IMG/VR virus record: IMGVR_UViG_3300050821_006485
Coordinates: 37,203-101,202 of that record
DNA: 64,000 nt
DNA from: a virus
Direction: 5' to 3' (one strand)
Positions 1 through 64,000 of the stretch are shown piece by piece. How positions within the stretch are numbered: the stretch's first letter is position 1; each line of letters starts with the position of its first letter. A program made the translations under genes and the position numbers. The notes beneath the pieces were generated by a model that made no database searches, was not told where the DNA came from, and was given only the letters and a program-made list of their open reading frames with translations.

Positions 1-295
1 AGACCAATCCGTAAACGGCCAAGTGTTTATTGATGGACAGGGAACACAGTTTGTGAATACTCGCCGGGAAGGTACCGAGGATGGTACTTGGCATTGGCCT
101 GTGCATAAACAAGACCCAACGCTTTATAACCATGTAGAAATTACATCCGGCGCAGGCAATTCCCCGCTTTATGGGGATAATTCAGAGAAGATAGCCACTA
201 CTTTTGAAGTCCTAGCAGACAAATTAAAGGAGACTCAACATGCCAGCAAAAAAGAACAAAACCAAGAAAGTTGCCAGGCAATCGCCCAGAAGTAG
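1..295 (+). CDS. hypothetical protein, 5' truncated by window edge
   Basis: The frame is open from base 2 to the stop at 293-295, so the gene begins before the window. The visible 97 or so residues contain no motif I recognise; a Trp-His-Trp segment and a helical C-terminal tail are the only features. Its last 56 bases overlap the next gene, which has its own strong ribosome binding site inside this frame. It lies just upstream of the lysis cassette, so a late or virion role is possible, but this is only context. Confidence 0.55.
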   Translation, partial: DQSVNGQVFIDGQGTQFVNTRREGTEDGTWHWPVHKQDPTLYNHVEITSGAGNSPLYGDNSEKIATTFEVLADKLKETQHASKKEQNQESCQAIAQK

Positions 296-572
296 CGTAG
301 GTTCAACCCGTACTCCTTGCACCTGCCAGTATAACCATAGAATCTCCAAGGCATTTGATGAGAGTTTCGATAAGCTAATTGGCGTGGAAGGTTTGGAAGA
401 ATACCACACGGCCTTGGTTCACTCCGATAAATTTGACGACATTATGGAAGCCTTGGGAGAAGATGATAACGATCCGTATTTGGTGATAGCAGACGCCGTG
501 CGTATCGGTTTTGACGCAGGAAAAAGAATGAACGAGTGCGATAAGCTCGAAGCGATGGTCGGCTATAAATGA
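240..572 (+). CDS. hypothetical protein, 110 aa
   Basis: The start ATG at 240 follows an AGGAGA Shine-Dalgarno sequence at the right spacing, which supports the gene despite the 56-base overlap with the preceding frame. The first 25 residues are basic (Lys/Arg-rich), followed by a Cys-x-Cys pair and an acidic, mostly helical body. The stop overlaps the next start as ATGA, so translation of the two is probably coupled. I do not recognise a family. Confidence 0.6.
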   Translation: MPAKKNKTKKVARQSPRSSVGSTRTPCTCQYNHRISKAFDESFDKLIGVEGLEEYHTALVHSDKFDDIMEALGEDDNDPYLVIADAVRIGFDAGKRMNECDKLEAMVGYK

Positions 573-1300
573 AGTTTCCAATTAGTTTCATAAACCATAG
601 TACGGTAGTTTCCGACGCGGAAGCGAAGATTGTAATGGGCCATTTGCAGACCCAGGTAAGCCGGGATTTCGCTCCGATTTGGGGTGTAGACGCCCAGTTG
701 TTTTTTGTTTCTGCTTCGGGAACTCCTAACCCCGCGTATTGGCAACTCGTGCTCCTAGACGACGCAGACGCGGCGAACGCTCTGGGATACCATGAACTAA
801 CTTCAGCGGGATTACCCCTTGGCAAAGTGTTTGTGAAGACCACGGCGCAAGCTAAGGGCAAGTGGTCGGTAACCGCATCTCACGAATTATTGGAGATGCT
901 GATTGATCCCGATATCAACCTCACGGTGTTCGTTCAGGACTCTAATACTTCGGGCCGTATATACGCCTACGAAGTTTGCGATGCGGTTGAAGACGACAGC
1001 TTGGGCTACAATATATATTCGGCTACGGTGTCCGATTTCGTCACCCCAGCATGGTTCGAAGCGCAGGGCTCGTCTTTAAGTCCTAAGTTTGATTTCATGG
1101 GCCACCTCACTAAACCTTTTGCTCTCGCCTTGAACGGCTACATAGGAATCTTCGACGCGACCGCAGGTACCGGCTGGCAGCAGCTTATGGGTATGCAAGG
1201 CAAGGTCGGGAAGTTCGGAGAGAATAGCAAAGGTGGAGAGGAAGCTAGAAACAAGACGCGTACCATTGGTATGCAGGATCGACGCAGGAGTAAGAAATAA
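569..1300 (+). CDS. hypothetical protein with a HELLE motif, 243 aa
   Basis: The start is inside an ATGA overlap with the preceding stop. A motif reading SHELLEMLIDPD lies near the middle of the protein; His-Glu-x-x-Glu resembles, but is not, the HExxH zinc site of metallopeptidases. The region around it, with a preceding GYHDLT-like segment and following acidic residues, reads like a folded domain, and the last 40 residues are basic and low in complexity. Immediately upstream of the lysozyme with a TAATG junction, it may belong to the lysis or late operon. Enzymatic activity is not established from sequence. Confidence 0.65.
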   Translation: MKFPISFINHSTVVSDAEAKIVMGHLQTQVSRDFAPIWGVDAQLFFVSASGTPNPAYWQLVLLDDADAANALGYHELTSAGLPLGKVFVKTTAQAKGKWSVTASHELLEMLIDPDINLTVFVQDSNTSGRIYAYEVCDAVEDDSLGYNIYSATVSDFVTPAWFEAQGSSLSPKFDFMGHLTKPFALALNGYIGIFDATAGTGWQQLMGMQGKVGKFGENSKGGEEARNKTRTIGMQDRRRSKK

Positions 1301-1746
1301 TGGGGGCTATCACAAACACCCCAGACCAACTAAAAAGAGACGAAGGGCTACGTTTACAAGTTTACATCGACAGTACCGGCCACCGCAGCATTGGCTACGG
1401 CCACAATATCGACGCTTCGCCGCTTCCCTTTGATGTGTCCAACGGTATAACTTTACAGCAGGCCTACAATATCCTTGACAATGATATAAACGTTACAAGG
1501 GCGGCTATTTATGCCGCGTTGCCTTGGGTACGATCTTTGTCCGAACCTAGATTCGGAGTGGTGGTGAACATGGGCTTTAATCTAGGCGTGCCGGGTTTGC
1601 TAAAATTTCACCACACGTTGGCGGCGCTACAAGCCAGAGATTATGCACTAACCGCAGAGGGTATGAGAAATTCTCTGTGGTACCGACAAGTAGGAGACCG
1701 AGCAAGGAGACTCGTGATACAAATGGAGACAGATAGATGGCAGTAA
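1300..1746 (+). CDS. T4-type lysozyme (endolysin, GH24)
   Basis: This 148-residue protein matches T4 lysozyme over its full length. The N-terminal block with Glu15, Asp24 and the GYGHN turn aligns with the T4 catalytic Glu11-Asp20-Thr26 site; the Thr position is Ser30 here. The C-terminal SLWYRQVGDRARR block aligns with the conserved SRWYNQTPNRAKR segment. Such enzymes hydrolyse the beta-1,4 bond between N-acetylmuramate and N-acetylglucosamine in peptidoglycan at lysis. There is no signal peptide, so export would need a holin, and a membrane protein follows directly with a 10-base overlap. Confidence 0.93.
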   Translation: MGAITNTPDQLKRDEGLRLQVYIDSTGHRSIGYGHNIDASPLPFDVSNGITLQQAYNILDNDINVTRAAIYAALPWVRSLSEPRFGVVVNMGFNLGVPGLLKFHHTLAALQARDYALTAEGMRNSLWYRQVGDRARRLVIQMETDRWQ

Positions 1747-2117
1747 TACTTGTACCACCTGATCCCACAACTGTAAACGCATGGATAACGATCCTTACAC
1801 CGATAGCCATTGCAATATCAACCATAGTAACCTCATTAGGAATTAAATGGGCACAGCAGGCCGCCGAAAGGGCTAATTTGGCAGCTATAAATGCTAAAGC
1901 AGCCGCCGATGCTTCCAGAATAGCTGAAGCAAAATCCTCAGTTAAACTAGATGAAATTCATACGGCAGTAAACTCCGGGTATAGTGAGTCCTTAAACATA
2001 GGAGCAACCGCCCTGGAAAAGGTTGCCGAATTGACAAATAAACCGGAAGACGCCGAGTTGGCTAAGGCAGCCAGGATTGTATCGGATACTCATGCTGCTG
2101 GAGGAAATAAAAAGTGA
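1737..2117 (+). CDS. lysis-associated membrane protein (holin or inner-membrane spanin candidate)
   Basis: The 126-residue protein has one clear hydrophobic segment at about residues 14-37, followed by a long Ala-rich helical region likely to form a coiled coil and a polar tail. It overlaps the lysozyme gene by 10 bases and precedes two exported proteins, which is the normal layout of a lysis cassette. A single N-terminal membrane helix plus periplasmic coiled coil fits an Rz-like i-spanin; an atypical one-helix holin is the alternative. The sequence does not decide between them. Confidence 0.6.
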   Translation: MAVILVPPDPTTVNAWITILTPIAIAISTIVTSLGIKWAQQAAERANLAAINAKAAADASRIAEAKSSVKLDEIHTAVNSGYSESLNIGATALEKVAELTNKPEDAELAKAARIVSDTHAAGGNKK

Positions 2118-2371
2118 GGAGAAAAGTTTTAGCACTAGTTTTTTGCGTAGCCTTGGCATCGGAAGCCTTGGCAGTTGACAGTAAATCGCTCTTTATAGGC
2201 ATCGGAATAGGCCTAGGTCTTTATACCTACCAAGGCACCCGTACACACGTGTTTCTACCCGCAGCACACGCCGTACAGCGTACGATTAGACCGGTTCCTC
2301 AGGATAAGATTGATAAGGCGAATCGAAAAGCAGCAAAACTTGCAAGGAAACAAAACAAGGAGAAGGATTAA
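2114..2371 (+). CDS. small exported or membrane protein, 85 aa
   Basis: A GTG start overlaps the preceding TGA. Residues 1-20 form a signal peptide (basic MRRK, hydrophobic core, small residues at Ala-Leu-Ala). A second hydrophobic, Gly-rich segment with GIGIGLG follows at about residues 25-42, and the C-terminal 35 residues are strongly basic. Between a membrane protein and a lipoprotein in the lysis cassette, it could contribute to holin or spanin function. No family is recognised. Confidence 0.6.
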   Translation: MRRKVLALVFCVALASEALAVDSKSLFIGIGIGLGLYTYQGTRTHVFLPAAHAVQRTIRPVPQDKIDKANRKAAKLARKQNKEKD

Positions 2372-2967
2372 TGAAGCAGTCACTTTTAGCACTGGTTTTA
2401 TGTTTTACCATGCTGTTTACTAGTTGTAGTCCGACCTGGTTAACTACCGTGGACACTATCTTAGCTGTTGCCGCCCCAGCCCTAGTTAATATTTTGCAGA
2501 TTGTAGCTATTGCTGAAGGACAGCCGGTAAACACCGGGTTGCAGGCAAAGATTAAGGCGGATGTAGACAACCTTGAAAAATTAGCGCATGATTTTTCTGT
2601 TGCTTCTGCCGCTGCTAGTCCCGGAGCGTGTCAGCAATTAAAAGCCGGTATCGAGGTATATAGCCAAGACATTCAGTTGGTCTTAAGTGTGGCCCAGGTA
2701 AACAATCCTAATACACAGGCAAAGATTGCCGTTTTATCGGCGTTAGTTGTAGGTACTGTAGAAGCTATTATAGCTCTTATTCCGCAATGCCAAACTGTGG
2801 CAAGAACGGCAAGAACCTCCGTTCCGTTTAATGCGAAGAAGTTTGTTAGCGATTACAATGCTGCTTTAGTGGTTCCAACTGGAGATGTGGCGGTAGATTC
2901 TTTGACGCCCAAACTTAAACTAAAGGCGCATAGTAAGACTTATCGTTACACCGTAGGGCTGTTCTAA
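2371..2967 (+). CDS. predicted lipoprotein, lysis cassette (possible outer-membrane spanin)
   Basis: The N-terminus is a lipoprotein signal: MKQS, a hydrophobic core and the lipobox LFTSC, with Cys19 as the predicted acylated residue. The mature part is about 180 residues, hydrophobic and helical in places, with two further cysteines. It is the last gene of the lysis group (start overlapping the previous stop as TAATG). Rz1-type o-spanins are outer-membrane lipoproteins, so that is the leading hypothesis, but this protein is longer than typical Rz1 and lacks its proline-rich stretch. Confidence 0.65.
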   Translation: MKQSLLALVLCFTMLFTSCSPTWLTTVDTILAVAAPALVNILQIVAIAEGQPVNTGLQAKIKADVDNLEKLAHDFSVASAAASPGACQQLKAGIEVYSQDIQLVLSVAQVNNPNTQAKIAVLSALVVGTVEAIIALIPQCQTVARTARTSVPFNAKKFVSDYNAALVVPTGDVAVDSLTPKLKLKAHSKTYRYTVGLF

Positions 2968-2995
2968 ACAAATTAGTGAAAGTAGGAATAAAAAT

Positions 2996-4021
2996 ATGCC
3001 CAAAAAAGTACTTTTTTTGGCAAAATTAGGACCAGGTTATTCTTATTCTGACAATACAACTTACCATGAGCCGAGCGGATTGCTAAATTCTTCTCGGCTT
3101 ATCGTAAGAATGTTAAATAAACATGGGGTAAACGCTAAGTTCGTGCAAGTAGTTGACAGCAATTCCATCGACAAGGAAGTAGCAAGCTTTTCTCCTGACA
3201 TTGTGATAATCGAGGCGCTCTGGGTTGTGCCGGAGAAGTTCACGGAACTTGCCAAGCTTCACCCAAATGTGCAGTGGTTCGTCCGCATCCATAGCGAAGT
3301 GCCCTTCTTATCACAAGAAGGCATAGCGATACAGTGGATAAGGTCCTATATTAGACAACCGAATGTGCACGTTGCGTTTAATAGTTCCAATACGTTGCGA
3401 GATTTCCTGTGGGTGTTTCCTTCTTCCAAGTATTTGTACCTGCCGAATTATTTCCCGGAGTTCGAGCAAGAGGATTCTATCAGTACTGTTAGACCAAGTG
3501 AACGCTATGTGGACATCGGCAGTTTTGGAGCAATCCGCCCACTTAAGAACCAGCTAATCCAAGCGATGGCGGCTATTTCTTACGCAGATTCCGTGAGAAA
3601 GATGTTGGCGTTCCATATAAATGCCACGCGTGTAGAAGGCGGGGAACAGATTCTAAAAAACCTAAGGGCGCTCTTTGCGAACTCCAAGCACAACTTGGTG
3701 GAACACGATTGGTTATCCGTTGAGGGTTTCGAAAACCTGCTGGCCCGTATGGACGTGGCTTCTTGTGTGTCCTTCAGCGAATCGTTTTGTATAGCGGCAG
3801 CCGAGGCGGTGAGCCTAGGCGTTCCGCTGGTTTGTTCGCCGCAAATTAAGTGGGCGTATTCGGCTTCTTATGCGGACCCCACTAATATGGCAGATATCGT
3901 GCAGACGATTACTAGAGTTAAGGACTCCTGGCAGAGCGGTCTTATAAAGAAGTTAAACCGCAGAGGTTTAAAGGAGTACGACAGGAGATCGGTTAAATTT
4001 TGGCTGGAGTTCGTGAAGTAA
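2996..4021 (+). CDS. glycosyltransferase, GT4-like
   Basis: This 341-residue protein has the GT-B layout: an N-terminal nucleotide-like half beginning KKVLFLAKLG, and a C-terminal half with the family signature SFSESFCIAAAEAVSLG, containing the Glu-x7-Glu pattern (E...E) that contacts the donor sugar nucleotide in retaining GT4 enzymes. The start is supported by AGGAA upstream. It is separated from the second glycosylation cassette at 14451-17850. Likely targets are virion proteins or host surface glycans; the donor and acceptor cannot be read from the sequence. Confidence 0.8.
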   Translation: MPKKVLFLAKLGPGYSYSDNTTYHEPSGLLNSSRLIVRMLNKHGVNAKFVQVVDSNSIDKEVASFSPDIVIIEALWVVPEKFTELAKLHPNVQWFVRIHSEVPFLSQEGIAIQWIRSYIRQPNVHVAFNSSNTLRDFLWVFPSSKYLYLPNYFPEFEQEDSISTVRPSERYVDIGSFGAIRPLKNQLIQAMAAISYADSVRKMLAFHINATRVEGGEQILKNLRALFANSKHNLVEHDWLSVEGFENLLARMDVASCVSFSESFCIAAAEAVSLGVPLVCSPQIKWAYSASYADPTNMADIVQTITRVKDSWQSGLIKKLNRRGLKEYDRRSVKFWLEFVK

Positions 4022-4031
4022 ATTAAACTTT

Positions 4032-4113
4032 GCTTGGGATATCCGAAGTAATACCCGAGCAACCGCCGGGATTGGCTTGCTTGCCACTTCGGAGAGCTAA
4101 GCAAGTCCCCGGC
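4032..4113 (+). promoter_or_regulatory. structured leader with two hairpins and complementary loops
   Basis: Hairpin 1 pairs GCTTGGG (4032-4038) with CCCGAGC (4054-4060). Hairpin 2 pairs GCCGGG (4065-4070) with CCCGGC (4108-4113) and, inside it, CTTGCTT (4076-4082) with AAGCAAG (4099-4105). The loop of hairpin 1 contains CCGAAGT (4043-4049), which is the exact complement of ACTTCGG (4086-4092) in the loop of hairpin 2, so a 7-bp kissing interaction is possible. It lies in the 126-base gap before the GroES-like gene, whose Shine-Dalgarno CAGGAGA follows. Function is unknown. Confidence 0.6.
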
Positions 4114-4147
4114 GTCAATCTTAGTAAATAACTCAGGAGACTCAGAA

Positions 4148-4882
4148 ATGACATTATCAGGTGGAGACCGGCTTGCGTCCGGCCAAAAGACGGCGCAATT
4201 TGGTGGAGCTGGCAATTTTGTAACCGAATTCGAAAGCGATTTTATCTTCAAATCTCCGGCAGAAGTTTGTAAGAAGTACGGTATTACCGGTCACGAATAC
4301 CAACAGTATGATTCGGAAAGACAGAGGGGCGATAGTTTGCCGGATTTGCAGCCCGTGGGGGCAGAACAGGTAAAACCGAGTTTTACTGTTACGGATAGGC
4401 GCAGTCAATTTCTTCCCAATGCCGGGGTGGTGGAAGCTAAGGTTTCTAAGTATCCAATTAGGGAATATAGACCTTTTTCTGCTATTCTTGACAGGATTTT
4501 GGTGAAGAGAATAGAGACCGACCCAGATTTAGAAGAACTAGAAGACGGCTCTGCACGAAGTAAGAGAACGGGCTTGGTTATAGCGGCCCGTTATAGACAG
4601 CATAACAATAAAGGCATTGTTTTATCGGTTGGAAATTATATTGGTATTGGGGGACAGTGTATACCTCTTTCTAACTTTGTAAGTGCAGGCGATTTAGTAA
4701 CGTTCGGGAGCTATAACACGGAAAAATTTGAGATGAATTTTAAACAAGCCAAAGATTTATGTCATTCCTTAGGTATAGATCATGAAGAGGGGGATGAACC
4801 ATTTCAAATTTTAAGACTACAAGACGTGAGAGGCGTTGAGAAATTTATAGTTCGAGTAAAGTTGGTAACAAATGAAAGCTGA
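4148..4882 (+). CDS. GroES-like co-chaperonin with N-terminal extension
   Basis: Residues from about 109 to the end read as a GroES-type chaperonin-10 fold: LDRILVKRIE matches the DRVIVKR start of GroES, KGIVLSVGN matches its G-E-V-L-A-V-G-N strand, GDLVTFGSYNTEKFEMN corresponds to the GD-x-V-x-F strand, and ILRLQDVRGV to the final I-x-x-x-D-I-L strand. The N-terminal 108 residues are extra and include a short helical segment with KSPAEVCKKYG. Phage examples (T4 Gp31) replace host GroES to fold the capsid protein with host GroEL. No GroEL gene is seen nearby. Confidence 0.8.
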   Translation: MTLSGGDRLASGQKTAQFGGAGNFVTEFESDFIFKSPAEVCKKYGITGHEYQQYDSERQRGDSLPDLQPVGAEQVKPSFTVTDRRSQFLPNAGVVEAKVSKYPIREYRPFSAILDRILVKRIETDPDLEELEDGSARSKRTGLVIAARYRQHNNKGIVLSVGNYIGIGGQCIPLSNFVSAGDLVTFGSYNTEKFEMNFKQAKDLCHSLGIDHEEGDEPFQILRLQDVRGVEKFIVRVKLVTNES

Positions 4883-5459
4883 AACTCTCATTGGAAATAG
4901 ATACGGAAGGGTAATTATTCTTGGAAGGGACCCGACTAAGTACAAATCAAACTATGCCATAATAAGGTGCGATTGCGGAAAAAAGAAATCAGTACTAACA
5001 AGAGACTTACTTTTAGGAAAAACTAAAAGTTGTGGATGCTTAAGAGAAGAGATCATAGCAAAAGGAAGAGACAATACCAATAGAAACGCCAATAGCCGCG
5101 CTTACAACACCAATATTAAAACGGAAGTATTGGGACATTATAGTCCTAATGGAATTTTGAAGTGCTCTGACAACGATTGTTGTATAAATGATATCGACAT
5201 GTTGACTTTGGATCATGTTAATAATGACGGGGCTAAAGACCGACAAGAAGGTAGAAAACAAACCGGAGTAGCTTTATACGGAATGTTAAAAAGAGCGGGT
5301 TATCCAGAAGGATTTTCTACTCTTTGCTGCAATCATCAGATGAAAAAGGATTTAAATCTTAGAAGAAACTTGGCATGTAAAAAAGCTATATTTTCTTATA
5401 TCATACCGATGATGCTCATAGGTTCTTATGGAAAGGACCTTCAAACATGCCCAGTTTAG
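4872..5459 (+). CDS. HNH-type homing endonuclease with N-terminal zinc motif
   Basis: The protein starts with the module CDCGKKKSVLTRDLLLGKTK followed by SCGC, a Cys4 motif frequent in free-standing phage HNH nucleases. The catalytic half carries LDHVNNDG and TLCCNHQMKK, with the His and Asn of the nuclease and a distal Cys/His pair. A similar arrangement occurs in the genes at 41999-42610 and 48974-49528 of this window. It overlaps the GroES-like gene by 11 bases and the next gene by 13, the usual look of a mobile insertion between two phage genes. Its base composition is visibly more AT-rich than its neighbours. Confidence 0.85.
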   Translation: MKAETLIGNRYGRVIILGRDPTKYKSNYAIIRCDCGKKKSVLTRDLLLGKTKSCGCLREEIIAKGRDNTNRNANSRAYNTNIKTEVLGHYSPNGILKCSDNDCCINDIDMLTLDHVNNDGAKDRQEGRKQTGVALYGMLKRAGYPEGFSTLCCNHQMKKDLNLRRNLACKKAIFSYIIPMMLIGSYGKDLQTCPV

Positions 5460-5710
5460 TAAAGAAGCCACATGATCCCTTTTGGGATGGACCATTAACC
5501 AGAAAAGAAGCCCAAGCGGCTTTTGATAAGTTGGGAAGAAACGATGCGGAACTATCGGCCATGGCGGATACGGCCTCGATTTTGATAAATTATCTCTGTG
5601 AAAAGGCTGGTGTAAAGCGAGAAGACGTAGACGCATACGTAGAAGAGAAGAAAGTTTTGATGGCAGTAGAACGGGAACGTTTGCGGCAGGAAGCAGCGGC
5701 TAATGCTTAG
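5447..5710 (+). CDS. hypothetical protein, 87 aa
   Basis: The ATG at 5447 is preceded by GGAC within the end of the homing endonuclease gene. The 87-residue product is charged and mostly helical, with one short PHDPFWDGPLTRKEA segment at the N-terminus and an acidic-basic coiled-coil-like C-terminus. It overlaps the following start by 8 bases. No family is recognised; its position between virion-associated genes suggests a late role only by context. Confidence 0.6.
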   Translation: MPSLVKKPHDPFWDGPLTRKEAQAAFDKLGRNDAELSAMADTASILINYLCEKAGVKREDVDAYVEEKKVLMAVERERLRQEAAANA

Positions 5711-6428
5711 GGAAGATTACGAGTGCTACGTATGTCCCCAGGAATTCCAAGATAGGTTGACGGAGTTGGGCGGTATAAATAGATATGACAAACCTAACTT
5801 CCTTTGCGTGTGGGGCCAAGGTGGCCAAGACGAGTGCTTATATCGCTCGGGGGGTGCTTGGCATGTGCCAGGCGAGCCCTCGTATTACGGCTACCGTGAC
5901 CTTCTGATTGGCGGGGGTGTGCCGGGGTGGTGCTTGCTTCAGTGGCAGGATGCTATTTGCTTTGGTACGCCCGAGAGTTACTACGTGCAAAATCTGGACG
6001 AAGAAACGCAGTTGCAGGACCTAGGCGAGTATCCATACCAAGGAAAATACGTTTTGCTATACTCCATGGTGTGGAGAGACATGAGTTCTGGCAAGATGAA
6101 ACTCGAATCTATGCCACTGAATTCGTTTATTTTGGATACGGTGGTGCCAATCATAATGGAGGCCAAAGAAATTTCTTGGCTTAAGACCAAAGCTGCCCTT
6201 CAAGATATAAAATCTCGTGAGGACAAGCTAGACTGTGACATGATCGAAGATTGTATGCGAGACGCGGCAGTTCCTTTTAAAGGTTCGCCAGTGTCTTATG
6301 CACGCCAAGGTTGTCGCACAAATTTAATTGACAAAAAAGTAGAATCGCTTACAAGAAATTGGAACAAAATGATCCACAACGCCAAATCATTGGGTAGAGG
6401 CTTAACTCAACGGGGCGTTGCACCATAA
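5703..6428 (+). CDS. hypothetical protein, 241 aa
   Basis: A cysteine- and tryptophan-rich protein with the segments YECYVCPQEF and FLCVWGQGGQDECLYR in the first 60 residues and a basic C-terminal tail. The aromatic, Gly-rich first half suggests a compact domain and the second half is helical. It is co-directional and overlapping with the neighbouring genes. I do not recognise a family. Confidence 0.6.
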   Translation: MLREDYECYVCPQEFQDRLTELGGINRYDKPNFLCVWGQGGQDECLYRSGGAWHVPGEPSYYGYRDLLIGGGVPGWCLLQWQDAICFGTPESYYVQNLDEETQLQDLGEYPYQGKYVLLYSMVWRDMSSGKMKLESMPLNSFILDTVVPIIMEAKEISWLKTKAALQDIKSREDKLDCDMIEDCMRDAAVPFKGSPVSYARQGCRTNLIDKKVESLTRNWNKMIHNAKSLGRGLTQRGVAP

Positions 6429-6448
6429 TAGACTTAGGAGAAACAAAA

Positions 6449-7369
6449 ATGGAAGCAACAGTAAGTGCGCCACAGCACAGAGCAGACCTTAGTGCAGGAA
6501 TGTCTAAGGCTAATAATCAGGAATTTAATTTTTTTGGAAACCAGTTCCTTAGTAACAGAGAGCCCGAATACTTTGTGTATTTATACAACGTATCGGAAAC
6601 AAAATTTGAAGTGAACCGCACACCCATTGTTGATAGGCTAATCATTGGTCCAAAAAAGTCTGGAGAGGAGTATACACTTGTCGGAAAATTTCCTCAACCG
6701 CTTTTAATCCCAGTGGGCAATATTGATTCTAACGAAATTGAATTGAAGCCCATGGACGCTCGGCGTTTTGCCATGGATATTTGTAACCCAGATAATTTTG
6801 GGTTAGATCAGAACGCGGTGATTGATCCTAAGCAGGGGACTAGTGCTGGGACTAATAACATTGGCAAGAAGGGCGTGTTCTGGTCTATTAATAACCCGCC
6901 AAAGCCCGAGGAAGTTAAGGCTGCAATTAAACGTATGGAAGCCTTCTATCTAAGCAAATTAGAGGAAGCCCGTACGGTTGAAGTTTCCGCGCCCGCTACT
7001 TTGAAAGACGTGCTTGGCCCCGAACATCATCAGGCCGCCGATTATTACGCAGAATCATTCAGTTGGCACGGAAAACGTTCAAAGCCCGCCGATTGTCCTA
7101 ACTGCGGTTCTCGTATCATAGCAGGAGCAGCGTTCCACAGAACTGATGAAGGTGGGATGTGTATTATTTCTTGGCCAAAGGCCGTTGCTGCCGGTGTGAG
7201 AACTCGTGCACAAGCGTACGAAGCCACGGGAGATGAGCAGTTTGCTCCGAAGGCTCCTCAGCCGCTTGCCCAAGTAGTCTCCCAGACCACCGAGACCGCT
7301 CCCAAGGCGAACGCTAGGCAAGCACAAGCGGGTACCCAGGCGGGTGCCAAGCAAGAGACCCAAGTTTAA
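6449..7369 (+). CDS. hypothetical protein with a C-terminal zinc-ribbon-like motif, 306 aa
   Basis: A good Shine-Dalgarno (TTAGGAGA) precedes the ATG. The first 190 residues look like a beta-rich domain with helical linker. At about residues 210-230 the sequence PADCPNCGSRI followed by a later Cys suggests a partial zinc ribbon. The last 30 residues are low in complexity (Ala, Gln, Lys, Thr) and are encoded by a degenerate 11-13 bp DNA repeat at 7317-7362. The gene is the last before an intrinsic terminator. Function unknown. Confidence 0.6.
   Translation: MEATVSAPQHRADLSAGMSKANNQEFNFFGNQFLSNREPEYFVYLYNVSETKFEVNRTPIVDRLIIGPKKSGEEYTLVGKFPQPLLIPVGNIDSNEIELKPMDARRFAMDICNPDNFGLDQNAVIDPKQGTSAGTNNIGKKGVFWSINNPPKPEEVKAAIKRMEAFYLSKLEEARTVEVSAPATLKDVLGPEHHQAADYYAESFSWHGKRSKPADCPNCGSRIIAGAAFHRTDEGGMCIISWPKAVAAGVRTRAQAYEATGDEQFAPKAPQPLAQVVSQTTETAPKANARQAQAGTQAGAKQETQV
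7317..7362 (+). repeat. degenerate 11-13 bp repeat, consensus RRGCGRGTRCC
   Basis: Three to four tandem copies of a unit close to RRGCGRGTRCC(C) read AAGCGGGTACCC, AGGCGGGTGCC and AAGCAAGAGACCC. They encode the low-complexity C-terminus of the preceding protein. The same unit recurs at other places in the window (for example 17063-17099, 46391-46423 and, inverted, 48039-48056). Confidence 0.5.
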
Positions 7370-7379
7370 CCACAACCTT

Positions 7380-7449
7380 GGCATCCAAAAGGTCCGCCGA
7401 ATAGGTGCGTCCTGAGTCCGTGCTGAAAAGCAGTGGCTTTGAGGGTGCC
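7380..7449 (+). promoter_or_regulatory. folded intergenic RNA segment before the terminator
   Basis: GGCATCC (7380-7386) can pair with GGGTGCC (7443-7449) to close a 70-base element. Inside, GCT-GAAA-AGC forms a short hairpin with a GAAA loop, and CCTGAG near 7411 is complementary to CTCAGG in the terminator stem at 7477-7482, so an alternative pairing with the terminator is possible. It superficially resembles a tRNA in length but has no T-loop or anticodon arm. I do not recognise a known RNA class. Confidence 0.4.
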
Positions 7450-7470
7450 ATGTTTCACCAGTAGTTGCAA

Positions 7471-7506
7471 GGCCCGCTCAGGGAACACCTGGGCGGGTCT
7501 TTTTTA
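7471..7506 (+). terminator. intrinsic transcription terminator
   Basis: A 12-bp stem (GGCCCGCTCAGG with CCTGGGCGGGTC, two G-U pairs) closes a GAACA loop and is followed directly by a run of seven T. It stands between the 6449-7369 gene and the tail module and should end or reduce transcription entering from the left. Confidence 0.88.
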
Positions 7507-7524
7507 ATTTCTAAGGAGGTTTCA

Positions 7525-8352
7525 TTGAGTAGCCCAACAATTGCATTAGGACCGTACCCGTCCCTTGCTACCATAATGGACCTTACGCGCAGTCTCGTGA
7601 ATGATGCCCAGGCAGGTGCTACGGGTACACCAGGCGAAGGCCAGATTTTAACAAATAATCCAGTTATCTCCCCGTTTACACAACCTTTTTTGAATTCAGC
7701 AATTCGCCAATTGTACAGGGAGTTAAGAAACATTGGCCAGGCGACCTTGATAAAAGATAATGTTGTTATTTTAAATATTCCCCCTTTAACTAGTCCTACT
7801 TATGGGCTCGGAATGGCGGACGCCGCTGTACAAACGTTTTTAGGCTTTGGCGGTTATTTCGACGGCTTTCAAATGAATTCCAACATTGTTCTTCCTAGTG
7901 ATGTTTTATTCGTAGAAAAGGTTTGGGAACGGCAGAGCAACACACCTAATGATTTTATACCAATGATTCAGCCGCAGTCTGGCCTACGTTCCCGACGACA
8001 AACTCCGGCACTCTACGAGTGGGAATGGAGAAATGATTCTGTATGGATGGTGGGCAGTACGCAAACGCGTGACTTGAGGTTGCGCTACATGGCTTCTCTC
8101 CCGCAATTTTTTAGTCCCACATTAGACCTCACGGCTACGTATGTTCCAGTTATGGACAGTGAAGATGTTTTGGCCTACAAAACTGCGGTTCTCTATGCGA
8201 GAATGTTAGGATCACCCGGTTTGCCTGATTTAATCGCAGAAGCTAAGGAGCAAACATTTCAGTTGAAGAATCAAAATACCCGTAGGGGTCAATCGGTCGA
8301 TTATCATAGAATCCCCCACGGTTCTCATCAAGACTACCACGGAAGGTACTAA
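7525..8352 (+). CDS. virion structural protein, probable head-tail or tail adaptor
   Basis: I choose the TTG at 7525 as start because AAGGAGGT lies just upstream at 7513-7520; the earlier in-frame ATG at 7465 falls in the terminator stem. The 275-residue product has an N-terminal helical part with SLVNDAQ and FLNSAIRQLYRELR and a beta-rich middle with VLFVEKVWERQ and WEWRNDSVWMVG. This layout resembles adaptor-like proteins of podophage-type virions, which is a weak resemblance. It is the first gene after the terminator and precedes the tail fibres. Confidence 0.6.
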   Translation: MSSPTIALGPYPSLATIMDLTRSLVNDAQAGATGTPGEGQILTNNPVISPFTQPFLNSAIRQLYRELRNIGQATLIKDNVVILNIPPLTSPTYGLGMADAAVQTFLGFGGYFDGFQMNSNIVLPSDVLFVEKVWERQSNTPNDFIPMIQPQSGLRSRRQTPALYEWEWRNDSVWMVGSTQTRDLRLRYMASLPQFFSPTLDLTATYVPVMDSEDVLAYKTAVLYARMLGSPGLPDLIAEAKEQTFQLKNQNTRRGQSVDYHRIPHGSHQDYHGRY

Positions 8353-8355
8353 GTA

Positions 8356-11300
8356 ATGGCATTACTTCGCTACGATGGTTTTGTAAAGAGCGCTTTGGGA
8401 CAAGCCATAGCTGGCGCACAGATTTATGCATGTACTCAGCCTGCCAATACCGCTTTTATACCGCCTTCTCCCTTACTATCAATTTTTTCAGACATTAATG
8501 GGAACTCGTTAATTACCCAACCTCTTCGGGCCGATGGTTTTGGTCATTTTGATTTTTATATCCCCAGCACCACATTCACCCTTGTTATTGTTAACGGGGG
8601 GAAAGTACAACAGGTATACGCAGACCAGGCCCCAATGGGCAGCTTCGGGAGTGGCGGAGGAAGCATTGATTTAGGGGACCTTGCTAGTACCGACCCGGCA
8701 TCTGCCTTGAGCCCTTATGTCGCAAACGACGCAAACCCAAACATTGCTTTGAATCAGATTGTAATGATTAATAGGGGCTCCATCCCGGTAGATACTAAGC
8801 GTAAAGTCCTTAATGTTTATTTGGAGGTTAATGGGCAGCAATCCGGGGCAAATTACGATGGATTTCAATCTAACGTAGGGGTTACGATAGATGCAAACAC
8901 ATCCCCCTCCGCAGGGGCAGCCGAAGCCGGAGAATTTTCTACCTCCGTGTTTGGACCGGGTCCCTTTAGTCAGATAAATGCTCTAAAAACAAGAACCAGC
9001 ATACTAAACGGGGCTAACTTAACTAATGTAATAGGTTATTCACAGTACCTTCCGCAATTTGATTCTGGAACTACAACTTCTAATTATTTCGGAATTTTCC
9101 AAGATAACCCATCTGGTGGTGGAAACGTTACGAATTGGGTGGGAGCCTCTTTGCAGGCCCCGATTAGCGGGGTTAATGTTACCAATGGCTACGGAATTCT
9201 ATGCAGCGGTGGAACGGCAGCCCTTGTAGCAAACGATGCTACGCCTTCGCATGGTTTCATAGGGCACGGTTCCACCCCTGGGGGCTCGCCTGGCACTCTC
9301 CACGATGGCTGGTATGGCATTACGGGGTCTCCCGAGGGCGTGCTTACTGCTAACATAGGCTCCATAGCTTCTCGCCAAGACGGTGGGCCTGGTACAGCCC
9401 TATACGTAAAGGAAACCGGCTCTGGTAACGTTGGGTGGACGGCGGTGACCTCTACGTCTAACGCAACCAATTTGCAAGGCACCCCAATAAGTACCGTAGG
9501 ACCTACTTCTCTTCAAGTTTTGCAGTTCGTAGGGGGGAAGTGGACCCCGGAAACTGTGGCCGGAATCTCCACGTATAACGTGGCTCACTCAACGGACTAT
9601 ATTTGGTCTATTGTAGCAGGAGTGGGCTTTGGCGCATTAACTGCGGGAACTCCAGCTACGGTAACCTTTGCTACCGCGCCACAAGGCATTGATTGCAGCG
9701 GCAGGGCGTGTACGCCGTACTGGATTTATATATCTGGAGTTGGCACAGCCGAAGCCGTAAAGGTTACCGGAGGTACTTGTACTTCTGGTGCACTTAATTG
9801 CACTGTACAATTTACCCCGTTTTTTAGTCACAGCACCGGCTACACCCTTGGCACTGCTACAGCAGGAATTCAGGAAGCTCTAAACATTGCTTGTGGTGTT
9901 GATCCTAATCCAATTTTGAATGGATATTGCAAAGTTATTGTTCCTCCATCGGCTATAGGGTTTTCTTATCCCGTGCACGCAACTATTACGATGTGCACTA
10001 CGGAGTCTTCTTTAGAGGGGTATGGAGCAACCCTGGCTTGCGATTCTAGGGGGCCGTGCTTGCAAATTGGGGACTTGGTTCTTTCTACCCATGCCAATTC
10101 TAACACTGTACAGGGCCTTACATTTAGACCGACGCCATTGCTTTCTACTTCCGACTACGTGGGAAACCTAATTACCAGCACTTCTCGTGCTAGTGGGGTT
10201 TCCACGATAAACACCAATGCGTCCCATAATTTTAGAGTGGGCGATCCGGTTACAATTCTTTTTACGGATGACACCCGCTATTGGGGGGATGTTCCGCAGA
10301 TCGCATCGGTACCGTCTTCTACATCCTTTACTTACAATTCTACCGGCAGAGGGGATGCTACACTGCAAACAACTCCCGGACTCGTGGCGCTTACATATGT
10401 CTGCGTTTTAGATAACGCCAATGGTACCGCCCTACGTGACTTAAAAGTAGATTATGAGGCCAGCGCGGGGGCTTTTAATGGCATATTCGATTTGTGGGAC
10501 GATGAGGATTGCACTATTGATAATTTTACAAACAATGGGATCGCATTAAACAGAAATATTAACTGGTCTCCTTCGTTTATTGCTTCTTACGGAGCAAACA
10601 ATTTACCCAGTGCTACACAGCAGTTAGCCGCTGTTCTTAGCTTATCTAACACAAGTATAACCGCACAATCGGCTAACGCTATTACCTTTTTTAATTGCAA
10701 CGGGTTGTATATAGATAACACCGTTTTGCAAGCCACCGGACCTTGGCAGGTAAATTGTTCTAATCAAACGGGCAATTTTCAAGGCGCGTCTATTAGAAAC
10801 CTTTATTCAGAGTCTGGAGCCGGTCTTAATCCGGTTTCTCCGGCTAGAAGTCCTTGGCCCGGCTTGGGAACCGCCGGGCTAATCGCGGGGCCTTCTACCG
10901 GCGCGGCATCCTTTAATATCCGTGGGAATGGTAATGTAGCGGGGGCTTATCCTATAGTTGGAACCGGTTCTACTAATTATATTTATTACGTAGTAGCCCA
11001 TGACACCACCGCAGGAACCTCTACTCCACCGCTGCCAGTTATGTATGCCAAATCTAATGGTGGAGCTGTTACCGTATCTTGGCCTAGAATCGCCAACGGT
11101 ACCGACGCATTTACTTATGATGTATTAAGGGTAGCTTCAGCAAGTGGAACCATAGCAGACCCATTAAGCATTTCGCCCTATACAGGGGGATGCCCAGGCG
11201 GATCAACTTCTGCTATGGGCAGTGTTGTAGTTGGACAAGCGCAGCAGTCTGGGTTTATACAAACATTTTCTGATGACACGACAGTTGCTACTACAAGTTA

Positions 11301-12027
11301 TCCAACAGTTCCTACTGGGAATTATTTAGGGAACATTACTTTTTGGCCGGGGCAATCTATCACTACAAACGCTATTGTACACAGCGATTTTCCTTTGTTT
11401 GTAATGCAAACTGGTATGCTCGGGAACCCAACGAATGATTGTATGTACGCAGCAAATGGAGGGGCACAATCTCCTTCTACCACTACAGCGGTATCAACAT
11501 TTTGGGACGCCGGTAACGGTCTTGTTAATCACCAAGCATTGGTTCTTAATGACGGGCCTAATAATGGTTCTTGGGGTAGTAATAAAAGAGGCCGACTAAA
11601 CTTCGGCACCTCTGGAGGAAGTAGTTTAAATCCGGGACACATTATAACGCTGGTAGATAGCAATCCACTAAAAACCAGAGCGTACTCTTTAAACCGCCCC
11701 CCTAATTCGAGTAACGACACGTTTATCGGCTTAGATAGTGGTAATGTTGGCTTGGCATCCGCTCAGCTCACCCTCGGCGCACCCATAGCTATCTCCCAGT
11801 ATATTTCTAATATCGGTGACGGAGCTTCTTGGTTGGAACGTTTGACTGCCACTAAGAAGCAGTTTGCGGTTCCTGTGCAGTTGGCATCGTATACCTTTGC
11901 GACCCTTCCTAGTTTGCCGGATGGGTCTTCCGCCTATTGCTCTAACTGTACAAGAGGCGGCGCTTGCGGCAGCGGCGGTACCGGAGCTTTAGCGGTGCAT
12001 ATTAACGGAGGATGGGCGTGTTTATAA
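8356..12027 (+). CDS. tail fibre / tailspike protein, 1223 aa
   Basis: The N-terminal 100 residues (LRYDGFVKSALGQAIAGAQI, then FSDINGN, RADGFGHFDFYI) are shared with the 12353-13684 protein and look like the virion anchor. The middle contains a beta-helix-like stretch with repeated short strands from about residue 510 (IQEALNIACG, SLEGYGATLACDSRG, LRDLKVDYEA), typical of depolymerase-type spikes. The C-terminus has paired cysteines (SAYCSNCTRGGACGSGGTG) and ends with INGGWACL, a common trimer-end motif in such fibres. Likely role is host surface binding and possibly polysaccharide cleavage; no catalytic residues can be assigned. Confidence 0.85.
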   Translation: MALLRYDGFVKSALGQAIAGAQIYACTQPANTAFIPPSPLLSIFSDINGNSLITQPLRADGFGHFDFYIPSTTFTLVIVNGGKVQQVYADQAPMGSFGSGGGSIDLGDLASTDPASALSPYVANDANPNIALNQIVMINRGSIPVDTKRKVLNVYLEVNGQQSGANYDGFQSNVGVTIDANTSPSAGAAEAGEFSTSVFGPGPFSQINALKTRTSILNGANLTNVIGYSQYLPQFDSGTTTSNYFGIFQDNPSGGGNVTNWVGASLQAPISGVNVTNGYGILCSGGTAALVANDATPSHGFIGHGSTPGGSPGTLHDGWYGITGSPEGVLTANIGSIASRQDGGPGTALYVKETGSGNVGWTAVTSTSNATNLQGTPISTVGPTSLQVLQFVGGKWTPETVAGISTYNVAHSTDYIWSIVAGVGFGALTAGTPATVTFATAPQGIDCSGRACTPYWIYISGVGTAEAVKVTGGTCTSGALNCTVQFTPFFSHSTGYTLGTATAGIQEALNIACGVDPNPILNGYCKVIVPPSAIGFSYPVHATITMCTTESSLEGYGATLACDSRGPCLQIGDLVLSTHANSNTVQGLTFRPTPLLSTSDYVGNLITSTSRASGVSTINTNASHNFRVGDPVTILFTDDTRYWGDVPQIASVPSSTSFTYNSTGRGDATLQTTPGLVALTYVCVLDNANGTALRDLKVDYEASAGAFNGIFDLWDDEDCTIDNFTNNGIALNRNINWSPSFIASYGANNLPSATQQLAAVLSLSNTSITAQSANAITFFNCNGLYIDNTVLQATGPWQVNCSNQTGNFQGASIRNLYSESGAGLNPVSPARSPWPGLGTAGLIAGPSTGAASFNIRGNGNVAGAYPIVGTGSTNYIYYVVAHDTTAGTSTPPLPVMYAKSNGGAVTVSWPRIANGTDAFTYDVLRVASASGTIADPLSISPYTGGCPGGSTSAMGSVVVGQAQQSGFIQTFSDDTTVATTSYPTVPTGNYLGNITFWPGQSITTNAIVHSDFPLFVMQTGMLGNPTNDCMYAANGGAQSPSTTTAVSTFWDAGNGLVNHQALVLNDGPNNGSWGSNKRGRLNFGTSGGSSLNPGHIITLVDSNPLKTRAYSLNRPPNSSNDTFIGLDSGNVGLASAQLTLGAPIAISQYISNIGDGASWLERLTATKKQFAVPVQLASYTFATLPSLPDGSSAYCSNCTRGGACGSGGTGALAVHINGGWACL

Positions 12028-12353
12028 AACCAAAAATGCCCAAAGCTGTGAGGATTTACACGCAGCTTGGTTGTAATCCGTGCGCAGAAACCGAGAAATA
12101 TTTCGCAGAACACGGGGTATCTACAGAAATAATAATCGTAGATGATTTGCTTAAGCAAGCTATCCCAAAAGAGTTGGGCATGAAGGAAATTCTAACGCCA
12201 ATTACCGTATGCTATACAGGAGAAAATCCTCAGCTTGTAGTTGGGTATAACCCACAAGTCTTTGATGTGTTCATTAATAACTCTAAGAATTTCAAGGAAC
12301 CAAGATATTTAGGACCGCCGGTTATTGAAGGCGCAACGTTGCAGGAGGCATAA
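12018..12353 (+). CDS. glutaredoxin/thioredoxin-like protein
   Basis: The N-terminal strand KAVRIYTQLG is followed by CNPC, the CxxC redox active site of glutaredoxin-like folds, then a helix ETEKYFAEHGV and strand TEIIIVDD. A later LTPITVCY contains the cis-proline-like Thr-Pro and an additional Cys. The GTG at 12018 has GGAGG six bases upstream; ATG at 12012 (spacing zero) and ATG at 12036 are alternatives. It sits between two tail fibre genes, unusual for a redox enzyme, and may supply reductant to nucleotide metabolism or act on the cysteine-rich fibre ends. The second is speculation. Confidence 0.7.
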   Translation: MFIKPKMPKAVRIYTQLGCNPCAETEKYFAEHGVSTEIIIVDDLLKQAIPKELGMKEILTPITVCYTGENPQLVVGYNPQVFDVFINNSKNFKEPRYLGPPVIEGATLQEA

Positions 12354-13684
12354 TGCCAACTTATTTTCGTTATGATTCCTGGGTCAAGTCGGTTCTTGGT
12401 CAGGCCGTAGCTGGGGCACAGATTTGGGTCTGTACACAACCTGCGAATGTAACGCCGCCAGTTACTCCGCCCAGAACTACTCCGGTACCGTGGGCAGGCC
12501 CTAATCCGCAAGCGCCGATTTTCTCAGACCCTAACGGAGTTTCATTAGTTACTCAGCCTCTCCTGAGTGACGGTTTTGGGCATTATAATTTCTATGCAGC
12601 GCCCGGCATTTACACGGTAGTTGTCTACAACCAGGGTAAACTACAAAATTTCTACCCGGATCAATCCCTTGGTAATATCAGTACGAATACCATTACGGGC
12701 ACTTCTATTTTATTCGAAACGAACGGCGTAGCGGATGCCCAGCAATTACTAAGAAATCTTGTGAGTACGCCAAGCGTGTCCGTGGCAACCGATGGGTCCG
12801 GGAACACCACATTTGGCGTAACGGGGACTGCGTTAACGTTGAAAACCAATGGCGTAGTTAACGGAAACCAGTTTCTTTTGAATTTGCAGGATGGGGCTGG
12901 CGTTCATATTACGCAGGACGGGGCTGGGAATGTAGCAATTATTAATACTGCTATTCCAATTTTTAAAACTAATGGCGTTACAAACGGGAACCAATCACTA
13001 TTAAATTTAGTAAACGGGACCGGAATTAATATTACTCAAGATGGGTCTGGGAATACTACTATTAACAGTACTATTACCCCTTTGCTGCTAAAAACCAATG
13101 GTACTACAAACGGGAGCCAATCTCTCCTAAATCTTTTAGACGGCACCGGTATCCATATTACACAAGATGGGTCTGGGAATACTACAGTTAATTCTACCTT
13201 AGCTTTAAAGACTAATGGGGTTACGAACGGCAGTCAGACTCTTTTAAATTTGGTAGACGGAACCGGAACGCATATTACCCAAGACGGAGTTGGTAACGTT
13301 ACTATTAATAACACCTCTACACTAAGAACTGGTGCAATTATTTACACAATAGACGGCGGTGGATCGGTAATTACTACCGGAGCAAAAGGGCAGTTAGATA
13401 TACCTTTAAATTGCACTGTTACAGGTTGGGTATTAACCGCAGATCAGTCCGGTTCTGCCGTGGTAGATGTTTTGCGTAGTTCTTACGCGGGATTTCCTAG
13501 TACTAGTAGCATAGCTGGTTCTGATAAACCCACGCTTTCTTCAGTACAGAAGAATGAGAATTTATCAATAGGAGCATGGGGTTCTACCGCACTGTTGGCG
13601 GGAGACCAGTTGCAATTTAATGTAAACAGCGCCACCACGGTTCAAAGACTAAATCTAGCTCTTATTGTCACAATGACTGGATAA
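12353..13684 (+). CDS. tail fibre protein with shared anchor and internal repeats
   Basis: The N-terminus (FRYDSWVKSVLGQAVAGAQI, then FSDPNGV, LSDGFGHYNFYA) is a paralogue of the anchor of the 8356-12027 protein, with an added proline-rich insert. Residues from about 120 to 320 are five repeats of roughly 37-42 residues of the form KTNGVTNGNQSLLNLVNGTG ... ITQDGSGNTTIN. The last 110 residues form a globular beta domain. Start overlaps the preceding stop (TAATG). It is probably a side fibre attached at the same site as the larger spike. Confidence 0.8.
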   Translation: MPTYFRYDSWVKSVLGQAVAGAQIWVCTQPANVTPPVTPPRTTPVPWAGPNPQAPIFSDPNGVSLVTQPLLSDGFGHYNFYAAPGIYTVVVYNQGKLQNFYPDQSLGNISTNTITGTSILFETNGVADAQQLLRNLVSTPSVSVATDGSGNTTFGVTGTALTLKTNGVVNGNQFLLNLQDGAGVHITQDGAGNVAIINTAIPIFKTNGVTNGNQSLLNLVNGTGINITQDGSGNTTINSTITPLLLKTNGTTNGSQSLLNLLDGTGIHITQDGSGNTTVNSTLALKTNGVTNGSQTLLNLVDGTGTHITQDGVGNVTINNTSTLRTGAIIYTIDGGGSVITTGAKGQLDIPLNCTVTGWVLTADQSGSAVVDVLRSSYAGFPSTSSIAGSDKPTLSSVQKNENLSIGAWGSTALLAGDQLQFNVNSATTVQRLNLALIVTMTG

Positions 13685-13688
13685 ATAC

Positions 13689-14450
13689 ATGTCTTATGCA
13701 TTAGTGCACAGCGGAAGTTATGGGTTAGGTACTTTTTTTACTACTACAACTAATACTACGACCGGCCATTATTCAGTTACTACACAAGCCGGTAATTTGT
13801 TGATACTTGTTATTGCATTTATTAACCAAGACCCAAATGCGTCAGTCCCATCTATAGGCACACCGTCTACCCCTGGATTTACATGGGTATTGGCCGGAAC
13901 AATTACGAGTGATAATTATTTTGATGGTACATTTAATAATCAGCAGTCAATAGCCGTATATTATATAGATAATGCACCTTCGATGGCGGCCAGCGTAATA
14001 ACTTCTGTTGTAGGAACACTGAGTGTAGCTCCCAATAATCATAATGACACATTGAGCTTTGAATTAAGTGAATGGAGCGGTGAAGTTATTGGAAGTGTAA
14101 TAGATGTAACCGCAACTGCTAAAGGAATAAGTACTGTTCCATCGGCAGGAAGTATTAACACCAATTTTACAGATTTATTACTTGTTAGTGCTACAGATAT
14201 AGGAGGAAATACAGAAGGATCGGGGTTTACAGCGCTGAATAATCATAACCCTCCGCCGCATATTACAGCTATAGCAGGGGCAATTAATCAGTATATTTTG
14301 AATGCAGTTCCGGGGACGTATAATACATCGTTTGTTGCTTCGGCTGGAGTTCCACTATATTGCTGGGGGTGTGTTGCCATTGGATTTAAAGCTACCGGTG
14401 GAGGAGGCGGTGGATTTCCTTACTCACACGGCACTCTCATAGGTTTTTAA
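13689..14450 (+). CDS. tail-associated beta-sandwich protein, 253 aa
   Basis: The sequence is Ser/Thr/Gly/Asn-rich with alternating strands (NLLILVIAFI, QSIAVYYID, TDLLLVSATD) and ends in a poly-glycine linker plus a 10-residue tip. This composition fits a receptor-binding or decoration domain. It has no signal peptide. It lies directly after a tail fibre gene and before the glycosyltransferase cassette, so it may be one of the proteins that are glycosylated; that is inference from position. Confidence 0.6.
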   Translation: MSYALVHSGSYGLGTFFTTTTNTTTGHYSVTTQAGNLLILVIAFINQDPNASVPSIGTPSTPGFTWVLAGTITSDNYFDGTFNNQQSIAVYYIDNAPSMAASVITSVVGTLSVAPNNHNDTLSFELSEWSGEVIGSVIDVTATAKGISTVPSAGSINTNFTDLLLVSATDIGGNTEGSGFTALNNHNPPPHITAIAGAINQYILNAVPGTYNTSFVASAGVPLYCWGCVAIGFKATGGGGGGFPYSHGTLIGF

Positions 14451-15125
14451 ATGCGCGTCCTTATAGCCGTTCTTAGTTGCTGGGCAATGCGCCACTATGA
14501 AGATAGCATACGCAATACGTGGGCTAAGGAAGTTCCAGAGGGTGTTGATTATCGGTTTTTTCTAGGCGAGCCCCAAGCAAGTGCGGCACCTGATGAAGTG
14601 TTCCTGCCCGTACAAGATACGTTTGACGGGGTGACCCATAAAGTCGTAGCAATGCTTCAGTGGGCGCTAGATCAAGAGTATTCTCATGTTTTTAAGGCAG
14701 ACCTAGACACCCTGATTCGGCCAGCTTCTTTACTACAGAGTGGATTTGAGCAGTATGATTGGGTTGGTGGACAGAACGGATTTTTTCTCAGTGGCGGCGG
14801 GGGCTATTGGTTGAGCAGGAAGGCTATGCAATGCGTGGTAGCTACCCCAATAGAAGGGGGACAGGCTGAGGATGTAAACGTAGCGCGGGTGCTCCTAGCA
14901 AACGGTATAGAACTCCAAGCGGATGCCAGGTATCTATTTTACCCCGGCTCTGTTATGAACGACCAAACGCTTACGATGCATTTATCGAGCGTTAGAGGTT
15001 GGAATGTTAAAGCAACGCCTCAGATGATGTTGGATACGTGGGAAGATCAGAAAAATAGAGTATACAAGAGATATACGTCAGAGCTAGAAGTTAAGTTTAC
15101 TAGGGCACTCAGGAGATTCAGGTGA
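14451..15125 (+). CDS. GT31-like (beta-1,3-galactosyltransferase type) glycosyltransferase
   Basis: The 224-residue protein has the GT31 hallmarks known mainly from eukaryotic beta-1,3-glycosyltransferases: IRNTW at residues 20-24 (family IRxTW), RFFLG at 35-39, the metal-binding DxD as DLD at 84-86, GGGYWLSRKAM around 117-126 and EDV at 140-142. It is shorter than the animal enzymes and has no membrane anchor. The start codon abuts the preceding stop (TAAATG) and the next gene overlaps as GTGA. It is a paralogue of the 17122-17850 gene. Confidence 0.82.
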   Translation: MRVLIAVLSCWAMRHYEDSIRNTWAKEVPEGVDYRFFLGEPQASAAPDEVFLPVQDTFDGVTHKVVAMLQWALDQEYSHVFKADLDTLIRPASLLQSGFEQYDWVGGQNGFFLSGGGGYWLSRKAMQCVVATPIEGGQAEDVNVARVLLANGIELQADARYLFYPGSVMNDQTLTMHLSSVRGWNVKATPQMMLDTWEDQKNRVYKRYTSELEVKFTRALRRFR

Positions 15126-15997
15126 GTTTAACAATTTTTGGCGGTAGCGGGTTTGTAGGTAGTGAGTACAAACGGCAGTTTTACCATCACGCTGTGGGGA
15201 ACATATACGCATTCAACAAGCGAGACGACTACAGCGTTTTTAGTAAGGACATTCTTTATCTACTTTCTACCGTTCATAATTATCATATTTTTGACGCCCC
15301 CCTTTTAGATGTAGAAACAAATCTAATTATTTTGGTAAAAGTTTTAGAAAGTTGGAGAAAATACCAAGAGGAATCTGGACAAAAGGGTGTGTTCAACTTC
15401 GCGTCTAGTTGGAGCGTTTACGGAGACCAAAAAGAATTGCCAGTCGCAGAGAACGCTATATGTAACCCAAAAGGGTGGTATATTATTACCAAAAGATGTG
15501 CTGAGCAACTTCTTATTGAATATTGCACTACTTTTCATTTGAATTACAAGATTTTACGTTTTGCGAACGTTATAGGATCGCACGACAAGAAGGCTTCGGA
15601 AAAGAAAAACGTTCTTCAGCATTTAGTTAACAAATTGGCCAAAAACGAAGATGTTGAAATATTTGGAGATGGCTCTTTTCTCCGCGATTTTATCCACGTT
15701 AGTGATTGCGTTGCCGCCGTACAGTTAGTAATGGACAAGGGAAAGTCTAACGAAATCTACAACGTTGGGAATGGTCGGACCTGGTATTACAAAGATATTC
15801 TGCTCTATGCCAAACAAAATCTTGGTTCTACCGGGCGGATACTGCATGTAGAGCCAAGCGAATTCCAGGCGAATGTGCCGGTGCAAAATTTTTATATGGA
15901 CAACACTAAGATTCGTAGACTAGGATACTACCCCCGATACACGGGAGAACAACTGTTTAATACGCTTCTGCCCACCGGAAAAGTGGAGTATGAATAA
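15122..15997 (+). CDS. NAD-dependent epimerase/dehydratase (extended SDR)
   Basis: The Rossmann motif GGSGFVG lies at residues 7-13 and the catalytic Tyr-x3-Lys pair at Tyr120 and Lys124, with Ser residues of FASSWSVYG preceding it as expected. FGDGSFLRDFIHVSDC near residue 180 is the conserved sugar-nucleotide epimerase segment. The enzyme likely interconverts or dehydrates a nucleotide sugar for the flanking glycosyltransferases. The GTG start overlaps the preceding TGA, and the next gene overlaps its end by 8 bases. Confidence 0.88.
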   Translation: MSLTIFGGSGFVGSEYKRQFYHHAVGNIYAFNKRDDYSVFSKDILYLLSTVHNYHIFDAPLLDVETNLIILVKVLESWRKYQEESGQKGVFNFASSWSVYGDQKELPVAENAICNPKGWYIITKRCAEQLLIEYCTTFHLNYKILRFANVIGSHDKKASEKKNVLQHLVNKLAKNEDVEIFGDGSFLRDFIHVSDCVAAVQLVMDKGKSNEIYNVGNGRTWYYKDILLYAKQNLGSTGRILHVEPSEFQANVPVQNFYMDNTKIRRLGYYPRYTGEQLFNTLLPTGKVEYE

Positions 15998-17117
15998 AAC
16001 TCAGGATGTTATTCTTGGCGTTCTCTCAGGTCCCAATTATGGTTTTAAGTACCCCGGTGTCGAGTCATACATTGTCAGTATAAATCGCTCGGGATTTGCC
16101 GGGCGTAAAGTAATGATCGTCTGGAATATTCATCCAGAAACGCGTAGGGCGTTGGTTGTACACGGGTTTGAAGTTGTAGATTTATCGCCGTGGCCCCCTG
16201 ACCGCTTCTTCCACGCTAGAATGCGCGTGGCGTGGGAGTACATGCGGGATCATTATAAAGAATTCAGATATTGTTTTTGGCTCGACATTAAGGACCTTTT
16301 GCTGCAATCCGATCCGAGTTTATGGATGGAACAAAACATTGGAAAAGCGCAACTCGTAGGTTCAACCGAGTGTACCGCGCTTGCCGAATGCGAAACAAAC
16401 AACCTTTGGATTCGTACAATTTTTGGGGACAAAGTTTTCAACCAAATTGGTCACGAAGAAACAATAAATGGCGGGACTTGGGCAGGTTATGCTGAGCCCA
16501 TGATGGAAGTATTCCATAGGGTTCATAATTTGATTAAAGACTATGGCGGCCCTTATCCGCCGTGTCAAGCAGGCATAAACGTAGCTCTGCATACAGATTT
16601 TAAAAGTATGCTATACATTCCTAGATGGGAGAAGGGCTTTGCTGCGTGCATGCATCCGTTTTGGAGTCCTTGGCGTGTGCCAATGGCCCCTTATTTACGA
16701 GATAAGCCGCCCGTTCTTGATTTGAGAACGTGTGTACTCTATCCGGGAATAGTTAGCGGCCCTAACAACAAAGCAATCCCATTTAACGGCAATTGGGGGC
16801 AGAATAAGGATTTCAGCATTTGCTCGGCATCCGCCGGGCCTATGCACTGCGTAGAATGCGTGGAAAACTCCCAGAATCGGCCATTTTCTATTTTGCACGG
16901 GTATGATCGTGATTGGAATCTTAAAGAAATGTTTGAGTTCAAGTACCGTTTCGACCAAGGCGATTGGAACTTGCAAAAGTTCAAGGAATATAAGGAGCTG
17001 ATGGTGCCGTCGTACCAAAGGGAATTCAAGAGGGGTCTCAGGAGACCCGAGGCTGTTATGGCAGGTGCTAGGTTGGGAACCCAAGCGAGTGCCAGGCAGT
17101 TGCATAGGAGACCTTAA
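15990..17117 (+). CDS. putative glycosyltransferase, 375 aa
   Basis: The protein has a GT-A-like order: an N-terminal strand ILGVLSGPNYG, a central RYCFWLDIKDLLLQSDP with a DIKD triad in the place of a DxD metal site, and a C-terminal ILHGYDRDWNL in the position where acceptor or metal-binding His occurs in such enzymes. It lies inside the glycosylation cassette, overlapping the epimerase. The last 20 residues are encoded by the RRGCGRGTRCC-type DNA repeat and look like a tail addition. Assignment to a CAZy family is not possible by eye. Confidence 0.65.
   Translation: MNKTQDVILGVLSGPNYGFKYPGVESYIVSINRSGFAGRKVMIVWNIHPETRRALVVHGFEVVDLSPWPPDRFFHARMRVAWEYMRDHYKEFRYCFWLDIKDLLLQSDPSLWMEQNIGKAQLVGSTECTALAECETNNLWIRTIFGDKVFNQIGHEETINGGTWAGYAEPMMEVFHRVHNLIKDYGGPYPPCQAGINVALHTDFKSMLYIPRWEKGFAACMHPFWSPWRVPMAPYLRDKPPVLDLRTCVLYPGIVSGPNNKAIPFNGNWGQNKDFSICSASAGPMHCVECVENSQNRPFSILHGYDRDWNLKEMFEFKYRFDQGDWNLQKFKEYKELMVPSYQREFKRGLRRPEAVMAGARLGTQASARQLHRRP
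17063..17099 (+). repeat. degenerate RRGCGRGTRCC repeat at gene end
   Basis: Tandem units GGTGCTAGGTTGGGAACCC, AAGCGAGTGCC and AGGCAGTTGC encode the last residues of the 15990-17117 product. The units match the repeat at 7317-7362 and the inverted copies at 48039-48056. Confidence 0.45.
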
Positions 17118-17121
17118 ACCT

Positions 17122-17850
17122 ATGAAAGTACTTATAGGGGTGATTACCTGCCATAAGCACTCGGCGTTTCAGCAAGCCATAAGAAACACTTGGCTACCAC
17201 ATACCCCTAAAGAGGTAGACGTAAGGTTTTTCTCGGGGAGGGGAGCTAAGCGAGAACCAAGGGAAGACGAAGTTTTTTTAGAAAATGCGGGTGACGAATA
17301 CCTTGATCTGCCAGAAAAGGTCAAGGCAATGTTCACTTGGGCGTATGAACATGGCTATGATTTTGCCATGAAACTAGATAACGACGTGGTTTTAAAACCA
17401 CAGGAATGGTACAACGGTTTTTATCGGGACGACTTCTCGGGCTATGGTGATGTCAACGTAAAAAATGGGGAAATCAAAACTCCATGGGGATTCGCCTACG
17501 TCCTCAGCAGGAAAGCAATGGAGTTGATAGTGAACGCTCCGCTTCCGGGACAGCCCGGTTCTATGTGGAGTACGTCGCATTCTAACGATGAAGCGTTTGT
17601 AAGCTCAGTTTTGCACTGGAACGGTATTTATTTGCACAACGACTCTAGATACGTGCTATTCAGGGGGAAACCGACTGAGCGAGACCTAAGCAAGGTGCAT
17701 AGACCATTGCGTAGGCCTAGGCCGATGGAAAAAGAGTGCCAGGCGGGTGCATTTGCTACCTGTATTTATTTGAACTGGAACGGATTTCATATGACTCCAG
17801 ACGAAGAGATTCTCAGAGAGTTTCATAGAGTATTTTCTGAGGGTAAGTAG
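17122..17850 (+). CDS. GT31-like glycosyltransferase, second copy
   Basis: I choose ATG 17122 because TAGGAG lies 11-16 bases upstream and MKVLIGVITC matches the start of the paralogue at 14451. It carries IRNTW at 20-24, RFFSG, DND (the DxD) at 86-88, and GFAYVLSRKAME; SNDEAFVSSVL occupies the position of the EDV motif. These are the defining positions of GT31 beta-1,3-glycosyltransferases. It closes the glycosylation cassette, which therefore has two GT31-like enzymes, one further transferase and one epimerase. Confidence 0.82.
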   Translation: MKVLIGVITCHKHSAFQQAIRNTWLPHTPKEVDVRFFSGRGAKREPREDEVFLENAGDEYLDLPEKVKAMFTWAYEHGYDFAMKLDNDVVLKPQEWYNGFYRDDFSGYGDVNVKNGEIKTPWGFAYVLSRKAMELIVNAPLPGQPGSMWSTSHSNDEAFVSSVLHWNGIYLHNDSRYVLFRGKPTERDLSKVHRPLRRPRPMEKECQAGAFATCIYLNWNGFHMTPDEEILREFHRVFSEGK

Positions 17851-17855
17851 AACAA

Positions 17856-17875
17856 AAATTAACTAATTGTATCCG
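17856..17875 (+). repeat. 20-bp direct repeat, copy 1
   Basis: AAATTAACTAATTGTATCCG is present identically at 18336-18355. Each copy is 25-32 bases upstream of the start of one of two paralogous genes (17901 and 18387), so the leader was duplicated with the gene. It may hold a promoter or a translation enhancer; the AT-rich part has no clear -35/-10 pair. Confidence 0.7.
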
Positions 17876-17900
17876 ACTAGCTCGGGGAGGAAATTAAATT

Positions 17901-18323
17901 ATGCCACAAGTACAATTCGAGTTACCAGAGCAGCCTATCGGCTCGGCAACAAGTGCAACATCACAAGTCAGTTTGCTGGAATTAACGTTTCCAGACATTA
18001 CGCAAAAAAGTATACGAGCATGGGGCATCATTACATTTAGTCCGGGCTCTTATGTAAAGGGCGGACTGTTTGTAAACCTCATGCAATTCGCGGATGACCG
18101 AGCAATCGACTTCAACGGATTTTTGCGTTGCAAAGTTTGGAACGAAGACCCGGTTCCGCCGGGTGGAATTAATTATACGTACCACTATGCACCAACTTCG
18201 GACGTTGTTCAAATTTTTAATAACGGAGTGGAGTTAGCTACTGGGACGCAAATTCCTGCGGCTATTCTGAATGACGATACCTTGTTTTTAGCCACCTGGG
18301 ACCGTACTAACGTTCGTGGATAA
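17901..18323 (+). CDS. virion decoration-type protein, 140 aa
   Basis: A strong GGGGAGGAAATT precedes the start. The whole protein is a beta-rich domain with TFPDITQKSIRAWGIITFSP, DFNGFLRCKVW, VQIFNNGVEL and ends in WDRTNVRG. The same domain forms the C-terminal 120 residues of the next gene, including the WDRTSVRG end, so the two arose by duplication. A structural or decoration role is inferred from position between the glycosylation cassette and tail genes. Confidence 0.65.
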   Translation: MPQVQFELPEQPIGSATSATSQVSLLELTFPDITQKSIRAWGIITFSPGSYVKGGLFVNLMQFADDRAIDFNGFLRCKVWNEDPVPPGGINYTYHYAPTSDVVQIFNNGVELATGTQIPAAILNDDTLFLATWDRTNVRG

Positions 18324-18335
18324 GATTTTAGAAGT

Positions 18336-18355
18336 AAATTAACTAATTGTATCCG
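18336..18355 (+). repeat. 20-bp direct repeat, copy 2
   Basis: Identical to 17856-17875, 480 bases away, and again located just upstream of the start of the second paralogue. Supports a tandem duplication that included the leader. Confidence 0.7.
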
Positions 18356-18386
18356 CCAAAAAGCGCGGGGAAATGGAAAAAAAATT

Positions 18387-19439
18387 ATGCCAACACTTGA
18401 TTCATTATTGGGTACCGCATCAAACTTTGATGTACTTGCGGGCTCTACGGTTACAAACTCTGGAGCAACTGTTCTTACTGGAGGTGATCTAGGTCTTTCT
18501 CCTGGTTCATCTGTAACGGGCTTTCCGCCAGGCGTAGTTACTCCTCCTAATGTACAGCACATTACCGATTCTGTCGCAGCCAAGGGTCAATCCGACCTTA
18601 CTGCCGCATATACGTACTTTGCCGGATTAGCCGGAGCTACGCCTATCGTTGGAAACTTAAACGGTCAAACATTTGTTCCCGGTTTGTATAGCGGCGGCGC
18701 GATTGATCTGGCAGTAGGTGGAACCGTAACCCTTAACGGAAACGGCGACCCAACTGCGGAATTTATTTTCCAAGCCGCGTCCACTCTTACCTTCAACAAC
18801 GGTTCTACTGTTGTCCTTACAAATGGTGCAACCGCCAAAAACATTATATGGCAAGTTGGAAGCTCTGCAACCATCGGAACCACGGCGGTTGTTTCTGGGG
18901 ACATCGTGGCGCTGACTTCAATTTCCGTGAACACCGGGGCCACGGTCAACGGCAGATTACTCGCCAGAAACGGCGCGGTGACGTTGAGTGGTAACACTGT
19001 TACTGCCCCGGCAACTGGCGCGGGAACGGGTACGGGAGGTGGCGTAGTAGCGATAGGCACATCCTCAGCGAGTGCCACGGTGACGCTAAGCGAACTCACA
19101 CACCCAGATATTACAGGAAAAAGTTTAAGATCATGGGGAGTGGTGACTATTAATCCTGGAGGTTACACAAGCGGAGGAATTCCGTTCGGATTGATGCAGT
19201 ACGCGGACCAACGTACGGTGGATTTTAATGGGTTCTTGCGTTGTGAGGTCTACGGCGAGGAACCTAAGAACAACATCATATTGGCAACTATTGCATACCG
19301 TTATACCCCAGTCACAGATTCTCTCCAGATTTTTAATAACGGGGTAGAACTTGCCGGGGGCTCTGCTATACCAGTCTCTGTGTTATCTGACACCTTGCTT
19401 TTTGAGGCACAGTGGGATCGCACTAGCGTAAGAGGATAA
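18387..19439 (+). CDS. ice-binding-like (DUF3494) domain fused to a decoration domain
   Basis: Residues about 5-210 match the DUF3494 ice-binding-like fold: FDVLAGSTVTNSGATVLTGG, DLGLSPGSSVTGFPPG, the segment GLYSGG, then ADFIFQ-like EFIFQAASTLTF and IIWQVGSSATIG, with a beta-solenoid of small residues. After a Gly-rich linker, residues 230-350 repeat the domain of the 17901-18323 protein and end in WDRTSVRG. There is no signal peptide. Known members bind ice or act as adhesins; in a virion it more likely serves as an adhesive or stabilising beta-solenoid. Start follows GGAAATGG and is marked by the second 20-bp repeat. Confidence 0.8.
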   Translation: MPTLDSLLGTASNFDVLAGSTVTNSGATVLTGGDLGLSPGSSVTGFPPGVVTPPNVQHITDSVAAKGQSDLTAAYTYFAGLAGATPIVGNLNGQTFVPGLYSGGAIDLAVGGTVTLNGNGDPTAEFIFQAASTLTFNNGSTVVLTNGATAKNIIWQVGSSATIGTTAVVSGDIVALTSISVNTGATVNGRLLARNGAVTLSGNTVTAPATGAGTGTGGGVVAIGTSSASATVTLSELTHPDITGKSLRSWGVVTINPGGYTSGGIPFGLMQYADQRTVDFNGFLRCEVYGEEPKNNIILATIAYRYTPVTDSLQIFNNGVELAGGSAIPVSVLSDTLLFEAQWDRTSVRG

Positions 19440-19453
19440 TTCAACAACAATTT

Positions 19454-19530
19454 CCTGAGATTAATTACCTCAGGCAGCCGTGGGGAATGCCTACCTATGC
19501 ATGGGCATTCTCCGCGCATCTTCATAGGAG
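19454..19530 (+). promoter_or_regulatory. hairpin and loop-RBS pairing; also the 5' end of the group I intron
   Basis: A small hairpin (CCTGAG 19454-19459 with CTCAGG 19469-19474) is followed by an 11-bp stem of 19482-19492 with 19503-19513 (GGGCATTCTCC). The last pair of the stem is a U-G pair at T19492, as expected for a group I P1. The loop sequence CCTATG (19494-19499) is complementary to CATAGG (19523-19528), which overlaps the AGGAG ribosome binding site of the intron-encoded nuclease. The element may therefore serve both as P1 and as a brake on translation. Confidence 0.6.
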
Positions 19531-20447
19531 AAAAATAATGCCGCATCATAAGAATACACATTGTAAGCATGGACATGAGTACACGGTAGAAAATACAAGG
19601 ATATTACCTAACGGGGCAAGAGTTTGTCGAGCATGTAAGCGTGAATGGGCAAGAGAAAACACGGGATTAGAAGAGGGGGAAGTAAAGCAAAATAAAAATC
19701 AGAACACTGACAAAACCCATTGTCTTCGTGGTCACGAGTTTACATCGGAAAACACATACATGAAGGGCGAACGTAGGATTTGTATAATTTGTAGGAATGC
19801 CGCCCAGCGCGATAGACAAAGGATTGCAGAAGCAAAATACAGAGCGTTAAAGAAATCCAGCCCTGAATTATGGGAAAAAGAAAGACGAAGAAGAAGGGCA
19901 CAACAACTTAAAAGAGTCGGTTGGAATATTGATCTTTTTGAAGAGACCCTAAACCTGCAAGAAAATAAATGCGCCGTTTGTAGAACTGTTCTAGATATTA
20001 ATGCTATAAAGAACGGCGCTACTAACCAGGCTCATGCTGACCATGAGCACGTAGAGCCTCCAAAGCCTAGAGGTATTTTATGTGGCAATTGTAATTTAGG
20101 CATTGGAAATTTAAAAGAAAACCCAGAAATTATGTTGGCAGCAATTGCCTACGTAACTAAATGGAAGGAAGAGAGGTCGTACGGGCCATAATTTATCGCA
20201 GTTAGGTAAGTAATTGCCTCATCAATCAGCAATGATTGTTTGTAACCTAGAGAATTCGGTGGAACACCCGATAGGGTCAATACCGAGCCGAGCCCAGAAA
20301 TGGGAAGGTGTAACGACTATCTCGAAAGAGAGTAGGGAACAGCGTTCCCGAAGCACTAGGGGTCCTGCAAAGGGATCAAGATATAGTCTGGACTTATTAG
20401 TAATAATAAGAGAGTAAGCGGACGCGGCTTATTTGTAACAATAATCG
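19493..20447 (+). ncRNA. group I intron (subgroup IA-like) carrying an HNH gene
   Basis: The catalytic core is complete. P3: CCTAG 20246-20250 with CTAGG 20356-20360. P4: 20255-20260 with 20282-20287 (TTCGGT/ACCGAG). P5: ACCC-GATA-GGGT 20266-20277. P6: CCCA-GAAA-TGGG 20293-20304. P7: GACTAT 20315-20320 with ATAGTC 20383-20388, the latter inside the hallmark AAGATATAGTC. P7.2: GGGAAC-AGC-GTTCCC 20335-20349. P8: GGTCC 20361-20365 with GGATC 20373-20377. P9: CTTATTA-GTAA-TAATAAG 20393-20410. The splice sites are inferred: after T19492 (U-G in P1) and after G20447, which joins exons in frame. The open reading frame sits between P1 and P3. Confidence 0.88.
19538..20191 (+). CDS. intron-encoded HNH endonuclease (endonuclease VII fold)
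   Basis: The start at 19538 has ATAGGAGA upstream; the longer frame from 19487 begins in exon 1. The N-terminal half has two repeats of a Cys/His module (CKHGHEYT, CRACKREW; then CLRGHEFT, CIICRNAA). The C-terminal half has CAVCRTVL, HADHEHVE and GILCGNCNLGIGNL, the zinc and DH-N signature of recombination endonuclease VII-type HNH nucleases. It is encoded inside the group I intron and should promote homing of that intron into intronless alleles of the tail gene. Confidence 0.9.
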   Translation: MPHHKNTHCKHGHEYTVENTRILPNGARVCRACKREWARENTGLEEGEVKQNKNQNTDKTHCLRGHEFTSENTYMKGERRICIICRNAAQRDRQRIAEAKYRALKKSSPELWEKERRRRRAQQLKRVGWNIDLFEETLNLQENKCAVCRTVLDINAIKNGATNQAHADHEHVEPPKPRGILCGNCNLGIGNLKENPEIMLAAIAYVTKWKEERSYGP

Positions 20448-21491
20448 ACAGCATCATTAGACGCCTTTTCTGGATTAATCACCATAGCCGATGCAGTGGA
20501 CCTCCCTGAAGGCGCGAGTCCTAGAAATTGGGACGTTCAGTTTAACGTAGGTAGCGTACGCACCAGGTCCGGTTTATTGAGCGTGTACTCTTACGCGACC
20601 ACATTAATAATCACTTCCTATGTTCTTCATTACGGTATAGCAGTGTTTGGGTATACTGGCGTAGAACCAACGGTTAATGAGGGGTTTTTGTTGTCCGGTT
20701 TTATAAACAACCTTTCATATCTGAATGGCCTCCAGGTATTTGTCGTTTCCGCGACAGCAACAACCTTCTCGGTTTTCTTGCCATTTAAGGACGACGGTCC
20801 ATTTTTCAATCTCACAGGTTCTGCGGTCTCCCTTTCAGGCGCATTCGCTGGGCCTAACCTAGGCAACACCGTAACTTCCACCGGGTGGACCAACCCCAGT
20901 GGAATCCTAGGTAACGTTTCTTACGCCTCGGCAGTCGGTGGCGCAGCCTTATCAGCAACAATGGTTCCTACGGCGGCAGGAAATGAGTCGTCTAGTAATC
21001 CGGCGTGGACCGCCCCTGGCAACGTATACACTACCGGCTCGGCATTCGCCCAAGTTACTCTATCTATCGCCGCAGGTGGTGGCGGAGGGGGCGGTGGTGG
21101 TGGCGGGGGTGGAGGTGGAGGGGGTGGCGGCGGAGGCGGTTGCTTCTCCGCAGCGGTTTCCGTTCGTACCCCAGAAGGTCTTATCGAGCTGGGAAATGCG
21201 CCCGGCACTCTCCAAGTTTCTAACGAAACCGGTACGCATAGTGCGCGGCTTATCGTTCACAAGGATTACAAAGGTTGGATGGTGGTAATCGAAGAGGATA
21301 AGCTTGTCACCATAGATCACGTTATGAGGTCCGGGGATAAATGGGAACCGGCTGGGCTTAAATATCACAATCTACGCCGAGTCTGGTTCGTGGGTACGGT
21401 CTTCGATTTACACGTTATCTCCGATAATGAGGCAGATCATCACTACATACTGTGGAACGGTGACATAGCCCATAACAAACAACTAAAATAG
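20448..21491 (+). CDS. tail protein N-terminal part, exon 2, ending in poly-Gly and a Hint domain
   Basis: Exon 1 is inferred to be only ATGCCT (19487-19492), so the spliced product starts MPTASLDAFSGLITIADAVD and continues DLPEGASPRNWDVQF, a recognisable start of a large tail protein family. An unspliced GTG start at 20496 lacks a ribosome binding site. After about 205 residues of beta-rich sequence there are 22 glycines (21075-21140), then a Hint (hedgehog/intein) domain of 112 residues: Cys at 21141 (CFSAAVSVRTPEG), VTIDHV as the block-B T-x-x-H, VFDLHV, and the terminal IAHN (His-Asn at 21471-21476) followed by KQLK and stop. The next gene resumes the same tail protein. Confidence 0.8.
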   Translation, partial: TASLDAFSGLITIADAVDLPEGASPRNWDVQFNVGSVRTRSGLLSVYSYATTLIITSYVLHYGIAVFGYTGVEPTVNEGFLLSGFINNLSYLNGLQVFVVSATATTFSVFLPFKDDGPFFNLTGSAVSLSGAFAGPNLGNTVTSTGWTNPSGILGNVSYASAVGGAALSATMVPTAAGNESSSNPAWTAPGNVYTTGSAFAQVTLSIAAGGGGGGGGGGGGGGGGGGGGGGCFSAAVSVRTPEGLIELGNAPGTLQVSNETGTHSARLIVHKDYKGWMVVIEEDKLVTIDHVMRSGDKWEPAGLKYHNLRRVWFVGTVFDLHVISDNEADHHYILWNGDIAHNKQLK

Positions 21492-21503
21492 AAGGGAGTA
21501 ACC

Positions 21504-24500
21504 ATGGCGGTATCCGCATTGCTGCTGGCAAGCAGTATAAACTTTAACATACCCAGTAGCGCTACCGTGCTTGGCATTTCCACGTCGTTCGCAGCGCAAG
21601 CCGTGGGCACCGGAACTCCCTCTATTAACATTGAACTTGCTTTAAACGGGGCACCGATAGGGTCGTATATAAACGTTCCTATCGGCAGCTCCCTGAAGAC
21701 CTATACTCAGGGTTCTTCCGCATTTCAATGGGGAACTACGTTAACACCCGCCATTGTAGATGGCAGTTCGCTTGGCATTCTCCTGCAAGCCGAGTTGGAC
21801 ACCTCCGGGACCTCAGCGGTCAGCTCCACGTTTAGCGTAAACAACCTCTCGGTGTCGGTATACTACACCACGTCTTTGCTTTCTGAAATTTTGCAGGTCG
21901 AGACGTTTTCCTTTGCGGTACCGGCAACATCTGGTATATCCGGCATCGGGGTGAGCTTTGTTGCGTATTCCAGCCTTACTACTAACTTGTCGGTGCAGAT
22001 GATTAAGGCCGAGGTGCCGGTTGGTACGCCGAAAAGCGTAACGCTAAGCAGCACACCTACTATCTACACGATTGGGGCATCGAACGATCTGTGGGGCACC
22101 ACGTGGATTTCTTCTGATATCAACAACACAGGTTTCGGTGTACAGATAACCGGGTCGGGGGTTGGTACTACATTTGCCAAAGATTTAGATATCTTGGCTT
22201 ACCTTACTCCGTCTTTGGCTGATTTTCTGTACGTAAAAACATATGAGCAGAACAACGGGCAAATTACTACTCTTGCCTTAGATGATTCTGGAATCATGTG
22301 GAAGGAGGACGTTAACAATAACCCTAACGTTCTTTCCACGGCCTTGGTTGGTATTATTCCCGGTTCTTATGCCAAGAGCGCCACGGCGGATAACCAAGAG
22401 TACATCATGTTCTCAGACCTCTCCATTGGCACGGAGAGACCCAGAGTTTTAAGCGGTAACACTTTTTATCCCCTGTCTCAAGTAGGACCGGGAGCACCGC
22501 CATCGTTCCAGGCATCAATCGGCTCGATAAGCAATATACTGAGCCTTAGCCATTATTCTCTATCTGGGAATGTAGTTACCTTTACCTATACGGGTACTAT
22601 GCCTACGGTAGGCAGCATTTATATTCTCAGCAATGTTGTTTCCTACCTAAACGGACAGTCGGTTATTGTACTTAGTACCGGATTATCGCCCACCACGTTT
22701 GAGGTGCAATTTCAACACCCTGATGATATTGGCTCAGCAATTAATGGTACGGCCACGCCTACTTTTAGTTATTCCATCCAGTCGATTACGCAACCGGTGC
22801 CCTATTCTGGCATCGCAGAATTTTTGTGGAGCGCGGGTCCGGGACAGACTTCTCCGGGATCAACGGTTACGGTTTATTATAAGCACGATACAACTGGTGG
22901 ACAGGACCCAGGGTTATCTTCCACAACAAACCCTGTTTATGTTAACTTAGCACATGCTACAGGAGGGGCGGCACAGTTTAATGGTACATGGCTTGTTAAT
23001 GGCACGGGATTAGGAAATCCTCCGGGGGTAGGGGGTAATTATTGGTACTTTACGTTTACTTATACGGCATCCGGTAGTTACAGTCAAATTTTTCCTCCAG
23101 GAAATCCTGTTTCATACCAAATTACCCTTGCAACCTTAACCACATCTACGCCCATCCCTAACCTTACAGCGGGTAGTCCGATTACTATTACCGGGGTTAC
23201 ACCCACCGGTTGGAATAGCAACTGGACAATAGTTACACCCCTGACTAGCGGAGTTCTTAATATTAGTGGCACCCAGATGGATGCCTCCGGTAACGCCTCG
23301 TATACGTACAACGTACAAAGCGGGGCCGGTCCTTTAGTCGGGGAAATTGTTACTGTTACGAATTGTACCAATGCGGCTATATTTAATGCCACCGGAGTTA
23401 TTTCTTCTGTGGCAGGCGGAATATTTCAGATTGCCGGATTCCCGCCAAATCATCCCATACCGTTTGCGTTTGAAGCTAATGGCGTGGGTTCTACGTTTGG
23501 TACGCAGTTTACATTTGATCCCGGCGCAGTGGTCGCGGGCACTACCGGCCAATCTATTTTTGGCAACGCTGGTTCTGGTGGAAAGGTTACCATTGTTGGC
23601 AGCTCGATTCAGCCTTTAGGGGCCGGTACTCGCCAAGCGGTAGTGTTCTTTATTACGCAAAGCGGCCTGGAGACTGCCGTGTCGCCGCCGGTAACATTTA
23701 CCACGTCTTCTAACGCCAATGAACTAGAGGTTACTAATATTCCTATCGGCCCTCCAAATGTCATTGCAAGAGGCATAGCGATTACCGAGGCGGGCGCTAA
23801 CGGTGTGCCGGGAGCTAGTTTTTACGTGATCCCTAACAACGTTGTGTTAACCGTGGGAAACACCGTCACTACGTACCCATCCACAATTATTAGGGATAAT
23901 ATTACCACATCTGCTAAGCTTTCGTTTACGGACGCGGTGCTCCTGTCTTCCCAAGAAATAGATGTGCAGGGCAACAACCTGTTTAATCTAATCGAGCTGG
24001 GCAGTTCCGCTTGGTGCCTGCCTTACGCATCCCGCATGTTCTACGGAATGCAGCTAAACAAGGTTGATAACTTTAATAACCTCACGTTCGATGGTGGTTA
24101 CCTACCAAACCCAGGAGGTAACTTATTTCCACTTGGTTGGATTGGAACCGATGTAGCCAATACCAATCTTATTAACAGCCCGGTTACCGGCATGTCTCTA
24201 TACATCAAGAACGCCGGTTCTACGGTAAAGTCCGGGGTTGGTCTAGTTTATCAGACTGCCTACACGGACCCCTACCAAGTTCCAATAATTTTGCCGAATA
24301 CCTTGTATTCCGTTAGAGTGGCAGCAAGCAATCCTTCTGGAAACGCGGTGGGGTCTCTGGTTATCGACTTGACGGACTTCAATACGGGAATCGGATTTGG
24401 CATCACCTACGGAACGTTCTCGGTGCTGTTAGCCAGCATGTCTACGAATACTTCGGTATTTACTGGGGCATTGCTAACCACACCCTTTACACAAGGCGTA

Positions 24501-25769
24501 AGCCCTGCTTTGCAACTAAGGGTGAGCTTAGCGAATGCCGGGCCGGGGGCCGATGTACAGGTGGACAGGATAGAGGTATTCCCGACTTTGGAGCCTTATC
24601 TGCTCACGCAGGTCTATGGCTCGTACATTGATAATTTGGAGGCGATAGATGCCAGCGGTTCCGGGGGGATTATTAATACCGCCTCGGAAAATAGCCAAAC
24701 GTGCACGGGCGGGTTCGTGATGCACGACATCATGTATTTGCTCAAAACGAACTCGCTTTATTCCACGCAAGATATCCCAACGAGCGAACCGGGAGGCTGG
24801 AGCCTCAGAGAGGTGAGTAATAAGGCCGGTTCTATTGGAATACATTCTTATTCCTCAGGCGAAGAGTGGGCAGTGATGGCGTGCCGTGCGGGGATTTATG
24901 GTTTTAACGGCGGGCAACCTGTTCCCATTAATTGGGAAATCAGACAAATTTGGGAAGCAATTAATTGGGACGCTGGTAAGACAATTGTATTGCGCAATGA
25001 TGTAACTAATAAAATGATGTATTGTGCAATCCCTTTGCCGACCGGTACTGACCCAGTTACAGGTATAACTACAAAGTCTATAAAGTGGCTTCCTTTTGCC
25101 CCCTATAACCCGGCTCCTATATCTCCAAATGTTATGTTGGTTCTTAATTACCAAGCAATGGATTCTTTTGAGGAACTAATAGGAGCATCAGGAATTAGGA
25201 CCACGATGTTTGGCACGCTTGCCGCTGTTGATATGAAGCGTAAGTGGACTATTTGGCAGATACCAAGTCCGTACATGGATTTTATTATGAGGCCAAATGG
25301 AATTGATACTCCTCTATTCGTGTGTAACGGAATTGATTCTTCAAAAATTTATGAATTCGAAGACAACCAATTTAGCGATGATGGTACAGCAATTTTCAGC
25401 CTCTATACAACCTATGGGCATGTTAATGCTGCTAAGAGTGCGACCATACCCCTGTTCGGTTATCACGCGAAGAGATACACGGTATTTCAAGTGAACGCAA
25501 AAGGATCGGGTAACATGCAAGTTAGAGTTATACCTAATGTGCTTGAAGCTCGTTACCCTTATACTATACCAGGCGGAATTAATCTTTTTGACCCAGCTAA
25601 TGACGATGCCTTTAGACCTTTAAACATAAAAGGTAATAGAGTGTTTTTGGAATTTTCTACCAATGCCGTTGGTTCATGGTTCCAAGTTTCTAAATCACTG
25701 TTAACTGGCAAGGCCGATCCTTGGTCCAGTTTGAATCCGACCGGAGGATTAAATACCGGCATAAAATAA
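21504..25769 (+). CDS. large tail protein, C-terminal part of the split gene, 1421 aa
   Basis: GGGAG precedes the ATG. The start (ASSINFNIPSSATVLGISTS) continues the beta-sandwich that is broken off in the previous gene before its glycine run, and a second copy of that domain follows (VETFSFAVPATSGISGIGVS). Downstream come propeller-like blocks: ITTLALDDSGIMWKEDV, FSDLSIGTERPRVLSG, then EFLWSAGPGQTSPGSTVTVY and, near the C-terminus, NNPKGMYYCAIPLP-like and MDFIMRPNGIDTPLFVCNG segments. The family occurs as a single long protein in related phages as far as I recall. It is a tail-tube or baseplate-like component. Confidence 0.75.
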   Translation: MAVSALLLASSINFNIPSSATVLGISTSFAAQAVGTGTPSINIELALNGAPIGSYINVPIGSSLKTYTQGSSAFQWGTTLTPAIVDGSSLGILLQAELDTSGTSAVSSTFSVNNLSVSVYYTTSLLSEILQVETFSFAVPATSGISGIGVSFVAYSSLTTNLSVQMIKAEVPVGTPKSVTLSSTPTIYTIGASNDLWGTTWISSDINNTGFGVQITGSGVGTTFAKDLDILAYLTPSLADFLYVKTYEQNNGQITTLALDDSGIMWKEDVNNNPNVLSTALVGIIPGSYAKSATADNQEYIMFSDLSIGTERPRVLSGNTFYPLSQVGPGAPPSFQASIGSISNILSLSHYSLSGNVVTFTYTGTMPTVGSIYILSNVVSYLNGQSVIVLSTGLSPTTFEVQFQHPDDIGSAINGTATPTFSYSIQSITQPVPYSGIAEFLWSAGPGQTSPGSTVTVYYKHDTTGGQDPGLSSTTNPVYVNLAHATGGAAQFNGTWLVNGTGLGNPPGVGGNYWYFTFTYTASGSYSQIFPPGNPVSYQITLATLTTSTPIPNLTAGSPITITGVTPTGWNSNWTIVTPLTSGVLNISGTQMDASGNASYTYNVQSGAGPLVGEIVTVTNCTNAAIFNATGVISSVAGGIFQIAGFPPNHPIPFAFEANGVGSTFGTQFTFDPGAVVAGTTGQSIFGNAGSGGKVTIVGSSIQPLGAGTRQAVVFFITQSGLETAVSPPVTFTTSSNANELEVTNIPIGPPNVIARGIAITEAGANGVPGASFYVIPNNVVLTVGNTVTTYPSTIIRDNITTSAKLSFTDAVLLSSQEIDVQGNNLFNLIELGSSAWCLPYASRMFYGMQLNKVDNFNNLTFDGGYLPNPGGNLFPLGWIGTDVANTNLINSPVTGMSLYIKNAGSTVKSGVGLVYQTAYTDPYQVPIILPNTLYSVRVAASNPSGNAVGSLVIDLTDFNTGIGFGITYGTFSVLLASMSTNTSVFTGALLTTPFTQGVSPALQLRVSLANAGPGADVQVDRIEVFPTLEPYLLTQVYGSYIDNLEAIDASGSGGIINTASENSQTCTGGFVMHDIMYLLKTNSLYSTQDIPTSEPGGWSLREVSNKAGSIGIHSYSSGEEWAVMACRAGIYGFNGGQPVPINWEIRQIWEAINWDAGKTIVLRNDVTNKMMYCAIPLPTGTDPVTGITTKSIKWLPFAPYNPAPISPNVMLVLNYQAMDSFEELIGASGIRTTMFGTLAAVDMKRKWTIWQIPSPYMDFIMRPNGIDTPLFVCNGIDSSKIYEFEDNQFSDDGTAIFSLYTTYGHVNAAKSATIPLFGYHAKRYTVFQVNAKGSGNMQVRVIPNVLEARYPYTIPGGINLFDPANDDAFRPLNIKGNRVFLEFSTNAVGSWFQVSKSLLTGKADPWSSLNPTGGLNTGIK

Positions 25770-25772
25770 TAT

Positions 25773-25841
25773 CTCATAGCTTAGCGGCTTTGAGCTAGAG
25801 CTGGAACAGCCTGATACTGCTTCCAGCTCGATCTTATCAGG
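25773..25841 (+). promoter_or_regulatory. hairpin-pseudoknot leader over the GIY-YIG gene RBS
   Basis: Stem I: CTCATAGC (25773-25780) with GCTTTGAG (25787-25794), one mismatch. Stem II: GAGCTGGAA (25798-25806) with TTCCAGCTC (25821-25829), nine perfect pairs. The loop of stem II contains CCTGATA (25810-25816), the exact complement of TATCAGG (25835-25841), which is the start of the CAGGAGAG ribosome binding site. Formation of this H-type pseudoknot would hide the RBS. The same layout occurs at 19454-19530 and 41923-41993. Confidence 0.7.
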
Positions 25842-25848
25842 AGAGAAA

Positions 25849-26478
25849 ATGATAGTATATTTAGTAACAAACAAACATAACGGAAAACAATATGTAGGGC
25901 AGACCGTAAAACCTCTTCAAACTAGATGGGCGCAGCATGGGAATGACACTTCTCATGTATCTCTCTTACGCAACGCTTTGAAAAAGTATGGAACAAATTC
26001 TTTCGTAATAGAAATTATCCATGAATGTCTGCATAAAGAAGAAATGGATTTTGTAGAAATATTCTACATTTCATTTTTGAATACTAAATCTCCTAATGGT
26101 TATAATTTAACAGACGGGGGAGAGGGAAGTTTAGGGCATACGCCTACAAAAGAAGCAAGAGTTAAAATGAGTTTGGCTAAGAAAGGATTACTACCGCCAA
26201 AGCCCATAAAAAGGGGACAAAGGTTATCCCCGAGTACAGAAATTAAAAAGGGACAAAGATTATCTCCTAGTACTGAATTTAAAGCCGGATTTATTCCTTG
26301 GAATAAAGGTAAGTCGCATCTAAAAGGGGCGCTTAATCCTTTTTACCACAAAAAACATTCTCCCGAAGCTTTACAAAAAATGCGACTAGCTAAACTCGGT
26401 AGAAAGCAATCTCCAGAACATGTAGCTAAGAGAATGGCCAGTATATTAAAAAGGAAGGAACTAGATGGCTCACGGTGA
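25849..26478 (+). CDS. GIY-YIG homing endonuclease with NUMOD3-like repeats
   Basis: The GIY-YIG core is at the N-terminus: IVY at residues 2-4, YVG at 15-17, RWAQH with the catalytic Arg, and EEMDFVE with the metal-binding Glu, then NGYNLTDGGEG. The C-terminal half contains NUMOD3-type DNA-binding repeats (SPEALQKMRLAKLG, SPEHVAKRMASI) and two copies of KRGQRLSPSTE. Such enzymes are related to I-TevI and segA-type nucleases. The gene is AT-rich, overlaps the next gene by 14 bases, and is preceded by a structured leader, so its expression is probably held in check. Confidence 0.93.
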   Translation: MIVYLVTNKHNGKQYVGQTVKPLQTRWAQHGNDTSHVSLLRNALKKYGTNSFVIEIIHECLHKEEMDFVEIFYISFLNTKSPNGYNLTDGGEGSLGHTPTKEARVKMSLAKKGLLPPKPIKRGQRLSPSTEIKKGQRLSPSTEFKAGFIPWNKGKSHLKGALNPFYHKKHSPEALQKMRLAKLGRKQSPEHVAKRMASILKRKELDGSR

Positions 26479-27094
26479 ACATGCAATTCTAGAAGGTGGC
26501 CGTGAACTCCCATTTCTAAGCCAACAAAACACTTATCTAGGTTCTATTCTTCAGCGCATCCTTGACGCCGTGAACCTTACCGCAAAGAACGCCGGTGTTT
26601 CATCCGTGGGCAAAATTGCACCCCCTGATCCGGTGGACAGTGTGAATATACAAGGTACTCAACTTGGTTCTAAATTAATCGCTCCTTCTGAAATATTGCA
26701 TCTGACCTTAACTCATAATGGGCCTGTAAAGAAAAACGTCCAGTACATAACAGAAGTCGCTACGGACAGTAACTTTTCTAATCCGCATATTATAGATCAC
26801 GGATGTAGCCGCTCGGCATTCGTTCATCTTCCTACTTATCTTGACGATGGCGTTACTAAGCAAATCTATTATGTTCGCTCGTATCCGCAATATCCCGGCA
26901 GCGATCCCGCCAGACCGACCGTATTTGGGGGTCTAGCGCAGCCAATACAGGTGCAGATGACCGGTTCATCCGCAGGTACCTTACTACAGTCTACGGGCAG
27001 CGGAACTGCCTCTCCGACCGGTAATCAGGGCGGACACGGCTTGGGCAAGATTCTAGACAGACCGGCTACGGGGCCGAAACGTAATTTGGTGTAA
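26465..27094 (+). CDS. virion structural protein, 209 aa
   Basis: The ATG at 26465 lies in the end of the GIY-YIG gene with GGAAGGAA upstream. The product has a helical N-terminus (SILQRILDAVNLTAKNAG), then a fibronectin-like beta domain (LTHNGPVKKNVQYITEVATD ... QIYYVRSYPQYPG) and a Gly/Ser-rich tail. Fibronectin-like domains are common on phage tail surfaces. It follows the large tail protein, so a tail component is likely. Confidence 0.65.
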   Translation: MAHGEHAILEGGRELPFLSQQNTYLGSILQRILDAVNLTAKNAGVSSVGKIAPPDPVDSVNIQGTQLGSKLIAPSEILHLTLTHNGPVKKNVQYITEVATDSNFSNPHIIDHGCSRSAFVHLPTYLDDGVTKQIYYVRSYPQYPGSDPARPTVFGGLAQPIQVQMTGSSAGTLLQSTGSGTASPTGNQGGHGLGKILDRPATGPKRNLV

Positions 27095-27096
27095 CT

Positions 27097-27276
27097 ATGG
27101 CAGAGAAAAAACAAACGTTAAACTTGAAGATGTACGCCGGGGTACTATTCCCAGATGACTCCGTGCAAACGAGCGCACTTCTCTCCGGTTCGCCCGGTCA
27201 GCTAACACAGACGCAGATGCCCCCTGTTATTGACCCTACTGGTACCCTGACTCAAATTGATCTAGGTGTTTTCTAA
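27097..27276 (+). CDS. small tail-associated protein, 59 aa
   Basis: A short reading frame starts at ATG 27097 just after the preceding stop and ends with TAA at 27274-27276, whose last base is the first base of the next ATG (TAATG). The product begins MAEKKQTLNLKMYAGVLFPD and then DDSVQTSA; Asp-x-Ser-x-Gln-x-Ser phrases of this kind are frequent at the start of phage tail fibre segments. Codon use and spacing match its neighbours. Function unknown. Confidence 0.7.
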   Translation: MAEKKQTLNLKMYAGVLFPDDSVQTSALLSGSPGQLTQTQMPPVIDPTGTLTQIDLGVF

Positions 27277-27917
27277 TGTCAATCGCAATCCAACATAAAC
27301 GAGGCCTAAAAGCCAATCTACCCGCGTCTGGCGCGGCGGGTGAGTTCTTCGTAACAACGGATACCCATGAGATAACCATCGGTACCGGCGCGGGAACAAG
27401 CCCACTCAAGGTCGATGCGTCAAACGTAACTAATTTGCCCGCAGCAACTCAGCCTGTGAATGCGCAGACCGGTACAACGTACGCTATAGTTGGAGGAGAC
27501 GCCGGTAAACTTGTTACGTTGTCTAATGCCTCCCCAGTGGCGGTATCAATTCCCCAAGCTGGAACCGGGTTGTTTACCAGTACTTTCTTTGTTGACCTAC
27601 AAAATCTAGGGGCGGGTGCGGTAACCATTACACCGACCACTTCTACGATTAACGGCGCGGCGACCTTCGTTCTACAGAAGAACCAGGGCATTCGCCTGAA
27701 TTCCGATGGGGCTAATTACCAGGTTCAAACTGGTATGAAGCCGGCGAAGTTCACGGCGGTTGCTAACCAGTTCCTAACTAGCGTGGACGACAGTGGCAAC
27801 TTCTCGGCAGCACAGCCCGCGTTTACGAACATCTCGGGAACTTTGGTTGAAGGACAGTTGCCCAGCACCATTGACGGAGTAACAGGGCTAGCAACTATAG
27901 ATTGCGGCACATTTTAA
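27276..27917 (+). CDS. tail fibre-type protein with Mtd-like N-terminus, 213 aa
   Basis: The start [14 protein letters not shown] followed by [17 protein letters not shown] resembles the N-terminal QxKRG ... GE ... DTxxLxIG motif found at the beginning of many phage fibre and tropism proteins; the gene at 28733 has a second copy (IQVKRGSQANMP, GEMYFCSDTNKLFFG). The middle is a small beta domain ([18 protein letters not shown]) and the end has [18 protein letters not shown], a fibre shaft phrase. Receptor-binding accessory is likely. Confidence 0.72.
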
Positions 27918-27925
27918 AGGAAATT

Positions 27926-28732
27926 ATGAAACTATCTATTTCTACTTTGTTATTGCTGTTAAGTTCATACGTGGGCGCACAGTGTACGGCTACGGTACCG
28001 CCGCCCGGTACAGATTGCCAAGGGCCGGTTAATGTGGTAGGTAATCCAACAGTTCAATCTGCAACTATTTTGAAAGATAATGGAAAGCCGGTTTCTGACC
28101 CCGCCGCAAATCTTTATATCCAAACAATTTTAAATGGGATCATTCAAGAATCCGATAATGGCGGACCTTACCATTCTCTTGTCGGCCCGCAAGGACCGGC
28201 GGGACCAATAGGTTTAACTGGCGCACAGGGTCCCCAAGGTGCCGCAGGAGCAACCGGTGCTCAAGGCCCAGCAGGCCCGCAGGGACAACCTGGTCCGCAA
28301 GGCTTAGTAGGCCCCACTGGTAATACTGGTCCCGCAGGTCCGCAAGGAAACCCAGGACCAGCGGGCGTAGCCGGAGCAACTGGCCCGCAAGGTTTGCAAG
28401 GCGTACAAGGTAACCCTGGTAACGACGGAGCAGTTGGCCCGGCTGGTCCTCAAGGTGTGCCGGGCGCAACCGGCCCGGCGGGCGCTGATGGTGCCCCTGG
28501 CCCACAAGGTCCTACTGGTCAGACAGGCCCAGCAGGGACAACCGGACCACAGGGTCCGACAGGCGCAACCGGGGCTACGGGGCCGCAAGGACCTCAGGGT
28601 GTGCAAGGCGTACCAGGCATCGTCGTAGGTCAAACCTTTACTGGACTATTAACCTGCGTAGCAGATGCCCACCATTCCGTGGTGTATGGGTTCTCCACTA
28701 CGTGTACCTATAAAATAATGGCGATTAAATAG
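27926..28732 (+). CDS. collagen-like tail protein with signal peptide
   Basis: ATG 27926 is preceded by AAAGGAAATT. Residues 1-20 form a signal peptide ([20 protein letters not shown]); the Cys at 21 follows GAQ, so a lipoprotein is possible but the lipobox is weak. From about residue 88 to 235 the chain is an uninterrupted Gly-x-y collagen-like repeat with many GPQGP and GATGP triplets, followed by a short Cys-containing tip domain. Collagen-like shafts are common in phage fibres, but signal peptides are not. Confidence 0.85.
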
Positions 28733-29038
28733 ATGCCGATCCAGATACAGGTCAAGAGGGGTTCGCAGGCCAATATGCCTGTATTGGCCTTAGGAGAAAT
28801 GTATTTTTGCAGTGATACTAATAAGTTGTTTTTTGGAACGCCGGGCGTAGGAATTGGAAAAATACAAATTGGGGATATTACTAACGTGAATGAAACACTT
28901 TTACAATTGCTTATGGAAATGCGTAGTATTCGCCTAGCACTCGTTCAGTTAGCCTGTGAGGGTGGCCGAGCGAACCCCAGGGATTTTGATCCACAAATTT
29001 TAGCGGCGGACGCCGAAGTAGCAGTAGACGCTTTATAA
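28733..29038 (+). CDS. small fibre-associated protein with Mtd-like motif, 101 aa
   Basis: The start is directly after the preceding stop (TAGATG). IQVKRGSQANMP and GEMYFCSDTNKLFFG repeat the N-terminal motif of the 27276-27917 protein. The second half is helical (NETLLQLLMEMRSIRLALVQ) with an acidic end and may trimerise. Likely a fibre tip, connector or chaperone. Confidence 0.65.
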   Translation: MPIQIQVKRGSQANMPVLALGEMYFCSDTNKLFFGTPGVGIGKIQIGDITNVNETLLQLLMEMRSIRLALVQLACEGGRANPRDFDPQILAADAEVAVDAL

Positions 29039-29048
29039 GGAGATATAG

Positions 29049-29684
29049 ATGCTGTTCCAACTTAACCAAGGGCAAACGGGCAAGGCAGTTGGCCAAAATC
29101 TTGTTGCTGGGTGCGGGGAGTTTTCCGAAGTTTTAGTGACGGAGCTTCAGCCCCGATATTACGAGAACACTTATCGCGGACAAAAATTTTCCGCCCAAGT
29201 TGCTAATGCAAATCCGACTGGTGTAAGCACCGGAATATTGGGGGCTGCCGGAACACCGCTTTTACTTGTTTGGAATCCGACAGGGACCGGTAAAAATTTA
29301 GTTGTTGTGCAGACATATATCGCCATAAGGAATAACGGCACTGTTTCTCCCGGCAGCTTTGTCTGGTCGGCAGGACCTACAACCCCCGTTACGGCCAATC
29401 TTAGTCAGCCTCTTAATATGCTTACATATCAGGCTTCCGGTTCTGTGGCTAAGTTTGTAGCTAATGCCGCTGCTACTGGATTATCTGCGCTTCTTTACGT
29501 CCGACCTATTATGGGCGTTGGCGCGGCCACCACGGCGACCACTACCGGGTTTCCGCAAGGGTATGAAGAAACGGCGGGCGGACTTATCGTTCCTCCGGGA
29601 TGCGCAGCCGCCATTATTTCCACTGTAACCGGAACAGCCGCAGCCGTGGACGCAGGTATTGTGTGGGACGAAGTGGCGGTGTAA
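29049..29684 (+). CDS. virion structural protein, 211 aa
   Basis: AAGGAGATA precedes the ATG. The sequence is beta-rich and low in charge, with LLLVWNPTGTGKNLVVVQTY and LLYVRPIMGVG segments that read as jelly-roll strands, and ends GIVWDEVAV. Domains of this type decorate fibres and capsids. It is in the tail module and not homologous by eye to other genes here. Confidence 0.6.
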   Translation: MLFQLNQGQTGKAVGQNLVAGCGEFSEVLVTELQPRYYENTYRGQKFSAQVANANPTGVSTGILGAAGTPLLLVWNPTGTGKNLVVVQTYIAIRNNGTVSPGSFVWSAGPTTPVTANLSQPLNMLTYQASGSVAKFVANAAATGLSALLYVRPIMGVGAATTATTTGFPQGYEETAGGLIVPPGCAAAIISTVTGTAAAVDAGIVWDEVAV

Positions 29685-29686
29685 GC

Positions 29687-30112
29687 ATGAATGACTCAGG
29701 GGCAGCGATTAGGGATTATAAGCCAAGCGATTTTTCAGCGATTGCCACGATTCACGAAGAGTCAGGGATTGATTATAAATTGCCCGACTTGGAATCCCCG
29801 CTATTTCTCATAAAACAGGTGGCAGAATACGAAGGAAAAGTTGTGGCGGCGCTCGGAGCCTTGCTCCAAACAGAATTTTATCTTTGGCTTAGTAAAGAAG
29901 AATGGGGAACTCCAGAGCAAAAGTTTTCTGTGCTAAAAGAATTAGATGAAAGTGTGATATCTGAAGTTTGGCTAAAAGGCGTAGATTCCGCCGTACTCTA
30001 TTTACCTCCAAATATGGAACGTTTTAGTAGGAGATTAACAGAAGATTTTGGCTGGTCTACTCCGAGGCCGGGGTGGAAAGCTTTTTCAAAGACAACTGGA
30101 AGGAAGCAATGA
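29687..30112 (+). CDS. GNAT-like acetyltransferase-type protein
   Basis: The N-terminus AIRDYKPSDFSAIATIHEES matches the start of GNAT acetyltransferases (IRxxxxxDxxxIxxI), and EYEGKVVAALGALLQTEFYL corresponds to the central strands. The usual Q/RxxGxG/A acetyl-CoA loop is not evident, and the C-terminal portion has been replaced by VAVLYLPPNMERFSRRLTED-like sequence. It could acetylate a protein or be a degenerate member. The next gene starts in its stop codon (ATGA). Confidence 0.6.
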   Translation: MNDSGAAIRDYKPSDFSAIATIHEESGIDYKLPDLESPLFLIKQVAEYEGKVVAALGALLQTEFYLWLSKEEWGTPEQKFSVLKELDESVISEVWLKGVDSAVLYLPPNMERFSRRLTEDFGWSTPRPGWKAFSKTTGRKQ

Positions 30113-30522
30113 AAAGAGAAAAGATGTCCCCCGAGGAATATAAAATAGCCAGGGATAAGGCCAAGAAAAAGTGGAGAGAAAATAATAACGAAGAGGCGCG
30201 TGCCACCGCTACTAGGGCTAGAAGGAAAATGAGGGCGTTAGCCTATGCAAAGCTTGGGGGAAGATGCAATAGTCCAGAATGTAAATGGGTAAATTCTGAT
30301 GGTACTTTTGGTTGCACGGATGTGCGATGCCTACATATAGACCATGTAAATGGAGATGGGTACTTAGAGATACATGAAAGTGGCTATCAGTTATGTAAAA
30401 GAGCTTTAAATGACACAGAGGGTAGGTACCAACTTCTATGCTCAAATTGTAATTGGATAAAAAGAGTGATTAATGGAGAATTGTGTTTGAGGCATAGAGT
30501 TAAAAAAGTGGAGACAAAGTAA
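30109..30522 (+). CDS. HNH-type endonuclease, 137 aa
   Basis: The ATG at 30109 overlaps the preceding TGA. A basic helical N-terminus is followed by CNSPECKWVN, then CLHIDHVNGDG with the HNH histidine pair, and YQLLCSNCNWIKR as the zinc/Asn end. It lacks the Cys4 module of the longer homing endonucleases and is one of the smaller forms. The gene sits between a GNAT-like gene and a virion gene with overlapping ends. Confidence 0.82.
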   Translation: MKREKMSPEEYKIARDKAKKKWRENNNEEARATATRARRKMRALAYAKLGGRCNSPECKWVNSDGTFGCTDVRCLHIDHVNGDGYLEIHESGYQLCKRALNDTEGRYQLLCSNCNWIKRVINGELCLRHRVKKVETK

Positions 30523-31184
30523 TGAAGGTATATATTGAACTTAAATACCAAATGTTGCCAGACGGCGGCTTGGAGCTTATCTCCGAAAAATCTTATGATT
30601 ATACTGGCCCTATAGCACTTTGCGATAGATGGGGACAGGGCGCGGCTAAGGACGCAGCAAACACTGCCAAGACTACTGCCGTTGGTTACGGACAAGAAGC
30701 GGGCGCAGAAGGTGCAGCACTCAATCCATTTTTTAGACAAGAAATGACGGCTGAGCACGGCTTCGATCCAACGCAGACTAATGAATTGCTAACGGCAGCA
30801 GGCGCTGGCACAGGCGGCGCAACTAGCGCCCTTACCGGCCAAGCGGAACTCGAAGCTGCTCGAACGCGCAATCCTTCAGGATTTACTAAAAGTCTCGACG
30901 AAGTTGCCCGTGACAAACAGAAAGCCTTAGCAGGTTCCTCCGAAGCAATCGCAGTGCAAGACGTATTAGGGGCTAAGCAACTGAACCAAGAAGGTGCTAG
31001 GGGTATGGAAGGGCTGTACGGAACAAATGTAAAGGGACAACTTGATGCGATGGGACAGCAGGCTCAAGATATTAACTCCGAAGTTAATGCTGGAAAATCA
31101 GGATGGTACCAAAATCTTCTGGCTGGTGTAGACGCAGGAGCTAATGTATTTAAGGCGTTATACCCCAAAGGTCTTCAGGGTTAA
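30522..31184 (+). CDS. probable internal virion protein, 220 aa
   Basis: After a 35-residue beta segment, the sequence becomes Ala/Gly-rich and helical (KDAANTAKTTAVGYGQEAG, TGGATSALTGQAELEAAR), a composition typical of proteins packaged in the head and ejected with DNA in podophage-like virions. The two large genes downstream share the composition. TAATG links it to the HNH gene. No enzymatic domain is visible. Confidence 0.6.
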   Translation: MKVYIELKYQMLPDGGLELISEKSYDYTGPIALCDRWGQGAAKDAANTAKTTAVGYGQEAGAEGAALNPFFRQEMTAEHGFDPTQTNELLTAAGAGTGGATSALTGQAELEAARTRNPSGFTKSLDEVARDKQKALAGSSEAIAVQDVLGAKQLNQEGARGMEGLYGTNVKGQLDAMGQQAQDINSEVNAGKSGWYQNLLAGVDAGANVFKALYPKGLQG

Positions 31185-31193
31185 GGAGAAAAC

Positions 31194-33524
31194 ATGGCAA
31201 CAAGTTTAATGAGAAATCTCGGAGACGACGCCACGGACGCTGCTCCTCAGGACGAGTTCGCAGAAAATCAGCGCCACATAGACGAGTATAATCGGGCGCA
31301 ACTTAAGGAACAAGGTTATCCTAGTGAACAATCCGATCCTAATTTTCCTGTAAACCCTAAGTATGCCCCAGAAGTTCCTAGGATGAACAACGCAAAGATG
31401 GGTGTAGAAAACGCACCCGCTCAGCAATTTCCTGTATCTTCCACTGAGCAGTCCGCAGGGCATCCGCTTGGCACATCCTCAGTTCCTCGCATGTCTCCTC
31501 CCCAATCTTCGGCAATGAAGCCGCTGGGCGGAGAAGACTTACCGCCAGGACAATCGGAGCAATTATCTCCAGAGGAACTTAAGAAACAAGGGTATCCAGA
31601 CGCGCAATCCGATCCAAATTTTGCAGTAAATCCTAAGTACGCCCCAGAAGTTCCTAAAAAAGAAATTCATCCAGATACCAAGGCTATTATAGGGGCGCAG
31701 CGCACGATGTTGGCTAAGGAGGCCACCGATAAGGCCGCTAAGGGCGATCTATTGGGTGCGGGGAACGCCAAGATCGCTATGAATCAGTTAATGGAACACG
31801 TCGATACCGATCCATTTAAAGAAAAAGAGGCCGATCCTTATGTACAGGGCGGTGGACCTATGCGGCCAGAACCAAACGTGGCTGCTCCAGAAGCTAATGC
31901 CGCTTCTGCTCCGAATCCGGCGGATGTTACCCCGGCTTCCACAGCAATGGTACCGTTAGGCCAAGAAAAACCTCCGATGCCCGCATACACAGGTACGCAG
32001 CGCATAGGTAAGGGTACGCCGGGCGAAGCCGAGTTACACAATGATTTAGAGACTCAGCGTGGACATCTTAGAAATATCATTGCTACCGGGAATGAAACCC
32101 AAGCAGCCGAAGCTAGGTTACAACTTGCTCGATTGAACGAGATGAATCCTTATGGGTCTCCCGCAAACCACCCCGGAGCTTTGGGCCGCATTGGCCATAT
32201 TGCTGCGAAAGTTGGTAATGTGGCGGGAAACGTATTAGCCCCAGAAGTCATGGCTAATATCCCCGGTACCGATCTTAATAAACAAATACAGGTAGGACAA
32301 GCAGAGCGGGAGCTTAAGGATGCGGCTGGGCACGACCTAACGGTTGCCGAAACCGCTAAGAACCGGGCGGAAGCAAATAAACCGCCTTCGGCAGAACAAC
32401 AGTTAATTAATGCTCAGGCCGAATTGCGTGCCGCTACAACCCCAGAGGCCAAGGCCGCAGCGCAGGCTAAAGTTAACGATTTGACTGCCGCTATGGGGGC
32501 AGGCAAGGCGGCACCCAAGGATTCTTCCCCGGCGCAGCAAGCTATTGATGCCGAGGCAGCCTTAGTCGCCGCAAAGGCCACGGGTGATCCTGCAAAGATT
32601 ACTGCCGCGCAGTCTGCATTGGATAGCATAGTTAAGGGCGCACACGATGTAACGGCGGTTAAGCCGGAGACGCAGGAACAAAACAAACTTGCGTTTCAGA
32701 ACGCTATAGCCAAGGTGGCAGCAGAGGGACTCCCTACTGGTCCTAATCAACTTACTAAATCCATAAACAGTTCTAAAACACTCAAACCAGAAGAAAAGGC
32801 AGCGGCGGAAGCGTATATGGCCGCCAATCCGACACCGGCTACTAATTTAGAAGTAAAAGTAGACGCCGGAGATGAAGCCAATAAGCACGCCCTTGATAAG
32901 CACTTCCAAGGCAGCGAAGTGGTAGCAACAATGCCGGATGGTAAGCGCGTACAGATGTCTTATGGGCAGGCTAAAGAGTTAGGCCTTGATCCCAATAATT
33001 TGGAAAAGCTGAATTCTAAGCAGGCTCAAGATAACCGTGATAAACACGCTTCCATGGACAGTACTTTTAAAACCTTGGATACGTATCGAACAGATATGAA
33101 GAACGCTAAACTTAGTTCTAAAGATAGGGATGCCCTAAGGGTATTAACCGATCACGCCCCGGAGGCAACCTCTGGATTATTGGCGGGAATGTTTGATGAG
33201 ATTCCTCTTGCTGGTCCTCTGGGTAAATATGGAAATAAGTTGATGAACGGAACAATAACAAGCGATCAGTATAATGCCCTTTCATCGGCGGCACAAAAAC
33301 TTTTAGCTGACTATTACACGGCGGTTGTCGATAATTTTGCTGCTATGAAGGCACGTTTAGGTTCTGTTGGCAGAAACCCAGCTTTGATCCAGGCCGAGAA
33401 TATTACCATTCCTTTACCGTACATAGAGTGGAATGCGGTTGCTCCGGCTTTTGAAGCAAAAAGACAAACTATGTCTGGTTATACATCAGAATGGCCGGAC
33501 CTTTACAAACCTTCGAGTAAATAG
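31194..33524 (+). CDS. large probable internal virion protein, 776 aa
   Basis: AAGGAGAA precedes the ATG. The chain is rich in Ala, Lys, Glu and Pro. A 24-residue phrase with QGYPSEQSDPNFPVNPKYAP occurs twice, at about residues 40 and 140. Long helical parts with AATTPEAKAAAQAKVNDLTA suggest coiled coils, and the C-terminal 250 residues look globular (FQGSEVVATMPDGKRVQMSY). No lytic or membrane domain is recognised. Position and composition suit a DNA-ejection protein. Confidence 0.6.
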   Translation: MATSLMRNLGDDATDAAPQDEFAENQRHIDEYNRAQLKEQGYPSEQSDPNFPVNPKYAPEVPRMNNAKMGVENAPAQQFPVSSTEQSAGHPLGTSSVPRMSPPQSSAMKPLGGEDLPPGQSEQLSPEELKKQGYPDAQSDPNFAVNPKYAPEVPKKEIHPDTKAIIGAQRTMLAKEATDKAAKGDLLGAGNAKIAMNQLMEHVDTDPFKEKEADPYVQGGGPMRPEPNVAAPEANAASAPNPADVTPASTAMVPLGQEKPPMPAYTGTQRIGKGTPGEAELHNDLETQRGHLRNIIATGNETQAAEARLQLARLNEMNPYGSPANHPGALGRIGHIAAKVGNVAGNVLAPEVMANIPGTDLNKQIQVGQAERELKDAAGHDLTVAETAKNRAEANKPPSAEQQLINAQAELRAATTPEAKAAAQAKVNDLTAAMGAGKAAPKDSSPAQQAIDAEAALVAAKATGDPAKITAAQSALDSIVKGAHDVTAVKPETQEQNKLAFQNAIAKVAAEGLPTGPNQLTKSINSSKTLKPEEKAAAEAYMAANPTPATNLEVKVDAGDEANKHALDKHFQGSEVVATMPDGKRVQMSYGQAKELGLDPNNLEKLNSKQAQDNRDKHASMDSTFKTLDTYRTDMKNAKLSSKDRDALRVLTDHAPEATSGLLAGMFDEIPLAGPLGKYGNKLMNGTITSDQYNALSSAAQKLLADYYTAVVDNFAAMKARLGSVGRNPALIQAENITIPLPYIEWNAVAPAFEAKRQTMSGYTSEWPDLYKPSSK

Positions 33525-33536
33525 AAAGGACCACCA

Positions 33537-35462
33537 ATGTCTAATGACCGTTTTGCGTGGTCAGATGAGGGGGCGAAGCAGGAAGCGCCCCCGGCTACAA
33601 ACAATATACCCGACCGTTTTACATGGAGCGATACAAAGGAAGGAACTCCTGCTCAGTCCCAGACGGCTGCTCAAGAAGAGCCTAGTTTTTTAGATAAGGC
33701 CGATGCAAATATTAATAAGGCTTTAGCGCCAAACCCTAAAAACTATAGCAGCCTTATGAGGACCAATGCTATAGAGGTTCCCAAAACTTTAGGCAGAGAA
33801 GTGTATTCTACTGCTAAGTCTGCTTTGGGGGTAATCCCCGGCATCTACCACGCATTCGCAGATGAGGCTACGCCCGAAGAAAAAGCTCAGAACGCCTCAT
33901 TTGAACAGGCGCACGGAGAAGAACCCGGAGCGGAAACCTCTGGATTTAAGCGCATCGGCTTGGGAGTCCAGCGTATGTCTGGAATACCCGCCGCTATAGA
34001 CGCGTACAAAACATACGCCAATCCTGCTACCCGCCCCACTTTAGATCAAGCTTTAAGCGTTGCTCCAGAAGCTATAGGACAGGGAGCGGGAACCGTTCTT
34101 GGAGCAGAAGCCGCAGGCAAGGCCGGAATGAAAGTGGCAGAAAAAGCTCCGGCAATATACGACAAGTACCAATTGTATAAGTTTCATGCCGATAAAGTAG
34201 GAGAAGCGAAGAAGGTCTACGATGCGGCTCAAAAAGAGGCCGACTTTTATAAGAATTCCCCAGAAGGTCCTCCAGAGGCGGTAACGAATAAGCTTGCTAA
34301 GGCCCATGCGGATTACGCGGAGGCCGCTAAGCACGCTAATAACGCCCGTAATGGTAGACCCGCACCAGCGCAAGCAAATATTACTGTGCAACCACAAGTA
34401 GATAATGCTGTGCCAACGCAAGTAGAACCTGCCGTACAAGATACGCAAATGCGGCCAGCCGCCCCTGAAACGCCCGGTAGCTTGGGTTCTCTAAAGGCAC
34501 GCGGTGGTAAAGTTGTGGATACCGATCCTCAAGGCCTAAACGAAGCCTTGAAAATGTCATTAGCTCCAGATAAGACCGCTAAGCCATTCGCCATGAAACC
34601 CCTTGGCACACCCCCGGCGGAACCCCAGGCAGTCCCGCCCATAGAAAGCCGGGCAGCGCCCCGTACCGGTGGGTTTATAGATAAGGCAGATGATGCCGTA
34701 GGCAAGGAGTTCAGGAAGAACGGGGTTGCTATGCGTCCACTTGGTTCTGCCGTTCCCGGAGACGTAAAGGAGTTCGGATTCGACTTTAGGCCCGCCGAGG
34801 ACATTGGAAATAAGATAAGGGGTGAGCAGCCGGTTAAACCTAAAGCTGAACCTAAGTCCGAACCTAAGGCGGAAGAAACTAAGCCCGCTACAGTAGAACA
34901 AACTAAAGAAGAACCGAAGAAAGAAGAACCTAGCGAAGGCCAAGAGAGTGCCGAGCAACCAGCACCAAAGGAAAAAGAAGTGGCAGTTAACCCCGAGAAC
35001 AGAACTAGGACTGAAGAAGTGGTTTCTCAACATACCGATCAAGACCTGATTAAGCTAGGAGATAAACTAGGGCTTAAGCACGATCAGTACGATTTCTCTA
35101 GACGAGATTCCCACCGCCATCGGGTTGATCGGGATCAGTATGTAAAAGATGTAATTGCTAAGATGCCGCAGAGCAAGATTGACGATATTGCCGCCAAGGC
35201 CGCCAAATACGACAAGAGCGAGCAAGAAAACAACGAATTTCCCTTCGAAGAGGCATCGAGAAGCAGTTTATCTAAGGCAGAACGAGCCCGAGCTATTATG
35301 AAGGCGCACGAAGCCGGGGAAACCGTGGGCACTAAAGAAGGTGCAACCGCCGATACCAATCACTATGAGAATGCCAAGAAGGAGCTAGGCGAAGGCGCTA
35401 GTACTTCGGACATTCTTAAAAGAGCGCAAGAGATGAAGGACCAAGCAAATAAGAAAGAGTAG
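33537..35462 (+). CDS. large probable internal virion protein, 641 aa
   Basis: AAAGGACCACC precedes the ATG. Two short repeats DRFAWSDEG and DRFTWSDTK occur at the N-terminus. A helical Gly/Ala-rich section near residues 165-215 (EAIGQGAGTVLGAEAAGKAG) might contact membranes, and a highly charged Lys/Glu/Pro region around residue 440-490 is probably disordered. The C-terminal part has DFSRRDSHRHRVDRDQYVKD. Together with the preceding gene it likely forms an ejected internal protein set; this is inferred from composition and order. Confidence 0.6.
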   Translation: MSNDRFAWSDEGAKQEAPPATNNIPDRFTWSDTKEGTPAQSQTAAQEEPSFLDKADANINKALAPNPKNYSSLMRTNAIEVPKTLGREVYSTAKSALGVIPGIYHAFADEATPEEKAQNASFEQAHGEEPGAETSGFKRIGLGVQRMSGIPAAIDAYKTYANPATRPTLDQALSVAPEAIGQGAGTVLGAEAAGKAGMKVAEKAPAIYDKYQLYKFHADKVGEAKKVYDAAQKEADFYKNSPEGPPEAVTNKLAKAHADYAEAAKHANNARNGRPAPAQANITVQPQVDNAVPTQVEPAVQDTQMRPAAPETPGSLGSLKARGGKVVDTDPQGLNEALKMSLAPDKTAKPFAMKPLGTPPAEPQAVPPIESRAAPRTGGFIDKADDAVGKEFRKNGVAMRPLGSAVPGDVKEFGFDFRPAEDIGNKIRGEQPVKPKAEPKSEPKAEETKPATVEQTKEEPKKEEPSEGQESAEQPAPKEKEVAVNPENRTRTEEVVSQHTDQDLIKLGDKLGLKHDQYDFSRRDSHRHRVDRDQYVKDVIAKMPQSKIDDIAAKAAKYDKSEQENNEFPFEEASRSSLSKAERARAIMKAHEAGETVGTKEGATADTNHYENAKKELGEGASTSDILKRAQEMKDQANKKE

Positions 35463-35480
35463 AAACGCAAACCTGAAAGT

Positions 35481-35496
35481 CCCGCTTTGATGCGGG
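35481..35496 (+). promoter_or_regulatory. small hairpin just before a start codon
   Basis: CCCGC (35481-35485) pairs with GCGGG (35492-35496) around TTTGAT. It ends four bases before ATG 35500 and includes the G-run that could serve as ribosome binding site, so it may reduce initiation at 35500 or favour ATG 35515. Confidence 0.4.
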
Positions 35497-35499
35497 GGA

Positions 35500-36291
35500 A
35501 TGAGAATAACCAAAATGAGTCTATATGTAAAGTCTCCGTTTAAGAATAGCCCGGCCCTGATGGTCCAAGGTTCCATGTCTTATCTATTTGGCACATGGAG
35601 CGATAAAGTTGGTCCAACCCTAGGAACGGTTTTATCGGACAGCGGCAACGGTGCAACATCCACTGTTAAATTTCTAATTACGTCTGGGAACGTCCCGGTT
35701 GTAGATTCTTTGGTTACAATCGTTGGCACGGCAAATGCTGCCGGAGCCTATAACGTAACCAACGCTAGTATTTTGTCGGTGACAGCCCTAACAAATCCAG
35801 ACGCTGGTGTATACTCTATTACTTTTTCTGGAACCGGAAATAGCGCCTCGGCCACTGATTCTGGTCAGCTAATTATTCCACAACCGGAGATCGGAGACGT
35901 GCTAACTGTTGGCATTGTTGCAGCTCTACCTGCTTCATCTGCCCCCGTAGTCTCTCCCGTTGCTGGGCCTAATTCGGTTGGTAAATCGCTTAGCGCCACT
36001 GTGAAGTTTCCCGCTAACACCGTTGCTAATCCTAGCACCCTTTCTGGGGTAACTGTTGTTATCCAAGGTAGCAACACTGATTTTGACACAGATTACAACA
36101 CGATTGGCACGGTTACTACTACGGGTGCTGCCGGGCAAACGCTTAGTTGGCAAAGTGGACAAAGCGTCGGAACCGTATCTCCGGGTACCCTTGCCGCAGG
36201 TAGTGTGGACTTAATTAATTTTCGCTTTTATCGCTTTCAGGTTACCGCAGCCACGGGTGCCGGGCCAATAATTGCTAAGCTGATGCAATAA
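35500..36291 (+). CDS. virion structural protein, 263 aa
   Basis: Two starts are possible: ATG 35500 or ATG 35515 (MSLYVKSPFK). The protein has a small conserved-looking N-terminus (YVKSPFKNSPALMVQGSMSY) followed by strands with NVPVVDSLVTIVGTANAAGA, a domain resembling surface-exposed Ig-like modules, and a C-terminal domain with LINFRFYRFQVTAATG. The FRFYRFQVT phrase is frequent in phage decoration or tail proteins. Precise role unknown. Confidence 0.62.
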   Translation: MRITKMSLYVKSPFKNSPALMVQGSMSYLFGTWSDKVGPTLGTVLSDSGNGATSTVKFLITSGNVPVVDSLVTIVGTANAAGAYNVTNASILSVTALTNPDAGVYSITFSGTGNSASATDSGQLIIPQPEIGDVLTVGIVAALPASSAPVVSPVAGPNSVGKSLSATVKFPANTVANPSTLSGVTVVIQGSNTDFDTDYNTIGTVTTTGAAGQTLSWQSGQSVGTVSPGTLAAGSVDLINFRFYRFQVTAATGAGPIIAKLMQ

Positions 36292-36304
36292 GGAAGGAAT
36301 TACT

Positions 36305-36943
36305 ATGGCAGATACGTACCCAGAAATAGCAATAACCCCCAACCTACAGATGAGCATTACCGGTATGGCGGTAAACATTGCTCAGGATTTCCTTATCTTA
36401 GACTCCCAGTTTGGGTCTGGAGGCGGCCTGGTCACTTCCGTATTTGGTCGTAATGGAGATATCCTAGCCCTTACCGGGGATTATACCGTAGCTATGATTA
36501 CCGGCGCGGCCCCAATAGATTCCCCTTTGTTCACGGGAACACCATCTGGCCCTACCGCTCCCTTTGGCACCAACACTACGCAGTTAGCCACCACCGCTTA
36601 TGTGCAGGCCAACAAAGGCGGAGGCGGCGGAGGTAGCACGCCGGAGTCAGTTCAAACTAAATCTGCAAACGCAACTATAGGATTTGCCGGAGCTATTAAT
36701 ACCTTAGTTGAAGCCACGGCTGGAGTTGGTGGTATTACATTAACGTTGCCCACCGCCGTGGGTGTTGTTGGGCAAACTATAAGAATTATCATGGTAGATG
36801 CCGGTGCTGGTGGGGTGAATATAGTTACCACATCCAGTCAAACCATAAACGGAGCTACTACTTATAAATTAACAAATCAATGGCAAACTATTTCTATGGA
36901 GTCAGACAATGCGAACTGGGTTATCGTTTCTTCAAACGGCTAA
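36305..36943 (+). CDS. tail fibre-type protein, 212 aa
   Basis: AAGGAAGGA precedes the ATG. The segment VFGRNGDILALTGDYTVAMI followed by DSPLFTGTPSGPTAP and TQLATTAYVQ is the typical shaft phrase of phage side-tail fibres (GDYxxxxIxGAAPxxSPxFTGTP). After a Gly linker the C-terminal half is a small beta domain (ITLTLPTAVGVVGQTIRI ... NWVIVSSNG) also frequent in fibre tips. The opening residues AITPNLQMSITGMAVNIAQD resemble the start of the 42615 fibre. Confidence 0.75.
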   Translation: MADTYPEIAITPNLQMSITGMAVNIAQDFLILDSQFGSGGGLVTSVFGRNGDILALTGDYTVAMITGAAPIDSPLFTGTPSGPTAPFGTNTTQLATTAYVQANKGGGGGGSTPESVQTKSANATIGFAGAINTLVEATAGVGGITLTLPTAVGVVGQTIRIIMVDAGAGGVNIVTTSSQTINGATTYKLTNQWQTISMESDNANWVIVSSNG

Positions 36944-37919
36944 GTTTTTTCTACTAGCCTGTGTACTTTCTATATGTGCGGCGGGGCAAACTCCGACGCC
37001 GATTCGTGCCGTTACTACATTGCCCGCAACTTGCAAAGGAGGCAGCGCTACGGCTTCGACCGATGTGGTGTTTTTGATAACCGGAACATCGGGGGAGTTT
37101 TACAGGTGCTGGGCTTCCAATACGTGGGTTGTCATGGGTACCATGCCGTCTGACGGTGTACATGCCGGATCGGTACAACTAGGAGGCAATACTACACCCC
37201 CAGTTTTGAACTCTAATATTTTTGCTTGGATTGGCCCTAATTCCAGTTCTTTTACCTCCTGGGGCATAGAGATGCCAAGTGCTGAGCCCTCCGGCACGGT
37301 TCTTTTGGCTGTAGGCGCGGCGTCTTCTCATGTGTCTCAAGGGTCATTACTTGCGTTGCAGGGCACGGGAGCCAGCGTACAAACCGCCGGAACCGTCGCT
37401 GCCTCACAGCGTGCCGTTTGCACAGACGGAAACGCAGCGACAACTACATCTTGTCCTAAAAATGTTATGGTTTTATTTGTAACCGCCGATCAAGTTATAA
37501 GTACTACGTCCTTAAATTCAATTCCTGGATTAAGCGCAACTATTACTTCTGCTGTCCCTTCTGTTGTCTCTATGGACTGTGACATTATGTACAGCCAGCA
37601 AACATCGGCTGTAGCCGATAATTTTGGGATATCCGATACCTCTGCCCCAACTAACATAAATGCGCAAGCATCAGAAGGTACCAACTTAAACGGAGGCGGT
37701 CGAGTTGAGAGTAACATAATTGGGTTAACAACAACTGTGGCCACCAGCTTTGCTAATTTTACTCCGGCTGCTACTAATGTCGTATACAACACTCAAATTC
37801 ATATTTTGGCTGAACAACCGGCTTCTACGGCGGCCCTTAGTATTCTAGTATCGACCGGGAATGCTTCCGACTCGATTACGATTAAGCGTGGTAGCAAGTG
37901 CGTGGTAAATTTCCAGTAA
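36909..37919 (+). CDS. exported fibre-like protein with signal peptide, 336 aa
   Basis: The frame begins 35 bases before the end of the previous gene. Residues about 5-26 form a signal peptide (FLQTAKFFLLACVLSICAAG). The mature start has TTLPATCKGGSATASTDVVF and FYRCWASNTWVVMG, a disulfide-type fibre phrase, followed by an unknown beta domain ending in KRGSKCVVNFQ. It is one of three adjacent or nearby genes in the tail module with signal peptides (also 27926 and 37930). A role outside the virion, at the cell surface, is an alternative. Confidence 0.65.
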   Translation: MRTGLSFLQTAKFFLLACVLSICAAGQTPTPIRAVTTLPATCKGGSATASTDVVFLITGTSGEFYRCWASNTWVVMGTMPSDGVHAGSVQLGGNTTPPVLNSNIFAWIGPNSSSFTSWGIEMPSAEPSGTVLLAVGAASSHVSQGSLLALQGTGASVQTAGTVAASQRAVCTDGNAATTTSCPKNVMVLFVTADQVISTTSLNSIPGLSATITSAVPSVVSMDCDIMYSQQTSAVADNFGISDTSAPTNINAQASEGTNLNGGGRVESNIIGLTTTVATSFANFTPAATNVVYNTQIHILAEQPASTAALSILVSTGNASDSITIKRGSKCVVNFQ

Positions 37920-37929
37920 GAGACTATCT

Positions 37930-40900
37930 ATGAAAAAACTATTATATTTGCTTAGCATTTGCCTAGCCTTTTCCATATCTTCCTATGCTCAGGGACCCTT
38001 GGGGTTCGCCGCGCTTCCCACTCAGTGGGTTGACAACTCTATTTGCAATCCCCCAGGAAACGCCTACGATGTAACCATTGTGCTCGATGGTGTTACCTCC
38101 ACTAACAATGGACCAAATTTAACCAGTGGGGGTATCGGATCAAAGTACCCAAACACCGTTAATGGTTTACTAGACGCCATGAATAATTGGAGAGATAACG
38201 GCGCTAATGCTAATGGTGGTAATAGTTATACAGATGCGTGGTGGCTAATTAAGATTCCGTCTGGATCACTCCTACACGGTAATACACTTGACAGCAATCA
38301 GTCTTTGGTTACGTTACCGGGAAAGCTTAACGGTAGTACGGAACCTACAAAGTGTCTTGTATTGGAATCCACAACGCCTTTGCCTGTAGGGCAGATGGCG
38401 TGCGGTAGAGGTTTGCCCGGTTTTGGCGGGGCACGTAATCCGGGGTGTACTTCTCCAAACGACAAAGCAAACATGTGGCGTTTGCAATTAGATGGTCCTC
38501 TTTCTGGAGTTGGCAAAACAGTTATGACCGCAGGGCAAAGTCTAATTGATCCAGCTAAGTATACCAACCACGTCGTGGTTAGGGATGTTGAACTAACGGT
38601 GCAACCAGGCGCGGCCCAAAGCGCGGCGGGCAGTAAAGCAGTTCGATACTTTGTTGCTTTAAGCGCATTTAGCGGACAATCTGTGTTCGGAGTTGGACCA
38701 ACTTTACGCCCGGAAGCCCACGTAATTGGCTTAGATCGCTATTATGCGCACGGGTGGAATCCGGGCGATCCCGGTCAACCTTCGGGAAGCGGGCCTAATG
38801 GCGCTTGCTCAGCTTGGACTAAATCTGGAACTGTTACTACAACCGACAACCACGATGGTACCTTCTTAATAACGCGTGCTACTGGAAGTTATTTTGGTCT
38901 GACCTTTACTGTAGGGTCTCCGGTTACTATTAACGGAAACGTTTATACAATTACTAATTCTAGCGATATATTAAACGGAGTATCTAATTCTACTTTTACG
39001 GTTTCCGGTCCCGCAATTGCTAATGGAACTTACTCCTACACGGAATCAAACCCACCGGCACAGTACGCCATAGGTTGCGGAGACGACTCCGAAGTAGGCG
39101 TCGTTTTTGACTGCGATTATTGCTGGAGAATGAACGGCTATATTGAAAAAATCCATTGGTGGGCAAACGAATCACACTCTTCGTCCCAAGGTTTTGATAA
39201 CGGGCCTCAGAAGTTTGTTAACAATTGGGAAGAAGGTGGCTCGGCGGGGTGGTTTTCTGGTGGTGGTGCCGTAGATTCAAACGGTGGTCCCGGCGGCAAC
39301 ATGGAAATAAGGAGAAATTATTTTGGCAGGGATTTAAGTTGGAGAAATCTGTCTGCGGGTGCGGGGCAGAGCCCCAGTCCTCCGTGGGGATGCGGCCCAA
39401 TAGATGGCAACGGGTCGCATGATACCTGTCCGTTTAATTACGCTATTAAGAACTCTATAGAACTAAAGTTGGGCCATAATGTGTTAGTTGATGGAAACAT
39501 TATAGAAAATAACTGGTCCGATGCACAACCCGGCTCGGTGGTTGTTATTAATGCCCGTACGTGCTCCGGCGGATCGGTTTGTGGTATCTTCGATCCCAAC
39601 AGTACGCCTCCAGGGCTGCCTAAAACAGGAATTGATAACATACGATTTTCTAATAATTGGATACGTAATTCTCCGAAAACAATTGAGATGGCCAATCGTT
39701 CTGGTATACCGGGAGAAGGGGGCGGTTTAAGTCTTCCCGTAAGGAACAACGATTTTATTAACAATGCACAAACAAACGTCGGTGACACAAATCAGTTTGG
39801 AAATCCGGGAAATGGCTGGCAATTTGTATCTGGCTCCAATTTGTTTAATTGTAATATGTCCAGCGTCGGAACAACGGTAACGGCCTCCTGTTTCCCCGGA
39901 CAAGCAGACATAACCGGCCACATCGGTAAGATTGCGAGTGTAAACAATGTAGTGACCATAACCTATACTCAGGCGCGTCTCGATCCTATGTTGTGTCTTA
40001 CTACTCCGACACTTTGCATAGCTAATGGACAAACTCTTATAATATCTAAGCACCCAGGGTGGAATGGAGTGTTTGCTATGGCAGATTCTGCCGGTAAGTG
40101 GGCAGCCGATGGTACCGGAGGAAATAACATTGTTTACACAGACAATATCAACAACCCCGGAACCGCTACTTTGTGCAGCAATACTACTACGTGCGCGGCT
40201 CTATTAGGTAATGGCGATGTTGTTTACACATCCCTTGGTTACAAGCTGACTGATATATTGGTTAATGATAATGTATACGCTCACAATATAACCAAGGCGG
40301 CGGTAATCACCAGTGTTTCTTCTAACGGTACCACCGCGTCACTTACATTGTCCGACAATACTTATACAGAGACTAACAGCTTGGTTGTCGGTCAATCAAT
40401 TAGCATTTCAAAATTAACGGGTTCTAATAGTGTACTGAACTGCACCGGTTGTATAGTTACTAGTGTGTCGGGCTCTAATCCGCAAGTCGGGTTCACAGTT
40501 AGTTCCTCCGCGAATATAGTACTTAATACAACTGCGGGACAACTAGATGACAATACCTGCACCGCGAGTGGATACGCGGTCGGTTCTTCTTCCGCAAATA
40601 CTACCTATGCCCAGGCCGGTACTCTACCGAACGGTTTAACTGTTGTATATACCGCGCCTTCCCCTACCGGAACCGCTAAGTGCATAATTGAAAACGGGGC
40701 CGGACAACCCAAAAACGTTACTATACAAAACAACACGGTTCTGTCTCCCAGCTTGTTTGCGATTACGTCCTTCGGACAATTTTGGCAGTCTAGCGGCAGC
40801 CGGTTCTTTAAAAACGTATTTATTACCAACGATACTGGGCGGAATTCCGATGTAACCTGTACCAATCAAGGAGGTGGGACCTCTGCTTTTACTTGTTGGG

Positions 40901-41439
40901 ACCCGAACACTTTTGAATATTGGCAAAACGTTATGCCGGGACAGCTCTCAACAGCTTGGAGTACCCCCGATCCATTAGGGTTGTGTCCGGGGTGTCTTAA
41001 TTATTTCCCGCCAAATGGAAGCCCAAGTGGATTTGGTGGTGGAAGCCAGGGAGTAAACTGCGCCACCGGTACCGCTAATCCTAATTGCTTGGGATTCTCC
41101 GGGTTTATGAACGGAGCATCCGCACTGGTTACCTTCCCAACCGGGCCGTGTCCAGACGCCAATGCGCCGTATAATTGCCCGCTGATGTCTTTGCCCTACG
41201 CGGATAATTTAAGGCTGTCCCACCTTTCTTATGTCGGGTCTAGTTCGTATTCGGCATTTGGGGTTAACACGGCGCAGATGACCACGGCTATGACACAGAC
41301 CTTGTATATCTGCCCAATCGGGGCGAACTGCGGTCCCCATGGGCCTTATCCCGATGGCGGTGTTAACACCGGTCTAGGAATTAATGGGGTTATATTGACA
41401 CCGTTTACCATCCTAACATCGGGCGCGGTAGAAAAGTAA
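37930..41439 (+). CDS. secreted-type right-handed beta-helix protein (spike or lyase-like), 1169 aa
   Basis: A canonical signal peptide ends at SSYAQ (MKKLLYLLSICLAFSISSYA). The mature protein has the look of a pectate-lyase-like beta-helix: WWLIKIPSGSLLHGNTLDSN, NHVVVRDVELTVQP, IGLDRYYAHGWNPGDPGQPS, LVDGNIIENNWSDAQPG and IDNIRFSNNWIRNSP mark successive coils. Later parts hold beta domains with bacterial Ig-like character and many cysteines. In the tail module it may be a polysaccharide-degrading spike, but the signal peptide points to export from the cell. Confidence 0.72.
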   Translation: MKKLLYLLSICLAFSISSYAQGPLGFAALPTQWVDNSICNPPGNAYDVTIVLDGVTSTNNGPNLTSGGIGSKYPNTVNGLLDAMNNWRDNGANANGGNSYTDAWWLIKIPSGSLLHGNTLDSNQSLVTLPGKLNGSTEPTKCLVLESTTPLPVGQMACGRGLPGFGGARNPGCTSPNDKANMWRLQLDGPLSGVGKTVMTAGQSLIDPAKYTNHVVVRDVELTVQPGAAQSAAGSKAVRYFVALSAFSGQSVFGVGPTLRPEAHVIGLDRYYAHGWNPGDPGQPSGSGPNGACSAWTKSGTVTTTDNHDGTFLITRATGSYFGLTFTVGSPVTINGNVYTITNSSDILNGVSNSTFTVSGPAIANGTYSYTESNPPAQYAIGCGDDSEVGVVFDCDYCWRMNGYIEKIHWWANESHSSSQGFDNGPQKFVNNWEEGGSAGWFSGGGAVDSNGGPGGNMEIRRNYFGRDLSWRNLSAGAGQSPSPPWGCGPIDGNGSHDTCPFNYAIKNSIELKLGHNVLVDGNIIENNWSDAQPGSVVVINARTCSGGSVCGIFDPNSTPPGLPKTGIDNIRFSNNWIRNSPKTIEMANRSGIPGEGGGLSLPVRNNDFINNAQTNVGDTNQFGNPGNGWQFVSGSNLFNCNMSSVGTTVTASCFPGQADITGHIGKIASVNNVVTITYTQARLDPMLCLTTPTLCIANGQTLIISKHPGWNGVFAMADSAGKWAADGTGGNNIVYTDNINNPGTATLCSNTTTCAALLGNGDVVYTSLGYKLTDILVNDNVYAHNITKAAVITSVSSNGTTASLTLSDNTYTETNSLVVGQSISISKLTGSNSVLNCTGCIVTSVSGSNPQVGFTVSSSANIVLNTTAGQLDDNTCTASGYAVGSSSANTTYAQAGTLPNGLTVVYTAPSPTGTAKCIIENGAGQPKNVTIQNNTVLSPSLFAITSFGQFWQSSGSRFFKNVFITNDTGRNSDVTCTNQGGGTSAFTCWDPNTFEYWQNVMPGQLSTAWSTPDPLGLCPGCLNYFPPNGSPSGFGGGSQGVNCATGTANPNCLGFSGFMNGASALVTFPTGPCPDANAPYNCPLMSLPYADNLRLSHLSYVGSSSYSAFGVNTAQMTTAMTQTLYICPIGANCGPHGPYPDGGVNTGLGINGVILTPFTILTSGAVEK

Positions 41440-41452
41440 AAAGGAGGACTAA

Positions 41453-41911
41453 GTGGGTACAAACTTAAACGACATAGCATTGGCGCTGGAAGAACGTGCA
41501 CAAGAACTAGAACGGCAGAAGGCCAGCGCCGTGCACTCGCATAGAATTGAACTGGCTAAACTTAAGAAGCAAAGGGAAACCGAGCAAGCCCGCCAAGAAG
41601 CCGAGTATAGAACCAAGGTTGCCGAGCACGAGCGTATTAAACGAGAAAAAAAGGAAGCCGCAGAGAGAGAACTACGCGAGGAAGCCGTACGGCGTTCGGA
41701 GAAGGACATGGAGTACGCCAAGAAGCAGGCGGAGATAGACTTGGCGGCTAAGAAGGCGGAGGAGCTTAGGGCGCAGATGGTGGAGCTGGAGAACAACCAG
41801 GCGAAAGCCAAGCAAGCGGAACTGGACTACTTAGAAAGCCTTAAGCCAAAAGTTAACAGCGAGAGAATCATGCCGAACCCAATGCAAAGGTTCTTTCAGG
41901 CCCAAGAATAA
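41453..41911 (+). CDS. coiled-coil protein, 152 aa
   Basis: A GTG start follows AAAGGAGGA. Residues from about 5 to 130 form one continuous charged coiled coil (ERAQELERQKASAV, RETEQARQEAEYRTKVAEHE), followed by a short tail MPNPMQRFFQAQE. It could be a scaffold, a fibre trimerisation partner or a tail chaperone. No family is recognised. Confidence 0.68.
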   Translation: MGTNLNDIALALEERAQELERQKASAVHSHRIELAKLKKQRETEQARQEAEYRTKVAEHERIKREKKEAAERELREEAVRRSEKDMEYAKKQAEIDLAAKKAEELRAQMVELENNQAKAKQAELDYLESLKPKVNSERIMPNPMQRFFQAQE

Positions 41912-41922
41912 TTTTAAAAAAT

Positions 41923-41993
41923 CTCAAACTTTGATCGGTTTGAGCCAGGGCCTCGTTGCCCGTAAGCAGCGGGGCTCAACCTACTTACGGAGG
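41923..41993 (+). promoter_or_regulatory. hairpin-pseudoknot leader over the HNH gene RBS
   Basis: Stem I: CTCAAAC (41923-41929) with GTTTGAG (41938-41944). Stem II: GCCTCGTT (41950-41957) with AGCGGGGC (41968-41975), with two G-U pairs. The stem II loop contains CCGTAAG (41960-41966), exactly complementary to CTTACGG (41984-41990), which overlaps the ACGGAGG ribosome binding site (41987-41993). The order small hairpin, hairpin, loop-to-RBS pairing is the same as at 25773-25841. Confidence 0.7.
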
Positions 41994-41998
41994 AATTT

Positions 41999-42610
41999 AT
42001 GAAATTTATAGACATAACTGGTCATACTTATGGAGAATTAACTGTTATAAAAAGAAGGCCGGGAAATAGCAAGAATAAAAGAGCAATGTGGGTTTGTATG
42101 TGTAGTTGCGGCAAAGAGCATATAGTAGACAGTAATAGATTACGCTCTGGGAATACTACAAGTTGCGGCCATTTAATTACCCATTGTTTGCGTGGGCATT
42201 TAAGAATTCCTGAAAACTTATATGATAATGGCGGCTGTAAACAATGTAAAAAAGAAAAGGGCAATTCTTTACACAAAAGAGACCCAGAAGCGCATAGAAT
42301 AGCGTGCCAACGCTGGACGGATAGAACTAAATTAGAAGCCTTAACTCATTATGGTCCGGGTGGAAAATTAGGATGTTGCTGGGAAGGTTGTGTGGTAGAA
42401 GATATAGACATGCTTAGTTTAGATCACATCAAGGATGATGGTAATACACACTGGCAAAAAACTGGAGCAAAGTACGGCGGTGGGGCGCTGTATACTTGGG
42501 CCAGAAAGAATGGTTGGCCAAAAGTATTACAAACTCTATGCTTTAACCACCAATTTAAAAAGAGAATGAATAAAGTCAGGGCAGATAGATTAAAGCCCTT
42601 AGGAGAATAA
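41999..42610 (+). CDS. HNH-type homing endonuclease with N-terminal zinc motif
   Basis: The N-terminus GHTYGELTVIKRRPG and MCSCGKEHIVDSNRLRSG followed by TTSCGH form the same module as in the 4872-5459 and 48974-49528 proteins. The catalytic half has LSLDHIKDDGNTHW and LQTLCFNHQFKKR. It is AT-rich, placed between a coiled-coil gene and a tail fibre gene, and controlled by the pseudoknot leader. A free-standing homing endonuclease is the best assignment. Confidence 0.87.
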   Translation: MKFIDITGHTYGELTVIKRRPGNSKNKRAMWVCMCSCGKEHIVDSNRLRSGNTTSCGHLITHCLRGHLRIPENLYDNGGCKQCKKEKGNSLHKRDPEAHRIACQRWTDRTKLEALTHYGPGGKLGCCWEGCVVEDIDMLSLDHIKDDGNTHWQKTGAKYGGGALYTWARKNGWPKVLQTLCFNHQFKKRMNKVRADRLKPLGE

Positions 42611-42614
42611 AATA

Positions 42615-44693
42615 ATGGCAGTTACTCTTTATCCCGGCGGCGATAACCCTGTCACTGTAAATTTTGGACTGGCTCTTTGGGATATGAGCTTTACAATGGC
42701 TGAAAATTTTGAGATTATAGACCAGTTTCTCGGAGGTGGGGGAGGTTCATCTTCTTTTAGTAGCATTACAAGCGGGACAAATACTAATCATACCCTAACT
42801 GTAGGAAATTTATCTTCCCTAACTTTTACTGGAACCGGAGTTGTGAACGCAAACGAACTTAACGGAATAGGTATCGGCGGTACTTTGACCCATGCCGGGC
42901 AAATCCTTATCAGTCAGCCCGGTAATACCACAGCAGTTTGGGCAGACCCCTTGGTACAAGGTATTCAAGCAGAGGGCACAACCGCGTCCACGGTTAATCC
43001 CGTTCTTATAGCGGGCAAGGACAACTTAGGAAATCTTAGGGATTTAACGCTGGATTCTAGCGGAAACCTTTTAGTTACTGGCTCACTCACAACGACACCC
43101 CCGGCGAATGCGTCTACGAATGTCACACAGTTTGGCAGTAATAACATTGTTACGGGTACCGGAGCGAGTGGCCTAGGAATTCCTCGCTTCACTATTGCCA
43201 ATGATTCTTCCCTTGCGGCCAACCAAAGCGTAAATGTAAATCAAATCGGAGGGTCCGCCATCACAGAAGGGCAGAAAACTATGGCCGCTTCTGTACCCGT
43301 GGTTATTGCCTCGGATCAGACTGCTATACCAGTTTCTTTAGGCTCTATTTCAACCGTAGACATTCAAAAATGGGCCGGTACTTCTCTTGGCACACCTGCT
43401 AATTTTGGTGTTAGTCCCGGTTCAGTTATCTCGGGCTCTGTTAATGCCTCATTGTTTGCCGGTAGTACCGCACTTTCAGCTACAGGATCAAATCTTAATG
43501 TAAATGTTAGTGGAGGAAGCACAAATCCGGCGGCTGGACTTACGGGATCGGCACCCCCAACATCGGCAGACTATAGCGGTATTAACGTTGGCGCGACACT
43601 TCGTGGACGAACCGGGGTTAATCCTACCGGCACAGTATATGCAGCGCAAACCGATCTTACTTCTCTTAACGGTGTCTCTCTTGGTTCTCCTGCCGCATAT
43701 GGTACGTCTCCGGGGGCGGTAAACGCCCTCGGTGTAAACGCGTTTATTACTAATACTCCAGCCGTAACGTTAACTTCAACCACAATAACAGGTACCGTGG
43801 CTGTTACGCAAAGCACTTCTCCTTGGGTTGATAATCTTACACAGGTGGCCGGGACAGTTTTGGGATCAACGGCGGTTGTTAATTTTGGTACCGCTCCCGC
43901 CGCTGCCGCTGTACCTGGAGTCAATGCTTCTTTGTTTTCTGGCACTACAGCATTGACCAATACTGGCGGGGCTTTAAATGTTAATGTTTCAACCGCCCCG
44001 CTTACAACAGTAAACCTAACCCAATGGGCCAGTACTGCCCTTGGTACTCCAACTAACTTTGGCACCACACCTGGAGCTGTAGTTGCTGGAAGTGTTAATT
44101 CATCTCTGTTTCTTGGCACAACGGCAGCGGCGCTGGCGGGAGGCACCGCTGGTGTGCAAAAAGTTGGAATTGTTGGGGGCACAGCCGCTACGATTGATGC
44201 CACAATTGCTGCTGGTACCGCGCCTACTAATGGTCTAGCGGTTTTAACTCAATATAATAGCGCTACTGCCGTACCAACAGCCGCCCAAACTGTAGTTTTA
44301 CAAAGCGATTCCTGGGGCAACCTACTTACTAGGCCTTATAGAAGAGCAAAGATAACCGGACAAGCTACTACAATTACAAATTCTTCTGCGGCTACTACGG
44401 TATTTGCTGCGCAGGGCGTTGGCACATTTGGTGACATCTCCAATTTTGTACTTACGGCGACACCAGCGGCAACCACCGCCGTAGCGTTTACCGCCACCCT
44501 TTCTGATGGCACAGTTAGTTACATTTTTGATATGGATACCGGATCGGTAGCGGCCCCAAGTGTGCCTACAAATATTAATTTCGACCCACCCCTTCCCGGC
44601 ACCACAGCTAATACGGTGTGGACAGTGGCGCTTAGTGTAAATACTATTACGGTTCATATTACCGTTGTGGGAGTTGCACAAAAATCTAGTTAA
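42615..44693 (+). CDS. tail fibre protein with internal repeats, 692 aa
   Basis: The TTAGGAGAATAAA ribosome binding site lies in the end of the HNH gene. The N-terminal LALWDMSFTMAENFEIIDQF resembles the start of the 36305 protein. Blocks of about 55-65 residues repeat with TLGTPANFGVSPGSVISGSV and TALGTPTNFGTTPGAVVAGS and NASLFAGSTALSATGSNLNV, giving an extended shaft. The C-terminal 130 residues form a globular domain. It closes the tail module; after it comes a promoter. Confidence 0.75.
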   Translation: MAVTLYPGGDNPVTVNFGLALWDMSFTMAENFEIIDQFLGGGGGSSSFSSITSGTNTNHTLTVGNLSSLTFTGTGVVNANELNGIGIGGTLTHAGQILISQPGNTTAVWADPLVQGIQAEGTTASTVNPVLIAGKDNLGNLRDLTLDSSGNLLVTGSLTTTPPANASTNVTQFGSNNIVTGTGASGLGIPRFTIANDSSLAANQSVNVNQIGGSAITEGQKTMAASVPVVIASDQTAIPVSLGSISTVDIQKWAGTSLGTPANFGVSPGSVISGSVNASLFAGSTALSATGSNLNVNVSGGSTNPAAGLTGSAPPTSADYSGINVGATLRGRTGVNPTGTVYAAQTDLTSLNGVSLGSPAAYGTSPGAVNALGVNAFITNTPAVTLTSTTITGTVAVTQSTSPWVDNLTQVAGTVLGSTAVVNFGTAPAAAAVPGVNASLFSGTTALTNTGGALNVNVSTAPLTTVNLTQWASTALGTPTNFGTTPGAVVAGSVNSSLFLGTTAAALAGGTAGVQKVGIVGGTAATIDATIAAGTAPTNGLAVLTQYNSATAVPTAAQTVVLQSDSWGNLLTRPYRRAKITGQATTITNSSAATTVFAAQGVGTFGDISNFVLTATPAATTAVAFTATLSDGTVSYIFDMDTGSVAAPSVPTNINFDPPLPGTTANTVWTVALSVNTITVHITVVGVAQKSS

Positions 44694-44707
44694 AATTAAG
44701 AAAGTGC

Positions 44708-44736
44708 TTGACACGTAATTTGGTTTATGCTATGCT
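44708..44736 (+). promoter_or_regulatory. sigma70-type promoter
   Basis: TTGACA at 44708-44713 and TATGCT at 44731-44736 are separated by 17 bases, in the 95-base gap after the last tail gene. Transcription would begin near 44743 and read the exonuclease, dNMP kinase and protease genes. The match to the consensus -35 is perfect and to the -10 is four of six. Confidence 0.75.
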
Positions 44737-44788
44737 TTCTGTAGACCAACCTGCTGTAAAATCATAAATTGATTCGGGGAAGGCAATA

Positions 44789-45544
44789 ATGCTATCTAAG
44801 CCAAGGATTTTGCTGTTGGACGTTGAGACTTTTCCAAACGTTGCGTATGTCTGGGGAAAATATGAGCAGAATGTCATTGAATACAAACAAGAGAGTTGCC
44901 TTGCAACCTTTGCTTATAAATGGCTAGACGAAGACAAAGTGTACGTTAGGGGATTGCCGGACTACAGCGGGTATAAAAGGGGCTCCTACAACGACAAAAA
45001 GCTGGTTACCGACTTGTGGAAGCTGTTGGACGCTGCCGATATTGTAGTGGCCCATAACGGGGATGCCTTCGACGTACGGGTGTGCAACTACCGGTTTATT
45101 GTTAACGGGTTAATGCCGCCAAGCCCATACAAGACGGTAGATACCAAGAAGGCCACCAAGCGAGTGGCTCGTTTCAACTCAAACAAGATAGACGACCTTG
45201 GTACCATATTGGGAATGGGGCAGAAAATAAAGACGGACTTCTCGCTCTGGCGTGGGTGTATTGAAGGCGATCCGGCAGAGTGGAAGAAAATGATGGACTA
45301 CAACAAGCAGGATGTTTTGTTGCTGGAGAAGCTGTACCTTCGTATACGCCCGTGGATCAGCAACCATCCTAATTTTACAGTCGAAAATGGGGCGAGTTGC
45401 CCGAAATGTAACGCATTTGATATTCAATACCGGGGCTATGCAATTACTAATACCAGGCGCTACAGACGTTTCCAGTGCAATAGCTGCGGAGGCTGGGGCC
45501 GGGTAGTAAAGAGCGAGGGCAGCGCGAAGGTTACAAATGCTTAG
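44789..45544 (+). CDS. DnaQ/PolB-type 3'-5' exonuclease with zinc ribbon
   Basis: The RNase H-like exonuclease motifs are present: LLLDVETFP with Asp11 and Glu13 (Exo I), VVAHNGDAFDVRV (Exo II), and DYNKQDVLLLEKLY (Exo III, Asp). The C-terminal 50 residues form a zinc ribbon, CPKCNAFDIQYRG ... CNSCGGWGRV. Similar stand-alone exonucleases occur in many phages and may proofread or degrade host DNA or RNA. It is the first gene behind the promoter at 44708. Confidence 0.85.
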   Translation: MLSKPRILLLDVETFPNVAYVWGKYEQNVIEYKQESCLATFAYKWLDEDKVYVRGLPDYSGYKRGSYNDKKLVTDLWKLLDAADIVVAHNGDAFDVRVCNYRFIVNGLMPPSPYKTVDTKKATKRVARFNSNKIDDLGTILGMGQKIKTDFSLWRGCIEGDPAEWKKMMDYNKQDVLLLEKLYLRIRPWISNHPNFTVENGASCPKCNAFDIQYRGYAITNTRRYRRFQCNSCGGWGRVVKSEGSAKVTNA

Positions 45545-45556
45545 GGAGAAAAAGTA

Positions 45557-46195
45557 ATGTTGCAAGACTCAGAGACAATACATTCAATTGTAATAGGACT
45601 AGGGTTTCGCGCACGCAGCGGCAAGGATTCTGCTGCGGCTGCGATTATAGGGACCCATAGTAACCAGTACAGCATCAAAAGATTTGCATTTGCCGACGAA
45701 CTCAAACGCGAAGTTAATGAGATGGCTCAGCAAGCTGGTGGTATGCAAAACTTATTCCTAAAGCATAAAGGAATCTGGCCTTCTTGGGTTGGATACGAAA
45801 AAGATGCTCCTATAGACTACCTTTGTCCTGAAGGAAAGCAGAGGCGGCTCTTACAATATTGGGGAGTATATCGAAGAGAGCAAGATGAAAATTATTGGGT
45901 AGAAAAGGTCGCCAAGAAAATTTCTGAGGATCAGCCAATGGTTGCGCTGGTTAGCGACCTCAGATTTAAGAATGAGAAAAAATGGATTGAACAATACGGG
46001 GACAGTATAAGGGTAGATAGGCCTGGCTTGGATTCCTTAGACAGCCACATTTCAGAACAAGAACTGGCAAAGGTGCCGGATTACGAATGGGGCGCAATCC
46101 TCAAAAACGATTGTAGTTTAGAAGAATTTCAAACTCGCGCAGTAAACGTCTTTGATTATCTAATGGAACGTCCACAAGGAGTGAAAAATGCTTAG
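45557..46195 (+). CDS. deoxynucleoside monophosphate kinase
   Basis: A P-loop GFRARSGKD lies at residues 16-24, followed by FAFADELKREV, the nucleotide-binding helix typical of T4 gp1-like dNMP kinases, and RRLLQYWGVYRRE and ALVSDLRFKNE for lid and phosphate contacts. It would convert dNMPs to dNDPs for phage DNA synthesis. Start follows GGGAGAAAAAG. It overlaps the small gene at 46188 by 8 bases. Confidence 0.85.
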   Translation: MLQDSETIHSIVIGLGFRARSGKDSAAAAIIGTHSNQYSIKRFAFADELKREVNEMAQQAGGMQNLFLKHKGIWPSWVGYEKDAPIDYLCPEGKQRRLLQYWGVYRREQDENYWVEKVAKKISEDQPMVALVSDLRFKNEKKWIEQYGDSIRVDRPGLDSLDSHISEQELAKVPDYEWGAILKNDCSLEEFQTRAVNVFDYLMERPQGVKNA

Positions 46196-46280
46196 CACAC
46201 CCGAGCGTATCCTTATCGTCGTAACCTGTTCAATGTGGCTCATAATTAGTGTGGTTGTTATCTGGCAGGGTCTAATATGA
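46188..46280 (+). CDS. small single-pass membrane protein, 30 aa
   Basis: ATG 46188 has AAGGAG at the right spacing and the stop TGA overlaps the next ATG (46277) as ATGA, so it is embedded in a coupled operon. The peptide is almost entirely one transmembrane helix (RILIVVTCSMWLIISVVVIW). It is directly upstream of a membrane-anchored protease. Function unknown; a regulatory or anchor role for the protease is possible. Confidence 0.6.
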   Translation: MLSTPERILIVVTCSMWLIISVVVIWQGLI

Positions 46281-46975
46281 ACATATCTAGGGATTATCTT
46301 AACAAATTCGTTGTGGTCGTGGGTATAGCTTGGCTCACCCTCGGCATCACCCTTCTGTTCTTAGTAAAGCACTGGCGTCACCAGACGAGTACCCAAGCGA
46401 GCGGCCAAGCGATTTCCTGGCAAAAGCAGCACGCCTCTACGCATCGTATTGGTATATATTCCGTGTTTGAAGCCATTGATGATCTGGGCAAAGCCCATTG
46501 CAGTGGCACGGCGGTTGCCAAGCACGCCCTGCTTACGGCGCAGCACTGCTTTCATAACAGCAACGAAGTCTTGCTAGATGATTCTTGGAGAAAGAATATA
46601 ATCGTGGCCGCATTTCCCGACGGTAATGACCACGTTATTCTACTCCTAGATCACACATTTTACGACTACGCTTCTATTTCTCAGAGGGAGCTGGTACCGG
46701 GAGAAAAAGTAGGTATTTTTGGCAACCCCGGACATAGAAGTGACGTATATCATACGGGTTACTTCGATTCCATGCGGTATTACAAAGATTTTGACCGAAA
46801 TTTTCAGGTGTTTGAGCTACCGGTATTTAGAGGGGACTCCGGCGCTGGTATTTTCGATGAAAAAGGCAGAGTAATTTCGGTAGTATCGCTTTCTAATGAG
46901 TCCTCGGAGGCGGTATCCCTTCCTTTGTCCTTTAGCGAAAACCAGTTAAGGGCTATAGAGCAGGCCGCTCCTTAA
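46277..46975 (+). CDS. membrane-anchored trypsin-like (S1) serine protease
   Basis: A transmembrane anchor lies at about residues 10-30. The catalytic triad is visible: LLTAQHC (His90), an Asp in HVILLLDHTFYDY (Asp125 or Asp130), and FRGDSGAG (Ser188), the S1 signature. The domain of about 170 residues faces the outside of the inner membrane. Residues 38-50 are encoded by the RRGCGRGTRCC-type DNA repeat. It is the last rightward gene, and its end overlaps that of the leftward module by 23 bases. Role may be processing of virion or host envelope proteins. Confidence 0.82.
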   Translation: MNISRDYLNKFVVVVGIAWLTLGITLLFLVKHWRHQTSTQASGQAISWQKQHASTHRIGIYSVFEAIDDLGKAHCSGTAVAKHALLTAQHCFHNSNEVLLDDSWRKNIIVAAFPDGNDHVILLLDHTFYDYASISQRELVPGEKVGIFGNPGHRSDVYHTGYFDSMRYYKDFDRNFQVFELPVFRGDSGAGIFDEKGRVISVVSLSNESSEAVSLPLSFSENQLRAIEQAAP

Positions 46976-47750
46976 ACCATTTATCCCAATCTTTTCTCCA
47001 ATCAGTACCGGTAGGAATTTCCCATCCACTTGATGATCCCCCTTTGCTTTCGCTATATACCACTACGGGGTGTCCGAGCTTATCTGCCCATTCTTGCCCA
47101 AGTTTCTTTAGCCTGTTAAACGAACCAATTACAGGCTCGGTATCTGCGTGGAAGATGCCATGAAACTCTTGTACACCTGAGTACGAATTTGGTTTATGCT
47201 TGTAGATTCTATTCTTTGCCACGCAGCCATATGTCCGCGACGTATTACGTACGTCTACACCAGTTGCGGCGTACATTGCGTCTGAACTAGAATGCCAAGG
47301 ACCTTTCGCGGCGTACGTCGTACCGTCTTCTAAGGTAAAGTGCAATGTTGAACCGCCGTAACCATCGGATTTCAAGTCCTTCGGATCGTGGAAGTGTACC
47401 TGCTCTGCCGGAGTCTCGGAGTTAATCGGGTACAGCCACACGTGGCCTTTTTTATCTACCAATTTGCGGTAGATAAATTTTGTTGCTTCCCCGGCCCCAG
47501 AGAACATCTGGTACGGTTTGTCTACGACAAATATATCACCATCTAGGCCAACTTTTGTCGGGGGATCGGGCTTGTCTTTACCAAAGACACTATCTTGGCA
47601 CTTCTGGCACATGCCGCTGATTTCAAACTCCCGTTTGCTTAACGCGTTCCTGAATTTTCCTATAGGTTTACTACAAATTGGGCACCTGCCCATATCAATG
47701 GCTTTTAGTTCTTCTCCAAACCCCGCCGCCTCCATAATCGTCCTATTCAT
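46953..47750 (-). CDS. zinc-ribbon protein with unknown C-terminal domain, 265 aa
   Basis: The N-terminal 60 residues form a treble-clef zinc ribbon: GRCPICSKPI ... SGMCQKCQDSVFG. This module, with the phrase RNALSKREFEISG, occurs at the start of many small phage and archaeal proteins. The rest is a beta-rich domain with GPWHSSSDAMYAATGVDVRN and VVVYSESKGGSSSG. It is the last gene of the leftward operon and meets the protease gene tail to tail. I do not recognise the C-terminal domain. Confidence 0.65.
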   Translation of the reverse strand: MNRTIMEAAGFGEELKAIDMGRCPICSKPIGKFRNALSKREFEISGMCQKCQDSVFGKDKPDPPTKVGLDGDIFVVDKPYQMFSGAGEATKFIYRKLVDKKGHVWLYPINSETPAEQVHFHDPKDLKSDGYGGSTLHFTLEDGTTYAAKGPWHSSSDAMYAATGVDVRNTSRTYGCVAKNRIYKHKPNSYSGVQEFHGIFHADTEPVIGSFNRLKKLGQEWADKLGHPVVVYSESKGGSSSGWEIPTGTDWRKDWDKWFKERPAL

Positions 47751-48148
47751 TGTCCCTCCACAGGAATAATTTCAACCCAGGCAATTCCTACCTTACGTAT
47801 CCCCAAAATCGTGGCTGCTCGTTCGGATAAATCTAAAATTCGGCCACTTACAGACGGCCCCCTATCGTTTACTCGTACTGTCACGGATGTCCCGCCTTTA
47901 GGGTATTTGACTAACAGCATTGCACCGTATTTATAGTGCCTAGAAGCGCACGTGAGGGCATCCGGGTCGAATACCTCGCCGTACGCCGTACGTTTGCCTT
48001 TGAATTTAACCCCATAATAGCTAGCTACACCCTTGGTACTCGCCTGGCGTCCGCTTGGTTTTCCTAAGCAGAGCGTAGCGAGTGCTAGGAGCGTAGCGAG
48101 GAGAATTGCCAGTGGTATGACTAGGGGAGTGCCAAGCGAGCGCTTCAT
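47747..48148 (-). CDS. RlpA-like double-psi beta-barrel protein (cell-wall active)
   Basis: I choose ATG 48148 because it overlaps the preceding stop as ATGA; a longer frame to 48196 exists. A hydrophobic segment at residues 7-29 is a signal anchor, and part of it is encoded by the inverted RRGCGRGTRCC repeat. The double-psi barrel starts at GVASYYGVKFKGKRTAYGE and includes VTVRVNDRGPS with the Asp95 that is catalytic in RlpA lytic transglycosylases, then RILDLSERAA. It likely cleaves peptidoglycan, adding a second lysis or entry enzyme to the phage. Confidence 0.85.
   Translation of the reverse strand: MKRSLGTPLVIPLAILLATLLALATLCLGKPSGRQASTKGVASYYGVKFKGKRTAYGEVFDPDALTCASRHYKYGAMLLVKYPKGGTSVTVRVNDRGPSVSGRILDLSERAATILGIRKVGIAWVEIIPVEGQ
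48039..48056 (-). repeat. inverted copy of the RRGCGRGTRCC repeat
   Basis: On the minus strand this reads CCAGGCGAGTACCAAGGG and, with neighbouring GCGAGTGC and GTGCCAAGCGAG segments up to about 48140, forms the N-terminal coding part of the RlpA-like gene. It matches the repeats at 7317, 17063 and 46391. Confidence 0.4.
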
Positions 48149-48291
48149 TGGCTGAATAAATATGCTAAGGCCCAAAGCATAGCGGTCCATGGCCACACTC
48201 TACTTACTGGTACGCCTCCGCATACAGTAATGAGGCCACCAATAAAACAAGTAAACACCCCAACAGTACCAATAACAACTCTAAGTTTCAT
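48145..48291 (-). CDS. small membrane protein, 48 aa
   Basis: ATG 48291 is preceded on the minus strand by AAAGGAGAATTCAA, a strong ribosome binding site. The product has a hydrophobic helix (VVIGTVGVFTCFIGGLIT) and a second shorter one (WTAMLWALAYLF). The stop overlaps the RlpA-like start as ATGA, showing tight coupling. A holin or accessory role with the RlpA-like enzyme is plausible from size and neighbour. Confidence 0.68.
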   Translation of the reverse strand: MKLRVVIGTVGVFTCFIGGLITVCGGVPVSRVWPWTAMLWALAYLFSQ

Positions 48292-48535
48292 TTGAATTCT
48301 CCTTTGGTGGTTCCGGTAATTCATTGATAGTTTTAATATCTGGTTGTGCGTCGTACTCGATGGTTAGATAATACCACAAAAGCTTTATGGCGTGTTCCAA
48401 TTCTACCTTCTGCTGCTCTTCCCCCGATGTTAGTTTTCCTCTGCTCAAAATTTCCAAGCCTGCTGACCAGATGTCGTATAACTCCATGAGGTGGTCCTGC
48501 CTAGTCCCGACATCCGCCATGGAAATTAGGGGCAT
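48281..48535 (-). CDS. hypothetical protein, 84 aa
   Basis: A helical charged protein with LYDIWSAGLEILSRGKL and VELEHAIKLLWYYLTIEY. It overlaps both neighbouring genes by about 10 bases in the leftward operon. No family is recognised. Confidence 0.5.
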   Translation of the reverse strand: MPLISMADVGTRQDHLMELYDIWSAGLEILSRGKLTSGEEQQKVELEHAIKLLWYYLTIEYDAQPDIKTINELPEPPKENSNET

Positions 48536-48738
48536 AATGTGCTTCCCATTTCTCGTAAATCTTTAAGAATTTTTCGAACACGCCGTTCTTTTGCGGCACC
48601 CATTCCCATAGGCATACCGTTAGCGGTATTAAGACAAGGCTGTTTATTCTCCCGAACTACAAGAACTTCTGCTAGTAACCTTTTAAGCAATTTATTTTCG
48701 TAAAACAAGCTTGCGCAGTCGTGACAATAAATTGCCAT
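48526..48738 (-). CDS. small Cys-containing protein, 70 aa
   Basis: The N-terminus AIYCHDCASLFYENKLLKRL has a Cys-His-x-x-Cys pair, possibly a half zinc site, followed by a helical basic part with AAKERRVRKILKDLRE. It overlaps the next gene and abuts the previous one. Function unknown. Confidence 0.5.
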   Translation of the reverse strand: MAIYCHDCASLFYENKLLKRLLAEVLVVRENKQPCLNTANGMPMGMGAAKERRVRKILKDLREMGSTLCP

Positions 48739-48987
48739 CTATGTCTCCTTTGCGACTTTCTTAACAAGTAGCGTGACGTTTACGCGAAGTTGTTTTAGGA
48801 GGGATTCCAAGAGGTCGTAGCGGTCTTGGAGATGTTGGTGCTCCTCTCGCGCCTGCTTAAGCCTTGATTCTGCTCCTTCATACTGCATCCAGGCGGCGTT
48901 TCTCGATGCTTTTTCCATGTAAAACTGCTTTGCCAATTCGTCCTTTTCTTCATTGGTTACCTTTGCAAGTTTCTTATAGTTGAACAT
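48739..48987 (-). CDS. coiled-coil protein, 82 aa
   Basis: The whole chain is charged and helical, with EEKDELAKQFYMEKASRNAA and LKQAREEHQHLQDRYDLLES in heptad pattern, ending in VNVTLLVKKVAKET. It precedes small unknown genes and follows an inserted HNH gene, whose end overlaps its start by 14 bases. Confidence 0.55.
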   Translation of the reverse strand: MFNYKKLAKVTNEEKDELAKQFYMEKASRNAAWMQYEGAESRLKQAREEHQHLQDRYDLLESLLKQLRVNVTLLVKKVAKET

Positions 48988-49528
48988 TTGGTACCTCCTG
49001 ATTAACTGACAATCTGTAAAGTTTTAGTGCTGCGGCCATTGCTTTCCATTCCCCATATGTATACCTGGCACCTTTTCCTCCATTACAGTCCTTACAACAT
49101 ACAACACAATTGTCTACTGTGTATCCTATATCATTATCTGTTCTATCAAGGTTATACCTACAACTTTTTGCCCCGTATTCCTTGAAAATCACCGCAGAAT
49201 CACAATAATGACAAATTGGATTAGAAGCAAAATTCACAAAGTCTTCGTACGTTATAGCAACTTCTCTAGTTGAAACTCTTGCGGCTCTAAGAAATAAATT
49301 GTAAAGAGCCTCATAAGGCCTACTGCGAAGATTAATGTTCTTTTTACAACCACAGCTTTTGGTGTCACCGGCCCTTAACGAGCCGCCAGAGACAGTGTGC
49401 TTATTTCCGCATACGCATATTACGTCCCATTTTGTTCTATACCCATCTTTGTTTTTCGCTTCAGATCGCCCAACTACCGTCCAAAATCCGAAGATTTTCC
49501 CTTCAAGTTCAGTGTATTTGCCTTGCAC
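48974..49528 (-). CDS. HNH-type homing endonuclease with N-terminal zinc motif
   Basis: The N-terminal module (EGKIFGFWTVVGRSE, CVCGNKHTVSGGSLRAGDTK, SCGC) is shared with the proteins at 4872 and 41999. The C-terminal nuclease has ICHYCDSAVI, NLDRTDNDIGYTVDN and VVCCKDCNGGKG, a classical HNH layout with zinc Cys pairs. The gene is AT-rich and overlaps both neighbours, as expected of a recent insertion. Confidence 0.88.
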   Translation of the reverse strand: MQGKYTELEGKIFGFWTVVGRSEAKNKDGYRTKWDVICVCGNKHTVSGGSLRAGDTKSCGCKKNINLRSRPYEALYNLFLRAARVSTREVAITYEDFVNFASNPICHYCDSAVIFKEYGAKSCRYNLDRTDNDIGYTVDNCVVCCKDCNGGKGARYTYGEWKAMAAALKLYRLSVNQEVPNVQL

Positions 49529-49776
49529 TCTTCCGCCTTTCTCACAGTTACTTTACAAAGTTCATTACAATTTGAGCAGCGCCAACCGCCCAAACCCTTC
49601 CATTCCGGCGTCTTGCCGTCCTTACCGTTTCCTACACGCCCGCATGGTTGTTTCGTGGCCTGGACCTTACAACAAACAGATTGGTAGTAGTTCACAGGGC
49701 CGGTTTTGACTTTTACTGGCTTGGGCTTGTTGCTCGATTTTTCTGCGTATCGGCTTTTGCCTTTGGTTTTGCTCAC
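49474..49776 (-). CDS. small zinc-binding protein, 100 aa
   Basis: The basic N-terminal 30 residues are followed by VCCKVQATKQPCGRVGNG and WRCSNCNELCKV, giving six cysteines in two pairs plus extras, likely a zinc ribbon. The last 20 residues are encoded over the start of the HNH gene and may have been changed by that insertion. Function unknown. Confidence 0.6.
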   Translation of the reverse strand: MSKTKGKSRYAEKSSNKPKPVKVKTGPVNYYQSVCCKVQATKQPCGRVGNGKDGKTPEWKGLGGWRCSNCNELCKVTVRKAEECKANTLNLKGKSSDFGR

Positions 49777-50357
49777 GCCGCACCTCTAGTAGACAGCCTA
49801 TAGAAAGTCCGGGTATTTGTCAACTCATAAAAACGCATCAAAAATATACGCTTGGCTTCCTCCGGGGTCCACGGCACGATTTTCTCTGGCAAAGGCTCAA
49901 TGTCCATGAACGGTTCACCCCAAAGCAAATCTCTCTGCTCTGTAATAAGAAGCCTGTTGTCTGCATCTTTGACTTCGGCGGGCTCTTCAAATGGCAATTC
50001 GAAGTGCTCCATAATAGCATCTAAGCCCTGCCTTTCATATATACGGTATGTTTCCATACCAACGCTGTGCTTGAGGGGCCGGGAAATATCCCCTAGGAAG
50101 GCCTCCGCGCTATCATGAAGCAAAGCTCGTAACTGGTTTTCTGGAGAACAAAGATAAGACACGCGTACGCTGTGCTCTGCCACGCTATAAAACTTAGAAC
50201 AGTGGCCCGTAAACCTACAAATGTTGCTTAGACTATTTGCAATGTCTTCTATACTTATCTCCTCAGCAAGTGGCCAGCCAAAATAGTACTTTTTACGCCA
50301 AAAAGTATAGATATGGGGCAGAGATTTTCTTGGTGTGTAGGTCACCGCTCTGTCCAA
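49773..50357 (-). CDS. HD-domain phosphohydrolase (YfbR-like nucleotidase)
   Basis: The HD motif set is complete: FYSVAEHSVRVSYL with His62, ALLHDSAEAFLGD with His81-Asp82 and Asp90, and a distal Asp in VKDADNRLLITE. The pattern matches YfbR-type 5'-deoxynucleotidases that dephosphorylate dNMPs, an enzyme type often carried by phages to manage nucleotide pools. The start ATG overlaps the end of the next gene upstream by 16 bases. Confidence 0.83.
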   Translation of the reverse strand: MDRAVTYTPRKSLPHIYTFWRKKYYFGWPLAEEISIEDIANSLSNICRFTGHCSKFYSVAEHSVRVSYLCSPENQLRALLHDSAEAFLGDISRPLKHSVGMETYRIYERQGLDAIMEHFELPFEEPAEVKDADNRLLITEQRDLLWGEPFMDIEPLPEKIVPWTPEEAKRIFLMRFYELTNTRTFYRLSTRGAA

Positions 50358-50713
50358 TCTTCTGGATCGGTGTCAATTACAATGTGACCGAATTTTAGCA
50401 CCGAACCGTCTTGCTCGCATTCAAATGGTTTCTTAAAGTCTACCAAATGCACGCCAGTTGGTTTCTTTCGTGTTGCCATACTTACCGGCACTACTCCGAT
50501 TAGCCCAGCATCCACCGGGTACGCATTGCCGTCCTGGTCATAATATTCCCCATCTCCATAAGCTGTACCAAAAGCTACGGCAGTTTTTCCTTTCTTTGTG
50601 TAAGGCTTATTGAAATAATCAGACGCCTCAAGAACCTTCATCCATGCACTTTGTTTGCCTTGAAGAACATAGCAAGGATCGCCTACGTAATACTTTCCCG
50701 CCTTTAATTTCAT
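50342..50713 (-). CDS. conserved phage hypothetical protein (GKYYVGDPCYVL family), 123 aa
   Basis: The start KAGKYYVGDPCYVLQG and the central TAYGDGEYYDQDGNAYPVDA are phrases I associate with a widespread phage protein of unknown function. The chain is all-beta in appearance. It lies directly downstream of recA with an overlapping ATGA and may be co-regulated. No catalytic residues are assigned. Confidence 0.65.
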   Translation of the reverse strand: MKLKAGKYYVGDPCYVLQGKQSAWMKVLEASDYFNKPYTKKGKTAVAFGTAYGDGEYYDQDGNAYPVDAGLIGVVPVSMATRKKPTGVHLVDFKKPFECEQDGSVLKFGHIVIDTDPEDWTER

Positions 50714-51759
50714 ACTGCCTCCATTGGTACTTCTATTAGCCCGCCTTCTTCCTTCTCAAGTGAAGCAATCTTTACTCGCAGCGCCTCGATTATTTCTGGC
50801 CTCTCGCTTAGCACTTCCTTAACTTTCTCTAGGCCTTGCCCTATCCTTTCTCCAGCATAACTATACCATGACCCCGAGACTTCCAGCAATCCTCTTCGTA
50901 TAGCATAAGCAATTAAATCGCCTATCTTATCAAATCCGCTGGGCCTTTCTGTGCCGGGATAGATCAAATCTACCGTGGCCTCGCGGAAGGGCCGACCTGT
51001 TTTGTTTTTGATGCACTTAAGGCGTACTTGGTGGCCTGTAATGTTTTCCTTGCTTCCAATTGCTTCTCTGCGTCTCACATCAATGCGCACACTAGTGTAA
51101 AACTTTAATGCGCGTCCCCCTGTAGTCGTTTCATTTGAACCGTACATCACGCCAATTTTTTCCCTAAGTTGGGAAATAAATATCACAGTTACCTTATTAG
51201 TAGCGGCTTTACCCGTTATCTTACGAAGCGCCTTAGACATCAGTCGAGCCTGTAAGCCTATGCTTGCGTCCTGCATTTCTCCGGCCAATTCCGCTTCTGG
51301 AACAAGGGCAGCAACCGAATCAATGACGATTAGGCTCACGCACTGAGAATCAATGCACTCCTCGGCCACTTGCAAGGCCTCTTCTCCCGAAGAAGGTTGG
51401 TTAATAACTAGGTTATCTATGTCTACACCCAGAGTTTGTGCGTAGGATGGGTCAAGCGAGTGCTCGGCATCTATGAAAACTGCTATGCCTCCTAGGGCTT
51501 GTTCCTGCGCTATTACGTGCAGCGTAAAGCTGGTCTTTCCGCTAGATTCCGGCCCTAGTACTTCAATGATTCTTCCACGAGGGATACCGCCGCATTCCAA
51601 CGCGCCAAAATCGAAGGTAGGCAGACCAGTCGGTATAACCGGAATTGGTGTAATGTTTTTGCTGCCTAGACGCAATAACGAGTTAGCAGTTTCGTGCTTC
51701 TTATCGAGGGCCTTAGATAAGGCAAAAATGGTCTTAAATTTTTCTGTGTTACTCGACAT
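50710..51759 (-). CDS. recA: RecA-type recombinase
   Basis: Walker A GPESSGKT is at residues 69-76, preceded by FGALECGGIPRGRIIEVLG; VFIDAEHSLDPSYAQTLGVD and the Walker B LIVIDSVAAL are canonical. Loop L1 PEAELAGEMQDASIGLQAR and L2-flanking FISQLREKIGVMYGSNETTT match bacterial RecA, not UvsX. At 349 residues it has full core length. Function is homologous strand exchange in phage recombination and replication. The C-terminus is short and acidic. Start overlaps the previous gene by 11 bases. Confidence 0.95.
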   Translation of the reverse strand: MSSNTEKFKTIFALSKALDKKHETANSLLRLGSKNITPIPVIPTGLPTFDFGALECGGIPRGRIIEVLGPESSGKTSFTLHVIAQEQALGGIAVFIDAEHSLDPSYAQTLGVDIDNLVINQPSSGEEALQVAEECIDSQCVSLIVIDSVAALVPEAELAGEMQDASIGLQARLMSKALRKITGKAATNKVTVIFISQLREKIGVMYGSNETTTGGRALKFYTSVRIDVRRREAIGSKENITGHQVRLKCIKNKTGRPFREATVDLIYPGTERPSGFDKIGDLIAYAIRRGLLEVSGSWYSYAGERIGQGLEKVKEVLSERPEIIEALRVKIASLEKEEGGLIEVPMEAV

Positions 51760-52381
51760 CTTTTACCTCAAGCTGAGCCACTTCCAATTCATTAAGGCAC
51801 CTGAATTTAGTGCCACGAATATCAATAGTCCAGCTACGATGGTAGTGGCCAAAAACCCAATATTCCGGCTTGTGGATATCCCACATAGCTTGAAGTAATT
51901 TGGCAGTTCTAGATTCGGTTGAACCCCACTTCTCCGGCCTAAATCCACCGTCCCGTAGCAACTGCTCCCCTATTTCCTGCGGGCAATCGTGCGTAGCAAC
52001 AATCCTTGGCTTTTGCTTGGCATACGCCTCGTACGCTTTTTGTCCTTCCTCGGCGGACAGCTCCTCACCGAACCACCAGGATTTTCCGGGCACTCGCCAC
52101 TGCCAATCTATGCTAAATGCTCCGCCTACCACGAACACGCCATTCCACGGCCCGTATTCCCCGGCGTAGTTGCTGTGGCTTTGGCACAGACCGGGATTAT
52201 CGTGGTTGCCACGAATAAAGCCAAAGCACGCGGGTTGCGGCGGCAGATTAACGCCTTGGAACCCGAGGCCCATGTCTCCTACTTGGAGGATGTAATTGGC
52301 GTCTTGCCCTCTACGGGCCAATAGTGGCACAAGACATTCGGTTGTCTTGCCGTGTACATCTCCGATAAATATGTATTTCAT
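51749..52381 (-). CDS. calcineurin-like metallophosphoesterase
   Basis: All five metal motifs are visible: IFIGDVHGK (GDxH), LQVGDMG (GDx), FIRGNHDNPG (GNHD), IVATHDCP and VFGHYHR (GHxH). The enzyme is 210 residues, the size of phage lambda-type protein or nucleotide phosphatases. Neighbouring recA and RNA ligases make an RNA or DNA end-processing role possible, but substrate cannot be read. It overlaps recA by 11 bases. Confidence 0.88.
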   Translation of the reverse strand: MKYIFIGDVHGKTTECLVPLLARRGQDANYILQVGDMGLGFQGVNLPPQPACFGFIRGNHDNPGLCQSHSNYAGEYGPWNGVFVVGGAFSIDWQWRVPGKSWWFGEELSAEEGQKAYEAYAKQKPRIVATHDCPQEIGEQLLRDGGFRPEKWGSTESRTAKLLQAMWDIHKPEYWVFGHYHRSWTIDIRGTKFRCLNELEVAQLEVKDVE

Positions 52382-52608
52382 ACGGTCCCTCGATAAAATC
52401 CGAATCTTTGCATAAACCTTCCCACTGCGTCGTCATCCACCAAAGTTCCTATGTGGCCGATTTTGTCTTCCTTATCCACGAGGAAAATTTGTAATTCCTT
52501 GACATCCGCCTGGTGCTCGCTTAGCAACTTTATAACATGCTCAACGGGTTCCATTGGAATACCCCTAGGCTTCTTCACAGGCCGATAGAACTCAATCAAG
52601 ACCCCCAT
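52378..52608 (-). CDS. hypothetical protein, 76 aa
   Basis: AGGAA precedes the ATG at good spacing. The short chain has two helices and strands (VEHVIKLLSEHQADVKELQI, FLVDKEDKIGHIGTLVDDD) and ends FMQRFGFYRGTV. The next gene overlaps its end as ATGA. Function unknown. Confidence 0.55.
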   Translation of the reverse strand: MGVLIEFYRPVKKPRGIPMEPVEHVIKLLSEHQADVKELQIFLVDKEDKIGHIGTLVDDDAVGRFMQRFGFYRGTV

Positions 52609-52739
52609 TTTAGCGTTCCTATAAATAATGCCGCGAGTATGCTAAACACATATGAGTCTGCCGAAGGAAAGGAAGTATCGTGGATGATTACTCCTACAGA
52701 GAATAAAATAACCCAGTAGCAAAAAATTTTAAATGGCAT
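52596..52739 (-). CDS. small membrane protein, 47 aa
   Basis: ATG 52739 has GGAGGAAAGTG upstream on the minus strand, one of the better ribosome binding sites in the module. The product is nearly all hydrophobic: a first helix (FCYWVILFSVGVII) and a second one (YVFSILAALFIGTL). It overlaps both neighbours by 11-13 bases. No family is recognised; a membrane-targeting regulatory or lysis role is possible. Confidence 0.66.
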   Translation of the reverse strand: MPFKIFCYWVILFSVGVIIHDTSFPSADSYVFSILAALFIGTLKWGS

Positions 52740-53004
52740 CACTTTCCTCCGTACGTAGTACGCTTAGCTTCTTCCCAAGATACGCCTTGAACCGCTTGAC
52801 GTACTTAACCCCGTATTGCTTAATTAGTGCTTGCTCACCGGACATTTGTAAGATACTGTGTAGTGCTGGGATATCTGCGTAGTTCTCCCAATAGGCTTGC
52901 CAGCAATCATCGCAGTTAAGGGCGGGCGGGCACTTGCTTATTTTGTGCTGGCAGGCTACTACCACGTCATGCTTGATCGTTCGATAGCCCCTCATCTGCA
53001 ACAT
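52729..53004 (-). CDS. small Cys-rich protein, 91 aa
   Basis: I choose ATG 53004 because AAGGAGCC lies upstream; a longer frame to 53064 lacks a site. The chain has VACQHKISKCPPALNCDDCW, four cysteines that could form a zinc knuckle, then a helical part with IKQYGVKYVKRFKAYLG. It overlaps the previous gene by 38 bases. Function unknown. Confidence 0.55.
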   Translation of the reverse strand: MLQMRGYRTIKHDVVVACQHKISKCPPALNCDDCWQAYWENYADIPALHSILQMSGEQALIKQYGVKYVKRFKAYLGKKLSVLRTEESDAI

Positions 53005-53371
53005 GTTCCGGCTCCTTTTTGTTTTTAACTCGGAAGAATAGGGCTCTGTAGTGCCCACCCGCATCTAGCGCATTTTCAAGAAACGCTTTGCCTAAACGTT
53101 GACGCAAATTCTCCGGCAAATTCTCGTAACTTTCTGGGTCTTCTAGGACTAAATTCCATAATTGCTTTTCAATAGGCCAATGTAATTCTCTTGCCGCTTT
53201 CAAAAAAATATCGCAAGTATAGTCCACCGGCTCCGCTCGGCATTGGTCTTGCTTAAGTTCGGCGCGACGAATTTGCATGTTTGCACCGGTCTTAAGCAGG
53301 GCATATAACGCCATCGAATTTTTGTACACCTCATCATACTTTCGTAATTGTTCTTTAGTTGTTTCAACCAT
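52967..53371 (-). CDS. hypothetical helical protein, 134 aa
   Basis: A fully helical charged protein starting VETTKEQLRKYDEVYKNSMA with one pair of Cys (DQCRAEPVDYTCD). PENLRQRLGKAFLENALDAG resembles helix-turn-helix spacing but not clearly. It is in the leftward operon with overlapping ends. No family is recognised. Confidence 0.55.
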   Translation of the reverse strand: MVETTKEQLRKYDEVYKNSMALYALLKTGANMQIRRAELKQDQCRAEPVDYTCDIFLKAARELHWPIEKQLWNLVLEDPESYENLPENLRQRLGKAFLENALDAGGHYRALFFRVKNKKEPEHVADEGLSNDQA

Positions 53372-53373
53372 TC

Positions 53374-53625
53374 TTACCTTTCACACTTATTTGGGCACTT
53401 ATAAAGTTGATGATATGCCCATGGGGTTACATTAGAATAATAAAGTGCTATTGTGTCCAATTCAAGATGACGACCACACTGGGGGCACCAATTTTTACGA
53501 TTCCACACCGGTCCCCAATAAATTGGCCTGTCTTGTTGGCAGCGGTCACACCAGCCGCCCCCGATACACCCCGAGTAATCGCAGCCAAATAACCAGCACC
53601 ATGCTCTAAGCACTTGTACCCCCAT
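53374..53625 (-). CDS. Cys-rich zinc-binding protein, 83 aa
   Basis: The sequence has CWLFGCDYSGC, WCDRCQQDRPIYWG, NWCPQCGRHLE and YKCPNKCER, ten cysteines in four clusters. It is likely two small zinc ribbons. Its start overlaps the endonuclease VII-like gene by 20 bases. Function unknown, but such proteins often bind nucleic acids. Confidence 0.55.
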   Translation of the reverse strand: MGVQVLRAWCWLFGCDYSGCIGGGWCDRCQQDRPIYWGPVWNRKNWCPQCGRHLELDTIALYYSNVTPWAYHQLYKCPNKCER

Positions 53626-53989
53626 ATTTCATTTTTTTCTTGACCTTCGCAATACCCAGCAACCCCCAAGTTTTTTTACCTAGCGCTTGCTCGGCGGGCG
53701 GTTTATCGTGGTACTCGGCCAATGCCCTTAGCACATCGGCGGTATTCTTAGGGAACGCTTTTTCTATAAGTCCGTATGCTCGGTTAAGTCTCCACTCTAA
53801 AATTCCCGAGACTAAGCCAGAGGCGTGTCGATGATCGGTGCTCAACCTGTTGCCTAACAATAACCTGTATACCGGGTGTTGGCTCTGGAAGCGCAATATC
53901 TTGTCCCATTCCTCTGGCCTGAGTCTAAACAGTTTCCAGAGCCGCGCCGCTTTCGCGGCGGCTCTCCTTTCTTCTGGAGATTTCTTCAT
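53606..53989 (-). CDS. endonuclease VII-like HNH protein without zinc cysteines
   Basis: STDHRHASGLVSGILEWRLN at residues 50-69 matches the DH-x-H-x-x-G-x-x-R-G-L-L-x-x-x-x-N core of recombination endonuclease VII (T4 gp49), with the DHRH motif at 52-55 and Asn69. The zinc Cys of the family are absent. The C-terminal LGKKTWGLLGIAKVKKKMKY also occurs in a phage subfamily I recall. It probably cleaves branched DNA during recombination or packaging, close to recA. Confidence 0.75.
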   Translation of the reverse strand: MKKSPEERRAAAKAARLWKLFRLRPEEWDKILRFQSQHPVYRLLLGNRLSTDHRHASGLVSGILEWRLNRAYGLIEKAFPKNTADVLRALAEYHDKPPAEQALGKKTWGLLGIAKVKKKMKYGGTSA

Positions 53990-54489
53990 TGCTTAACAAC
54001 CCTGTACTTAAGTCCCAGTAGGGACTTTTTAGTACCGTACTTGTCCGCAGCCTCGTTAGCTTCTATTTCTGTGGAAAAAACTTTTTCCTTTAAACCGGTA
54101 TTAATAGAAGGGCTCCACCCGTCTCCTGTATTAACCTCCACAATCCACTTTCCTATCTCAATGTTAGGATGAATTGCAAAAGGAGGTTTGTAATAAATAG
54201 GGACTTCCGTAGCCTCATACTCACCCCTCTTCCTATTAACCACCTTGTAGTTCAACTTCCCGGCCTGCCTAAGCATACGCAGGATACGCTCGGGAGACCC
54301 AGGCGCTACATGTCCTACCGCATCGCGTACATAGTGCAGAAGCTGGGCGGTGGTGAACGTGGGGTCCGAGGAAGCTAACCGGCGTTCTACGAAGTACTGC
54401 ACGGCGGGCGCTAGCCTACTTGCTAAGGTCTTAATGGTCTTATCTGCCTTTGCAAACGGCACTGGTTTATCTCTGAATAGACTAATCAC
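53986..54489 (-). CDS. probable winged-helix DNA-binding protein, 167 aa
   Basis: Residues about 45-95 read as a winged helix: TTAQLLHYVRDAVGHVAPGS, then ERILRMLRQAGKLNYKVVNR, with a basic wing NRKRGEY. The C-terminal 70 residues form a second small domain with WIVEVNTGDGWSPS and EIEANEAADKYG. It may regulate the replication module. It overlaps the next gene as ATGA. Confidence 0.55.
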   Translation of the reverse strand: MISLFRDKPVPFAKADKTIKTLASRLAPAVQYFVERRLASSDPTFTTAQLLHYVRDAVGHVAPGSPERILRMLRQAGKLNYKVVNRKRGEYEATEVPIYYKPPFAIHPNIEIGKWIVEVNTGDGWSPSINTGLKEKVFSTEIEANEAADKYGTKKSLLGLKYRVVKQ

Positions 54490-54682
54490 TTAGATGGTCC
54501 TCCTCGTACCACTTCTCTGTCTGCCCTTCAATGTTATCGTGGAAATAATCAAAGGCCCAATCGTCGTCTATCAGCTTCAGTTCCTTGATGGCCTTAGTAT
54601 ATACCTTGTCTCGTTCTTTGTTTAGCCGGGCAATTTGCTTTTTATATTGCTGAGCGGTTGATAGTCTGGTTTTCTTTGCCAT
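54482..54682 (-). CDS. small helical protein, 66 aa
   Basis: I choose ATG 54682 (MAKKTRLS) with AGAAGGA upstream; ATG 54691 has no spacing for a site. The chain is a charged coiled coil (QYKKQIARLNKERDKVYTKA) followed by an acidic end DDDWAFDYFHDN. It overlaps the RNA ligase gene by 41 bases. Function unknown. Confidence 0.52.
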   Translation of the reverse strand: MAKKTRLSTAQQYKKQIARLNKERDKVYTKAIKELKLIDDDWAFDYFHDNIEGQTEKWYEEDHLSD

Positions 54683-55844
54683 ACGCCACATCCTTCTCTA
54701 GGAATTTATTCGATACTACCTTAAGAATTAGCCGACCGAGCCCGCGCACATACCGCTCGTTTACTGGACGAATTACAATACCTTCTCTTAATCCCTTGGC
54801 CCCCGGCACGGCGGTTTGCCCATCTACTAATTCCCAAGGAATGTCCTTGAAAGCTCCCGTGTAGAGTATGGGTACCCATTTAACCTTTTGTATATTAAAT
54901 AGGGCAGTAAGTTCATTTCTAGCGGCAGCGTGCATCCAGGCCCCATCGGGCGTTCTAATATCAAAGGCAAAAAGTTGAGGTTCAGAACTCCCATATTGGA
55001 AGTTGCTGCCTTGGCTCGGAGTTACTTCGCCGTATAAACCATACCCTAGATATGCCCGGCACCATTCCTCGATCCAAGGTTGGGACTTTAGTACATCCCG
55101 CCAGATACACTTAGCGTTTACCGCCTTCCACTGTGTTCTAGAGCCCGCGTACATATGTTCGTCACGAAATACAAACCTCGCGTTCGACCCGTGAATTTTT
55201 TCCGTAACTTCAACCTGTTCGTTGGGCTCGAATGCATCCTTGTAGTTCTTAAGGGCCTCTACATCGTACACCGGCATATCGACGCCTTCTTCTGTGCCAT
55301 AGTCGTTCGTACCCCGCGTGCGGATGCGAAGGAAGTGGAGGATATAGTAGAACCAACCCTTGAGACTGCGCGGCCATCGCTTAGCCTTCTTGAAGGTCTC
55401 GTTATCCGCAGAAGTTTCCTTGCCCGCGTCGGGGTCGTAGTGGGTGATGCCAAGGCGTTCCGATACGTCTGCGCCTTCAACAATGCCTGGATAAAGCTGG
55501 CCCACTTCTGCATACAAAACATTAAAATCTGTAACCGGCAGAAGCAGGCCTTCCGACCATTCTCCCCTAAAGCGCTTTACAGTAATACGCCTGCGTTTCT
55601 CCGGTACTGTTCCATCAAGCCCTACGTGCGCTTCCCAAATAAAAGCAAAGGGAGGAGTTTGCGGGATCACACTATCAGGTACGATGTAAACGCCCAAATC
55701 TCCCGCTTTGAATTCGCCTTTCTTCACCACTACTTGATAAGTAGTGTTAGGAATGTCCAGTAATTCTAAGGTATCTGCGTTAGGATGCACATGGGCAGCG
55801 CCTAGTCTCACTACAACTGCGCGATGGTTTGCCTTCTTTTCCAT
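54642..55844 (-). CDS. RNA ligase, Rnl5/Rnl2-like, with N-terminal OB-fold-like domain
   Basis: The nucleotidyltransferase motif I is TEKIHGSN with Lys216 as adenylated residue (KxHG of Rnl2-type ligases). YGLYGEVTPS (motif IIIa/III), LREGIVIRP (motif IV) and LKVVSNKFLE (motif V) follow. The first 105 residues (VVRLGAAHVHPNADTLEL, then GDLGVYIVPDS) form an OB-like domain as in Deinococcus Rnl5-type ligases. It would seal RNA breaks, for example in tRNA cut by host nucleases. The Rnl1-like gene is directly upstream with adjoining stop and start. Confidence 0.87.
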   Translation of the reverse strand: MEKKANHRAVVVRLGAAHVHPNADTLELLDIPNTTYQVVVKKGEFKAGDLGVYIVPDSVIPQTPPFAFIWEAHVGLDGTVPEKRRRITVKRFRGEWSEGLLLPVTDFNVLYAEVGQLYPGIVEGADVSERLGITHYDPDAGKETSADNETFKKAKRWPRSLKGWFYYILHFLRIRTRGTNDYGTEEGVDMPVYDVEALKNYKDAFEPNEQVEVTEKIHGSNARFVFRDEHMYAGSRTQWKAVNAKCIWRDVLKSQPWIEEWCRAYLGYGLYGEVTPSQGSNFQYGSSEPQLFAFDIRTPDGAWMHAAARNELTALFNIQKVKWVPILYTGAFKDIPWELVDGQTAVPGAKGLREGIVIRPVNERYVRGLGRLILKVVSNKFLEKDVAYGKENQTINRSAI

Positions 55845-56966
55845 TTATTCTTCCCTCCTGAAGGGGTCCTGGTCCTTTGTCTTTTCCTTTATCATTCCCC
55901 ATATTACGTCATCGTATGGCCGCTTGTCAAGCATTCTGAATAGCACAGCGCTTACGCTCTTCCTATCCCCTAGCGTAAAGAACTCGGCCAGCGCTTTCCT
56001 AGCTTCCTTGTCCTCCCCGTCTTTCGGTAGTGTACATGATTCGTAAATCGCCTTGGCCTTCTGCTCGATTCTACCGTATTCTGCTTGTAAACCATTCTTC
56101 CAGTAATTAACCCACTCCTGATAATGGCTGGGCGTGTTGTCCAACAATTCCGAGAAACTTTGACCATCTCTGAGCAGTTCCCAGATAGCTTTGGGGCTAA
56201 TAGACGTGAGCAATCGGTGTAGCCTTTGATACTCTAAAAATTTTATTTTGAGCTTTAGCGGCGGTTTTGGGCCTAGATGCCACGTAAGGACATAACCCTC
56301 GGCGTTCTCCGCCTCTTTATCGATCGTATTAAATCTTACGTCCTCCAGCTTCTTGTCAAATTTCTCTACTAGCCTACACCCGTTTAAAGATGCTAAATTT
56401 TCTAACTCGGGGCGACACAATTCTTCGCCGGTCTCAATGTTTATTAGGGTCAGAAGTTCTAGACCTTCCCAATCATATTTAACCACGATTCTGTTGTCTG
56501 GATAAACAATCTCAAACAAAGGCGTCCAACCGCTGGGCCAAATAGCTTTGGACAAATTTTTGTAGTACCACGTAGAAGCCCACGCAGCTTGGTCTGAAAT
56601 AAACGAGCCGCGAGTAGCTATGGCGGGCGTTTCTCCTACACGAAAATATACACCTAAACTTCCATCAGTTTTGGAAGTGACCTCTGGCAACCCTGGGGGC
56701 AAGTTCTCTACTGCCGTCTCTGGCCTATATGCGGTCCCAAGATTAAAGAACTTAGGGAACGGCCTAGCTACAACTTCCTGCGTAGCCGTATTGACAATCA
56801 AGCCCCGGCACTTGCATGTCACATCATCCCAGATACTCTCGAACATCGCCTTCTGCCCATAGTTGTAAATGGTCAGCGGCGCGTAGCGATGGTGCTGGGC
56901 GTTTACCACGCGGTTCTTGACGTGCTCAGCGAGTAGGTCTACGTCTAGGTAATCGGCTAGTTTCAT
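55845..56966 (-). CDS. RNA ligase 1 (T4 Rnl1-like)
   Basis: ATG 56966 overlaps the preceding stop as ATGA; an upstream frame start at 57020 is unlikely. Motif I TSKTDGSLG places the catalytic Lys at position 99, the same number as in T4 Rnl1. CRGLIVN, VARPFPKFFNLG, WTPLFEIVYP (motif III), NAEGYVLTW (motif IV) and LKIKFLEYQRLH (motif V) are typical. T4 Rnl1 repairs tRNA cut by the PrrC anticodon nuclease. Two ligases of different families in one operon suggest an RNA repair function. Confidence 0.9.
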   Translation of the reverse strand: MKLADYLDVDLLAEHVKNRVVNAQHHRYAPLTIYNYGQKAMFESIWDDVTCKCRGLIVNTATQEVVARPFPKFFNLGTAYRPETAVENLPPGLPEVTSKTDGSLGVYFRVGETPAIATRGSFISDQAAWASTWYYKNLSKAIWPSGWTPLFEIVYPDNRIVVKYDWEGLELLTLINIETGEELCRPELENLASLNGCRLVEKFDKKLEDVRFNTIDKEAENAEGYVLTWHLGPKPPLKLKIKFLEYQRLHRLLTSISPKAIWELLRDGQSFSELLDNTPSHYQEWVNYWKNGLQAEYGRIEQKAKAIYESCTLPKDGEDKEARKALAEFFTLGDRKSVSAVLFRMLDKRPYDDVIWGMIKEKTKDQDPFRREE

Positions 56967-57199
56967 TTCGCTTTTACCCGCATCAGCTTGTCTTGCTGAA
57001 GCTTTAGGATACCTTCCCAAGCAGCCGTTATGCGTTCTGGCTTAGCATCACCGGGTAACTCCGCCACGGCTTCAAAGTAATTTTCTCCACTGCCGGACTT
57101 GGTAGTAAGTCTGACCTTACCGCCGAACTCTTCACTAAAAGTTTGAAACACTGGGTCCTCCTTTGGATGATTGCGCTTATCAAATTGAAACGGTCTCAT
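56963..57199 (-). CDS. hypothetical protein, 78 aa
   Basis: ATG 57199 (MRPFQFDK) has GAGG upstream in good position. The chain has a beta-alpha look (GKVRLTTKSGSGENYFEAVA, ERITAAWEGILKLQQD). It overlaps the primase-helicase end by 20 bases and the Rnl1-like gene as ATGA. Function unknown. Confidence 0.52.
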   Translation of the reverse strand: MRPFQFDKRNHPKEDPVFQTFSEEFGGKVRLTTKSGSGENYFEAVAELPGDAKPERITAAWEGILKLQQDKLMRVKAK

Positions 57200-59141
57200 T
57201 ATCAGCCTCGGTGGGTACACCGTTTTGTACTACGATGCCGTTGAAATTACGCGCTTTCAACTCTGCTTTTTGTATTTCGTCATAACTCCGTACTTGTGAT
57301 CTTGCCCCATCAAAGTATAAGAAGCAAGAACCACCAGAAGAATATCGAGATAGTGCTACGTCTACTCTCATTTTTGAGTCAAATGAAGTATCGCTCTCCT
57401 TCATCGCATCGGCTTCTTGGTCATATTCACCTAACTTTAAATCTGAACTAAGAGACTTCCTCCATAGAATTAGCAGGGCATCGCAATCCTTTTCAATGTG
57501 CGAACTACCTTCGGTATCATTGGAATTGATTATGTTGGCTTCGTCTAACTTTTTAGGTTGCAGTATCCGAAATAGTTTTATTCCGTAATCCTTAGCAATC
57601 TTCGCGGACACTTTGCTAATCTGAGAAAGATGCACCGCCCTTAGCCCGGCATTCTTCAGTGTAAGATCGCATAGCAACTGGATGTTGTCCAGTACAATTG
57701 TCTTAACCCCATAACGTCTGATGCAATCTCGCATCAATTTAAAGACATCTTCCGGGTCCCGTACTAACAATGGATACGCAAAGTAAATGTCTCCTTCCCT
57801 ATTTCTCTGTATCTCCTTGGCATCTACCACCGCTAATTTTAGTTCTGCTAACTTCTGCCTAGATTCTTCCGTTCCCGGCTCTGTGATATTGTCTTCGAAA
57901 CCGGTTACCAAACTTACCCATTTCTTAGCTAACCTGGCAGGGCTCATCTCAAGGCAGCACACAAGTACATTCTCGCCATAGCTAGCTGCGAAGTGGTCCG
58001 CGAGATTTAAAGAAAATGTGGTCTTGCCTCGCTTAGAGGGTCCCAAAATATCGCATACATCTCCGTCTTCAAACCCTACTTTACTGTTTAGTTCTTTCCA
58101 AGGAGATACATACTTTGGTGCTAAGTCGTGCTTACCACTTAATTCGTCTTCTAATTGACTTAGCGCATCCTTGGCACTCGTCACGCCTGTTATTTCGAAC
58201 ATCGTGGCGCTTGCTTTGAGTTTCTCAAACTGCTCTAAGGTTCCCCCATTAACAAAGAACTCATTTATGTCTTTGACTCCGGCGGGCAGTATGATCTTCA
58301 AGCACTTATCAATGCCGATCTTACTTGCCATTTCCTGCGCGGCCTTGTTCCCAACTTTGTCACCATCGTAGCATAGGTATATCTTCTCGGGCGCAATGCG
58401 ATCTAGCGTCTCAATCCAAGAATTTTTCTTAACATTAGCACCAGGCACACCCACGGCGTTCTCTATGCCGTTCGACATTGCACTCAGAACATCTTTTTCT
58501 CCTTCCAGAAAAATTATCTCTTGGCAACCTTCGGTGAGCACGCCCGCATTAAATAATCCTGCCTCCCAACCACTAGGGCACGCAAAGTCCTTCTCATTTG
58601 GGGGCATGGTACAGTATTTGGCAAACGTGATGTTTCCTTCCAAACTAAGGTAGGGAATAACCAGTGCCTTCGTTTCCCCTGCCTTCCTGAAGTACACCTT
58701 CTCCTTAAGCCCTAGCTTTTGCCGATCAATGATTTCACGAGTGAACCCGCGTACGTTTAGGAGGTAGTCCATAGCCTCGGCGTCCCCTATGAGGGCTCTA
58801 TGGCACTCGTCTGGGTCGGGCAGTTCATCAGGCTTAGAAGGGCCGCCCGCCCATTCCTTACGGCTATCTATGCCGGGGATTCTGATGCCTAAATGTTCCT
58901 GAAGTGTACGCAGGTTCCCGGTCGCGGCGCAAGAAGCATGATGACAGAAATATAGAGAATCTCTGGTGCTTTCGTCAGTATTTGCTACAGCCATGTAGAA
59001 CTTATAATCTGACTTGTGGCAGAAGGGGCAGGTCTCTATCTGTATCTGCCCTCCAGAAGGTCCTCTGTAATTCCAGCCCTGCTCAGTAACTAACCGCAAC
59101 CCTCGGCTGTTCCGTAAATTCTCTGCACTCGCTTGGCTCAT
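57180..59141 (-). CDS. T7 gp4-type primase-helicase
   Basis: Three domains are visible. N-terminal zinc finger with Cys38, Cys41, Cys66 and Cys71 (CPFCHKS ... YFCHHASC). TOPRIM-type primase core with IIFLEGEKDVLSAMSNG and YLCYDGDKVGNKAAQEM. C-terminal DnaB/RecA-type helicase with Walker A GPSKRGKTTFSLNLA, VLVCCLEMSPARLAKKW, Walker B TIVLDNIQLL and the arginine-finger region. It makes primers and unwinds DNA at the replication fork. I choose ATG 59141 with AGGAAGG upstream over GTG 59150. Confidence 0.9.
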   Translation of the reverse strand: MSQASAENLRNSRGLRLVTEQGWNYRGPSGGQIQIETCPFCHKSDYKFYMAVANTDESTRDSLYFCHHASCAATGNLRTLQEHLGIRIPGIDSRKEWAGGPSKPDELPDPDECHRALIGDAEAMDYLLNVRGFTREIIDRQKLGLKEKVYFRKAGETKALVIPYLSLEGNITFAKYCTMPPNEKDFACPSGWEAGLFNAGVLTEGCQEIIFLEGEKDVLSAMSNGIENAVGVPGANVKKNSWIETLDRIAPEKIYLCYDGDKVGNKAAQEMASKIGIDKCLKIILPAGVKDINEFFVNGGTLEQFEKLKASATMFEITGVTSAKDALSQLEDELSGKHDLAPKYVSPWKELNSKVGFEDGDVCDILGPSKRGKTTFSLNLADHFAASYGENVLVCCLEMSPARLAKKWVSLVTGFEDNITEPGTEESRQKLAELKLAVVDAKEIQRNREGDIYFAYPLLVRDPEDVFKLMRDCIRRYGVKTIVLDNIQLLCDLTLKNAGLRAVHLSQISKVSAKIAKDYGIKLFRILQPKKLDEANIINSNDTEGSSHIEKDCDALLILWRKSLSSDLKLGEYDQEADAMKESDTSFDSKMRVDVALSRYSSGGSCFLYFDGARSQVRSYDEIQKAELKARNFNGIVVQNGVPTEADNETVSI

Positions 59142-59481
59142 CCTTAGCACCTTCCTCGCGTTCGCCGGGCTCTACCGAGCGAACCCAATCTACTAGCTGT
59201 TCTAGGGTCCAATCTTCTAGGCACATTACATGGTGGTCAAATATATGTGCAACCTTTGTCCACGCCGCCTGACTATCAATATTGATATAACTATTAGGAA
59301 AACAATTGCAAGGAAAATCCATGTCAGTTTTCAGCCACGGCCAAAGCTTTTTAATGTTACAATACTGCCGTTTAATACCGCAGGCGTTTGCGGCCATCCC
59401 CAACGCACAATTATTTATGTCTCCGCTTTTTGGGCTGTCAACCGTTACCCTTCCCAACATAATCGCATCGCTTAGTCTCAT
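59083..59481 (-). CDS. hypothetical protein of an 'unknown small' phage/Acidobacteriota-type family, 132 aa
   Basis: The start RLSDAIMLGRVTVDSPKSGD and NCALGMAANACGI are typical of a group of small proteins I have seen in soil phages and Acidobacteriota, where CALG is conserved. The rest has a CNIKKLWPWLK helix and five cysteines. Its end overlaps the primase-helicase start by 59 bases. Function unknown. Confidence 0.58.
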   Translation of the reverse strand: MRLSDAIMLGRVTVDSPKSGDINNCALGMAANACGIKRQYCNIKKLWPWLKTDMDFPCNCFPNSYINIDSQAAWTKVAHIFDHHVMCLEDWTLEQLVDWVRSVEPGEREEGAKDEPSECREFTEQPRVAVSY

Positions 59482-59490
59482 TGTTTTCTC

Positions 59491-59802
59491 CTAGTTGATG
59501 TGCGGCGAAGTATACGCCGCAAATAATGCTCTACCTATCGTACTTAGCTCAAACACTTCTAAATCTCTTCCGGTGTTCGCCTTGATATTCTGCAATTGTA
59601 TCCTATAGAATTCCGTGTTGTCAAGGATAAAACCCAGCTTTAAAAGCACAGCCAAGTCTTCCCTAGTTTCCGTGAAGCGCTTAAACTGCTCTGGATTGTC
59701 CTTGCTTGCATCGGGGAGCATGGAGAGTGCCGAGCCTGTTTTCATCATTTCCGAAATACACGCCATCTGGTTGCTGGTTAGTTCGGGAATTACTGTTGTC
59801 AT
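59491..59802 (-). CDS. hypothetical protein, 103 aa
   Basis: A helical protein with ELTSNQMACISEMMKTGSAL and LAVLLKLGFILDNTEFYRIQ, and LEVFELSTIGRALFAAYTSP near the end. The last part (ELSTIGRALF) resembles a winged-helix wing. It precedes the tRNA. No family is recognised. Confidence 0.55.
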   Translation of the reverse strand: MTTVIPELTSNQMACISEMMKTGSALSMLPDASKDNPEQFKRFTETREDLAVLLKLGFILDNTEFYRIQLQNIKANTGRDLEVFELSTIGRALFAAYTSPHIN

Positions 59803-59816
59803 CTTTCTCCTAATTT

Positions 59817-59892
59817 TGGTGGGCCTGCTTGGACTCGAACCAAGAACCTACGGATTATGAGTCCGCTGCTCTGCCAATTGAGCTACAGGCCC
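59817..59892 (-). tRNA. tRNA with CAU anticodon (Met or Ile2)
   Basis: On the minus strand this folds as a complete cloverleaf: acceptor GGGCCTG/CAGGCCC, D arm around AGCTCAATTGGCAGAGC, anticodon loop CTCATAA with stem GCGGA/TCCGT, and T arm CTTGG-TTCGAGT-CCAAG, followed by encoded ACCA. The discriminator is A. A CAU anticodon can be elongator Met or, if lysidine-modified, Ile2; the sequence does not decide. The 5' end lies under the stop of the upstream HNH gene. Confidence 0.95.
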
Positions 59893-60149
59893 GGTCTCCA
59901 GCCACCTACCCTTTCGAACTTGTCCTCAGTTATATGATAGATTAACCTGTGTGAATGTATGGCATCGTGGCAGCACGAACAAAGACAGATTAGGTTCTCT
60001 TCTGTGTCAGGACCTCCGTGACTTCTAAACACGCAATGGTGCGCGGTTAAATTCTCTCTGTAGCCACAATGGCGGCACTTAAAACCGTCTCTTTTAAAGA
60101 CCCTTTGGCAGAGTATCTGGTACTCTCTAGGCTTTAACCGTAGGCTCAT
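59883..60149 (-). CDS. HNH endonuclease, 88 aa
   Basis: A compact McrA-like HNH domain: FKRDGFKCRHCGYRENLTAH, HHCVFRSHGGPDTEENLICL and CSCCHDAIHSH, with zinc Cys pairs and the HH-N-H catalytic set. Phages carry such nucleases for packaging, anti-host defence or as mobile elements. The stop codon TAG lies inside the tRNA D-arm side of the acceptor stem at 59883-59885, an intimate overlap with the tRNA gene. Confidence 0.87.
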   Translation of the reverse strand: MSLRLKPREYQILCQRVFKRDGFKCRHCGYRENLTAHHCVFRSHGGPDTEENLICLCSCCHDAIHSHRLIYHITEDKFERVGGWRPGL

Positions 60150-60690
60150 ACTTAGCGAATGCCGGGTGTTTTCCTTGTTGTAACTTATCCATTTTGCTTT
60201 TCAGTTCAGCAAAGCTAACCGGTGTGAAGTTCCAATCATCCACGCCGATATCTAGGGACTTGCCATAGGGCGGTAGACCGCCGTGGGAATGGCCGTACAG
60301 GTGCCAAGTGCCTCGTAGGTCGTGGTGCCAGGTTCGTAGTCCGTAATGGAAAAGTACAATCTTATGTCCTTGTTCAGTTATTTCCTTATAATCCGAGATA
60401 GAAGCGAATCTACTCTTCAATTGGTTCTCAGCCAATGCATCGTGATTGCCGCGAATTAGATGGATATGGCCGTGCAGCCGGTCGGCAATGTTTCGTATAT
60501 ACCATGGCTCCGCGTCTCGGCCAAAGGCAAAATCTCCTAGGTGCCAAACAGTATCGCCTTTTCCAACAACCGCGTTCCAGTTTTCCTCCATTGCTCGGTC
60601 CATCTCTCGATAGTCCTTGAATGGCCGGTTGCAGTACCCAATTATGCGGTCGTGTCCGAAGTGGGTATCGGAAATGAAGAAGGTTGCCAT
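60127..60690 (-). CDS. metallophosphoesterase, second copy
   Basis: TFFISDTHFGHDRIIGYCNR (D-x-H), TVWHLGDFAFG (GD), LIRGNHDALAEN (GNHD), KIVLFHYG (H) and WHLYGHSHGG (GHxH) define a calcineurin-like phosphoesterase of the small phage type. It differs clearly from the one at 51749 and both may have different substrates. It overlaps the HNH gene by 23 bases. Confidence 0.88.
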   Translation of the reverse strand: MATFFISDTHFGHDRIIGYCNRPFKDYREMDRAMEENWNAVVGKGDTVWHLGDFAFGRDAEPWYIRNIADRLHGHIHLIRGNHDALAENQLKSRFASISDYKEITEQGHKIVLFHYGLRTWHHDLRGTWHLYGHSHGGLPPYGKSLDIGVDDWNFTPVSFAELKSKMDKLQQGKHPAFAKYEPTVKA

Positions 60691-60691
60691 G

Positions 60692-61195
60692 TTATATAAT
60701 CTCCTTCATTGTTCCTAAGGCCGCTTTACGCACCGCAATTGCTTCGGCTTTAGTTTTGAACAGTCCAAGATGTTTTCTTTTCCCAGGTTCTGGATAATAC
60801 CTAGCTCTCCACACACCTTCGGAAAACTCAGTAACTCCGTCGCCTTTAGCGCCCACTTTAACAGCGTGTCTACGGTTCCCTAATTGGCTTCTCCACTCTA
60901 AATTGTCAACAACGCAATTGGCTTTAATAGTGTCCTTATGATTGACTTCTGGCAAATTTAATGGGTTTGGTAAAAAAGCCCCAGCAACCAGTCTGTGCAA
61001 AGATACGGTTTTTCCTTGTAACTTTACACTTAAATACCCGGCCTTATCTGCTGTAGGAGTAAGCAGTCCTCCAGAAGAGCCTTGCCTTCTTTTACTCCAT
61101 ACTCTTCCTAAGCTACTGACCTCATAGTTTTCAAAACCAGCAACCGGTTTCCACAGTTCATTCTTTATTTTCTGTCTCAATTTCAGTTTGCTCAA
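60692..61195 (-). CDS. NUMOD4-HNH homing endonuclease
   Basis: The N-terminal NUMOD4 motif reads NELWKPVAGFENYEVSSLGR, followed by the HNH core KTVSLHRLVAGAFLPNP ... EVNHKDTIKANCVVDNLEW, a typical I-TevIII/HNH phage mobile nuclease. The C-terminal segment VWRARYYPEPGKRKHLGLFK with TKAEAIAVRKAAL is an AP2-like DNA-binding domain. It abuts the metallophosphoesterase and overlaps the next gene by 38 bases. Confidence 0.93.
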   Translation of the reverse strand: MSKLKLRQKIKNELWKPVAGFENYEVSSLGRVWSKRRQGSSGGLLTPTADKAGYLSVKLQGKTVSLHRLVAGAFLPNPLNLPEVNHKDTIKANCVVDNLEWRSQLGNRRHAVKVGAKGDGVTEFSEGVWRARYYPEPGKRKHLGLFKTKAEAIAVRKAALGTMKEII

Positions 61196-61874
61196 CTCTT
61201 TCCTCTTCTGTGTAATTATTTGGATCGCTTAAAAATTCCTGACAAATCATCTCCACACAAACACCGTCTGGGTAATCCTTGGCAGTTCCTTCACTATCCC
61301 TACCCGCGCTCCCTAAGCGCTTACGCGCTAGTTCAAAAGCTTTGCTGACCACATTATCCCACGCAGACTGCGTGACCTTATAAGCTCTTGATACCATCTT
61401 ATTTTCTTCCACTTGGTTTTTTAATCGGCTGACTTCTGCTTCTACTTCTGCGTACGACATACGCAACGCGGCCCGAGTAAGCCGTACAATATGCCTGTCT
61501 AACGGTTCTGATACTTTAGTATCTTCATTCCAAAATGCACCCTTCGGGTCTAAACTAGTTATTTCCCGGAGCTTACTTACGCCTACGGGTTCGTATTCTT
61601 CCCGTAACAACATAACTATACGATACACTTCTACTATCCTTGTTAAGTATTGTGCCTTCCTTTCTTTAATATCTAACTCCTTTACGGCGTAATCCCCGAG
61701 CGATTTAAAGCCCCATTCGCGGCAGTAGTCCTTCGCTTCGTAAAGCAGTTCAGCCAAGTCGAAGGTGTGCCGCTTGAGACTAGAGGCGAGGGTGCTCAGC
61801 GAATGCCGAACCAAGGCGGACCTACCCGCGACTGCTTCACCAACAATCGCGGGGACATTATCTGTTATTTCCAT
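61158..61874 (-). CDS. hypothetical protein, 238 aa
   Basis: ATG 61874 has TAGGAGGCGC upstream, so the longer frame from 61931 is rejected. The chain is helical with LASSLKRHTFDLAELLYEAK, DYCREWGFKSLGDYAVKELD, a motif set that may be a DNA-binding or ParB-like domain, and an acidic end EEERVEQTEIETENKE. Next to it lie the broken CPIALA-type gene and the tmRNA. Function unknown. Confidence 0.6.
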   Translation of the reverse strand: MEITDNVPAIVGEAVAGRSALVRHSLSTLASSLKRHTFDLAELLYEAKDYCREWGFKSLGDYAVKELDIKERKAQYLTRIVEVYRIVMLLREEYEPVGVSKLREITSLDPKGAFWNEDTKVSEPLDRHIVRLTRAALRMSYAEVEAEVSRLKNQVEENKMVSRAYKVTQSAWDNVVSKAFELARKRLGSAGRDSEGTAKDYPDGVCVEMICQEFLSDPNNYTEEERVEQTEIETENKE

Positions 61875-61881
61875 GCGCCTC

Positions 61882-62216
61882 CTATGCGGCCTTCTTGGCT
61901 TTACTAACGATGTAACGTTTGGGAATGCCAAGCGCTTTCACAACAGCATCTTTCAACTTAACACGAAAACTAAAGGGCTTGACGTGTCGCAAGTCATCAA
62001 AGTTTTCTATAAACCTTGTTGCCGTTTTTTGGCAAATCAACTCGTGAATACTCGTAACCCTCTTCGGTTTCATATTCGAAGTCGATGGCATCGACCACAC
62101 TTACGCCGTGGAACCCCACTCTTGTAGCAGCCAAAGCTATGGGGCAAGTTTCACTTTTTGTTTGGCTCCCCGTTTTGTATGTCTTTGCTAGTGACTTTGA
62201 TTTCTATCGTTTTCAT
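61882..62216 (-). pseudogene. small conserved protein, coding frame broken twice in A runs
   Basis: Three frames join into one coherent product. Frame 1 (start 62216, CAGGAGAAAAAC site) reads MKTIEIKVTSKDIQNGEP and hits a stop after A5 at 62155-62159. Frame 2 then reads SETCPIALAATRVGF ... YEYSRVDLPK and stops after A6 at 62025-62030. Frame 3 reads TATRFIENFDD and VKPFSFRVKLKDAVV to 61882. Together they look like a small phage family with CPIALA. Two homopolymer indels, real decay or programmed shifts all fit. Only frame 3 survives as a 72-residue open frame. Confidence 0.7.
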
Positions 62217-62249
62217 TTGTTTTGTTTTTCTCCTGAGTTTTATTTTAAT
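62217..62249 (-). promoter_or_regulatory. RBS region for the broken small gene
   Basis: On the minus strand this short gap after the tmRNA carries AAACTCAGGAGAAAAACAAA. The CAGGAG is about 12 bases before ATG 62216. A hairpin AGGGG-TCGCAAGG-CCTCT immediately before it (62253-62272) may be the 3' end of the tmRNA coding piece or a weak terminator. Confidence 0.45.
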
Positions 62250-62570
62250 CGGTAGAGAGGCCTTGCGACCCCTCACCCTTCGACCGCTTTAGGCGGCCAT
62301 AGCTAGCTCGTTAGAGTTGGCTTGTTTTGTTTCGTGTCCTGATTACGCTGGCCACGACATCGCGGGATTGTCCACTGCTGTCTCATCGTCGCCGTCGAAT
62401 CCTTTCACGCCCGTCAAAGCCACCATTCAGTCGAGAATTATAGTTCACTACCCCTGCCGGGGGGTGCTATTCCGCGAGACCCGCTGAAAGGCTCTCGGTA
62501 TTCATCATGGTGGCTATGGTGGACGTGGCGGCATCGAAGCCGCGTCCGACAACCCGGATAACAGTTTCAT
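62250..62570 (-). ncRNA. ssrA: circularly permuted two-piece tmRNA
   Basis: Coding piece on the minus strand begins GGGCGTGAAAGGATTCGACG (5' G at 62412), the conserved tmRNA start, and has the resume GCC at 62319-62321 and the tag ANSNELAMAA ending in TAA at 62289-62291, then a P5-like stem GGCCGC/GCGGTC. The acceptor piece lies upstream: T-arm-like GCGGC-TTCGAT-GCCGC at 62528-62543 (a six-base loop), 3' acceptor CACGTCC at 62521-62527, A73 and CCA at 62517-62520. GGGCGTG and CACGTCC pair in 7 bp (one G-U). Between the pieces, AGCCACCAT and ATGGTGGCT form a 9-bp stem that closes the spacer. P2-like pairing CGACGA/TTGTCG is also present. Confidence 0.9.
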
Positions 62571-62582
62571 ACAACCATAACC

Positions 62583-63515
62583 CTAAATTTCCACTGGTGG
62601 TAACACTTCGCTGTCGTACTTACTTGATGATTCTTCCGCAACTGCTTCGTCTACTTCTTCCGCTTCTTGTTGCGCTTGCTTTTGACCATTACGTTGTGCC
62701 ATGTATTCCAGAAAAAGCGCTCCGAACTCCTGCTTATCTTTCTCCTGCATAAGAGCGAACTTCCGGCAAGCCATAACATACGGACCCCCTTTGGTTAACT
62801 GTGTTGAGTAAATTTCGAAGCTAAAGTCGAAGAGGTTGACAGATGGCAATGGCGGTAACTGCCCTCCGGGAGGCGGAACAAACCCCGGAGTAGCATTGAA
62901 TAACCCCGTGGTCTTGTCGAACGTGTACCCCCGTTCTTTGTTTCGTAGGCGTATGTTAGACGTTTCCTTTGCAATCAGACCGTATAAATCGCGCTCCATG
63001 TGGTCCTTGAACGGCTTTACGCTCTTTCCGCCCACGTCTAGGTAATGGAACGTCTGGCTCTCGCGGTCTGCCAGAAACAAATGGTAGAACATCTTGCACT
63101 TGGGCAGAAGATCATTCTTCTGAGAAGCCGGGCGTGGATCATTTCTCCACGCTTCCCACATTAGATCACCAAATTTACAGCTTGCACAATACAACGCGGG
63201 GGGATTCTTTGCCTTTGGGTGTGGCTGAATGTTGTCCAGCGAGAAGCACTCCTTGCCTTGTTTCACATTAGGGTCCCAAGGCGGCCAATAATCGCGCTGT
63301 GTTCTGACATCAAACAGCACAACTTTCAAGGAAGGAACCTGTTCACCAGTTGCGGTATTGCGAAACATCCCCGGCGTCCCCCCTTCTTTCGTCGTGGACT
63401 TCGCTACCAACTCCAAAACGGTAGGCCGGATGTTGCTAAACAGACTCCCGGCGAGTCCCAGGCCGCCCTTAGCGAGCGGTGCCTGGTTGTTCAATACAAC
63501 TAAGTCCTGTCCCAT
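62583..63515 (-). CDS. conserved phage protein, possible ssDNA-binding type, 310 aa
   Basis: MFRNTATGEQVPSLKVVLFD followed by VRTQRDYWPPWDP, ALYCASCKFGDLMW, KCKMFYHLFLAD and VKPFKDHM is a family found in many tailed phages near replication genes. I recall it as hypothetical, with an OB-like core and zinc Cys. An acidic low-complexity tail (EEAEEVDEAVAEES) at the C-terminus resembles those of phage single-stranded DNA-binding proteins. That role is an inference. Confidence 0.6.
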   Translation of the reverse strand: MGQDLVVLNNQAPLAKGGLGLAGSLFSNIRPTVLELVAKSTTKEGGTPGMFRNTATGEQVPSLKVVLFDVRTQRDYWPPWDPNVKQGKECFSLDNIQPHPKAKNPPALYCASCKFGDLMWEAWRNDPRPASQKNDLLPKCKMFYHLFLADRESQTFHYLDVGGKSVKPFKDHMERDLYGLIAKETSNIRLRNKERGYTFDKTTGLFNATPGFVPPPGGQLPPLPSVNLFDFSFEIYSTQLTKGGPYVMACRKFALMQEKDKQEFGALFLEYMAQRNGQKQAQQEAEEVDEAVAEESSSKYDSEVLPPVEI

Positions 63516-64000
63516 TATTCTGCTCCGTTTGTGTGAATAAAATGCTCAATGCGCTCGGCGGTTACCTTAGCGCGTGTCTTAGCGGTTTTGGCCCTCTGGT
63601 AACGTCCCGAAAACTTTTCCGGCCAGCCCTCATTAGTGCCAACAGACCGTGAACTAAATACAAATAAACGAAGGGCTTCTTCTTCGGAAAGTCCGAGGAT
63701 TTCAGCCGCTACATCCATTGGCTCTGTTTCGTTTTTTAAATTTATGTTTTCTCCCGCATCTTTTGCATTCTTCAAAAAATCTTTCCACAATTTCAGGTTG
63801 TTTAGAAAGATTGTCCAGCCTGCTACACATCCAGTGGTCCTACAAGCTGGAACCTTATCGTCTTTAATTTCATAACCTGTAGTACCGCCCGCTTCCGAAT
63901 GCACCATGCCCCAAGCTTGCATTGTAAGTCGATGCGGCTCCTCCAAGATGTGCGCCTGGACCTTGCGTAGTATCCTAATCGCTTTCTTGCTTAGCTTCTT
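63515..64000 (-). CDS. conserved small phage protein, 5' truncated
   Basis: The frame is open to the window edge; visible residues begin KKLSKKAIRILRKVQAHILE. The family shows AWGMVHSEAGG, CRTTGCVAGWTIFL, EILGLSEEEALRLF and ERIEHFI, a widespread small phage/bacterial protein of unknown function that I recall with similar order. Its end shares one base with the next start. The TTG at 63946 is unlikely to be the true start because the frame continues upstream. Confidence 0.65.
   Translation of the reverse strand, partial: KKLSKKAIRILRKVQAHILEEPHRLTMQAWGMVHSEAGGTTGYEIKDDKVPACRTTGCVAGWTIFLNNLKLWKDFLKNAKDAGENINLKNETEPMDVAAEILGLSEEEALRLFVFSSRSVGTNEGWPEKFSGRYQRAKTAKTRAKVTAERIEHFIHTNGAE

Follow-up and report, generated by a model that had tools for sequence, protein, structure and literature searches.

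A gene for a circularly permuted, two-piece tmRNA lies on the minus strand of the window, by which we mean the whole 64,000-nt stretch of DNA analysed here (positions 37203-101202 of a virus record that is 101,202 b long). In an Rfam search the locus matched RF04321 (tmRNA_permuted) over model positions 1-213 of 213, with 82.4 bits against a cutoff of 47 (E 2.8e-15). A first-pass annotation had proposed this identity, which is confirmed with a slightly wider extent; of the covariance models it had named for checking, beta_tmRNA (RF01850) gave 45.4 bits, below its curated cutoff of 84. The RF04321 score is also well below that of most viral permuted tmRNAs (82 bits versus up to 151). ARAGORN, run on the window, did not call the gene; its short T-loop (see below) was considered as the reason and rejected, since many other genes with a 6-nt loop are called by this program. 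The 500 bases at the locus are identical in a second viral record (79,670 b), which makes an error of a single assembly unlikely; as a flipped complementary pair is moreover impossible from one indel, assembly error was ruled out.

Table 1. Features of the tmRNA gene and its surroundings, in window positions
Feature	Position	Strand	Basis
Circularly permuted two-piece tmRNA gene	62576-62251	minus	RF04321 full-length match
Acceptor (3') piece: P2 strand, T-arm, 3' acceptor strand, encoded CCA	62517..62576	minus	RF04321 match
T-arm GCGGC-TTCGAT-GCCGC, 6-nt loop (62538-62533), C53-G61 closing pair	62528..62543	minus	sequence
3' acceptor strand CACGTCC, discriminator A, CCA	62517..62527	minus	7/7 pairing with GGGCGTG
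Spacer, 104 nt, predicted to be removed in processing	62413..62516	minus	sequence and RNAfold, -35.8 kcal/mol
Spacer closing stem AGCCACCAT/ATGGTGGCT, perfect 9 bp	62515-62507 with 62426-62418	minus	sequence, RNAfold
Coding (5') piece: acceptor strand, D-loop GG, P2 strands, tag, hairpin	about 62251..62412	minus	RF04321, sequence
5' acceptor strand GGGCGTG	62412-62406	minus	sequence
Tag frame GCC...TAA, ANSNELAMAA	62289..62321	minus	sequence; RF04321 ends at stop codon
GCAA-capped hairpin 3' of stop, placed as last hairpin of beta_tmRNA	62251..62277	minus	beta_tmRNA alignment
310-aa gene of unknown function, directly upstream of tmRNA	62583..63515	minus	7-nt gap; weak phrog_5686 match
Small gene right after tmRNA, with frameshift	62216-62019	minus	weak phrog_19191 match of the joined protein
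HNH endonuclease with NUMOD4 motif	60692-61195	minus	
HNH endonuclease	59883-60149	minus	
tRNA-Met	59817-59892		
Two adjoining RNA ligase genes	54642-57020	minus	phrog_968 and Rnl1-like phrog_562

The order of the parts is the one required of a permuted tmRNA, with the 3' acceptor strand upstream and the 5' acceptor strand downstream (Table 1). As the first-pass annotation had noticed, the two acceptor halves pair in 7 of 7 positions across the break; the stem includes G3-U70, and ACCA stands at the end of the 3' piece. In the coding piece GGGCGTG is followed by ATTCGAC, and the tag frame that had been read there is present (GCC AAC TCT AAC GAG CTA GCT ATG GCC GCC TAA) and gives a small hydrophobic C-terminus; the hairpin right after its stop codon is present as well. 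The spacer is closed, again as proposed, by a stem of its own, and from this architecture processing into two RNAs would be expected. The tag does not appear to be special: the ending -MAA, considered as a phage speciality and rejected, was seen in 10 of the 93 permuted tags left after dereplication, with either class of loop, a count that covered viral tags alone. Other viral tmRNAs offer less usual frames. In the permuted L030, L066, L089, L093 and their relatives our script finds one long frame each (AMSFTGN...KSKVALAA), which may represent longer tags or in-frame upstream sequence, and two one-piece viral tmRNAs (L183, 1608-2015; L199, 1122-1547) have unusually long ARAGORN tags of 30 and 32 aa that lack a terminal Ala-Ala, end in SENVLV and VEAAV, respectively, and may not be degradation signals.

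The 310-aa gene upstream is probably co-transcribed with the tmRNA, and the only relative found for its protein was that of a near-identical record. The small gene on the other side reads MKTIEIKVTSKDIQNGEPNKK and continues as SETCPIALAATRVGF... in the +1 frame, the frameshift lying at AAAAAGTGA; because the second record is identical, it may be real, either as a frameshift site or as a broken gene. The tmRNA and the tRNA-Met share their arm with the two RNA ligase genes, a pair as in T4-type tRNA repair, and both HNH endonuclease genes are located between tmRNA and tRNA-Met, one of them with the NUMOD4 motif typical of homing enzymes.

Both pieces of the tmRNA are united by a P2 helix, as indicated by cofolding and by an own-partner test in which the P2 5' strand of the window preferred its own partner to 108 of the 110 partners from other viral tmRNAs (rank 3 of 111). 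The test has little power when all tmRNAs are considered (median rank 24 of 110), since many of the partners resemble one another. The sole moderately divergent relative, L227, is a permuted tmRNA on contig PSRA01000113.1, binned in a 'Bacteroidetes' MAG; its P2 helices are preserved with changes on both sides relative to the window, and its own partner ranks first of 111, every foreign partner being worse. Genes for a DNA polymerase of phage type, for a DnaD-like helicase loader and for a phosphoesterase are found on this contig, which therefore most likely belongs to a phage and was misbinned in the MAG. L227 shares with the window an identical 31-nt stretch of T-arm and acceptor, the permuted order, the 6-nt loop with C-G closing pair and a phosphoesterase gene after the tmRNA (39% identical to the downstream one of the window), but differs in its tag (AETKPLAFAAAA by ARAGORN) and in the sequences of P2 and spacer. 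Acceptor stems of the viral tmRNAs vary with compensation (GGGGGTG, GGGGATG, GGGGCTG, GGGCCTG, GGGCGTG), and G3-U70 is present in 225 of 225 tmRNAs with an assigned acceptor, a set in which 7/7 acceptor pairing was a selection criterion and U70 belonged to the search pattern, the choice of G3 rather than A3 being free. Covariation, which the first-pass annotation had named as decisive for its acceptor and P2 pairings, was thus found for both helices. Selection on the window gene itself is measured thinly, as its close relatives are the identical record and L227 only.

A T-loop of 7 nt closed by G53-C61 is among the most conserved features of tRNA-like molecules. The Rfam consensus for permuted, beta and one-piece tmRNA has such a 7-base loop with a G-C closing pair, whereas the loop of the window has 6 nt (TTCGAT) closed by C53-G61, the real peculiarity of this gene and one that the first-pass annotation had overlooked; it thereby departs from the T-loop consensus of RF04321 (GGGUUCGAUUCCC), a deviation that is no criterion for membership. 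We describe the variant as the loss of one flipped-out nucleotide (59/60) together with inversion of the closing pair to pyrimidine53-purine61. The strict conservation of G53-C61 has been explained by C61 holding the flipped 59/60 dinucleotide (PMC7912444), and with one of these bases gone the need for this pair may disappear. Retained in the variant are the U54-U55-C56-R57-A58 core, which as TTCRA had been fixed in the search pattern and hence gives no independent evidence of conservation, and the D-loop GG, which all 111 permuted viral tmRNAs compared possess. The contact between T- and D-loop is therefore most likely kept despite the change, the core and its partner both being in place.

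To place this loop among viral tmRNAs, 2.9 million viral contigs were scanned with tmRNA-type T-arm patterns, all matches being listed for 6-base arms and for 7-base arms with a flipped pair. A 6-nt loop with flipped pair occurs in 124 T-arms (68 C-G and 56 T-A), while G53 was found in 2 of the 126 arms with 6-nt loops; among 7-base viral arms the flipped pair was seen 15 times, as T53-A61. Permuted tmRNAs with a 7-bp acceptor account for 94 of the 6-base flipped arms and one-piece tmRNAs for 10 (window and L227 included). Dereplicated permuted tmRNAs with 6-base loops have C-G in 24 cases, T-A in 22 and G-C in 0, those with 7-base loops among the matches listed have G-C in 62 and T-A in 3, and the two classes are comparable by closing pair only, never by number.

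When a tree was calculated for 111 permuted viral tmRNAs without the T-arm, the 6/7-nt label required about 21 changes, and the switch therefore recurs; the tree is a quick one from short sequences, which places the window on a long branch of unsupported position, and the well-supported branches alone demand 4 to 6 changes for the main groups. Close pairs with different T-arms are otherwise alike, as in L110 (GCGGGTTCGACCCCCGC) and L186 (CCGGCTTCGATGCCGG), which are 91% identical elsewhere over 181 bases. The loop might switch in place or T-arms might recombine, and either would amount to repeated replacement.

Among 84,980 species genomes of bacteria and archaea the C-G form was found in 5, and one of these is the phage contig of L227; the cellular rarity refers to the C-G form, as the sampling for T-A lay outside the groups to which permuted tmRNA is native (alpha- and betaproteobacteria, cyanobacteria). 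The other four contigs (two Patescibacteria-like, two Omnitrophota) have surroundings of cellular type. In two of them, L223 and L225, ARAGORN calls one-piece tmRNAs, and in the phylum of L223 the 6-base pattern matched one of 116 genomes, L223's own, on which the search was centred. Among 297 Bacteroidota genomes the 7-base pattern is present in 36, every one with G53-C61, and the 6-base pattern, searched with both closing pairs, solely in the genome that holds L227. A general shortening of T-loops in these phages was rejected, because tRNAs on the same viral loci have a 7-base T-loop in 233 of 233 cases, a count in which ARAGORN may favour 7 nt. BLAST against 50,697 phage records, queried with three 31-mers from T-arms and with three complete tmRNAs of the 6-nt class, gave only partial or gapped matches and no isolated phage with a 6-nt loop. 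SmpB (PF01668) had no match in the 101,202-b record, nor in 49 viral records with 6-base loops, which may be fragments, and a phage SmpB co-adapted to the odd loop was dismissed on these grounds.

The architecture of the gene, its base-pair support, its tag and the class and distribution of its T-loop were established by computation, and with them we consider the locus very probably a phage-encoded circularly permuted tmRNA gene that works through host enzymes and carries a recurrent, virus-enriched T-loop variant. The precursor would be a single RNA, probably made in one transcript with the upstream gene (which ends at 62583), and would fold via its P2 and acceptor helices; enzymes of host tRNA processing would excise the 104-nt spacer, and coding and acceptor pieces would stay joined by base pairs. 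Host AlaRS could then charge the tmRNA through G3-U70, and host SmpB and EF-Tu would bring it to stalled ribosomes, where (A)ANSNELAMAA would be added to nascent chains as a proteolysis tag of the usual type, such that the host tmRNA might be supplemented or replaced during infection. The conserved parts suggest that this is probably a working phage tmRNA reliant on host SmpB, with a T-loop change that would be tolerated or selected in a working RNA. The low score relative to most viral permuted tmRNAs and the value below the beta_tmRNA cutoff make partial decay of the window gene conceivable, and it may have occurred.

One tentative reading of the loop, held with low confidence, is that phages repeatedly and independently rebuilt it under selection to escape an agent that reads T-loops, the RNA still working, and that the loop marks viral tmRNA; mobile introns or integrases, modification enzymes and a defence nuclease are candidates for such readers. 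Neutral drift is a possible, if doubtful, alternative, in which loss of a bulged nucleotide would be tolerated along with the flipped pair, the constraint on phage tmRNAs would be weaker and recurrence would be due to chance. The 15 viral 7-nt loops with T53-A61 might then be intermediates, and the 6-nt C-G form also exists in the four cellular-type genomes (Patescibacteria-like and Omnitrophota). However, drift predicts mixed closing pairs, yet G53 is confined to the two exceptions among 126; the D-loop GG is invariant, and the repeated coupled change is, for the C-G form, rare in cellular genomes.

If escape from a reader of the T-loop is pursued further, mobile DNA is one agent to consider. 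Genes for tmRNA are a frequent target of integrases from islands and prophages. All 883 tmRNA sequences known to contain an intron carry it within the T-loop, in most cases at position 7 of the loop (PMC11915505), a position missing from a 6-nt loop, and a rewritten loop could thus evade group I introns and integrases by removal of their target. Such an explanation would agree with the recurrence of the switch across many lineages and with a change in tmRNA that left the tRNAs of the same loci with 7 nt, but we regard it as rather unlikely: most introns are from Bacillota (PMC11915505) whereas these tmRNAs resemble permuted proteobacterial types, and an insertion-proof sequence requires no particular closing pair. 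That the flipped 6-nt loop instead evades proteins reading it, be it TrmA, TruB or a nuclease of the host or of a rival phage, seems unlikely. Here the altered feature, the canonical G53-C61 pair, would be a fitting one, and TrmA methylates tmRNA while TruB probably modifies its T-loop (PMC3968760, PMC7912444), with U54 and U55 as proposed targets, but the agent itself is only hypothetical and losing the modification brings no known benefit. A decaying or inhibitory tmRNA, which would bind SmpB and thereby prevent trans-translation in the host, the role proposed for the DS6A phage form that lacks a tag, is very unlikely, for although DS6A sets a precedent with a form consisting of the tRNA-like domain only, a type of molecule that inhibits tmRNA (PMC4131195, PMC11915505), and although the odd T-loop could alter SmpB or EF-Tu binding and the Rfam score is low, the gene has retained a complete tag frame as well as P2 helices, G3-U70 and CCA, and an inhibitor has no need of a tag. 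Why the loop changed we can only infer, and the weight beyond that given to drift, mobile DNA and proteins reading the loop goes to causes we have not thought of.

The variant recurs in permuted and one-piece viral tmRNAs and could serve as a simple sequence marker for viral tmRNA. It also represents a natural test of what the T-loop contributes to trans-translation (SmpB binding, modification, T-D contact) and may lead to an agent, as yet unknown, that acts on tmRNA. New here is a two-piece tmRNA from a phage and, revealed by it, a T-loop variant enriched in viruses, of which we found no description in a search of the open-licence literature, where absence is weak evidence.

The first-pass annotation had presented a two-piece tmRNA in a phage genome as unfamiliar, but such genes are known: 53 were found by ARAGORN, 50 of them aquatic, and published in 2022 (PMC9004378), and bacteriophages contribute 79 sequences, counting every form, to the tmRNA database (PMC11915505). 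In one T-arm pattern scan of IMG/VR, a permuted tmRNA with a pairable acceptor was recognised on at least ~78 more viral contigs. Two-piece tmRNA is thus widespread in uncultivated phages and sometimes missed, by ARAGORN in the window and by annotation in an Alcaligenes phage.

With the RF04321 family of alpha- and betaproteobacteria and cyanobacteria, the tmRNA of the window shares the order of the pieces, acceptor, T-stem, P2 and tag frame, and it differs by its 6-nt T-loop with C53-G61, its long structured spacer and its viral encoding. Phage Melnitz, for which a two-piece tmRNA has been described, and other aquatic phages likewise have a permuted tmRNA in a phage genome (PMC9004378), that of Melnitz being alphaproteobacterial-like and accompanied by a glutamine riboswitch. 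The isolated Alcaligenes phage vB_Af_QDWS595 (NC_070849), a betaproteobacterial phage, also encodes a permuted, beta-like tmRNA (L307), near 54,656-55,887 and absent from the features annotated there; unlike that of the window it has a canonical 7-nt G-C T-loop and the tag ANDNVYAAAA, and it offers a tractable model for phage permuted tmRNA.
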